A stretch of 35,893 nt of DNA, taken from NCBI RefSeq assembly GCF_000739995.1, contig NZ_BBJX01000015.1, positions 1 to 35,893 on the forward strand, read 5' to 3'. A model generated the notes under the pieces. It did not search any database, was not told the origin of the DNA, and was given only the letters and a program-made list of their open reading frames with translations. Position numbers and translations under genes: made by a program. The DNA comes from Comamonas granuli NBRC 101663 (lineage in GTDB: Bacteria > Pseudomonadota > Gammaproteobacteria > Burkholderiales > Burkholderiaceae_C). Within the stretch, counting starts at the first letter, position 1; the number at the start of each line of letters is the position of its first letter. Of this stretch, positions 1-35,893 are shown in pieces.

Positions 1-12
1 CCGGGTGATTGT

Positions 13-1456
13 GTTGTAGCTCCCTCTCTCACCCCGGATAGCTACACTCAAGGAAGTTGTGCGCTCCAAGACCGGGGAGGTTGTAGCTCCCTCTCTCACC
101 CCGGATAGCTACACTCAACCGCCACGCGCTGGAGAACACAGCGCAGGTTGTAGCTCCCTCTCTCACCCCGGATAGCTACACTCCCGCGCCCCTCCCGCTC
201 CCGCTTCTTCACCGTTGTAGCTCCCTCTCTCACCCCGGATAGCTACACTCACGTTAGGGCCGTGTTCGTCCCCATTCCTGGTTGTAGCTCCCTCTCTCAC
301 CCCGGATAGCTACACTCTTATGATGCACCTATGCCTGCTAAAAACCCGTTGTAGCTCCCTCTCTCACCCCGGATAGCTACACTCCCACGGAAACAGTCTT
401 AACGCCCCGCGAAGGTTGTAGCTCCCTCTCTCACCCCGGATAGCTACACTCATATCCAGTGTCAACTGCGCACCTCCATTGGTTGTAGCTCCCTCTCTCA
501 CCCCGGATAGCTACACTCGCGCGCCAGTGGCAGGAGTCGCAGCCGCACGTTGTAGCTCCCTCTCTCACCCCGGATAGCTACACTCATGGGCCAGGATGAC
601 CCATTCAGGGATGAAGTTGTAGCTCCCTCTCTCACCCCGGATAGCTACACTCTATTGACCACCAGGGTGTTGAGCACGCCGAGTTGTAGCTCCCTCTCTC
701 ACCCCGGATAGCTACACTCCTCATCGTCTGCCGTCACGCAATGGAAGGAGTTGTAGCTCCCTCTCTCACCCCGGATAGCTACACTCCGCGCGCGAGAAGT
801 CCACATGGCGCATGACGTTGTAGCTCCCTCTCTCACCCCGGATAGCTACACTCCCTACGCGGAGTGGCTCGATGGCAATGGCGGTTGTAGCTCCCTCTCT
901 CACCCCGGATAGCTACACTCCAAAACCTGCGGAATAACACAACCAGAAAAGTTGTAGCTCCCTCTCTCACCCCGGATAGCTACACTCCAGGCCTTTGCCG
1001 ACAGCACCACTCAGACCGTTGTAGCTCCCTCTCTCACCCCGGATAGCTACACTCGGCGGTGCGGGTGGCGCCAGCGACTCACAAGTTGTAGCTCCCTCTC
1101 TCACCCCGGATAGCTACACTCCTGCCCGCCGATGGCGGGGACGCGGCGCCGGTTGTAGCTCCCTCTCTCACCCCGGATAGCTACACTCTCATAGCCCCAC
1201 CTGAAAGGAACCACCACCGTTGTAGCTCCCTCTCTCACCCCGGATAGCTACACTCTGGCGATGACGAATGCAGAACGACAAGCCGGTTGTAGCTCCCTCT
1301 CTCACCCCGGATAGCTACACTCCAGCGGCACATCGTGGACCGCGCCAGTTGGGTTGTAGCTCCCTCTCTCACCCCGGATAGCTACACTCTGGACGCGATG
1401 CCCGCCGCCCTGCGTTTGTGTTGTAGCTCCCTCTCTCACCCCGGATAGCTACACTC
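13..1456 (+). CRISPR. Type II-C CRISPR array, 22 repeats and 21 spacers
   Basis: A 37-nt repeat beginning GTTGTAGCTCCCTCTCTCAC and ending GATAGCTACACTC recurs at a strict 67-bp period from 13 to 1420, giving 22 copies that look identical on reading. The 21 spacers are all 30 nt and all different. The final C is present in every copy, so the unit is 37 nt rather than the 36 nt common in type II-C. The first eight bases pair with the tail of the tracrRNA and the middle section pairs with its anti-repeat, which fixes the crRNA strand as plus, convergent with the cas operon. Neither end shows a decayed repeat. Bases 1-12 may be the end of another spacer, so the array probably continues beyond the left edge and its leader is not visible. 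The 3' end of each repeat (TACACT) resembles a -10 box, as in Neisseria arrays where each repeat carries a promoter. That point is inference. Confidence 0.98.
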
Positions 1457-1468
1457 TGGCCCCCTCGA

Positions 1469-1510
1469 AACCCGCGCCTCGCCTAACGGGGCGCGGGTTC
1501 TCGTTCTTGT
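1469..1510 (+). terminator. Probable terminator at the end of the CRISPR array
   Basis: AACCCGCGCC (1469-1478) and GGCGCGGGTT (1490-1499) form a perfect 10-bp stem with an 11-nt loop, followed by the T-containing tract CTCGTTCTTGT. It lies 12 nt after the last repeat and just beyond the stop of cas2, so it could end the pre-crRNA. It could also slow read-through from the cas operon. The T tract is interrupted, so terminator strength is uncertain. Confidence 0.6.
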
Positions 1511-1520
1511 AAAAGCTGTT

Positions 1521-1853
1521 TCAGAACAGTGCCATTTGATTGGCCGCGATCTTTTTTTCCTGAAACAGCGGCATGCCAACCAGTAGTTTCATGCTGGCGA
1601 ACTGCTTTTCCGTCACCGTGAGAACGCGCACCGAGCCTTCGGGCGGCAGGTTGGCCAGCAGGCGCTGCATGTGCTTCTGTACGGCATCGTTGCCGTTGAG
1701 GATTCGACCATAGACCGAGAACTGGATCATGTCGTAGCCGTCGTTGAGCAGAAAACGGCGGAACACGGTGTAGGCACGCCGGTCGGTCTTGGTGACCACG
1801 GGCAGATCGAAGAACACCAGCATTCGCATGAATCGCCTCGTGTCCTGGCCCAT
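1521..1853 (-). CDS. cas2: CRISPR-associated endoribonuclease/integration protein Cas2
   Basis: Cas2 dimers bridge two Cas1 dimers in the spacer-integration complex. The 110-residue product has the ferredoxin-like Cas2 pattern: FMRMLVFFDLPVVT forms the first beta strand with its conserved Asp, followed by RRAYTVFRRFLLNDGYDMIQ and SVYGRI. It ends in NQMALF, and both ends resemble Neisseria-type II-C Cas2. The ATG at 1853 was chosen because II-C Cas2 proteins carry a short extension before FMRM. A GTG at 1862 and an ATG at 1829 with a GAGG site ahead of it are alternatives. It is the last gene of the cas9-cas1-cas2 operon and begins 11 nt after the cas1 stop. The operon runs towards the array and is convergent with crRNA transcription. 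Confidence 0.95.
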   Translation of the reverse strand: MGQDTRRFMRMLVFFDLPVVTKTDRRAYTVFRRFLLNDGYDMIQFSVYGRILNGNDAVQKHMQRLLANLPPEGSVRVLTVTEKQFASMKLLVGMPLFQEKKIAANQMALF

Positions 1854-1864
1854 GGTGCGCACCG

Positions 1865-2773
1865 CTACATCTCGAAGACGTGCTGGCGTAGGCCAATTAG
1901 GCCGGGGAGTTCTAGCACCTGCTCGCTGCCGCCGTCGTACAGCCGCGCCAGCGATTCCGCCGCTTGCTCTATGGAGGCAAGGACGCTCATTTGGCCCCGG
2001 GGCATGGCCACATCCACATTTAGCAGACTCACCAGTGCGGCCTTGTCGGCGGGTTGCAGTTCGGCATCTGCCGCCGGAGGCTGCTGTTGCGCCACGTGTA
2101 GATCGACGATAGGGCGGTAGGGTTCGATCAGGTCGTCAGCGAGGTTGAAGGCGTTCAGCTCGCTGCTGTGGAACAGGCCCAGGCTGGGCAGCATGCCATG
2201 CGCCACCAGCGCACGGGCGCATGCGCCACGCATGACGGCGTAGCCATAGTCGAGCGCGGCATTGACCCAGCCGGACTGGCTGCGATGGAAGCTGCGGCCA
2301 AACACCTGCGGAAAGTAGTACGCGCTTGCCTGGGCTTCCAGGTTGCCGCCATCGCCCGAGCGCACGCGCCGTGCGTAGGACGCGAGCCGGTCGGCTCCCG
2401 TGGTGCCCAGCAATTCCATGCAGCGGGCCTGGTTCTGAATCTTGACCTGCACGATACGCGTCCAGGCACGCTTTGTGGTGGGTTTGTCCAGGTCGAGTTG
2501 CAGGCGTTGCATGCGCGTGGCGCGGCTGTGCTGCAAAAAGGGTAGGAAGACGCCATTGGGCTGATGGTTATCGCCCGTGCTGTACAGACCAATGCCGTAG
2601 TCCGCACAGGCCGAAAGCACGGGGTGCGTAAGCGTGATTTCGCGGTGGTTGAGCACGATGACCGCAATATCTTCAAACGGCACGCGCGCGCTTCGCTCTT
2701 GTTCCACTACCAGCGAGAAGTGCTCGCGCTTGAGGCGAGCGGGGCGGTTGATGACCACGCTACGCCAGACCAC
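1865..2773 (-). CDS. cas1: Type II CRISPR integrase Cas1
   Basis: This is the catalytic subunit of the spacer-acquisition integrase. The 302-residue length is normal for type II Cas1. The three metal ligands can be read: Glu146 in GNLEAQASAYYF, His202 in LGLFHSSELNAFNLADD and Glu217 in LIEPYRPIVD. The start is a GTG at 2773 (MVWRSVVINRPARL) preceded by GAGGTG. It lies inside the last codons of cas9, giving a 14-bp overlap and likely translational coupling. An upstream extension to 2863 is open but lies wholly within cas9 and does not look like Cas1. With Cas2 and Cas9 it completes the minimal II-C set, and no cas4 or csn2 is present. Confidence 0.97.
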   Translation of the reverse strand: MVWRSVVINRPARLKREHFSLVVEQERSARVPFEDIAVIVLNHREITLTHPVLSACADYGIGLYSTGDNHQPNGVFLPFLQHSRATRMQRLQLDLDKPTTKRAWTRIVQVKIQNQARCMELLGTTGADRLASYARRVRSGDGGNLEAQASAYYFPQVFGRSFHRSQSGWVNAALDYGYAVMRGACARALVAHGMLPSLGLFHSSELNAFNLADDLIEPYRPIVDLHVAQQQPPAADAELQPADKAALVSLLNVDVAMPRGQMSVLASIEQAAESLARLYDGGSEQVLELPGLIGLRQHVFEM

Positions 2774-5700
2774 GGCGCACCTCGAGCGGGGCAGGATAGA
2801 TGTGGCCAAGCACATCGACGTTGAACTTCTCGATCGATAAGGCGGTTTTGACGCCGATGCCACGGATCAATCCATCTTTACCAACAGAAGCAGCGCGATC
2901 ATGTGCCCATAAGGTTACGGCGCCGGTAGACCGATCCGTGCTGGAGTAGTAGCCATCGAAGCGTTCCTTTTTCAGCGTGACTCTCAAAAAGTCATTCGGA
3001 TAAATTGAGAACAGGAATGCAAAACTGTCATCGATTTGCGTCCATTCATCTTCATTCTTGAACGCCACGATGGCCCTATTGGGTAGCCCTGTTACCCGGT
3101 GATGCACATATACCGGCACCAGATGAAACTTCCCCGCCTTGGTGAACACATCCACGCGCAGCATGCTGTCGTTCTTCGCCAGCCCACCCCGGATCGGAAT
3201 GCCGCTCTGCTTGTTGCGCACCAGTTTGACGCTGCGCACCACGGGGCCTGTGGGCTGGCCGTTCTTGTCTGGTTTGTGCAGCGGGTTGTCCGGCCCGAAT
3301 GCCTTGTCGGCCTTGCCGCCGTGGTCTTCCAGCCGAGTGCGGATGGCTGCGTAGAGACGTTCGTTGCGGTGCGGTTCGACAAGGTTGTCCAGGTCTTTCA
3401 GGGTCAGGCTGGTGAGTTGTACCTTTTCGATCACGCCGCCCTGGACCTTGAGGCTTTCGGGTTGCGCGTAGATGGTGTCCTTGTGCACGGCTCCGCCATT
3501 GCGCCGCTGCGGCGCACGTGAAACAAACAGCGTGCGCAGCGCGGTTAGGTCTTCCGCCGTATAAGTGCCCAGCCGCTGCATGTCTTCGCGCAGCTTGGTT
3601 AGATCGTCAGTGAACAGTCGTGCCTGAACTTCATGGCGGAAGTGCGCCCAGGGTTCGGGAAAATGCTGCCGCACACGGTCAAACGCAGCGGGGTTGATGA
3701 TGTCGCCGGTTTCCGGGTCCGGGAAGCCTTCCTGGAGCAGCTCCAGTTCCTTGCGGCGTGAGTAATCAGCCAACCGCTTGACCATACCGTGCGTGCAGGC
3801 GGCCACGACGGTGGCGTCCAGCGCATGGTGGCGGTCGCTGTCGCCGCGTACCTTGGCGAGCCCCCAGCGGGCGCGCAGGAAGGCTGTGAGCTGCCCGTTG
3901 ACTACCACGCAGCGGCGGGTGGTTTCGCCGTCGGCGCGCTCGGCCAGTTGCAGATGCTCTTCCACATAGTTCTTGAAGAACTTGCAGATGTAGCGTGTGT
4001 CGTTCAGGTTGCGATCAATGAAACCCTTGGATTCTTCCGCGCCGTAGCTCTTGCGCAACAGGCGGTTGCGCTTGGCCATGCGGTAACTCTTGTTCCCTTG
4101 CACCCAGGCGGAGAAGGCACGCCAGCGCTCGCCTTCCTGCCCGCCATCCAGCGCTGTGAGGTATTCGTAGGGCGTGCGGTTGCCCTTGTTCTGGTTCTGG
4201 CGCGTGAGCACCAGCACCTTGTTGTTCTTGCCGTCGTCGTAGCTGCGCGAGTAGGGCAGGGCATGATCCACCTGGGCGTAGTTGGGGTCGTCGAGCACGC
4301 GCTGTATGTCCAGCGGTTCCTGGCTGTAGGCGCACTGGCCGAACTGCTCACGGTAGAGCATCCATTTTTCAAACGCCGCTGCTTTGGGCTTATAGCCGAA
4401 GTCCCGTTCAAAGTCCGTGCGGGCCTTGTCATTGCGATCGCGGAATTCCTCCTGCGCTTTCTTGACCTTGTTGCGTTCGTCCAGCGGGCGCGACAGATCG
4501 CGCGCCATCTCGATATGTACCGCTATTGGACTGCCGTACCGGCGGATCAGTGCATTAACTACCTTGCGCGCCTGATTGAGCGCGCGCAGCACCACGGGGT
4601 TGCGCGGGACGTTGGCATCTTCGCGGAACTGCATGGAACCCACGTGGTCGTTCTTGCCACTGTATTTGCGTTGATCTTGGTAGAACGGCGGCAAGTGCAG
4701 GCGCTTGGGCGCATCGGGGTCTATCCGCTGGCTGTGGTGGCCATATTCAGGAATTTGCGCGACGGCTTCGTCGTAGCGCAACCCGGTCTGCATCAGGGGC
4801 ACGATGCGCCTTAATGCCTTGAATGACAGGCTGGAGAATTTGTCGAAGCTGATCTTTTCCAGGATAGGGATGCAAATATCCGGTTCGGGCAGGGCAAGCA
4901 GGCGCAGTTGCTGTTCAATTTCCGCGCCGTCCTTGTACACACTGAGCACCCAGGCGATTTGATCGAGCAGCTCCGGCCTGCCGTCTAATGCCGGGGTGCT
5001 GATGCGCTGCCACAGCGCCTCCTGCCCGACCTTGTTGAAGGCTTTGCGCAGTTCATGCCATGTGGGCAGCTTGACTAGGAATTGGTCTTCGGGATCTTTA
5101 GCCTTGTCGCTTTCAGCCTGTGCCCGACTAGGGTAAGCCAAGCCGCCAAAGCGCATTTCGTCGCTCCACAGGCCCTTCTTGATGAACGCCTTTTTGAGGG
5201 TAGCGTATTTGAAGCTCTCTGTTTGGTAGGGCAGCAGCAGGGCCGCGGTGCGCTCGGCGTCGTTCAAGGGCCGCGAGCGGCCATTTTCAATGACGCGCAG
5301 GTTGTTCAGCCTAGTAAGCCACGTATGGCGCTCTGCGGAAAAGCTGGCCTTGGGAGCGCGGAACTCGTTTTTCTCGAACGTGCATTTGCCAAGCATCTTG
5401 AGCAGATCGGCACCCGCCAGGGCAGGTTTCTGCTGCCAAAACAGGCCGCTGCGGCGGTCGCCATTGCCGAGGATTTGCGTCTCGAAATGTTCGCTGGCGT
5501 GCGGATTGCCCAAGCGGCGTTGGGTGGCAAAGAGCAGTGCCAGTTCTTCGCCCAGCAGCATGCGCGATAGGGCCTTGTCGTACTGCCCGTGCTTGTTGCG
5601 CTGAGCACTGGGGAACTCCGCCAGCACCATCTCGGCTGCGCTACGGTAGCCCTTTTCGGCCATGCGGGCAGCTGTGTCTTTCAGCCCTTTCTTGACGCGC

Positions 5701-6128
5701 CCGCCTTCGGCATCGCTGTCGGCCTTAGCTTCCTCGGCCTTGCTCATCCAGTGAAAGCCACGGTGCTTGCACAGGTGGTAAATCACACGCGCCCACTCCA
5801 GGGGAGTGAGCAGGCGGTCCAGGCCCTGGCGGCGCAGTTCCCATGCGCTGTCGGTGAAAGAGGGGCTTTGTGCAAACAGTTTGGCGTTGTCGATCAAACC
5901 CTCGCGTTTGAGCAGGCGCGCCAATTGCGTGAGGCGCCACGCGCGCCGGTACAGGCGGCGGCGCAGCAGCCGGGCCTGGCGCCGGGCAAGGTTGAGCGGA
6001 TCTCCTTCCTTGGCTGTTTCCGCCTTGTCAAAGCAGCGCACACCCACATCAACGATGCGTGTATCGCCGAGGACGGCCCAGCCGACAGAAGCGATGCCGA
6101 TATCCAGCCCAAACACATACTGCGTCAT
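2760..6128 (-). CDS. cas9: Type II-C CRISPR effector nuclease Cas9
   Basis: This is the RNA-guided double-strand DNA nuclease, compact at 1,122 residues. RuvC-I is FGLDIGIASVGWAVL (Asp9). It is followed by the arginine-rich bridge helix at about 46-73 (NLARRQARLLRRRLYRRAWR) and a helical recognition lobe. RuvC-II is PIAVHIEMARDLS (Glu540). The HNH domain holds CAYSQEPL, VDHALPYSRSYDD (His622) and RQNQNKGN (Asn647). RuvC-III is SDRHHALDATVVAA (His768, Asp771). The remaining 350 or so residues form the PAM-interacting region. All catalytic residues are present, so activity is expected. The ATG at 6128 has GGGAGG six bases upstream; the open frame extends to 6323 only through the tracrRNA region. 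Its base composition is visibly less GC-rich than the flanking genes, suggesting horizontal origin. The PAM cannot be read from sequence. Confidence 0.98.
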   Translation of the reverse strand: MTQYVFGLDIGIASVGWAVLGDTRIVDVGVRCFDKAETAKEGDPLNLARRQARLLRRRLYRRAWRLTQLARLLKREGLIDNAKLFAQSPSFTDSAWELRRQGLDRLLTPLEWARVIYHLCKHRGFHWMSKAEEAKADSDAEGGRVKKGLKDTAARMAEKGYRSAAEMVLAEFPSAQRNKHGQYDKALSRMLLGEELALLFATQRRLGNPHASEHFETQILGNGDRRSGLFWQQKPALAGADLLKMLGKCTFEKNEFRAPKASFSAERHTWLTRLNNLRVIENGRSRPLNDAERTAALLLPYQTESFKYATLKKAFIKKGLWSDEMRFGGLAYPSRAQAESDKAKDPEDQFLVKLPTWHELRKAFNKVGQEALWQRISTPALDGRPELLDQIAWVLSVYKDGAEIEQQLRLLALPEPDICIPILEKISFDKFSSLSFKALRRIVPLMQTGLRYDEAVAQIPEYGHHSQRIDPDAPKRLHLPPFYQDQRKYSGKNDHVGSMQFREDANVPRNPVVLRALNQARKVVNALIRRYGSPIAVHIEMARDLSRPLDERNKVKKAQEEFRDRNDKARTDFERDFGYKPKAAAFEKWMLYREQFGQCAYSQEPLDIQRVLDDPNYAQVDHALPYSRSYDDGKNNKVLVLTRQNQNKGNRTPYEYLTALDGGQEGERWRAFSAWVQGNKSYRMAKRNRLLRKSYGAEESKGFIDRNLNDTRYICKFFKNYVEEHLQLAERADGETTRRCVVVNGQLTAFLRARWGLAKVRGDSDRHHALDATVVAACTHGMVKRLADYSRRKELELLQEGFPDPETGDIINPAAFDRVRQHFPEPWAHFRHEVQARLFTDDLTKLREDMQRLGTYTAEDLTALRTLFVSRAPQRRNGGAVHKDTIYAQPESLKVQGGVIEKVQLTSLTLKDLDNLVEPHRNERLYAAIRTRLEDHGGKADKAFGPDNPLHKPDKNGQPTGPVVRSVKLVRNKQSGIPIRGGLAKNDSMLRVDVFTKAGKFHLVPVYVHHRVTGLPNRAIVAFKNEDEWTQIDDSFAFLFSIYPNDFLRVTLKKERFDGYYSSTDRSTGAVTLWAHDRAASVGKDGLIRGIGVKTALSIEKFNVDVLGHIYPAPLEVRRGLA

Positions 6129-6139
6129 GAAGCCTCCCT

Positions 6140-6148
6140 TGTTATACT
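6140..6148 (+). promoter_or_regulatory. Extended -10 promoter element of the tracrRNA
   Basis: TGTTATACT reads as a TGn extended -10 followed by TATACT, a five-of-six match to TATAAT. It places the start near 6155, just ahead of the anti-repeat. The same bases read on the minus strand give GTATAAC, so this short stretch could also serve as the -10 of cas9. It sits directly beside the cas9 ribosome-binding site (6133-6138). No convincing -35 is seen for either direction. Confidence 0.65.
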
Positions 6149-6154
6149 TATCCC

Positions 6155-6258
6155 CGATTGTGGTTATCCGGGGTGAGAGCCGTTGCTGCAATAAGGAAGG
6201 GTCGAAAGACCCTGTCCGTACCCAAAAGCCTGGCAGGGAGACCTGCCAGGCTTTTACT
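6155..6258 (+). ncRNA. tracrRNA of the type II-C system
   Basis: The anti-repeat TATCCGGGGTGAGAGC (6165-6180) is the reverse complement of the repeat segment running from CTCTCACCCC to GGATA. CGTTGCTGCAATAAGG (6181-6196) follows. Its GCTGCAAT pairs, with two G-U wobbles, with the first eight bases of the repeat, and it closely matches the CCGTTGCTACAATAAGG block of the N. meningitidis tracrRNA. Next come a small hairpin GGGTC-GAAA-GACCC (6200-6213) and the terminator stem. The RNA is transcribed divergently from cas9. Start and end positions are inferred from the promoter element and the terminator. Confidence 0.93.
6224..6258 (+). terminator. Intrinsic terminator of the tracrRNA
   Basis: AAAAGCCTGGCAGG (6224-6237), loop GAGA and CCTGCCAGGCTTTT (6242-6255) form a perfect 14-bp stem ending in a T run. 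It also forms the 3' hairpin of the mature tracrRNA. Confidence 0.9.
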
Positions 6259-6329
6259 TTTGGCGACAATTTAACCCAGTCCCTGGTAATGGGCAAAAAT
6301 CGCGCAAGAGCAAGAGTCTGCACGGCGGC

Positions 6330-6878
6330 TCAATAGCTTCTTCCCCCCTTGTACATCGCATGCTGGCGCCGCTGCAGGGGCGCCACGGCGGCCACGCGCG
6401 CCATGGCGGCGCCGGCATGGGCGTGGGTGATCGCCAGGCCCAGGGCGTCGGCAGCGTCGGGGCCGGGCAGGCCGGGCAGGTCGAGCAGGCGGCGCACCAT
6501 CTCCTGCACCTGGCTCTTGGCGGCACGGCCGTGGCCGACCACGGCCTTCTTCATCTGCAGGGCGGTGTACTCGGCCACCGGCAGGCTGCGGGCCACCAGC
6601 GCCGTGACGCAGGCGCCGCGCGCCTGGCCCAGCAGCAGCGTGGACTGGGGGTTGACGTTGACGAACACGATTTCCACCGTGGCCACGTCGGGCTCGTAGC
6701 GTGCGACGACTTCGCCGATGCCGTCGAACAGCAGCTTGAGCCGCCCGGGCAGGTCGCCCAGCGCCAGTTGCGTGGTGCGTATGGTGCCGCTGGCCACGTA
6801 GCGCAGGCGCTGGCCGTCGGCATCGAGCACGCCGAAGCCGGTGGTCTGCAGGCCGGGATCAATGCCGAGGATTCTCAT
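6330..6878 (-). CDS. ruvC: Crossover junction endodeoxyribonuclease RuvC
   Basis: RuvC is a dimeric Holliday-junction resolvase that works with RuvAB in recombinational repair. The product is 182 residues, close to the E. coli length. The four acidic ligands are at Asp7 ([18 protein letters not shown]), Glu69 ([12 protein letters not shown]) and Asp141/Asp144 ([16 protein letters not shown]). The central segment [14 protein letters not shown] is also typical. The ATG at 6878 begins the conserved MRILGIDPG; the open frame extends 13 residues upstream but these have no family counterpart. RuvA and RuvB do not follow it, and the CRISPR-Cas module lies downstream instead. The gene ends about 70 nt beyond the tracrRNA terminator, facing it. 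Confidence 0.97.
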
Positions 6879-6890
6879 TTGCTCATTTTT

Positions 6891-6944
6891 CAATAGCTGC
6901 TGGCGCTTGCTGAACAATCGCTAGAGGCCTTTTTTGCCTATAAA
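6891..6944. repeat. Dispersed Comamonadaceae-type short repeat between ruvC and the CdsA-like gene
   Basis: The core ATAGCTGCTGGCGCTTGC (6893-6910) is followed by CGCTAGAGGCC and a small AGGC-T6-GCCT hairpin. The core matches the minus strand of 28666-28683 at all but one position. The element fills the gap between two genes and may contribute a weak hairpin, but its function is unknown. Confidence 0.55.
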
Positions 6945-7930
6945 CCAAAATACCAGCGCACGGAATGGAAGAACACCGGCGCGCCAAAGCACAGCGCGTC
7001 CACGCGGTCGAGCAGGCCGCCCGCGCCCGTGACGGCCTGGCCCTGCATGCCCCAGCTCGTGACGCCGCGGTCGCGCTTGAGGGCCTTCATCACCAGGTGC
7101 CCCAGGCTGCCCGCCGTGCAGGCGAGCAGGCCCAGGCCCAGCCCCTGGCCGGGCTTGAAGGGCGTGATGAACGAGAGCAGGCCGCCCACCAGGGCACCGA
7201 CCGCGACGCCGGCCAGCCAGCTGGCCCACTGAAAGCTCTGGCTCACGGCCGGCGCCACGGGCGTGTGCGGGAAGCGCCGCCCCAGCAGGTGCTGCACCAC
7301 CATGCAGGTCTGCACGCTCATCACCAGCCAGAAGACGAGGAAGGCGCCCCGGCCCTCACGGCCGGGGAAGTCCAGCAGCAGCAGCGCGGGCACGTGGCTC
7401 ATGCCGTAGACGCAGACCATGATGCCCCACTGCAGCTTGGCGCTGCGCTCGAGGAAGCGCTCGGGGTCGTTGGCCAGCGCGCTCACCACGGGTAGGGCGA
7501 GGAAGACGTAGACCGGGATGAACACCGTGAACAGGTCGTACTGCCGCGTGCCCACCAGCACGAACTGCAGCGGCAGTACGGCGAAGAAGGCCAGCACCAG
7601 GCTGCGGTGGTCGCCGCGCCGCGTGGGCGAGAGCGTGATGAACTCGCGCAGCGCGAGAAAGGCCACCAGGGCGAACAGCACCGTGGCCACGGTGTCGCCC
7701 AGCGCCCAGGCGACCCAGAACACCGAGGCCATCATCCACGAGGTCTGCAGCAGCGCGCGCAGGTGCCGCCGGCGCAGGCGGCTCTGCTGGGCGGCCTGGG
7801 CCTCGTTGGGCAGGGGGCGCAGGCTGTAGGCGATGGTCCACAGCGTGGCGAGCACCAGCACGCCGAGCACGACGAGGAACAGCGCCCCGACCTGCTGCGT
7901 GGCGCTGAGGTTGCGCAGGTAACTGTTCAC
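6938..7930 (-). CDS. CdsA/YnbB-like phosphatidate cytidylyltransferase, membrane protein
   Basis: This enzyme is predicted to make CDP-diacylglycerol from CTP and phosphatidic acid, the branch point of phospholipid synthesis. The 330-residue product has about eight hydrophobic segments, starting at VGALFLVVLGVLVLATLWTI. The C-terminal signature is ALKRDRGVTSWGMQGQ followed by GAGGLLDRVDALCFGAP, the CdsA pattern of a basic KR segment and the catalytic DRxD. The SWGMQGQ region differs from canonical CdsA and fits the YnbB-like subgroup. The GTG start at 7930 lies 4 nt after the stop of the acyltransferase gene that makes its substrate, with AGGAAC just ahead. The two are almost certainly one transcript and consecutive steps in phospholipid synthesis. 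Confidence 0.88.
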   Translation of the reverse strand: MNSYLRNLSATQQVGALFLVVLGVLVLATLWTIAYSLRPLPNEAQAAQQSRLRRRHLRALLQTSWMMASVFWVAWALGDTVATVLFALVAFLALREFITLSPTRRGDHRSLVLAFFAVLPLQFVLVGTRQYDLFTVFIPVYVFLALPVVSALANDPERFLERSAKLQWGIMVCVYGMSHVPALLLLDFPGREGRGAFLVFWLVMSVQTCMVVQHLLGRRFPHTPVAPAVSQSFQWASWLAGVAVGALVGGLLSFITPFKPGQGLGLGLLACTAGSLGHLVMKALKRDRGVTSWGMQGQAVTGAGGLLDRVDALCFGAPVFFHSVRWYFGL

Positions 7931-7934
7931 GTTC

Positions 7935-8627
7935 CTACACCTCGCGCAGCGCCAGCACGGCGCGCCGTGCGCGGTCCAGGAAGGGGCGGCGCTCCTCGCC
8001 CGGCTCCAGCGCGATGGGCGCGCCGAAGGTGACCGAGCACAGGATGGGCACGGGTACCACCTCGCCCTTGGGGATGACGCGCTGCACGTTGTGGATCCAG
8101 GCGGGCACCAGCACCACCTGGGGGAACATCTGCGCCAGCCGGTACAGGCCGGACTTGAAGGGCTGCGGCTCGTCGCCGTGGCCGCGCGTGCCTTCGGGGA
8201 AGATGATGATGGAGTCGCCGCTCTCGAGCGCGCGCACCAGCGGCGCCAGCGGGTCGTCCGCGGGCAGTGCGGCGCGCAGGGTCTCGGGGCTGGGCGCCGG
8301 GCCCGGCGCTGCTGCGGCCGGGGGGCTGCCCGAAGGCGCGCCCTGGGGCGCCTGGCGCTCCACGTAGATGGCGTTGAACACGGCGCTGGTGATCCACTGG
8401 CGCAGCGGCGATTTGGTCCAGTAGTCGCGCGCGGCAATCGGGCGCGTGATGCTGCGCAGCTCCTCGGGCAGCGCCGCCCAGATCAGCACCAGGTCGGCGT
8501 GGCTCTGGTGGTTGGCGAAGTAGATGCGCTGCTCCGCCTTGGGCGGGCAGCCGTACCAGCGCGCCTGCGAACCGGTGAGCAGGCGCACCAGGCCGAGCAG
8601 GAAGTAGGCCATCAACTTGGCAAGCAT
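7935..8627 (-). CDS. PlsC-like 1-acyl-sn-glycerol-3-phosphate acyltransferase
   Basis: Predicted to acylate lysophosphatidic acid to phosphatidic acid at the inner membrane. The product is 230 residues and starts with a hydrophobic helix (LMAYFLLGLVRLL). Two PlsC blocks are clear: NHQSHADLVLIW, giving the catalytic HX4D, and IIIFPEGTRGHGDEP for substrate binding. A third block, VVLVPAWIHNVQRVIP, follows. Between the two blocks is a Pro/Ala/Gly-rich insert (QAPQGAPSGSPPAAAAPGP) not needed for the fold. The start ATG at 8627 has no ribosome-binding site. A -10-like TATGAT ends 6 nt before it, so the mRNA may be leaderless. The CdsA-like gene follows after 4 nt. Confidence 0.92.
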   Translation of the reverse strand: MLAKLMAYFLLGLVRLLTGSQARWYGCPPKAEQRIYFANHQSHADLVLIWAALPEELRSITRPIAARDYWTKSPLRQWITSAVFNAIYVERQAPQGAPSGSPPAAAAPGPAPSPETLRAALPADDPLAPLVRALESGDSIIIFPEGTRGHGDEPQPFKSGLYRLAQMFPQVVLVPAWIHNVQRVIPKGEVVPVPILCSVTFGAPIALEPGEERRPFLDRARRAVLALREV

Positions 8628-8633
8628 GGGGCG

Positions 8634-8639
8634 ATCATA
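8634..8639 (-). promoter_or_regulatory. Putative -10 box of the plsC-like gene
   Basis: TATGAT on the minus strand matches TATAAT at five of six positions. It ends six bases before the ATG, and no Shine-Dalgarno sequence lies between, so transcription should begin at or next to the start codon. Confidence 0.5.
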
Positions 8640-8688
8640 GGCTGCGCCGGCCGCCCTGCGCGCAAACCGGGCGCGGCGCCCGGTGCTT

Positions 8689-9219
8689 TCAGCGCCCGGC
8701 TGCGGGCGCCAGCGCTGCCAGCAGGCCGCGGCAGGCGTCCTCGACGATGTCCAGCACCTGCTCGAACCCGGCCGCGCCGCCGTAGTACGGGTCGGGCACC
8801 TCGTGCGCCGGCACGGCGCTGCAGAAGTCCGTGAGGCGGCGCAGGCGCTCGCGGTAGGCGGGCGCGCACAGGGCGCGTGCCTGGGATTCGTTGGCCGCGT
8901 CCATGACCAGCACCAGGTCGAAATCCTGGAAGTCGCGCTTGAGCAGGCGGCGCGCGCGCTGGCCCGAGAGGTCGTAGCCGCGCCGCGCGGCGTGCTGCTG
9001 GGCGCGCTCGTCGGGCGGTGCGCCCACGTGGTAGCCGTGCGTGCCCGCGGAATCGACGGCAATGCGCTCCTGCAGGCCGGCCTGGCGCACCAGGTGCTCG
9101 AACACGCCGTGCGCGGTGGGGCTGCGGCAGATATTGCCCATGCAGACCATGAGCACGCGCAGGGGCGCGGCGCCGCTGCGGCGCTGCAGATGGGGCAGGG
9201 AGGGCAAGGCAGAAGGCAT
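8689..9219 (-). CDS. Low-molecular-weight protein tyrosine phosphatase
   Basis: This is a cytoplasmic phosphatase of the LMW-PTP/Wzb family. The P-loop CX5R motif is VCMGNICRSPTA (Cys26, Arg32), and the general-acid Asp143 lies in VPDPYYGG. DSAGTHGYHVG, the second family block, is also present. Length is 176 residues. About 20 N-terminal residues precede the first strand (LRVLMVCMGN), so a start further downstream is possible. The ATG at 9219 is the only one upstream of the P-loop in a sensible position. No tyrosine kinase or capsule gene is nearby, so the substrate is unknown. It is followed by the plsC-like gene on the same strand after about 60 nt. Confidence 0.94.
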   Translation of the reverse strand: MPSALPSLPHLQRRSGAAPLRVLMVCMGNICRSPTAHGVFEHLVRQAGLQERIAVDSAGTHGYHVGAPPDERAQQHAARRGYDLSGQRARRLLKRDFQDFDLVLVMDAANESQARALCAPAYRERLRRLTDFCSAVPAHEVPDPYYGGAAGFEQVLDIVEDACRGLLAALAPAAGR

Positions 9220-9251
9220 GGCGGGTGGCGGGGCAAGGCAGGGGCGCCAGT

Positions 9252-10262
9252 TTACGTGCCGCGGCGGGGCGCCTTGGCGCGCAGGTGGCCTGGGCTGGTG
9301 CCCAGGTGCTGGCGCATGAGTCGGCCCAGGCTGCTGGCGCTGGCCAGGCCCACCTCGGCGGCGATGGCCGCGAGGCTGTGGCTGGAGTGCTGGATGCGCC
9401 ACTGCGCGTGCTCCAGGCGCATGCGCGTCCAGTGCGTGTGCGCGCTGGTGCCCAGGTGCTCCATGAACAGGCGGTCGAGGTGGCGCCGGCCGATGCCGAT
9501 GCGCTGGGCGAGCCGGGCCATGTCCAGGGGCTCGCCCAGGGCGCTGCGCATGCAGGCGATGGCGCGCGCCAGGTGGCGGCCCAGGTGCGGGTCGTCCGCC
9601 ATGGAGCGCAGTTGGTGGGCGCCGGGGCGCGGCTCGTCCACCAGCATGTCGGCCAGGCCCTTGCGCGCGCGCTCGCGCCCGCAGTGGCGCGCGAGCAGCT
9701 CCACCGCCATGTCGATGGCAGCCGTGCCCCCGGCGCAGCTGATGCGGTCGCGGTCGAAGCAGTAGATGAGCTCGCTGCGCACGCCGATGCGCGGGAAGGC
9801 GCTGCGGAACTGCGCCACGTGCCGCCAGTGCAGGGCCACCTCGTAGCCCTGCAGCAGGCCGGCGCGCGCGAGCAGAAAGCTGGCGTTGTCGATGGCCACC
9901 AGCGGCAGGCCCTGGCGGCTGGCGGCGCGCAGCAGCGGGGCGTAGCTGCCCGCCAGGGCCATGGAGCGCTCGACCGTGCGGCTGCCGAACACCACCAGGT
10001 AGTCGAAGGCGCGAAAGTCCAGCGCCTCGGGCGTGGCGTCCACCGCCACGCGCACGCCGCTGCTCGAATGCACGCCCTGGCGGTCCAGGCCCAGCAGCGT
10101 CCAGGCGCAGTAGCGCTGGCGGCTGTGGTCTTCCTCGTCGGCTGAAAAGCGCAGCTTGTCGAGGAAGGCGCCAAAGGGCAGCAGGCCGAACTCGGGCAGG
10201 GGCAGCAGCAGCAGGCGCACGTCGGGCCGCGCGGGGTTGGGTGCGGGGGGCAGGGGTGCCAT
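9252..10262 (-). CDS. GATase-1/AraC-family transcriptional regulator
   Basis: The product is a 336-residue regulator with an N-terminal DJ-1/PfpI-like domain (about 15-200) and a C-terminal AraC DNA-binding domain (about 225-330). The latter contains two helix-turn-helix units: LDMARLAQRIGIGRRHLDRLF and HSLAAIAAEVGLASASSLGR. The usual nucleophile-elbow cysteine of the GATase fold is absent: the segment reads LPLVAIDNASFLLARAGLL. It therefore probably senses a ligand rather than catalysing a reaction, as in the GbdR/CdhR/ArgR group. It is divergent from a LysE-type exporter, a layout that usually means the regulator controls the exporter in response to an amino acid or betaine. The ligand is not evident. 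Confidence 0.92.
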   Translation of the reverse strand: MAPLPPAPNPARPDVRLLLLPLPEFGLLPFGAFLDKLRFSADEEDHSRQRYCAWTLLGLDRQGVHSSSGVRVAVDATPEALDFRAFDYLVVFGSRTVERSMALAGSYAPLLRAASRQGLPLVAIDNASFLLARAGLLQGYEVALHWRHVAQFRSAFPRIGVRSELIYCFDRDRISCAGGTAAIDMAVELLARHCGRERARKGLADMLVDEPRPGAHQLRSMADDPHLGRHLARAIACMRSALGEPLDMARLAQRIGIGRRHLDRLFMEHLGTSAHTHWTRMRLEHAQWRIQHSSHSLAAIAAEVGLASASSLGRLMRQHLGTSPGHLRAKAPRRGT

Positions 10263-10283
10263 GGGCCGGGGGTGGAGGCGAAT

Positions 10284-10296
10284 GTCCAGAATGGAC
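10284..10296. promoter_or_regulatory. Palindrome in the divergent regulator/exporter intergenic region
   Basis: GTCCA-GAA-TGGAC is a perfect 5-bp inverted repeat with a 3-bp centre. It sits 21 bp upstream of the regulator start and about 95 bp upstream of the lysE-like start. It is a candidate operator for the AraC-type regulator or part of its own promoter. Confidence 0.4.
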
Positions 10297-10390
10297 TGCA
10301 GTGTAGCCAGATCGGGATAGCGTGCGCACTGCCCCCGCTCCTAGACTCGCAGGCAGTTCATGGGCGGCGTGCCGCAGGAGGGCAAGGGCG

Positions 10391-11011
10391 ATGGCCTGGT
10401 CTACGTGGTGGGTGTATGTGCTGGCGTCGGTGGGGTTGTCGCTCACGCCCGGCCCCAACAGCCTGCTGGTGCTTGCGCACGGCGCGCTGCACGGGCGCCG
10501 GCGCACGCTCTGGACCATCGCCGGCGGGGCCCTGGGTTTTGCCGCGGTGATCGGGTTGTCCATGCTGGGCATCAGCGCGCTGCTGCGCGCCTCGGCCGAC
10601 GCGCTGACCGTGCTCAAGTGGGGCGGCGGCGCCTACCTGGTCTGGCTGGGCATACAACTGTGGCGCGCGCCGCCCCTGCAACTGGACATGCCCGAGATCG
10701 ACGGCCACAAGGGGCTGATCCGCCCCTCGGTCATGTTCCGCCAGGGCCTGTTGGCGGCCATCTCCAACCCCAAGGCGCTGCTGTTCTATGGCGCCTTTCT
10801 GCCCCAGTTCCTGGATGCGCAGCGCAGCCTGTGGCTGCAGTACGCCGTGCTGGCGGGCACCTTCGGCGCCATCGAATGCGTGGTGGAGTTCGGCCTGGCC
10901 AGCCTGGCGCACCGCGTGCGCCCCTGGCTCCGGCGCGTGGGGCGGCGCTTCAACCAGGGCTGCGGCGTGCTGTTCGCGGTGATGGGGGCGGCGCTGCCGC
11001 TCACCGGCTGA
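10391..11011 (+). CDS. LysE/RhtB-family amino-acid or metabolite exporter
   Basis: This is an inner-membrane exporter of 206 residues, the normal length for the family. The N-terminal block YVLASVGLSLTPGPNSLLVL contains the family TPGPN motif. Further hydrophobic helices follow, including the block FRQGLLAAISNPKALLFYGAFLPQF. The ATG at 10391 is preceded by AGGAGG nine bases upstream. An in-frame extension to 10322 adds only Arg/Ala-rich residues unlike the family. It is divergent from the GATase-1/AraC regulator, which suggests inducible export. The substrate cannot be told from sequence. Confidence 0.93.
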   Translation: MAWSTWWVYVLASVGLSLTPGPNSLLVLAHGALHGRRRTLWTIAGGALGFAAVIGLSMLGISALLRASADALTVLKWGGGAYLVWLGIQLWRAPPLQLDMPEIDGHKGLIRPSVMFRQGLLAAISNPKALLFYGAFLPQFLDAQRSLWLQYAVLAGTFGAIECVVEFGLASLAHRVRPWLRRVGRRFNQGCGVLFAVMGAALPLTG

Positions 11012-11023
11012 GGCGGTGCGCCG

Positions 11024-11758
11024 TCAGGGCAGCTCGGCGCTGCCCATGCGCGCCAGGATGGTGCGCGTGCGCCCGGCGAGATAGGCCGATTGCGGCATCT
11101 GCTCGAAGCGCTTGGGCGCGGGCAGCATGACGGCCAGGCGCGCGGCCTCGTGCGGGGCCAGGTCGGCGGCGCTCTTGCGGTAGTAGTGGCGCGCGGCGGC
11201 CTCGGCGCCGAACACGCCGTTACCCCATTCCACGTTGTTCAGGTAGATCTCCAGGATGCGCTCCTTGCTCAGGCACTGCTCCAGCGCCAGCGTGAGCACG
11301 AACTCCTGCCCCTTGCGCACCAGGGTGCGCTCGCCCGAGAGCAGCAGGTTCTTGGCCAGTTGCTGGGTGATGGTCGAGCCGCCGCGGATCTTGGGCGTGC
11401 GCACCGGCTTGTCGGGCGCGCGCGCCTGGGCCTTGGCGGTCTGCGCTTCGGCCTGGGCGTTGCGTTCCCAGGCCTTGTCGATGGCGTTCCAGTCCACGCC
11501 CTCGTGGTTGACGAAGCCGTCGTCCTCCGAGGCGATCACGGCGCGCTTGAGGTGGTTGCTGATCTGCGCGTAGGGCACCCACTGCTGGCGCCAGCGCAGC
11601 GGGCCGCCAGCGGCCATCTGCGCCCAGGCCTCGGAGCGCTGGAAGGTCGTGGACTCGGGGTTGATCACCGCCATGGCGGCGATGCGCAGCACGAAGAACA
11701 GCTCCAGCGCCAGCGCCGCGAACGCGACGAGGAGGGTCCAGCGCAGCAGGGCTTTCAT
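11024..11758 (-). CDS. mtgA: Monofunctional biosynthetic peptidoglycan transglycosylase
   Basis: A GT51 enzyme that polymerises lipid II into glycan strands on the periplasmic face of the inner membrane. The 244-residue product starts with one membrane anchor (about 4-31). The catalytic Glu78 lies in IASEDDGFVNHEGVDW. The other GT51 blocks are IRGGSTITQQLAKNL, RKGQEFVLTLALE and ILEIYLNNVEWGNGVFG. An Ala/Gln/Lys-rich insert (QAEAQTAKAQARAPDKP) extends the loop before the GGSTITQQ block. No penicillin-binding transpeptidase domain follows. It lies 20 nt downstream of aroE on the same strand, a common beta-proteobacterial arrangement. Confidence 0.97.
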   Translation of the reverse strand: MKALLRWTLLVAFAALALELFFVLRIAAMAVINPESTTFQRSEAWAQMAAGGPLRWRQQWVPYAQISNHLKRAVIASEDDGFVNHEGVDWNAIDKAWERNAQAEAQTAKAQARAPDKPVRTPKIRGGSTITQQLAKNLLLSGERTLVRKGQEFVLTLALEQCLSKERILEIYLNNVEWGNGVFGAEAAARHYYRKSAADLAPHEAARLAVMLPAPKRFEQMPQSAYLAGRTRTILARMGSAELP

Positions 11759-11778
11759 GGGGGGACGCGCGCGCCGGG

Positions 11779-12633
11779 TCAGTGCGGCGCCATGAGGGCG
11801 CGCAGCTCGGCCAGCACCTGGCGGCTGGGCGGGCGCACGCCGCGCCAGATGGCAAAGGCCTCGGCCGCCTGTTCCACCAGCATGCCCAGGCCGTCGCGCG
11901 GTGTCGCGCCGTGCTCGCGCGCCCAGCCGAGGAAGCCCGCGGCGGCGGGGCCGTACATCATGTCGTAGGCCAGGCTGCCGGGGCGCAGCACGCGCGCGGG
12001 CACGGGCACCGCAGCGCCGGCCAGGCTGCTGGCGGTGGCGTTGATGATGAGGTCAAAATCCTGCTCCAGCGCTTGTGGAGACTGCGCGAGAAGCTCTGTT
12101 TTTTGTAGCGTTGTGAGCGCGGCATGCGATTGCACCAGGGCCTGGGCGCGCTCCAGCGTGCGGTTGGCCACCACCACGCGGCGCGGCCCGGCGGCCAGCA
12201 GCGGGCCCAGGGCGCCCGCGGCGGCGCCGCCCGCGCCGACGAGCAGCACGTCGCGCCCGGCCAGGGCAAAGCCGGCGCCTTGCTCGATGTCGGCCACCAG
12301 GCCCAGGCCGTCGGTGTTGTCGGCGTGGATGGCGCCGTCGATGAAACTCAGGGTGTTGGCCGCGCCGGCGAGTTGCACGCGCTCGCTGTGCACGCTGGCG
12401 GCCTGCGCGGCTTCGAGCTTGAAGGGCACGGTGATGTTGCAGCCGCGCCCGCCCGCCTGGGCGAAGTCGCGCAGCGCCAGGGCGAAGCCATCGAGCGGCA
12501 CCAGGCGGCGCTCGTACACCAGGCGCTGGCCCGTGAGCTCGGCAAAGCGGGCGTGGATCCAGGGCGAGCGGCTGTGCTCGACGGGGTTGCCCATCACGCA
12601 GTACAGATCGGGGGAGGTGGCGGAAAGGGTCAT
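11779..12633 (-). CDS. aroE: Shikimate dehydrogenase (NADP+)
   Basis: Reduces 3-dehydroshikimate to shikimate in chorismate synthesis. The 284-residue product shows the substrate-domain blocks MGNPVEHSRSPWIH and NITVPFK (catalytic Lys) and ADNTDG. The nucleotide-binding loop VGAGGAAAGAL and the C-terminal DGLGMLVEQAAEAF follow. The ATG at 12633 gives the canonical length; the frame is open further upstream without similarity. The stretch LTTLQKTELLAQSPQALEQ, after the NRTLERAQALV helix, is encoded by a patch less GC-rich than its surroundings and resembles the dispersed repeat of this window. It lies in a variable surface region, so function should be intact. mtgA follows. Confidence 0.97.
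   Translation of the reverse strand: MTLSATSPDLYCVMGNPVEHSRSPWIHARFAELTGQRLVYERRLVPLDGFALALRDFAQAGGRGCNITVPFKLEAAQAASVHSERVQLAGAANTLSFIDGAIHADNTDGLGLVADIEQGAGFALAGRDVLLVGAGGAAAGALGPLLAAGPRRVVVANRTLERAQALVQSHAALTTLQKTELLAQSPQALEQDFDLIINATASSLAGAAVPVPARVLRPGSLAYDMMYGPAAAGFLGWAREHGATPRDGLGMLVEQAAEAFAIWRGVRPPSRQVLAELRALMAPH
12061..12110. repeat. Possible copy of the dispersed short repeat inside aroE
   Basis: On the minus strand this stretch contains AGAGCTTCTCGCGC followed by ACAAGCGCTGGAG. It aligns loosely with ATAGCTGCTGGCGC and ACAATCGCTAGAG of the copy at 6891. It also carries a run of six A not seen elsewhere in the gene. The similarity is imperfect, so relatedness is tentative. Confidence 0.35.
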
Positions 12634-12691
12634 GGACGTCGTTCTGGGAGCGTGCGCCCCGATGGGCGCGTACCAGGCCACGGCAGGAGGC

Positions 12692-13552
12692 TTACCTCAC
12701 GCTGGTTTCCAGGGTCTGGTCGCGCGTGAACTTGAAGCGCGAGACCACGGCGATCTGGTCGGCCTTCTGGCGCATCTGCGCGTTGAAGGCGCCGAAGGGG
12801 CCGGCGCCCACGGCAATGGCCTCGGCCAGGCGGTCCAGGCGCGGGTTGCCCGAGCCCTGCACGATCTCGGTGCCCAGCACGCGGCCGTCGTGGTTGACGG
12901 AGAGGATCATCACCAGCTCGCCGTAGAGCTTCTTGCCGCCGTACTCGGGGAAGTTCACCGTGCCCTTGTCCTCGACCTTGCGGCGCAGTTGGTCGTAGTA
13001 AACAGCGTAGACCTCCTCGCGCGTGGCCGGGCTGATGTAGCGCTTCTTGGGGCGGGCGTTCTCTTCGTTGATGCGCTTTTCGATCTCGGCCAGCATCTTG
13101 ATGAGCTGGCGGCGGCGCTCCTGCTCGGCGGCCTGCTGCGCGCTTTGCGCGCTCTTGTGCGGGTCGGGCAGGGGCAGGGCGGCGATTTCCTTGCGCAACT
13201 GGGCGAGCAACTGGTTTTGCTGCTCCTGCAGTGCATCGGTCTTGCGCTGGGCTTCCTCGAAGTCGTCGCCTATGGCCGTCAGGGCCGAGTAGGGCAGGGG
13301 GCTGGTGGCGCGGCCCTTGTCGGCATCGCCGCCGCCGGCGAGCGCGCGCTGGGCAATGGCCTGCGCCTTCTCGGGCTTCTGGTCGGACTGGGCGTTGACC
13401 AGGATGACCTCCAGCGGCGTGTCCTGGAACACGCGGTTGAAGCCCTCGGGATCGACGAAGCGCACCGAGAGGATGGCCGCATGCAGCGCCGCCGACACGC
13501 CCAGCGTGAGCTGCAGCGTGCTGAAGCGGGCGAGGAAGGCGGCGAGCTTCAT
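12692..13552 (-). CDS. TonB-like energy-transducer protein
   Basis: A 286-residue membrane-anchored protein with a cytoplasmic start, one anchor (about 10-28, LQLTLGVSAALHAAILSV) and a long charged periplasmic linker. The linker, about 120-200, is rich in Gln, Glu, Lys and Arg and probably coiled-coil (EEAQRKTDALQEQQNQLL). The C-terminal TonB domain is recognisable as VNFPEYGGKKLYGELVMILS, NHDGRVLGTEIVQGSGNPRL and a final FKFTRDQTL. It may couple the proton-motive force to an outer-membrane process. However, exbB and exbD and any receptor gene are absent here, and the linker lacks the usual Pro-Lys repeats, so the partner is unknown. The ATG at 13552 begins the anchor; an upstream extension is Pro/Arg-rich and unlikely. 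Confidence 0.85.
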   Translation of the reverse strand: MKLAAFLARFSTLQLTLGVSAALHAAILSVRFVDPEGFNRVFQDTPLEVILVNAQSDQKPEKAQAIAQRALAGGGDADKGRATSPLPYSALTAIGDDFEEAQRKTDALQEQQNQLLAQLRKEIAALPLPDPHKSAQSAQQAAEQERRRQLIKMLAEIEKRINEENARPKKRYISPATREEVYAVYYDQLRRKVEDKGTVNFPEYGGKKLYGELVMILSVNHDGRVLGTEIVQGSGNPRLDRLAEAIAVGAGPFGAFNAQMRQKADQIAVVSRFKFTRDQTLETSVR

Positions 13553-13631
13553 CGCCGGGCCGCCCCAAGATGAAACAGCGGCCCCTGGGCGGGACCGCAG
13601 TGAGCGCAGCGGTGGAGCGTGGCGGCGGGGT

Positions 13632-15704
13632 TCACGGGGCGGGATTATCGCTTGCCGGCGCGTCGGCTTCGTTGACGTCCACGGCAATGGCAATTGGGCC
13701 GCTGGCCACGGATTCCTCGTCATCCTCGTCCACAGCGCCGTCGTCGCCCGGGTCGAGCGGATCGTCCAGGCGGGCGATCAGCGTGCCATGCACGTCCAGC
13801 GTGATCTCGTCCACGGCGCCCAGGCGCACGCGGATGCGCGCGCCGCGCGGCAGGTTCTGCGCACCGAGCACGGGCAGCACCAGCGGCAGCGTGTCTGCGC
13901 GCACCAGGAAGCTGCCGCCCGGGCCTTCCTTGAACACCGTGGCGTCGAGCTCGGTGATGCCGTTCTGCTCCAGGTACTTGAGCGTCCAGAAGCGCTCCAT
14001 GCCCGCCTGGTAGCCGTTGTAGGCGCTGTAGGCGGTGTCGAAGCTGCTGATGATGCCGAACAGGTCCGCGTCCTTGGGCTTGAAGGGCGCGGCCAGCGCA
14101 GCCGTGCGGCCATGGCGCGCGCAGGCGATGATCTGCCACTGGTTCACCAGATCGACATAGCGGCGCAGCGGCGAGGTGGCCCAGGCGTAGCTCTTGACGC
14201 CAATGCCCGCATGCGGCAGGGCCTTGGTGCCCATGCGCACCTTCACGCCCGGCGCCAGGCTGGCCTGGCTGCGGTAGATGCCGGGCACGCCCAGCTCGGC
14301 CAGCAGGTTGCCCCAGGTGCTGTTGGCCACGATGGCGGCCTCGGCCACGATCAGGTCCAGCGGCGCGCCGCGCTGGCGCGTGCCGATGTGCACGGTTTCG
14401 CTGCCATCGGGTTCGGCGCCCTCGTTGCCCACGAGGCGGAAGGTGTAGTCCGGGCGGTTGAAGGTCTCGGGCTTGCCGCGCACCAGCTCGCGGCCGGCCT
14501 TGAGTTTGATGGCCAGGCGATGCAGAAACGATAGCTGCTCGCGCAGTTCCAGCAAGGGCTGGGGCGTGTTTTCGACCTGAATCGACGCGTCCTGCAGCCA
14601 GGCCTCGGTGACGATGTGGTCGATCTGGTCGTGGCGCAGGTTCACGGCCACGGGCACGCGCTCCAGGCGCGTTTCGGTGGCGGTGATCTCCAGCGTCGCC
14701 TCGTCGATGGTGGCGTACAGCGACACGGCCGGGTTGGCGCGGCCCGCGTCCAGCGTGTAGATCTGCACCACCGCGTCGGGCAGCATGGTGATCTTGTAGC
14801 CCGGCATGTACACGGTGGACAGGCGCGCGCGGCCCAGCTTGTCGAGCTCGCTGCCGGGCTGGATCGCCAGGCCCGGCGCGGCGATGTGGATGCCCAGTAC
14901 CACGGTGCCCGTGCCCAGGCCCTGCACGGAGAGCGCGTCGTCGATCTCGGTGGTCTGCGAGTCGTCGATGGAATAGGCCTGCACGGGGGCCAGCGGCAGG
15001 TCGTCCGGGGGCGGGGGCGCCGTGAGGGCCGGGAAGCCCGTGCCCTTGGGGAAATGGTCGAACAGGAAGCGCTTCCAGTGGAACTGGTAGCTCGAGTCGA
15101 TGGCGCCGGCCTGCTGCAGCAGCGCCAGCGGCGCGGTGTGCGTGGCGCGGCTGGCCTCGACCACCGCCTTGTATTCCGGGGCGTTCTTGTCGGGGCGGAA
15201 CAGGATCTTGTAGAGCTGCTCGCGGATGGGCGGCGGGCACTCGCCGCGGCCCAGTTGCGCGGCCCAGTCGGCGATCTGCTGCTGCTGCGCCTTTTTCTTC
15301 TCGATGGCGGCCAGCGCCTGCTGCAGGATCTCGGCCGGCGCTTTCTTGAAGCGCCCCTTGCCGGCGCGGCGGAAGTAGTGCGGCGCCTCGTAGAGCGCGA
15401 ACAGCGCGCCGGCCTGCTGGGCCAGCGTCGCCTGGTCGGAGAAATAGTCGCGCGCCAGGTCGGCAAAGCCGAATTCGTCCTCGGGGGCGAATTCCCAGGC
15501 GAGGTCGAGTTCGATGCTCGCGGCCACCGCCTGGGCCTGGGCCAGGAGCTCCGCCGGCGCGGGCTTCTCAAACCGCAGCAGGATATGGGCGGTCTTGGCC
15601 TTGACCCGCTTGCCCGAGTCGAGCTCGATCTGGGCCGAGCTTTCCGCCTCGGAGAGGATGCGTCCGGTCAGGAACTTGCCGGTCTCTTCAAACAATGCAT
15701 ACAT
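13632..15704 (-). CDS. RNase II/R-family (RNB domain) exoribonuclease
   Basis: A 3'-to-5' exoribonuclease of 690 residues. The RNB active-site block is AYSIDDSQTTEIDDALSV (about 240-265), with the clustered Asp ligands. The later conserved motif YAWATSPLRRYVDLVNQWQI and the degenerate C-terminal OB/S1 segment also fit. It is shorter than E. coli RNase R and lacks the Lys-rich tail, so it belongs to the shorter RNB group found in Burkholderiales. The ATG at 15704 has no Shine-Dalgarno site, but a -10-like GACAAT ends 7 nt before it. The C-terminus is acidic (DPGDDGAVDEDDEE). The tonB-like gene follows after 79 nt. Confidence 0.93.
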   Translation of the reverse strand: MYALFEETGKFLTGRILSEAESSAQIELDSGKRVKAKTAHILLRFEKPAPAELLAQAQAVAASIELDLAWEFAPEDEFGFADLARDYFSDQATLAQQAGALFALYEAPHYFRRAGKGRFKKAPAEILQQALAAIEKKKAQQQQIADWAAQLGRGECPPPIREQLYKILFRPDKNAPEYKAVVEASRATHTAPLALLQQAGAIDSSYQFHWKRFLFDHFPKGTGFPALTAPPPPDDLPLAPVQAYSIDDSQTTEIDDALSVQGLGTGTVVLGIHIAAPGLAIQPGSELDKLGRARLSTVYMPGYKITMLPDAVVQIYTLDAGRANPAVSLYATIDEATLEITATETRLERVPVAVNLRHDQIDHIVTEAWLQDASIQVENTPQPLLELREQLSFLHRLAIKLKAGRELVRGKPETFNRPDYTFRLVGNEGAEPDGSETVHIGTRQRGAPLDLIVAEAAIVANSTWGNLLAELGVPGIYRSQASLAPGVKVRMGTKALPHAGIGVKSYAWATSPLRRYVDLVNQWQIIACARHGRTAALAAPFKPKDADLFGIISSFDTAYSAYNGYQAGMERFWTLKYLEQNGITELDATVFKEGPGGSFLVRADTLPLVLPVLGAQNLPRGARIRVRLGAVDEITLDVHGTLIARLDDPLDPGDDGAVDEDDEESVASGPIAIAVDVNEADAPASDNPAP
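14531..14566. repeat. Possible copy of the dispersed short repeat inside the RNB nuclease gene
   Basis: On the plus strand, antisense to the gene, ATAGCTGCTCGCGCAG is followed by CCAGCAAGGGCTGGGG. The first 14 bases match the 6891 copy except at one position. It may be chance in a G+C-rich coding sequence, because the reading frame continues normally. Confidence 0.3.
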
Positions 15705-15711
15705 GGGCGCG

Positions 15712-15717
15712 ATTGTC
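15712..15717 (-). promoter_or_regulatory. Putative -10 box of the RNB nuclease gene
   Basis: GACAAT on the minus strand ends seven bases before the ATG at 15704. The intervening CGCGCCC has no ribosome-binding site, consistent with a leaderless transcript. It is only a four-of-six match to the consensus. Confidence 0.35.
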
Positions 15718-15833
15718 CCACGCGCCGCCAGGGATTGCGTGGGGCGCTGGGCCGGCACCGGCCGCGTTTGTCACCTTTTGGGCGGTGCCAGCGTCCAATG
15801 GGCACCTATCCGAAAAAACCAACGGAAACCATC

Positions 15834-16553
15834 ATGCCGTCCTTGTCCACAGACCGTGCGGAGCGCTCTGCCGGCGCCGCGCACTCCGATGCAGAACTGG
15901 TGGCGCGCGCCCTGCGCGGAGAGCAGAGCGCCTTCGAGACCATCATGCGGTGCCACAACCGGATGCTGTTCCGCGCCGCGCGCGGCGTGGTCGCGGACGA
16001 CGCCGATGCCCAGGACGTGGTGCAGGAAACCTATTTGCGTGCCTTCACCCGGTTGCAGGATTTCCAGGGTGGCGCTGCGCTGGGCACGTGGATGGTGCGC
16101 ATCGCCATCAATACCGCGCTGGACATGTTGCGCAAGCGCGGCCGGTCGGTGCCGCTCGAGGTCCAGGATCTGGACCGTGAACCTTCGCCGGAGCACATGA
16201 TGTCCCTGAGCACCCCCCAAGAGGAATCTCCCGAATCGCTGCAGGCCCGCGCCGAACTGCGTGCGCTGCTGCAGTCCGCGATCGCGGGGCTTGCGCCGAT
16301 CTACCGCAGCGTCTTCATCCTGCGGGCGGTGGAGGAAATGAGCGTGGAGCAGGCCGCGTACTGCCTGCAGGTGAGCGACGCCGTCGTCAAGACACGCTAT
16401 CTGCGCGCGCGTGCCCTGCTGCGCGATGCGCTCGGCGCGCAGATCGAGGCGCACGCCGGGGAGGTGTTTGCCTTTGCCGGCGAGCGTTGCAACCAGGTCG
16501 TGGGCTATGTCCTGGCCGAGCTGCACAGGCGCGGATGCATCGTGCGGCACTGA
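15834..16553 (+). CDS. ECF-type (sigma-70 family) RNA polymerase sigma factor
   Basis: A 239-residue alternative sigma factor. Region 2 covers about 20-100, with AQDVVQETYLRAFTRL and the core-binding/-10 helix TWMVRIAINTALDMLRKR. Region 4 covers about 140-195, with LAPIYRSVFILRAVEEMS and EQAAYCLQVSDAVVKTRYLRARALL. A C-terminal extension, FAFAGERCNQVVGYVLAEL, carries a Cys and is characteristic of some ECF groups. The ATG at 15834 was chosen for fit to the family; an in-frame ATG at 15798 would add 12 residues. It heads the cluster with an exported ferritin-like protein and two c-type cytochromes. No anti-sigma factor gene is adjacent, so its control may rest on the extension or on transcription. 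Confidence 0.94.
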   Translation: MPSLSTDRAERSAGAAHSDAELVARALRGEQSAFETIMRCHNRMLFRAARGVVADDADAQDVVQETYLRAFTRLQDFQGGAALGTWMVRIAINTALDMLRKRGRSVPLEVQDLDREPSPEHMMSLSTPQEESPESLQARAELRALLQSAIAGLAPIYRSVFILRAVEEMSVEQAAYCLQVSDAVVKTRYLRARALLRDALGAQIEAHAGEVFAFAGERCNQVVGYVLAELHRRGCIVRH

Positions 16554-16687
16554 CCCCGCATTGACCCTGTGCGCCCGCGCAGGGCCGTGCCACGCCCCGT
16601 CGGGGCAAGCCTGCTCACGGGCTCCCCTCGCATTTGCCGGCGCTTGCCTGCGCTGGCGCAACCGTTGACCAACCCACGGAGAAAACC

Positions 16688-17281
16688 ATGAAGAACCTTT
16701 CCATTGAAGTCCCTGCGCAGAGCCTGTTTCTCGCGCGCCGCCGCGCCATGTCCGTGTCCGGGGCGGCCGTGCTGTCCGCCAGCGCCGTGGCCCTGCTCGG
16801 CGGGCGCGACGCGCTGGCCGCAGGGGCGAAGGTGAGCGCCCAGCAACTGGAGGCCGATGTGCGCATTCTCAATACTGCGCTGGGTGCGGAGCTGGAGGCG
16901 GTTGCCGCCTACCAGGTCGGCGCGGACAGCGGTCTGCTGAGCAAGGCGGTGCTTCCCGTGGCCGTTGCATTCCAGGGCCACCACAAGGAGCACGCGGCGG
17001 CCATTGCCAGCACGGTGCAAAAACTGGGAGGCACACCCGTGGCGGCCAGGGAGAAGTACCAGTTTCCGGTGGACAAGCTCAAGGTGGAGGCCGATGTGCT
17101 GCGCTTCGCGGCAGGCCTGGAGCGCGGCGCCATCTCGGCCTACCTGGGCGCCGTGCCCCTGTTCGCGGATCGTGCGCTGGCGCAGGTCGCCGCGAGCATC
17201 CTCGGCGATGAGGCCATGCACTGGGCGGTGCTGCGCCAGGTCCTGGGCGAGGCGCCCGTGCCATCGGCGTTCATGTCATGA
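16688..17281 (+). CDS. Exported ferritin-like domain protein
   Basis: A 197-residue four-helix-bundle protein that fits the ferritin-like Pfam group PF13668. An N-terminal Arg-rich segment followed by a hydrophobic stretch (ARRRAMSVSGAAVLSASAVALL) looks like a Tat signal, placing it in the periplasm. Candidate metal ligands are Glu68/Glu70 (GAELEAVAAYQ), His99/Glu101/His102 (GHHKEHAAA), Glu145 (LERGAISAY) and Glu175/His178 (GDEAMHWAVL). The second helix ends in KLGG, a typical feature of the group. The ATG at 16688 follows GGAGAAAACC. Its stop overlaps the cytochrome start (ATGA), so the two are translationally coupled. Whether it binds iron or another metal is not known. Confidence 0.85.
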   Translation: MKNLSIEVPAQSLFLARRRAMSVSGAAVLSASAVALLGGRDALAAGAKVSAQQLEADVRILNTALGAELEAVAAYQVGADSGLLSKAVLPVAVAFQGHHKEHAAAIASTVQKLGGTPVAAREKYQFPVDKLKVEADVLRFAAGLERGAISAYLGAVPLFADRALAQVAASILGDEAMHWAVLRQVLGEAPVPSAFMS

Positions 17282-17688
17282 CGCCGCGCCGGATGGCCAT
17301 GGCTCTGGGGTTGTCGGGCGGTCTGCTCGCTGCGGGCGCCAGCGCGGCGCCCGGCGCCGCAGCGCTGGCGCGCGGCGAGCAGGTGTATGCGCGCTGCGCT
17401 GCCTGCCACGCGATCGAAGGCAACCGCACGGGCCCCCAGCACTGCGGCCTGTTCGGTCGCCGGGCCGGCACGGCACCGGGCTATTCCGCCTATTCCAGGG
17501 CCATGCGGGAGAGCCGCTGGGTGTGGGACGAGAAGTCGCTCGACGTCTTCTTGAAGGATCCCATGCAAGCGCTGCCCGGAACCACCATGGGCTATTCGGG
17601 GGTGAAGGATGCCGCCGAGCGGGCGGACCTGATTGCCTGGCTCAAGGAGGCCGCGCGTCCCGGCGCGGCGTGCCAGCCCGTTCCCTAG
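17278..17688 (+). CDS. Class I c-type cytochrome, exported
   Basis: A 136-residue soluble cytochrome c with a Sec signal peptide (about 1-23, MAMALGLSGGLLAAGASA). The heme site is CAACH (Cys40, Cys43, His44). The distal Met ligand is Met104 in PGTTMGYSG, the arrangement of mitochondrial-type cytochrome c. GPQHCGLFGRRAG is the family loop after the heme motif. It overlaps the ferritin-like gene by 4 nt and precedes the diheme gene by 48 nt. It is a plausible electron donor to that diheme protein, as is usual for bacterial cytochrome c peroxidases. This pairing is inferred from context. Confidence 0.95.
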   Translation: MTPRRMAMALGLSGGLLAAGASAAPGAAALARGEQVYARCAACHAIEGNRTGPQHCGLFGRRAGTAPGYSAYSRAMRESRWVWDEKSLDVFLKDPMQALPGTTMGYSGVKDAAERADLIAWLKEAARPGAACQPVP

Positions 17689-17736
17689 CCGCGCCGTGGG
17701 CGCACGGGAATCCATAGACGATTGAGGAGTGGAGCG

Positions 17737-18969
17737 ATGAAACATGCAGGGGTAGGGGCGCGCCGCTGGCCGGTATTGCGCCTTGCAGGAGCGATGGGAC
17801 TGGCCGCGGCGGCCGTCGCCGCCTGTGGCGGCGGGGCCGCCGTCGATGGCCCGGATGCTGCCCAGGCGGCGCTGGTGGCCCAGGGACGGGACATCTTCCG
17901 CTACGACACGTTCGGCAACGAGGCGCATTGGACCGACACGCTCAGGCTGCACGAAGTCATTGCGGCGGCGGTCGATCCCGTGACCGCGCTGTCCGTCGGA
18001 CTCAAGGTCGATGCCGAGGCGCTTCCTGCGGCTGTGGTGGCGGGCATCCAGGACGGCAGCGTGGACCTCCAGAGTCCCGCCACCACGGTGGCGTTGCTCA
18101 AGCTCAATGCGGTGGTCGGCGTGCGGGGGGCGGTGGAGACGGTCAATGGGGTGGACAAGCTCGTTCGCGTGGGCATCACCTGCGCCCTGTGCCACTCGAC
18201 GGTGGACAACTCCTTCGCCCAGGGCATAGGCAAGCGCCTGGATGGCTGGCCCAACCGCGACCTCAACCCCGGGGCCATCATCGCCCTGTCGCCGGCCGTG
18301 GATGCGGCGGCGAAGGCCGTGTTCAACCGCTGGGGGGCCGGCAAGTTTGACCCGCGCCACAACATCGATGGCCTGAGCAAGCCCGTTGTCATTCCGCCCG
18401 CCTATGGTCTGGCGGGCATCCACCGCATCACCTTCACCGGCGATGGCGAGGATATCGCCTACTGGAACCGCTATGTCGCCGTGGCCGAAATGGGCGGGCT
18501 GGGCACGGTCACGGAGCCGCGCCTGAACCTCAGCATCACCCATGGCAGCGAGGACCTCGTGAGTTCCAAGCTGCCGGCGCTGCAGGCGTACCAGCTCACG
18601 CTCCAGGCGCCGGCGGCGCCCGCGGGCAGCTTTGACCCGGCCGCCGCCCTGCGCGGGCGGGCCGTTTTCGAGGGCGCCGGAAAATGCGCGACCTGCCACA
18701 GCGGCAGCAGTTTCACGGACGCCAACACCCGGCTGCATCCGCCGGCCGACTCCATGGCGGAGCCCGAGAGCCCCAGCTATGCCGCACGCTCTGCCACGCG
18801 CCAGTACCGCACCACGCCATTGAAGGGGGCGTGGCAGCATGCGCCCTATTTCCATGACGGCTCGGCCGCCACGCTGGACGAGGTGGCGCAGACCTACAAC
18901 GAGCGGCTGGGTTTGGGGCTGAGCGTGCAGGATGTCTCGGACCTGGCCCAGTACCTGAAATCGCTGTGA
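17737..18969 (+). CDS. Diheme cytochrome c peroxidase/MauG-like lipoprotein
   Basis: A 410-residue exported protein with a lipobox at VAAC (Cys30), so it should be anchored by lipid. Two heme-binding motifs occur: CALCH (Cys149, Cys152, His153) and CATCH (Cys317, Cys320, His321). The C-terminal block TTPLKGAWQHAPYFHDGSAATLD is the hallmark of the bacterial cytochrome c peroxidase/MauG second domain. The N-terminal part is longer and less familiar than in classical CcpA. GAGGAG lies just upstream of the ATG at 17737. Either peroxide reduction or oxidation of an unknown partner is possible. The neighbouring ferritin-like protein suggests metal or oxidative-stress chemistry, but this is not shown by the sequence. 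Confidence 0.85.
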   Translation: MKHAGVGARRWPVLRLAGAMGLAAAAVAACGGGAAVDGPDAAQAALVAQGRDIFRYDTFGNEAHWTDTLRLHEVIAAAVDPVTALSVGLKVDAEALPAAVVAGIQDGSVDLQSPATTVALLKLNAVVGVRGAVETVNGVDKLVRVGITCALCHSTVDNSFAQGIGKRLDGWPNRDLNPGAIIALSPAVDAAAKAVFNRWGAGKFDPRHNIDGLSKPVVIPPAYGLAGIHRITFTGDGEDIAYWNRYVAVAEMGGLGTVTEPRLNLSITHGSEDLVSSKLPALQAYQLTLQAPAAPAGSFDPAAALRGRAVFEGAGKCATCHSGSSFTDANTRLHPPADSMAEPESPSYAARSATRQYRTTPLKGAWQHAPYFHDGSAATLDEVAQTYNERLGLGLSVQDVSDLAQYLKSL

Positions 18970-18977
18970 CCGCGGCG

Positions 18978-19003
18978 GCACCCCGCCCGCTGCGGGCGGG
19001 TGC
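18978..19003 (+). terminator. GC-rich hairpin after the cytochrome cluster
   Basis: GCACCCCGCCCGC pairs with GCGGGCGGGTGC, with one bulged base, just past the diheme gene stop. There is no T run on either strand, so it may be only a weak or factor-dependent terminator. It lies between convergent genes. Confidence 0.35.
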
Positions 19004-19030
19004 AGTATTCCTGCATGTTTGGAGCGCGCC

Positions 19031-19615
19031 TCATGCCAGGCGCAGAAACTGCGCAATGGGCTCCAGGTGCGGCTCGAAATCGCTCAGCGCATGGTCCCCG
19101 CCCTCGAGCAGCCGCAACTGCGCGGCCGGGTAGCGCGCCACCATCTCGCGCCAGTCCAGCACCTCGTCGCCCTGGGCGATGATGGCGAGTTCCGGCCCGG
19201 CCGGGGCCTGGCCGTGCAGCTCCAGCACGCGCAGTTCCTGCACGTACTCGGGCCGGAAGAAAAAGCGCTCCTCGGGGTGGTGCCAGGCCGTCTGCTCGCC
19301 GATGTAGCGCTCCAGGTCGCGTGCGGGGTGCACGGCAGGGTTGAGCAGTACGCTGGGGCAGCGGGCCTGGTGCGCCACCCAGGTGGCATAAAAGCCGCCC
19401 AGCGAGGAGCCCACCACCGCCATGGCGGCGCGCGGCCAGGACGCGATGCCCTGGGCCACCAGCGCCATGGCCGCTTGCGGCGAGGGCGGCAGTTGCGGGC
19501 ACCAGAACCGCACCCCCGGGTGGCGCTGCGCGAGGAAGTCGCGCATGCGCCGTGCCTTGGCCGATTGGGGCGAGGAGCGGAAACCGTGCAGGTACAGCAA
19601 ATGGGTGGTCTTCAT
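19031..19615 (-). CDS. YcfP/YqiA-family alpha/beta-fold hydrolase
   Basis: A 194-residue alpha/beta hydrolase of the small YqiA/YcfP esterase type. It starts with LLYLHGFRSSPQSAKARRM, the oxyanion region. The nucleophile elbow is GSSLGGFYAT (Ser71), the acid is Asp150 in IIAQGDEVLDW and the His is His175 in EGGDHALSDF. The complete triad suggests an active esterase, with unknown substrate. The ATG at 19615 was preferred; the frame extends 21 residues further with an Arg-rich sequence. It is divergent from the kinase gene, and the intergenic gap is only 68 nt. Confidence 0.92.
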   Translation of the reverse strand: MKTTHLLYLHGFRSSPQSAKARRMRDFLAQRHPGVRFWCPQLPPSPQAAMALVAQGIASWPRAAMAVVGSSLGGFYATWVAHQARCPSVLLNPAVHPARDLERYIGEQTAWHHPEERFFFRPEYVQELRVLELHGQAPAGPELAIIAQGDEVLDWREMVARYPAAQLRLLEGGDHALSDFEPHLEPIAQFLRLA

Positions 19616-19683
19616 GGCGCGCCAGCATAAGATACGCGGGCATCGCCGTGCCATGGCGGCCCGGCGATGCCCGCACACACACC

Positions 19684-22086
19684 ATGGCCGACTTCTCCCC
19701 GCTCTCCACCGCCCGGCGCCTCATGACCGGCAGCCCGGCCCAGCCCGGCACCATCGGACGCTTCGAGCTGCAGCGCGTGCTGGGCCAGGGGGCGCAGGCC
19801 ACGGTCTGGCTGGCGCTGGACCCGCGCCTGCAGCGCCAGGTGGCCCTCAAGCTGCTGCCGCCCGTGCAGGGGCAGGACGGGGCGGTGCTGGAGCAGTGGC
19901 TGCGCGAGGCGCGCCACGTGGGGCGCCTGGCCCACCCCTGCATCGTGCCGGTGTTCGAAGCCGACGTGCATGGCCGCCAGCCGTACATCGTCTTCGAGTT
20001 TGTGCCCGGGCGCACCCTGGCCGAGCACCTGGCCCAGCAGGGGCGCTGCGCGCCGCACGACGCCGTGGCCCTGGTGGCCGATGTGCTCGATGCCCTGCAG
20101 GCCGCGCATGCCGCAGGCATCGTGCACCGCGACCTCAAGCCCTCCAACGTCATGGTCGATGCCCAGCGCCACGCGCGCGTCATGGACTTCGGGCTGGCCG
20201 CCGCGGCGGGCACTGCGCCCATGGCGCCTTCGGCCAGCGGCACGCCCGCCTACATGGCCCCCGAGGCCGCCGGCGGCGCGGCGCCGGCGCCTTCCATGGA
20301 CATCTACGCCGCCGCCCTGGTGCTGGTGGAACTGCTCACGGGCCGGCCGCTGGTGCGCCAGGGCGACACCTGGCAGGCGCTCTACCACATCGCCAACGGC
20401 GAACTGGAGCTGCCCGCTGATTTGGGCCCCGGGGTTGACGACGGGCTGCGCGCCATCCTGCTGCGCGCCCTGGCACGCGCGCCGGCCGAGCGTTTTGCCA
20501 CGGCGGGCGATTTCCGCGACGCGCTGCGCGCCTGGGCCGCGCCGGTGAGCGCGTCCACGGCGGCGGGCAATGCCACGCTGGACTTCCTGCTGCGGCGCAT
20601 GCGCCACAAGAGCGACTTCCCCGCGCTGTCGGACTCGGTGGCGCGCATCCAGCGCGTGGCCAGCTCCGAGGACGACAGCATTGCCGACCTGACGAACGAA
20701 ATCCTGAAGGACGTGGCGCTCACCCAGAAGCTGCTGCGCCTGGTCAACAGCGTGCAGTTCGCGCATGCGCGCCGCGACGGCGTGGGCACGGTCTCGCGCG
20801 CCGTGAGCCTGGTGGGCTTCAATGCCGTGCGCAATATGGCCCTGTCCCTGGTGCTGCTGGAGCATATGCAGAACCAGCAGCATGCGGGCCAGATGCGCGA
20901 GGAGTTCCTGCGCGCCATGATGGCCGGCTGCGTGGCCGCCGAACTCGGGGGGGCGGCCCTGGCCGAGCAGTCCTTCATCGGCGCGATGTTCCAGAACCTG
21001 GGGCGCATGCTGTGCACCTTCTACTTCCCCGAGGAGGCGGCCCAGATCCGCGCGGCGCTGGCCGCGGGCGCCACCGAGGAGAGCGCCGCGCTGCAGGCGC
21101 TGGGCCTGGGGCTGGAAGACCTGGGCGCCGGGGTGGCGCGCATCTGGGGCCTGCCCGAGTCGCTGCAGGCCTGCATACGCACGCCCCAGGGCACGCCGCC
21201 GCTGCGCCCGCCGCACCAGGGCGTGGAGCATTTGCGCTGGGTCGCGCGGGCGGCCAACGAGGTCGCCGCCGGCCTGCTGCTGCCCGATGCGCGCGCCGTG
21301 GCGGCGCGCCTGGAGCTGCTGGCCACGCAGTACGCACGCACCCTGGCGCTCACGCCCCAGGCCATTGCCGAAGCCACGCTGCGCGCGCGGCGCCAGCTCG
21401 CCGCCATGGCCCAGGCGCTGGACCTGCAGGTGGCGCCCGGATCGGCCGCGGCGCGCCTGCTGCAACTGCCCGCGCCGGCGCAGCCGCAGGACATGCTGGT
21501 TGCCTGTGAGCTCAGCACCGACGCGGCCCCGCCGGCGCCCGGGCAGGAGCCGGGCATGCCGCGCCTGGCGCAGACGGCCGAGATCCTCGCCTCGGGCATC
21601 CAGGACATCACCAATGCCATGGTCGACGACGGCTTCAAGCTCAACGACGTGCTGCGCATGATCCTGGAGACCATGCTGCGGGCGCTGGGCGCGCGGCGCA
21701 TCGTCTTTTGCCTGCGCGATGCGCGCACCGACGTGGTGACCGGCCGCTTCGGCCTGGGCGAGGACAGCGAGGCCGCCGTGCGCGCCCTGGCCGTGCCGCT
21801 CAAGGCCAGCGGCGACCTGTTCTCCGCCGTGTGCCTCAAGGGCGCCGACACGCTGATCCGCGACGCCACGGGGCCGCAGATGCAGGAGCGCCTGCCCGCG
21901 TGGTACCGCCAGCGCCTGGATGCGCCGACCTTCCTGCTGCTGCCCCTGCAGATCAAGGGGCGGCCGTTTGCGCTCATCTACGCCGACCATGCGCAGGCCG
22001 ACGCCATCGTGGTCGACGACAAGGCCCTGGGCCTGCTGCGCACCCTGCGCAACCAGGCCGTGATGGCGTTTCGCCAGGCCGCCTGA
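19684..22086 (+). CDS. Ser/Thr protein kinase-HDOD-GAF fusion signalling protein
   Basis: An 800-residue three-domain protein. The kinase domain (about 26-290) has the glycine loop VLGQGAQATV, Lys56 in VALKLL, Glu75 in REARHVG, HRDLKPSN (Asp150), MDFG (Asp168) and MAPE, so it should be active. The HDOD domain (about 300-500) includes DVALTQKLLRLVNSVQF, which lacks the metal-binding HD pair of a true HD-GYP enzyme. The C-terminal GAF domain (about 630-795) starts at FKLNDVLRMILETMLRALGARR. No transmembrane segment is visible. It is likely a cytoplasmic regulator that senses a ligand through GAF. Targets are unknown. Transcription is divergent from the hydrolase; the next gene, rodA, follows after 46 nt. 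Confidence 0.92.
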   Translation: MADFSPLSTARRLMTGSPAQPGTIGRFELQRVLGQGAQATVWLALDPRLQRQVALKLLPPVQGQDGAVLEQWLREARHVGRLAHPCIVPVFEADVHGRQPYIVFEFVPGRTLAEHLAQQGRCAPHDAVALVADVLDALQAAHAAGIVHRDLKPSNVMVDAQRHARVMDFGLAAAAGTAPMAPSASGTPAYMAPEAAGGAAPAPSMDIYAAALVLVELLTGRPLVRQGDTWQALYHIANGELELPADLGPGVDDGLRAILLRALARAPAERFATAGDFRDALRAWAAPVSASTAAGNATLDFLLRRMRHKSDFPALSDSVARIQRVASSEDDSIADLTNEILKDVALTQKLLRLVNSVQFAHARRDGVGTVSRAVSLVGFNAVRNMALSLVLLEHMQNQQHAGQMREEFLRAMMAGCVAAELGGAALAEQSFIGAMFQNLGRMLCTFYFPEEAAQIRAALAAGATEESAALQALGLGLEDLGAGVARIWGLPESLQACIRTPQGTPPLRPPHQGVEHLRWVARAANEVAAGLLLPDARAVAARLELLATQYARTLALTPQAIAEATLRARRQLAAMAQALDLQVAPGSAAARLLQLPAPAQPQDMLVACELSTDAAPPAPGQEPGMPRLAQTAEILASGIQDITNAMVDDGFKLNDVLRMILETMLRALGARRIVFCLRDARTDVVTGRFGLGEDSEAAVRALAVPLKASGDLFSAVCLKGADTLIRDATGPQMQERLPAWYRQRLDAPTFLLLPLQIKGRPFALIYADHAQADAIVVDDKALGLLRTLRNQAVMAFRQAA

Positions 22087-22119
22087 GCACCCCGCGGCCG
22101 GCCCCGGCGCGGGGCGCCG

Positions 22120-22125
22120 GATAAT
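22120..22125 (+). promoter_or_regulatory. Putative -10 box of rodA
   Basis: GATAAT matches the consensus at five of six bases and ends seven bases before the ATG at 22133. An alternative ATG at 22124 overlaps this box, which argues for the later start and a leaderless transcript. Confidence 0.4.
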
Positions 22126-22132
22126 GGCGGCC

Positions 22133-23305
22133 ATGGGAACGACTTTCGAGAAGCCTTCGCTGGCGCAGCGCATCCTGCCCCTGTTCCGCGGCTTCGATGG
22201 CTGGCTCATCGCCATCGTGCTGTGGCTGGCGGCGGCCGGCCTGCTGGCCATGTATTCGGCAGGCTTCGACCATGGCACCCGCTTCGTGGACCATGGCCGC
22301 AACATGCTCATCGCCGCGGGCCTGCTGTTTCTGGTGGCCCAGGTGCCGCCGCAGCGGATCATGGCCCTGGCGCTGCCGCTGTACGCGGCCGGGGTGGTGC
22401 TGCTCGTGGCGGTGGCGCTGTTCGGCATCACCAAGAAGGGCGCGCAGCGCTGGGTGAACGTGGGCGTGGTGATCCAGCCGAGCGAAATCCTCAAGATCGC
22501 CATGCCGCTGATGCTGGCCTGGTGGTTCCAGCGCCGCGAGGGGCAGTTGCGCCCCCTGGACTTTGCCGCCGCAGGGCTGCTGCTGGCCGTGCCTGTGGGC
22601 CTCATCATGAAGCAGCCCGACCTGGGCACGGCCCTGCTGGTGCTGGCCGCCGGGCTGTCGGTCATCTTCTTCGCCGGGCTGTCCTGGCGGCTGGTGCTGC
22701 CGCCCGTGCTGCTGGGGCTGGCGGGCATTGCGGTGCTGGTGGCCATGGGCGACGCCTGGTGCGCCGACGGCGTGCGCTGGCCCATCCTGCACGACTACCA
22801 GCAGCAGCGCATCTGCACGCTGCTCGACCCTACGCGCGATCCGCTGGGCAAGGGCTTTCACATCATCCAGGGGATGATCGCCATCGGCTCGGGCGGCGTG
22901 TTCGGCAAGGGGTTCATGGCGGGCACGCAGACGCACCTGGAGTTCATCCCCGAGCGCACCACAGACTTCATCTTCGCCGCCTATTCCGAAGAATTCGGTC
23001 TGCTCGGCAACCTGTACCTGATCGTCGGCTTCCTGCTGCTCGTGTGGCGCGGCCTGGCGATCGCCATGCGCTCGAGCCTGCTGTTCGGGCGGCTCATGGC
23101 AGGCGCGGTGTCCATGATCTTCTTCACCTACGCCTTCGTGAACATGGGCATGGTCAGCGGCATGCTGCCGGTGGTGGGCGTGCCGCTGCCCTTCATCAGC
23201 TACGGGGGCACGGCCATGGTCACGCTGGGGCTGGCGCTGGGCATTCTCATGTCGATTGCGCGCGCGCAGCGCCAGGGCATGCCGGGCAAGCCCGTGGCCG
23301 CCTGA
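22133..23305 (+). CDS. rodA: Rod-shape SEDS peptidoglycan glycosyltransferase RodA
   Basis: A 390-residue SEDS-family polymerase for lateral-wall growth. About ten hydrophobic helices can be seen. Conserved blocks are QRWVNVGVVIQPSEILKIAM, MKQPDLGTALLVLAAG (the Asp needed for polymerase activity) and ERTTDFIFAAYSEEFGLLG. The last conserved block is GVPLPFISYGGTAMV. The start is 22133; an in-frame ATG at 22124 adds three residues. It is separated from the usual mreBCD-mrdA neighbours: the cognate PBP2 gene is not in this window. The kinase upstream might share a transcript, but a -10-like box directly ahead of rodA suggests its own promoter. Confidence 0.96.
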   Translation: MGTTFEKPSLAQRILPLFRGFDGWLIAIVLWLAAAGLLAMYSAGFDHGTRFVDHGRNMLIAAGLLFLVAQVPPQRIMALALPLYAAGVVLLVAVALFGITKKGAQRWVNVGVVIQPSEILKIAMPLMLAWWFQRREGQLRPLDFAAAGLLLAVPVGLIMKQPDLGTALLVLAAGLSVIFFAGLSWRLVLPPVLLGLAGIAVLVAMGDAWCADGVRWPILHDYQQQRICTLLDPTRDPLGKGFHIIQGMIAIGSGGVFGKGFMAGTQTHLEFIPERTTDFIFAAYSEEFGLLGNLYLIVGFLLLVWRGLAIAMRSSLLFGRLMAGAVSMIFFTYAFVNMGMVSGMLPVVGVPLPFISYGGTAMVTLGLALGILMSIARAQRQGMPGKPVAA

Positions 23306-23327
23306 AGCAGCCGCCTGCGGCGGCGCC

Positions 23328-23333
23328 TAAAAT
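23328..23333 (+). promoter_or_regulatory. Putative -10 box of tldD
   Basis: TAAAAT matches the consensus at five of six bases and ends seven bases before the tldD ATG. It follows a small GCCGCC-TGC-GGCGGC hairpin (23310-23324) after rodA. No ribosome-binding site is present. Confidence 0.5.
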
Positions 23334-23340
23334 CCGGCGC

Positions 23341-24825
<1,485 letters not shown>

Positions 24826-24877
24826 GGGCGGCAGCGCGTTCGCCGGCCTCTTGCGTGCGCGCGCAAGCGCAAGACGG

Positions 24878-24883
24878 CACAAT
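24878..24883 (+). promoter_or_regulatory. Weak -10-like box before the 24890 gene
   Basis: CACAAT ends six bases before the ATG with no Shine-Dalgarno sequence between. It is only a four-of-six match, so support comes from the spacing shared with neighbouring genes. Confidence 0.3.
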
Positions 24884-24889
24884 CGCCGC

Positions 24890-25438
24890 ATGCCCGAATC
24901 GCGTCCCCTGTCCGCGTCCCTGCACAGCCTGCAGACGTTTGGCGACATCAGCCGCTTCCTGCGCGAGGGAGTGGCCGACGAGGACTCGCGCGAGATGCGC
25001 GAGGGCGTGGGCGCGCTCGCCCAGGTGATCGACGAAACCGTGAAAGTGCGCCGTGCGCGCCAGGAGGCCGGGGCGGTGACGGCGCACGCGCGCATCCTGG
25101 TGCGCGTGGTGCGTGAGCACCTGCGCTTTCTCACCGGCCTGGGCTCGGCCTGGCACGCGCTGTACGAGTTCGGCGCCTACCAGAGCGCGCTGCAGGAGCT
25201 GCGCCGCGCTGCCGAGGCCTGGCTCAAGGCGCTGGAGCAGCGCAGTTCGCGCGAGGGGGGGGCGTTCGAGCGCCTGGAGCTGCTTGCCTGGCGCACCCTG
25301 GGCGAGGGCATGCTGCTCATCGACATGTACGAGCAGGGCAGCGGCGGCATGCTCAGCGCCGTGCCCGAGTCGGCGCCGCCCCCCGCGCGCTCGCCCTGGG
25401 CGCGCCTGGCCGCCTGGTACCGGCGGTTGCGCGCCTGA
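24890..25438 (+). CDS. Conserved hypothetical protein, helical
   Basis: I do not recognise this family. The 182-residue product is predicted almost wholly helical and charged (LREGVADEDSREMREGVGAL, HARILVRVVREHLRFLTGLG), with no signal peptide, transmembrane segment or catalytic motif that I can see. The region LGEGMLLIDMYEQGSGGML is conserved-looking. The C-terminal 30 residues are Pro/Ala/Arg-rich. Its base composition and codon use match the neighbours, so it is likely a real, ancestral gene. It lies between tldD and the aro leader region, 64 nt after the tldD stop, which could suggest co-transcription with tldD. The opposite strand also has an open frame, but it is disordered and Arg/Ser-rich. 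Confidence 0.7.
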   Translation: MPESRPLSASLHSLQTFGDISRFLREGVADEDSREMREGVGALAQVIDETVKVRRARQEAGAVTAHARILVRVVREHLRFLTGLGSAWHALYEFGAYQSALQELRRAAEAWLKALEQRSSREGGAFERLELLAWRTLGEGMLLIDMYEQGSGGMLSAVPESAPPPARSPWARLAAWYRRLRA

Positions 25439-25459
25439 GACACTGCGGCGCGCGTTTTA

Positions 25460-25487
25460 TTGCACTGCAGCGTGACTGTGCTACATT
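25460..25487 (+). promoter_or_regulatory. Promoter of the aromatic leader/DAHP synthase gene
   Basis: TTGCAC (25460-25465), a 16-bp spacer and TACATT (25482-25487) fit a sigma-70 promoter, and the TGC just before the hexamer adds an extended -10. The spacing to the leader ATG is seven bases, so transcription would start at or one base before it. Confidence 0.6.
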
Positions 25488-25494
25488 CAATCCC

Positions 25495-25551
25495 ATGCAT
25501 CCGCGCTTTGCCTTTTATTTTTGGTTTTGGTTCTCGGTCCCTGGCGGATGA
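25495..25551 (+). CDS. Aromatic-amino-acid-rich leader peptide (attenuator)
   Basis: This short open frame encodes the 18-residue peptide MHPRFAFYFWFWFSVPGG, with five Phe, two Trp and one Tyr. The core run F-Y-F-W-F-W-F is what a transcription-attenuation leader for aromatic biosynthesis would need. Scarce charged Phe, Tyr or Trp tRNA would stall the ribosome there. The final Gly-Gly codons (GGC GGA) contain GGCGG (25543-25547). This could pair with CCGCC (25590-25594) to block the downstream terminator. No ribosome-binding site precedes the ATG, and a -10 hexamer ends seven bases upstream, so translation may start from a leaderless mRNA. It lies 106 nt upstream of the DAHP synthase gene. 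Confidence 0.85.
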   Translation: MHPRFAFYFWFWFSVPGG

Positions 25552-25588
25552 GAGGCAAGCGCGCAAGCCCCCGAACCCTTAGCACCCC

Positions 25589-25622
25589 ACCGCCGTCGCT
25601 CTAGAGCCCGGCGGTTTTTTTT
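25589..25622 (+). terminator. Attenuator terminator ahead of the DAHP synthase gene
   Basis: ACCGCCG (25589-25595) pairs with CGGCGGT (25609-25615) and is followed by eight T (25615-25622), the form of an intrinsic terminator. It lies between the leader peptide stop and the structural gene, so it decides read-through. The inner palindrome GCTCTAGAGC may extend the stem. GGCGG at the end of the leader peptide could compete for CCGCC. Confidence 0.85.
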
Positions 25623-25657
25623 GTCCTTTTTTTCCCACTTTGCACAGAAAGCCTGCG

Positions 25658-26788
25658 ATGACTGCCAAAGCCCTGAGCACCAGCGAGTCCTGGTACCAAA
25701 GCGTCGAGAAGACCAGCCTGACCGACGACGAACGCATCAAGGACATCACCGTGCTGCCCCCTCCCGAACACCTGATCCGGTTCTTCCCGATACGCGGCAC
25801 CGCGGTGGAGCAACTGATCGCACAGACGCGCAAGGCCATCCACAACATCATCCACGGCAAGGACGAGCGCCTGCTGGTGGTGATCGGTCCGTGCTCCATC
25901 CATGACCCGGCGGCGGCCCTGGAGTATGCGCGCCGCCTCAAGGAGGTGCGTGAAAAATTCCAGGACACGCTGGAGGTGGTGATGCGCGTGTACTTCGAGA
26001 AGCCGCGCACCACGGTGGGCTGGAAGGGTCTGATCAACGACCCCTATCTCGACGAGAGCTACCGCATCGACGAGGGCCTGCGCATCGCCCGCCAGTTGCT
26101 CATCGAGATTAACCGCCTGGGCGTGCCCGCGGGCAGCGAGTTCCTCGACGTGATCTCGCCCCAGTACATCGGCGATCTCATCTCCTGGGGCGCCATCGGC
26201 GCGCGCACCACCGAAAGCCAGGTGCACCGCGAGCTCGCCTCGGGCCTGTCGGCGCCCATCGGCTTCAAGAACGGCACGGACGGCAACATCCGCATCGCCA
26301 CCGACGCCATCCAGTCGGCCAGCCGCGGGCACCACTTCCTGTCGGTGCACAAGAACGGGCAGGTGGCCATCGTGGACACCAAGGGCAACAAGGACTGCCA
26401 CGTCATCCTGCGCGGCGGCAAGGCGCCGAACTACGACGCCGCCAGCGTCGCCGTGGCCTGCAAGGACCTGGAGGCCGCCAAGCTGCGCCCCACGCTGATG
26501 GTCGACTGCAGCCACGCCAACAGCAGCAAGCAGCACGAGAAGCAGCGCGACGTGGTGCGCGACATTGCGGGCCAGATCGCCGGCGGCTCGCACAGCGTGT
26601 TCGGCCTGATGCTCGAAAGCCACCTCGTCGCCGGGGCGCAGAAGTTCACCCCGGGCAAGGATGCGCCCGGCGCCCTGGAATACGGCAAGAGCATCACCGA
26701 CGCCTGCCTGGGCTGGGACGATTCCGTGCAGGCCCTGGCCGAGCTGTCGGCGGCCGTGCAGGCGCGCCGCACCGCTGCCAGGGTGTAA
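25658..26788 (+). CDS. 3-deoxy-7-phosphoheptulonate (DAHP) synthase, class I
   Basis: Condenses phosphoenolpyruvate and erythrose 4-phosphate in the first step of aromatic synthesis. The 376-residue product is of the AroF/G/H type. Clear blocks are LLVVIGPCSIHDPAAALEYA (PEP/metal loop), MRVYFEKPRTTVGWKGLIND and SWGAIGARTTESQVHRELAS. Later blocks are GFKNGTDGNIRIA and TLMVDCSHANSSKQ, with the metal ligands. The ATG at 25658 gives MTAKALSTSE; an ATG at 25640 is a poorer fit. It is preceded by an aromatic leader peptide and terminator, so attenuation is predicted. Which amino acid feeds back on the enzyme cannot be read with confidence. Confidence 0.96.
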   Translation: MTAKALSTSESWYQSVEKTSLTDDERIKDITVLPPPEHLIRFFPIRGTAVEQLIAQTRKAIHNIIHGKDERLLVVIGPCSIHDPAAALEYARRLKEVREKFQDTLEVVMRVYFEKPRTTVGWKGLINDPYLDESYRIDEGLRIARQLLIEINRLGVPAGSEFLDVISPQYIGDLISWGAIGARTTESQVHRELASGLSAPIGFKNGTDGNIRIATDAIQSASRGHHFLSVHKNGQVAIVDTKGNKDCHVILRGGKAPNYDAASVAVACKDLEAAKLRPTLMVDCSHANSSKQHEKQRDVVRDIAGQIAGGSHSVFGLMLESHLVAGAQKFTPGKDAPGALEYGKSITDACLGWDDSVQALAELSAAVQARRTAARV

Positions 26789-26830
26789 GCTCGGGATTCC
26801 TTGAATTCATCAATCACCGAAAGGCCTTTC

Positions 26831-27142
26831 ATGCACAGCGTGGTGACGGTTTGCCTGGACAAAGACCAGGAATTTCGTTTTGAACTCGACGGCGTCGAAC
26901 CCATGGCGCACGAACAGGCGCGCCTCTGGCTCGATGGCGAATTCACGCGCATGGAGTGCGAACCCCTGCGTGCCAGCGGCAAGGTGCTGCTGGCCGACAA
27001 GGTGCTGGTCGTGGCACGGGCGGCCGGAGCGTCCCTGCTGGGCGATCGCGCGTGGCTGGGCCAGTTTGCGCGCGCCGCGAGCGCTGCGCTCTCGCGCCCC
27101 GTGGTGCGCATCGACCTGGCGGGCATGACCATCAATTACTGA
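26831..27142 (+). CDS. Small hypothetical protein
   Basis: I do not recognise this 103-residue protein (MHSVVTVCLDKDQEFRFELD at the start). It looks like a compact soluble protein of alternating strands and helices: there is no signal peptide, transmembrane segment or known motif. A GAAAGG element lies just upstream of the ATG at 26831, supporting that start. An in-frame TTG at 26801 is less likely. It follows the DAHP synthase gene by 42 nt on the same strand and could share its transcript. No functional link is visible. It is convergent with mpl. Confidence 0.7.
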   Translation: MHSVVTVCLDKDQEFRFELDGVEPMAHEQARLWLDGEFTRMECEPLRASGKVLLADKVLVVARAAGASLLGDRAWLGQFARAASAALSRPVVRIDLAGMTINY

Positions 27143-27210
27143 TGGAATAGCCCTCCAGCGCCCTCCAGCGCACGCCAGCAGGGCGTGGGCAGCTACTGAT
27201 TTAGTAGCTT
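27143..27210. repeat. Repeat-like intergenic element between convergent genes
   Basis: It holds a direct duplication of CCCTCCAGCG, a short ACGCC-AGCAG-GGCGT hairpin and the perfect stem AGCTACT-GATTT-AGTAGCT (27191-27209). It fills the whole gap between two convergent genes and may act as a bidirectional terminator, though no T run is present. The stem resembles that of the element at 28645. Confidence 0.45.
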
Positions 27211-28623
27211 TCAGCCCTGCGCCAGCGCGGCGAGCAGGCGTGCGTGCACGCCGCCAAAGGCCCCATTGCTCATGCAGACGATGTGGTCACCCGGCTGCGC
27301 GGCGCGCACCACCTGGGCGACCAGGTCGTCGATGTTCGCCGCCGTCTGCGCGCGCGCCTGCAGCGGCGCCAGGGCCGCGGCGGCGTCCCAGTCCAGCCCG
27401 GCCGTGTGGCAGAAAGCCAGGTCGGCGCTCTCCAGGGCCCAGGGGAGCTGGGCCTTCATGGTGCCCAGCTTCATGGTGTTGCTGCGCGGCTCGAACACGG
27501 CCAGGATGCGCCCCGCCGCGCCCACGCTGCGGCGCAGCCCGTCGAGCGTGGTGCGCATGGCCGTGGGGTGGTGGGCAAAGTCGTCGTACACCGTGATGCC
27601 GCGCACCGCGCCGCGCAGCTCCATGCGGCGGCGCACGTTCTGGAATTGCCCCAGCGCCTGCGCCGCCTGCGCGGGCGCCACGCCCACATGGTGCGCTGCG
27701 GCGATGGCGGCCAGAGCATTGAGCTGGTTGTGCACGCCGCCCAGTGCCCATTGCACACGCCCCACAGGCCGCCCCTGCTGCAGCACATCGAAGGCCTGGG
27801 GTTCGCCCGCTGCCGTGAAGTCGCTCAGCGCCGCGCCGAAGGTCTGTACCGGGCTCCAGCAGCCCAGGTGCAGCACGCGCGTGAGGCTTTCCTCCAGGCC
27901 ATTGGCCACGATGCAGCCCGTGGGGGGCACGGTACGCACCAGGTGATGGAACTGGCGCTCGATTGCCGCCAGGTCGTCGAAGATGTCGGCGTGATCGAAC
28001 TCCAGGTTGTTCAGCACGGCCGTGCGCGGCCGGTAGTGCACGAACTTGCTGCGCTTGTCGAAAAAGGCCGTGTCGTACTCGTCGGCCTCGATGACGAACA
28101 GCGGTGCCTGGCCCACGGGCCCCGGGCCGGCGTGCGGGCGGCGCGCAGCCCCCAGGCGCGCGGACACGCCGAAATTCAGCGGCACCCCGCCCACCAGAAA
28201 CCCGGGCTCCTGGCCCGCGCATTCCAGAATCCAGGCCAGCATGGACGTGGTGGTCGTCTTGCCGTGGGTGCCGGCCACGGCCAGCACGTGGCGGCCCTGC
28301 AGTACATGCTCGGCCAGCCACTGCGGGCCGCTGGTATAGCGGGCGCCGCTGTCCAGAATGGCCTCCATCAGCGGGAACTTCGGGCTGCCGTCTGCCAGGC
28401 GTGCGCGGCTCACCACGTTGCCGACCACGAACATGTCGGGCTGCAGCGCGAGCTGGTCGGCGCCGTAGCCGTCGATCAGTTCGATGCCCAGGGCGCGCAA
28501 CTGCTCGCTCATGGGCGGGTAGACGCCCGCGTCGCAGCCCGTGACCCGGTGGCCCGCTGCGCGCGCGAGTGCGGCCAGCCCGCCCATGAAAGTGCCGCAA
28601 ATGCCCAGGATATGGATGTGCAT
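27211..28623 (-). CDS. mpl: UDP-N-acetylmuramate:L-Ala-gamma-D-Glu-meso-DAP ligase
   Basis: Mpl reattaches the recycled murein tripeptide to UDP-MurNAc in the cytoplasm. The 470-residue product is a Mur ligase. The N-terminal block is MHIHILGICGTFMGGLAALA (Rossmann-type). The ATP loop is AVAGTHGKTTTTSMLAW, and the central block FVIEADEYDTAFFDKRSKFV is specific to Mpl. VLNNLEFDHADIF and YDDFAHHPTAMRTTLDGLR follow. A Gly/Pro/Ala-rich insert (RRPHAGPGPVGQ) lies in the middle domain. The ATG at 28623 begins the Rossmann strand exactly. It is divergent from the hypothetical gene at 28786. Confidence 0.97.
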   Translation of the reverse strand: MHIHILGICGTFMGGLAALARAAGHRVTGCDAGVYPPMSEQLRALGIELIDGYGADQLALQPDMFVVGNVVSRARLADGSPKFPLMEAILDSGARYTSGPQWLAEHVLQGRHVLAVAGTHGKTTTTSMLAWILECAGQEPGFLVGGVPLNFGVSARLGAARRPHAGPGPVGQAPLFVIEADEYDTAFFDKRSKFVHYRPRTAVLNNLEFDHADIFDDLAAIERQFHHLVRTVPPTGCIVANGLEESLTRVLHLGCWSPVQTFGAALSDFTAAGEPQAFDVLQQGRPVGRVQWALGGVHNQLNALAAIAAAHHVGVAPAQAAQALGQFQNVRRRMELRGAVRGITVYDDFAHHPTAMRTTLDGLRRSVGAAGRILAVFEPRSNTMKLGTMKAQLPWALESADLAFCHTAGLDWDAAAALAPLQARAQTAANIDDLVAQVVRAAQPGDHIVCMSNGAFGGVHARLLAALAQG

Positions 28624-28644
28624 GGGATAAGTCTCAGTGCCAAA

Positions 28645-28700
28645 ACAATGGTTGCAGCCCGTTGGGCAAGCGCCAGAAGCTATAAAAATAATAGCATATT
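28645..28700. repeat. Dispersed short repeat upstream of mpl
   Basis: On the minus strand, ATAGCTTCTGGCGCTTGC (28683-28666) matches the 6891 copy at all but one position. Beside it lies a small GCTAT...ATAGC stem (28679-28695) in an A/T-rich patch. The element sits in the divergent region between mpl and the next gene. Confidence 0.6.
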
Positions 28701-28785
28701 TCCAGTGGCGGCAGGGCGGTCTGGCGTAAGGGCATAGGCCTGGCGCGGCAGCGTTGCGGTCACAATGGCGGGTGAAAGCCGCGCC

Positions 28786-29382
28786 ATGACATCTGCACCC
28801 ATCCACGCCGAGATCGCCCAGGCCGCTGCCCGCCTGGTGGCCGAGGAGGGGCTGGAATACGGCCCCGCCAAGCGCCGCGCGCTCAAGCTGCTGGGCCTGC
28901 CCGCACGCACGCCCCTGCCCGACAACGATGTGCTGGAGGACGCCGTGCGCGAGCACATTGCGCTGTACTGCGCCGACACGCAGCCGGACGAACTGCGCAC
29001 CCTGCGCGGCCTGGCGGTGGAGTGGATGCAGCGCCTGGCGCCGTTTCGCCCGCATGTGGCGGGCGCGGTCTGGCATGGCACGGCCACCCGGCATTCGGAC
29101 ATCTACCTGCAGTTGTTCTGCGACGACCCCAAGTCGGCCGAGATCGCGCTCATCAACCAGGGCGTATCCTATGAGCCGGGTTCTGCGCCCGGCCTGCAAG
29201 GGGCGCCGGTGGACGTGCTCAGCATCGCCTGCCCGAGCCGGGCGCTGGGCGTGGTGGTGGGTGTGCATCTGCTGATCTATGACCTTGATGACCTGCGCGG
29301 CGCGCTGCGCCCGGACCGGCGTGGCCGGGTGCCCCGGGGCGACCTGGCAGCGCTGCGCCATTTATTGGAGAACGACACGTGA
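28786..29382 (+). CDS. Conserved hypothetical, possibly nucleotidyltransferase-like
   Basis: A 198-residue protein. The region PHVAGAVWHGTATRHSDIYL hints at a nucleotidyltransferase-like GxxARGxxxxxSDIDL pattern, but the key DxD is not preserved in a form I would trust. The remainder, including CDDPKSAEIALINQGVSYEP, is not assigned. No signal peptide or membrane segment is seen. The ATG at 28786 follows GAAAGCC; an in-frame ATG at 28765 adds seven residues. Its stop overlaps the GTG start of the TlpA-like gene (GTGA), so the two are translationally coupled. Function is unknown. Confidence 0.7.
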   Translation: MTSAPIHAEIAQAAARLVAEEGLEYGPAKRRALKLLGLPARTPLPDNDVLEDAVREHIALYCADTQPDELRTLRGLAVEWMQRLAPFRPHVAGAVWHGTATRHSDIYLQLFCDDPKSAEIALINQGVSYEPGSAPGLQGAPVDVLSIACPSRALGVVVGVHLLIYDLDDLRGALRPDRRGRVPRGDLAALRHLLENDT

Positions 29383-29981
29383 ACCCACACCAGCCCCTGG
29401 GGATTGAAGACCCCGCCCAGGACGACATGGCCCGCACGGGCGCCGCCGGCGGCGGGCTCTCGCGCCGGCAGTGGGGCTGGTACGCCGGGGTGGCGCTGGC
29501 GGCAGCGGCGGCCGGGGGCGCGTGGTCCTGGTGGCGCATGCAGCCGAGCGCCGCCCAGCAGGACGCCGCCCGCGCGCTGTGGGAGCGCAGCTTCGAGACG
29601 CCGTCCGGCGGCCAGCTGGCCATGGACTCGCTGCGCGGCAAACCCTTGCTGCTGAACTTCTGGGCCACCTGGTGCCCGCCGTGCATCGCCGAGCTGCCCC
29701 TGCTCAATACGTTCTACCGTGAAAACACGGGAAAGAATTGGCAAGTACTGGGTATTGCGGTCGATCAGCTTGCTTCTGTCAAAACATTCCTGGAGCGTAT
29801 GCCGCTGGATTTCCCCGTGGCCATGGCCGGGCAGGGTGGCATCGAGCTGGTGCGGTCCCTGGGCAATCTGCAGGGGGGGCTGCCGTTCACCGTATTGTTC
29901 GCCGCCGATGGTCGCATCCTGCAGCGTAAAATGGGCCAGGCCACAGCGGAAGACCTGCGCACCTGGGCTGCCATGGTGTAA
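29379..29981 (+). CDS. TlpA/ResA-family thiol-disulfide oxidoreductase
   Basis: A 200-residue membrane-anchored thioredoxin-like protein. One membrane helix lies near 32-48 (YAGVALAAAAAGGAWSW), with the thioredoxin fold outside. The redox motif WCPPC lies in LLLNFWATWCPPCIAELPLL, and the cis-Pro loop is NLQGGLPFTVLFAADGR. It probably reduces or isomerises periplasmic disulfides, such as apocytochrome c cysteines. The GTG start at 29379 overlaps the previous stop and follows GGAG. An ATG at 29427 would still precede the anchor. Bases 29715-29800 are less GC-rich than the rest. Confidence 0.92.
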   Translation: MNPHQPLGIEDPAQDDMARTGAAGGGLSRRQWGWYAGVALAAAAAGGAWSWWRMQPSAAQQDAARALWERSFETPSGGQLAMDSLRGKPLLLNFWATWCPPCIAELPLLNTFYRENTGKNWQVLGIAVDQLASVKTFLERMPLDFPVAMAGQGGIELVRSLGNLQGGLPFTVLFAADGRILQRKMGQATAEDLRTWAAMV

Positions 29982-30060
29982 GCGCGGGCAGTCGTGCCTT
30001 GTAGATGCGGGCTATTGAATAAAAAAGTCGATCGAAGGGCAAAGATAGGGCAAATTGGAG

Positions 30061-30066
30061 TACATT
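30061..30066 (+). promoter_or_regulatory. Putative -10 box for accB-accC
   Basis: TACATT lies 33 nt upstream of the accB ATG in an A/T-rich stretch, the only one in this gap. No clear -35 is seen. This is a normal leader length, unlike the leaderless-type starts elsewhere in the window. Confidence 0.35.
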
Positions 30067-30099
30067 CGCGCCCTATTCCGTTTTGCTGAGAGAGCTCCC

Positions 30100-30567
30100 A
30101 TGGATTTGCGAAAACTCAAGACCCTGATCGACCTGGTCTCCGAGTCGAATGTCTCCGAGCTGGAGATCACCGAGGCCGAGGGCAAGGTTCGTATCGTCAA
30201 GAGCGGCCCCACCGTGGTGCAACAAATCGTCCCCGCGGCCGTGGCGCCGGCCGCCGCGCCCGCGCAGCCGGCCGCTGCTGCGGCGCCCGTCGCCGGACTG
30301 CCCGCGCCGGCCCCCGCCGCCCCGGAGGTCCAGGGCCATATCGTCAAGTCGCCCATGGTCGGTACGTTCTACCGTGCCTCCAGCCCCGGCGCCAAGCCTT
30401 TTGTCGAGGTCGGCAGCCAAGTCAAGGAAGGCGAGACGGTGTGCATTATCGAGGCCATGAAGATCCTCAACGAGATCGAGGCCGACAAGACAGGCACCAT
30501 CACGCGCATCCTGGGCGAGAACGGCCAGGCGGTCGAGTATGGCCAGCCCCTGTTCGTGATCGAGTGA
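30100..30567 (+). CDS. accB: Biotin carboxyl carrier protein of acetyl-CoA carboxylase
   Basis: AccB carries the carboxyl group on biotin for malonyl-CoA synthesis. The 155-residue product has an N-terminal helical section ([17 protein letters not shown]), a Pro/Ala-rich linker at about 45-77 and the biotinyl domain. The modified residue is Lys121 in [15 protein letters not shown], and [20 protein letters not shown] precedes it. The ATG at 30100 gives the standard N-terminus. accC follows after 48 nt, so the two are likely one transcript. In relatives I recall, aroQ lies directly upstream; here the gap between the TlpA-like gene and accB is only 118 nt and holds no gene. Confidence 0.97.
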
Positions 30568-30615
30568 CCTCCAGATACTCCGGGCCGCTGGGGCCCTTGA
30601 GCCGCGAGACTGCCT

Positions 30616-31965
30616 ATGTTTAAGAAAATACTCGTTGCGAACCGGGGTGAAATCGCCCTGCGCATCCAGCGCGCCTGCCACGAGCTGGGCGTGAAGGCCG
30701 TGATGGTCTATTCCGAGGCCGACCGCGACGCCAAATACGTCAAGCTCGCCGAGGAGGCCGTGTGCATCGGCCCGGCGCCCTCGCCGCTGTCCTACCTCAA
30801 CATGCCCGCCATCATCTCGGCGGCCGAGGTCACGGACGCCGAGGCCATTCACCCCGGCTACGGCTTCCTGTCGGAGAACGCCGATTTTGCCGAGCGCGTG
30901 GAGCGCAGCGGCTTCCAGTTCATCGGGCCCACGCCCGAGTCCATCCGCATCATGGGCGACAAGGTCTCGGCCAAGCAGGCCATGATCAAGGCGGGCGTTC
31001 CCTGCGTGCCCGGCTCGGAAGGCGAGCTGCCCGACGATCCCGTGCAGATCCGGCGCATTGCCCGCACCATTGGCTATCCCGTCATCATCAAGGCGGCGGG
31101 CGGCGGCGGCGGGCGCGGCATGCGCGTGGTGCACACCGAGGCCGCGCTGGTCAATGCCGTGCAGATGACCAAGGCCGAGGCACAGGCCGCCTTCGGCAAC
31201 CCGGCCGTGTACATGGAGAAGTTCCTCCAGAACCCGCGCCACATCGAAATCCAGGTGCTGGCCGACAAGTACCGCAACGCCGTCTACCTCGGCGAGCGCG
31301 ACTGCTCCATGCAGCGACGCCACCAGAAGGTGATCGAGGAGGCCCCGGCCCCCGGCATTCCGCGCAAGCTGATCGACCGCATCGGCGACCGCTGCGTGGC
31401 GGCCTGCAAGAAGATCGGCTACCGCGGCGCGGGCACGTTCGAGTTCCTCTACGAAAACGGCGAGTTCTACTTCATCGAGATGAACACGCGCGTGCAGGTG
31501 GAGCACCCGGTCACGGAGTGGATCACCGGGGTGGATATCGTGCGCACGCAGATCATGGTGGCGGCGGGCGAGAAGCTGCCGTTCACCCAGCGCCAGATCC
31601 AGATCCGCGGTCACGCCATCGAGTGCCGCATCAATGCCGAGGACCCCTACAAGTTCATCCCCTCGCCGGGGCGCATCACCAAGTGGCACGCGCCGGGCGG
31701 CCCGGGCGTGCGCGTGGACTCGCATGTGTACACCAACTACTTCGTGCCGCCGAACTACGACTCGATGATCGGCAAGATCATCGTGCACGGCGACACGCGC
31801 GAGCAGGCGCTGGCGCGCATGCGCACGGCGCTGTCGGAGACGGTGATCGAGGGCATCAACACCAACGTGCCCCTGCACCGCGAACTGATGGTGGACGCAA
31901 AATTCGTCGAAGGCGGCACCAATATCCACTACCTGGAAGAGTGGCTGTCGCAGCGCCAGCGCTGA
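30616..31965 (+). CDS. accC: Biotin carboxylase subunit of acetyl-CoA carboxylase
   Basis: ATP-dependent carboxylation of biotin on AccB. The 449-residue product is the usual length. The N-terminal block is [20 protein letters not shown]. The ATP-binding glycine-rich loop is [16 protein letters not shown], and [16 protein letters not shown] and [19 protein letters not shown] follow. The C-terminal block [20 protein letters not shown] carries the metal-binding and catalytic residues, and [15 protein letters not shown] is the end-of-domain motif. The ATG at 30616 is unambiguous. It is followed by an intrinsic terminator. Confidence 0.98.
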
Positions 31966-31976
31966 GGCTCCCGGAG

Positions 31977-32005
31977 GGGCGCCCGCAGCAGGCGCCCTTT
32001 TTTTT
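31977..32005 (+). terminator. Intrinsic terminator after accC
   Basis: GGGCGCC (31977-31983), loop CGCAGCA and GGCGCCC (31991-31997) form a perfect 7-bp stem followed by eight T. It separates accBC from prmA. Confidence 0.9.
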
Positions 32006-32033
32006 GTCTGCGTTCTTCGAGAGGCACGAAGCC

Positions 32034-32921
32034 ATGTATGAACTGAGCCTGTTGTGCCCGCAAGACCGGGTGGAGCTGGTGTCCGAAGCGCTGGAGGCGC
32101 TGGATGCGCTCAGCGTATCCGTCGAGGACGCCGATGCCCAGACCGACGCCGAGCAGGCCTTGTTCGGCGAGCCCGGCATGCCGCCGCCCCAGCCCGGCTG
32201 GGAACGCAGCAAGGTGCTGGCGCTGTTTGCCACCGAGGCAGCGGCGCAGCAGGCGCAGCAGCTTCTGACCGTGCAGGATTTTTTTGCCGGCTGCGCCGTC
32301 GTCGCGCTGGCGCCGCTGCAGGAGCAGGACTGGGTGCGCCTGACGCAGTCGCAATTCGCTCCCGTGGAGATCACACCGGAGTTCTGGATCGTGCCCACCT
32401 GGCATGAGCCGCCGGCACAGGCGCGCCAGGTCATCCGGCTCGATCCGGGCCTGGCGTTCGGCACGGGCACCCACCCCACCACGCGCATGTGCCTGCGCTG
32501 GATTGTGCGCCGGGGCGGCGGCGCGGCGCTGGGCCGTGTGCTCGACTACGGCTGCGGCTCGGGCATCCTGGCCATTGGCGCCGCCAAGTTCGGCGCCACC
32601 GACATCGACGCGGTGGACATCGACCCAGCGGCGGTCGAGTCGGCCGCACTCAACGCCCAGGCCAACGGCGTGGTGCTGCGCACCGGCCTGCCCGACTTGG
32701 CCCAGGGCCCCTACCAGACGGTGCTGGCCAACATCCTGGCCACGCCCCTGCGCGTGCTCGCGCCTTTGCTGTGCGGCCATGTGGCAGCCGGCGGACACCT
32801 CGTGCTGGCGGGCATTCTGGAGCGCCAGGCGCAGGAGCTGCAGGAGGCCTATGCCCCGTGGGTGCAGCTCACGGTGGCCGACCAGGAGGATGGCTGGATC
32901 CTCATGACGGCGCAGCGCTGA
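32034..32921 (+). CDS. prmA: Ribosomal protein L11 methyltransferase PrmA
   Basis: SAM-dependent methylation of ribosomal protein L11. The 295-residue product has the N-terminal substrate-binding domain and a class I methyltransferase domain. The key blocks are IRLDPGLAFGTGTHPTTRMC and VLDYGCGSGILAIGAAKFGA (SAM loop). VDIDPAAVESAALNAQAN and VLANILATPLRVLAP follow, with NILA the family's NxxP-like position. Start ATG 32034. It lies 28 nt after the accC terminator. Transcription may depend on read-through or on a promoter I cannot identify. Confidence 0.96.
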   Translation: MYELSLLCPQDRVELVSEALEALDALSVSVEDADAQTDAEQALFGEPGMPPPQPGWERSKVLALFATEAAAQQAQQLLTVQDFFAGCAVVALAPLQEQDWVRLTQSQFAPVEITPEFWIVPTWHEPPAQARQVIRLDPGLAFGTGTHPTTRMCLRWIVRRGGGAALGRVLDYGCGSGILAIGAAKFGATDIDAVDIDPAAVESAALNAQANGVVLRTGLPDLAQGPYQTVLANILATPLRVLAPLLCGHVAAGGHLVLAGILERQAQELQEAYAPWVQLTVADQEDGWILMTAQR

Positions 32922-32952
32922 CGCGGCTGCGCGGCCTGCGGCACGCCCCGCC

Positions 32953-32958
32953 TACAAT
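32953..32958 (+). promoter_or_regulatory. Putative -10 box of the DUF3426 gene
   Basis: TACAAT matches the consensus at five of six bases and ends nine bases before the ATG at 32968. The expected transcript would have at most a three-base leader. Confidence 0.45.
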
Positions 32959-32967
32959 CCACAGCCC

Positions 32968-34524
32968 ATGAGCCAGACGACCCGCTGCCCGTCCTGTGGA
33001 ACCCTGTTCAAGGTCGTCGCGGACCAATTGCGCATCTCCGATGGCTGGGTGCGCTGCGGCCAGTGCCAGCAGGTGTTCGATGCGTCCAGCCATTTGCAGG
33101 ACTTGCCCAAGGCGCCGCTGCTGCCCGACCTGGCCCTCGATCAACTGCGGGCGCCGCCCGCACCGGTATCCCGCACCGCACCTCCTGCACGGAAGTGGGG
33201 CGAGAGGCCGCTGCCCGCGGCATCCGCACCGGCTCCGGAGCCTGTCCAGGCACCAGGCCACTGGCCCCAGCCGCCCCTGCCTGCCCGGTCGCCGGAGCCG
33301 TCGGCACCGGCCCCTGCGCTGCAACCCTTGCCTCAGGTGGAAGAGCCTGCGCCAGCGGTGCTGCAGGTTCCTGAGCCCGTGGTGCCGGCGTTTCTCGTAG
33401 CAGAGCCGGATGCCCCGCTGGCCGACGGCTGGAGCCGCACACCGCCGCCGCAGGCCCTGGAGGCTGCCGCGGGGCCCGCTTTTGCCGGCGCTGCAGAGCA
33501 CAGCGCGGACATCGAATGGCCGCCCATCGAATTGCCCCAGGCGCTGGCGCCGGTCACGGCGCTGCCTGAAGCCCCTGCACCGGAGGCGCCCGTGGCAGCC
33601 CTGCCGCTTGAGGCTACCGCCGTGCCGGCGCCCGCCATCGCGCCGGACACCGAGGGCGGCTATGAACTCCCCGCGCCGGTGCTGGATGGGGACGATGGAC
33701 AGGATCTGACAGAGGTGGCCTGTGCCGCCGAGTCCGATGCGCAGGCCGCGCACGCAACGCCAGACTCGCTGGAGGAGCCGCTTCAGGCGGCGTCTGCTGC
33801 GGCAGTGCCGCTCGGGAGCCTGGAGGAAGAAGGGGCGGCTGCGGCAGGCTTGCGGCTCGTGCCCAAGGAAGACGAGGCCCTGCAACCTGCACTCCAGCGC
33901 CGCATGCCGCCCGCCGCGCCATCGCCCCTGCCGGCTGGCGCTGTGCCTGCCGGGGAGCCAGCGGATGGCGCGCAGGCTGCCCAGGCTGAACCCGATGGCG
34001 CCGCCGCGGCCGAACCCTCCTTTCTGCGTGCGGCGCGCCGCCAGGCCTATTGGCGCCGGCCATGGGTGCGCGCGGGCTTGTGGTCTGTGCTGCTGCTTTT
34101 GCTGGCGGCGCTGGCACTGCAGGTCGCGGTGCAGGAGCGCGACTTCCTCGCGGCGCGCCATCCGCCCCTGCGCGCGGGCCTGCAGGCGCTGTGCGCTCCC
34201 CTGGGGTGCCAGGTCGCGCCCTATCGTGACATCACGGCCGTGGAGGTGGAGAGCTCTTCATTCCAGAAGCTCCGGGGTGAGGAGTACCGGTTTTCACTGG
34301 TGCTGAAGAACCGCTCGGGCATGACCGTGGCCATGCCGGCCGTGGAATTGACCCTGACCGACGCCATGGACCAGCCCGTGCTGCGGCGCGTGCTATTGCC
34401 GGCGCAGTGGGCGGCACCGTCCGAGCTCGCCGCCCGGGGCGAATGGGCGGCTGCGCGCACCGTGCAGCTCCAGTCCGTCCCGGCGCGCATTGCCGGCTAC
34501 CGGGTGGTGGCCTTCTATCCCTGA
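32968..34524 (+). CDS. Zinc-ribbon (MJ0042 type) and DUF3426 membrane protein
   Basis: A 518-residue protein with three parts. The N-terminal zinc ribbon (about 1-40) reads MSQTTRCPSCGTLFKV and RCGQCQQVFDA, giving two CxxC pairs. A long disordered linker (about 45-355), rich in Ala, Pro and Glu, follows. A single membrane helix at about 369-386 (LWSVLLLLLAALALQVAV) leads to the C-terminal DUF3426 domain, with LCAPLGCQVAPYRDI and YRFSLVLKNRSGMTVAMPAV. Function is unknown; the layout, a cytoplasmic ribbon tethered to a periplasmic domain, is widespread in Burkholderiales next to prmA. The linker is repetitive, so its length may vary between strains. Confidence 0.88.
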   Translation: MSQTTRCPSCGTLFKVVADQLRISDGWVRCGQCQQVFDASSHLQDLPKAPLLPDLALDQLRAPPAPVSRTAPPARKWGERPLPAASAPAPEPVQAPGHWPQPPLPARSPEPSAPAPALQPLPQVEEPAPAVLQVPEPVVPAFLVAEPDAPLADGWSRTPPPQALEAAAGPAFAGAAEHSADIEWPPIELPQALAPVTALPEAPAPEAPVAALPLEATAVPAPAIAPDTEGGYELPAPVLDGDDGQDLTEVACAAESDAQAAHATPDSLEEPLQAASAAAVPLGSLEEEGAAAAGLRLVPKEDEALQPALQRRMPPAAPSPLPAGAVPAGEPADGAQAAQAEPDGAAAAEPSFLRAARRQAYWRRPWVRAGLWSVLLLLLAALALQVAVQERDFLAARHPPLRAGLQALCAPLGCQVAPYRDITAVEVESSSFQKLRGEEYRFSLVLKNRSGMTVAMPAVELTLTDAMDQPVLRRVLLPAQWAAPSELAARGEWAAARTVQLQSVPARIAGYRVVAFYP

Positions 34525-34549
34525 CAACCACAAGCACTGAAAGATTGAT

Positions 34550-35464
34550 ATGGCGGTACTGATTTGCGGCTCGCTGGCCTTTGACACCATCATGGGATTT
34601 CCGGGGCGGTTTGCCGAGCAAATCCTGCCCGACCAATTGCACATCCTCAATGTCTCCTTCCTGGTGCCTGCGCTGCGCCGCGATTTCGGGGGCTGCGCAG
34701 GCAATATCGCCTACAGCCTCAAGCTGCTCGGGGGTGAGCCCGTGCCCATGGCCATGCTGGGCAGCGACGGGGGCGAGTACCTGGAGCGCCTGCAGTCCCT
34801 GGGCATCAGCACGCGGGGCGTGGGACAGGTGCAGGACACCTACACCGCCCAGGCCATGATCATGACCGACCGGGACAACAACCAGATCACAGCCTTCCAC
34901 CCCGGGGCCATGATGCAGGCGCACACACAGCGCATCGCCGCCGGGGCCGCGGCGGATGTGCGCATTGCCATCATCGCGCCCGACGGGCGTGACGCCATGA
35001 TCGAGCACGCGGAGCAATTGCACGCCGCCGGGATTCCTTTCGTTTTCGATCCCGGCCAGGGGTTGCCGATGTTCTCCGGCGATGAATTGCTGCGCTTCGT
35101 CGGGCAGGCGACCTGGGTGACGGTGAACGATTACGAGGGCAAGATGCTGTGCGAGCGCACGGGCCTGGATGTGCCGCAGCTCTCACGCAAGGTGCGGGGG
35201 CTGGTGGTCACCCTGGGCGGGCAGGGCTGTGAAGTCTGGGAGCAGGGCGAGTGCACCCTGGTGCCGCCCACCGCCCCGGCGGCCATCGTGGACCCGACGG
35301 GGTGCGACGACGCCTGGCGGGGTGCGCTGCTGTTCGGCCTGGAGCGCGGGTGGCCGCTGGTGCGTTGCGCCGAGCTGGGCAACCGGCTCGGTGCGCTCAA
35401 GATCGCCGCACGCGGCCCGCAGAACTACGTGCTGGACTTCGACCCCGCATTGCTGGGAGCCTGA
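34550..35464 (+). CDS. PfkB/ribokinase-family carbohydrate kinase
   Basis: A 304-residue sugar or nucleoside kinase. The N-terminal block is LICGSLAFDTIMGFPGRF, the substrate block is FGGCAGNIAYSLKLLGG and the C-terminal signature is DPTGCDDAWRGALLFGL. The usual GxGD anion hole reads GCDD, so the third residue is Asp253 in place of Gly. The catalytic Asp254 is retained. The adenosine-kinase-like subgroup is the closest fit by pattern, but the substrate cannot be stated. The ATG at 34550 follows GAAAG. It is convergent with the histone-like gene, with the terminator between. Confidence 0.9.
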   Translation: MAVLICGSLAFDTIMGFPGRFAEQILPDQLHILNVSFLVPALRRDFGGCAGNIAYSLKLLGGEPVPMAMLGSDGGEYLERLQSLGISTRGVGQVQDTYTAQAMIMTDRDNNQITAFHPGAMMQAHTQRIAAGAAADVRIAIIAPDGRDAMIEHAEQLHAAGIPFVFDPGQGLPMFSGDELLRFVGQATWVTVNDYEGKMLCERTGLDVPQLSRKVRGLVVTLGGQGCEVWEQGECTLVPPTAPAAIVDPTGCDDAWRGALLFGLERGWPLVRCAELGNRLGALKIAARGPQNYVLDFDPALLGA

Positions 35465-35476
35465 GGCCGCAGGCGC

Positions 35477-35502
35477 AAAAAAACCCGGTGCGCGGCACCG
35501 GG
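35477..35502 (-). terminator. Intrinsic terminator of the histone-like gene
   Basis: On the minus strand CCCGGTGC, loop CGC and GCACCGGG form a perfect 8-bp stem followed by seven T. It ends the histone-like gene. Read on the plus strand it has no T run, so it serves the pfkB gene poorly. Confidence 0.88.
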
Positions 35503-35534
35503 TGGGCCTGCCAGGGCGGATGAACCGCCGGGGC

Positions 35535-35893
35535 TCAGGGCTTGGGACCCGTGGGGAAGGGCCAGGCAGCCTGGGGATTGAGGGTGGTTTGTGCGGCGGG
35601 CGCAGCAGGCTTTTCAGCCGCAGGCTTCTTCGCAGGAGCGGCCTTCTTTGCCGGGGCTGCCGCCTTCTTGGCGGGTGCAGCGGCCTTCTTCGCGGGAGCT
35701 GCAGCCTTCTTGGCAGGTGCAGCGGCCTTCTTCGCGGGAGCTGCAGCCTTCTTGGCGGGTGCAGCGGCCTTCTTCGCCGGAGCTGCAGCCTTCTTGGCAG
35801 GTGCAGCGGCCTTCTTCGCCGGAGCTGCGGCCTTCTTGGCAGGTGCAGCGGCCTTCTTCGCGGGAGCTGCAGCCTTCTTGGCGGGTGCAGCGG
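35535..35893 (-). CDS. Histone H1-like protein, Ala/Lys/Pro-rich (partial, 5' end outside window)
   Basis: Only the C-terminal 118 residues are in the window. They consist of a tandem repeat of a seven-residue unit, KKAAAPA and variants, followed by the tail KPAAPAAQTTLNPQAAWPFP and TGPKP. Such Lys/Ala/Pro-repeat proteins (BpH1-type histone H1 homologues) bind DNA and RNA non-specifically and condense the nucleoid. The tail is typical of Comamonadaceae members of the family. The repeat continues to the window edge, so start, length and copy number are unknown. The stop TGA is at 35535-35537 and an intrinsic terminator follows at 35477-35502. Confidence 0.88.
   Translation of the reverse strand, partial: AAPAKKAAAPAKKAAAPAKKAAAPAKKAAAPAKKAAAPAKKAAAPAKKAAAPAKKAAAPAKKAAAPAKKAAAPAKKAAAPAKKAAPAKKPAAEKPAAPAAQTTLNPQAAWPFPTGPKP
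35641..35893 (-). repeat. Tandem 21-bp coding repeat with a 42-bp higher-order period
   Basis: GCCTTCTT recurs every 21 bp at 35641, 35662, 35683 and so on to 35872, giving twelve evenly spaced units. From 35662 two versions alternate without exception: one contains GCCTTCTTGGC, the other GCCTTCTTCGC. They therefore form a 42-bp super-repeat. The alternation points to growth by duplication of a two-unit block. Confidence 0.9.

Follow-up and report, generated by a model that had tools for sequence, protein, structure and literature searches.

A probable ribosome-mediated attenuator with an aromatic leader peptide upstream of DAHP synthase in Comamonas granuli and other proteobacteria

Leader, promoter box, and alternative pairings

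Aromatic synthesis begins with DAHP synthase. In the window (the whole 35,893-nucleotide stretch analyzed here, a single contig of the 3.5 Mb genome), an aroFGH-type DAHP synthase gene on the forward strand (25658–26788; NCBIfam TIGR00034, E 1e-160; Pfam PF00793, E 7.7e-94) is preceded by a short aromatic reading frame and a terminator hairpin, which raises the question of whether translation of that frame controls the gene. The ORFs flanking this unit (24893–25438 and 26801–27142) had no Pfam match at E 0.001. An initial annotation had read the arrangement as an attenuator. We consider it very likely that the region is a ribosome-mediated transcription attenuator of the DAHP synthase gene, given the conservation of leader, pairing, and terminator, the covariation between families, and the codon spacing.

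The leader ORF, MHPRFAFYFWFWFSVPGG (25495–25551, forward strand), has 18 codons, with an ATG start at 25495–25497 and a TGA stop at 25549–25551. Eight of its residues are aromatic (five Phe, one Tyr, and two Trp), so that all three aromatic amino acids occur in one peptide, as had been proposed. Codons F5 to F13 (25507–25533, forward strand), eight of nine aromatic, form the putative sensing block, which was delimited from the sequence and from codon spacing over 126 leaders. Upstream regions of related loci were scanned for ORFs with at least six F, W, or Y within 10 residues. The nearest named relatives belong to Comamonadaceae, in the order Burkholderiales. The scan set combined the 80 best named of 577 relatives with 30 loci from 150 family genomes, and 108 of these 110 loci had the required 150 nt or more upstream (L002 and L065, with short upstream regions, were dropped). 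Such an ORF, rich in the amino acid products of the pathway and lying upstream of the biosynthetic gene as in the attenuator class, was found in 107 of 108 loci but in only 7 of 2160 dinucleotide shuffles. The two scan sets overlap, leaving 104 distinct sequences among the 107; collapsing family loci that are >90% alike reduced the 107 to 70. Among all 163 leaders, Phe is present in 163, Tyr in 158, and Trp in 128, with all three in 128 (108 of 109 within the family), and each of the three occurs within the sensing zone. Trp is mostly or wholly absent from the leaders of families f8, f11, f20, and f44. Phe and Tyr codons vary synonymously. A few elements have weak leaders, which counts against an attenuator: none was recognized in L172, and L174 has only three aromatics in 10 residues.

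An extended −10 box, TGTGCTACATT (25477–25487, forward strand; hexamer TACATT at 25482–25487), was identified by its conservation in the family. Of 107 family loci, 100 match it with no more than one mismatch and all 107 with no more than three, compared to 2 of 2140 shuffled regions with at most one mismatch. The ATG lies 6–9 nt from the box in 105 of these loci; in the remaining two, in-frame ATGs lie 1 and 7 nt from it. No conserved −35 box was found in the family loci, and a simple scanner listed no sigma-70 promoter at this site. At more distant loci, a −10-like hexamer ends 6–9 nt before the ATG in 26 of 54, while comparison stretches of four bases that do not overlap this zone have such hexamers in 4 to 7 of 54. 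These counts start from 60 loci, less three that lack a nearby leader ATG and three family members. A Shine-Dalgarno-like motif was present in 2 of 57 distant loci. From the position of the box, transcription is predicted to start at about 25494–25495, at or beside the leader AUG. Because the conserved −10 box lies 6–9 nt before the AUG and there is no Shine-Dalgarno site, the leader mRNA is probably leaderless.

Segment 1 of the RNA (25502–25526, forward strand) covers early codons of the leader, and predicted folds and a duplex test indicate that it can pair with segment 2 (25543–25563). Within segment 2, GGCGG (25543–25547, forward strand) lies in the Gly-Gly codons of the leader and is the putative 5′ arm of an antiterminator. 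Its complement, CCGCC (25590–25594), is contained in segment 3 (ACCGCCG, 25589–25595, forward strand), which could pair with GGCGG or, in the terminator, with segment 4. The intrinsic terminator (25589–25622, forward strand), seen in sequence and predicted fold, has arms at 25589–25595 and 25609–25615 followed by eight T (25615–25622), and it is conserved in the family alignment A1 (70 rows). A simple terminator scanner, in which loops were limited to 3–8, missed it. The positions initially given for the ORF, GGCGG, CCGCC, and T8 all hold.

GGCGG is read in all three frames among 126 leaders (68, 50, and 8), indicating that selection there acts on the RNA and not on the peptide. Pairing of segments 2 and 3 was compared between each element's own arms and arms exchanged among elements. 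Across families (63 elements, of which eight belong to the family and 55 do not), own duplexes had −17.45 kcal/mol versus −15.88 kcal/mol for mismatches, and 0 of 300 mismatched sets equaled them; the same test on 73 elements of the family also gave 0 of 300. The pair next to GGCGG in the order-wide alignment is C-G in 31 rows, U-A in 24, U-G in 4, and unpaired in 20 (79 rows), and the covariation score was matched by 0 of 500 shuffles. For the family alone, the column covariation signal is weak, with 54 of 500 shuffles scoring at least as high; this counts against the attenuator reading, as do the ordinary folding energy of 25480–25660 (z −0.51; 55 of 200 shuffles as good) and the lack of a conserved −35 box. 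When the RNA was treated as exposed, all five GGCGG:CCGCC pairs formed in the predicted folds of 122 of 128 elements. Complementarity, covariation, and these folds together identify a mutually exclusive terminator and antiterminator with one common arm, as in the attenuator class, and the GGCGG:CCGCC pairing proposed in the initial annotation is thus conserved in the family and covaries between families.

In ribosome-free RNA, a predicted hairpin between segments 1 and 2 hides GGCGG. Own segment 1:2 pairings beat mismatches in 200 of 200 comparisons across families and in 197 of 200 within the family; for a control pairing (leader start with the stretch before CCGCC), own arms beat mismatches in 175 of 200, with 25 of 200 as good. 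An extra antiterminator helix between GAGAG and the stretch before CCGCC was favored by flank-free duplex energy (2/300 across families and 0/300 within the family). As a free best helix it gave 15/200 across families, 12/200 without family f1, and 1/200 within f1, and because of this weakness the extra helix is proposed only tentatively despite its duplex energy.

One alternative is a chance aromatic ORF in T-rich DNA followed by the ordinary terminator of the upstream gene. T-rich DNA readily encodes Phe, and the upstream ORF does end nearby, at 25438. However, the difference between loci and shuffles reported above, the conserved promoter box between the leader ORF and the upstream gene, and the spacing and three-way complementarity make this explanation extremely improbable, and it was rejected on the shuffle comparison.

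Distribution of the element and its downstream genes

Because the earlier loci had been chosen by gene similarity, a covariance model (R1) and an order-wide model (R2) were searched against evenly drawn genomes, with stricter filters for the large genome searches. Of 150 family genomes, R2 detected the element in 146; among the 133 of good quality, it did so in 131. Two of the four genomes without it (G055 and G074) also lack a DAHP synthase match, and the other two (G043 and G093) are 80% and 55% complete. Alignment across relatives, which had been suggested as a check, recovered the leader, the GGCGG:CCGCC pairing, and the terminator. Loss of these features in close relatives, which would have spoken against the attenuator, did not occur, and the element extends far beyond Comamonadaceae.

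The sole family locus without a leader, L062, has a match to the group II intron family (Rfam RF00029, 47.3 bits; L062:70–141) just upstream of the DAHP synthase gene at a contig end; perhaps the intron separates the attenuator terminator from the gene. Another family genome (G140) carries tandem DAHP synthase genes (L198) with a leader before the first copy only. A second copy of the element was sought in the genome of the window, where only partial, terminator-like matches were found (E 0.13 or worse).

R1 gave full-length matches (E 5.5e-6 or better) in 72 of 300 order genomes, representing 14 families; many sampled families had no match, so the element is not universal in the order. A DAHP synthase gene lies downstream in 66 of the 69 order loci examined, one site being represented twice. 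The remaining matches, L178 (full-length, E 0.008), L179, and L180 (both partial), are not upstream of DAHP synthase and were not counted, nor was the partial match L218. A search of 229 genomes of the class with R1 gave a single full-length match outside the order (G605). R2, searched against 299 genomes of the phylum, gave full-length matches in three families of the same class (f63, f219, and f221) and three of other classes (f242, f245, and f249). All 14 loci examined in f63, f242, f245, and f249 precede DAHP synthase; eight further matches lie outside the set of out-of-order loci examined, and near-identical distant loci (e.g., L147/L148 and L149/L158) are retained in several counts.

Leader-bearing DAHP synthases split into two deep clades. 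The family's second DAHP synthase paralog had no leader in 7 of 7 genomes examined, and this attenuator-free paralog falls mostly in a clade other than that of the leader-bearing family copy. Either the element is older than the split between DAHP synthase clades, or it has switched partners.

The element's persistent position next to DAHP synthase also bears on another alternative, that selection preserves a trans-acting product, either the terminated leader RNA or the peptide it encodes, which could coexist with attenuation. In Sinorhizobium meliloti, rnTrpL and peTrpL are described as acting in trans (PMC7298713), and the leader transcript predicted here is likewise short with a terminator at its end. 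Against this, leader peptides diverge strongly between families, while the aromatic codons, pairing, and spacing persist beside the same gene. We regard selection for a trans-acting product as very improbable.

Codon spacing and proposed mechanism

Measured from the first base of the codon, aromatic codons occupy the zone 12–38 nt before GGCGG and then cease (126 of 128 elements; L172 and L174, with no clear leader, were left out). An aromatic codon is present 12–14 nt before GGCGG in 89 of 126 leaders, compared to 17 at 9–11 nt, one at 6–8 nt, and two at 3–5 nt. The last aromatic codon in the window, F13, starts 12 nt 5′ of GGCGG. In all 12 leaders from outside the order that have this motif, the last aromatic codon lies 11–14 nt upstream of it; a thirteenth, L215, was left out of the count because it has no GGCGG. 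L215, from another class, has an aromatic leader (FYWY) before DAHP synthase, and its switch may use a different pairing or may have decayed.

The front edge of the ribosome lies about 12–13 nt beyond the first base of the A-site codon, as known from toeprinting in E. coli. With the aromatic codons ending 12–14 nt before GGCGG, a ribosome stalled on an aromatic codon would leave this motif just free. The regulatory codons of 126 leaders, and of the 12 outside the order, are therefore placed as in the attenuator class, where the stalled ribosome spares the antiterminator arm.

In 70 of 126 leaders, the stop codon begins 6–19 nt past the first base of GGCGG, and in the other 56 it begins 21–33 nt past that base. 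It had been proposed that a ribosome finishing the peptide would cover GGCGG. This agrees with the window, where the stop codon is 6 nt past the start of GGCGG, but not with the 56 leaders that have distant stops, which the simple stop-codon version leaves unexplained and which count against it; masking in these leaders would occur in transit and not at the stop.

From the anatomy, conservation, covariation, and spacing, we infer the following start site, stalling, read-through, and amino acid response. Transcription would begin at or beside the leader AUG, and a ribosome would load onto the leaderless mRNA. When charged Phe, Tyr, or Trp tRNA is scarce, the ribosome would stall on an aromatic codon occupying the A site, with its front edge just before GGCGG (25543–25547). 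The free GGCGG would then pair with CCGCC (25590–25594), preventing the terminator and allowing read-through into the gene. When aromatic amino acids are ample, the ribosome would cover GGCGG on its way to the stop codon or at it, the terminator (25589–25615) would form, and transcription would end in the T8 stretch. Without translation, segment 1 would trap segment 2, and the terminator would form as well.

A short hydrophobic peptide encoded directly 5′ of a terminator could also be an arrest peptide, of which TnaC is a known case, responding within the exit tunnel to free aromatic amino acids or to a different ligand, independently of uncharged tRNA. The peptide sequence is not fixed, however, and the aromatic zone is wide (12–38 nt) with a sharp edge, which fits codon sensing better than a single arrest site. 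We therefore consider ligand-dependent arrest very unlikely, and the codon-sensing attenuator remains the preferred reading.

Relation to known attenuators

No Rfam family reached its gathering cut-off in the window. The closest comparison is Phe_leader (RF01859), found upstream of gammaproteobacterial pheA and pheST, which likewise has an aromatic leader peptide, alternative hairpins, and a terminator with a T-run. In the window it scored 15.9 bits (E 3.6, full model), below the cut-off of 55 bits, and at the gathering score there was no match in L201, L203, L208, L136, or L138. The element described here differs from Phe_leader in targeting DAHP synthase, in reading Tyr and Trp besides Phe, in its GGCGG/CCGCC switch motif, and in a leader that is probably leaderless. 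R2 was built from DAHP synthase leaders alone and nevertheless also recovers pheST- and pheA-type leaders: five Phe-rich leaders in f219 and f221 (L212, L213, L214, L220, and L221) are of this type, with gene identity tested for one of each type, and those two match Phe_leader. The last aromatic codon in these five lies 16–17 nt before the corresponding arm. Their recovery favors the attenuator reading and may reflect shared ancestry or convergence among aromatic attenuators.

Several systems described in the literature resemble parts of this arrangement. In Corynebacterium glutamicum, aroR-aroF is also described as an attenuator before DAHP synthase, with a leader containing Phe-Tyr-Phe (PMC11802643, PMC4046766) whose reported response is to Phe and not to Tyr (PMC11802643). 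By its description, it is set apart as an actinobacterial system with an aromatic run of three residues. The uORFC-13-1 motif of Acholeplasma, upstream of aroF, also combines a terminator with a uORF that contains Phe; the available text reports it only from Acholeplasma and environmental sequences and contains no report of reading three amino acids (PMC8632094). The trpL leader (rnTrpL) of S. meliloti is likewise described as a leaderless ORF, its transcript starting at the AUG, but has Trp codons and controls trpE(G) (PMC7298713, PMC10117765). DAHP synthase genes in E. coli are described as being under the repressors TyrR and TrpR (PMC11802643, PMC5343134). Available accounts also include an older suggestion of attenuation at E. 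coli aroF, a regulatory RNA predicted upstream of Shewanella aroF, and putative attenuators ahead of tyrA-containing operons in several bacteria, including Bordetella (PMC1173090). Within the available text of the open-access literature, no attenuator of this kind is reported in these bacteria, and we provisionally regard the DAHP synthase attenuator as new to them.

The element probably works like a classical ribosome-mediated attenuator that reads three amino acids. We lean slightly toward a more specific reading, in which it is an RNA class absent from Rfam, spanning 14 families of the order and four proteobacterial families outside it, and acts as a leaderless OR switch with three inputs. 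Phe, Tyr, and Trp codons would lie inside one ribosome-length window before GGCGG, and shortage of any one aromatic amino acid might open this gate to the common pathway. The spacing in the 126 leaders measures, as a natural experiment, the point at which the front edge of a stalled ribosome has to halt, and with this profile the evolution of an attenuator's sensing window can be tested directly. The leader also offers metabolic engineering a target. If the proposed mechanism is true, many other proteobacteria control the DAHP synthase step by translating a tiny leaderless ORF that could sense the three end products together.
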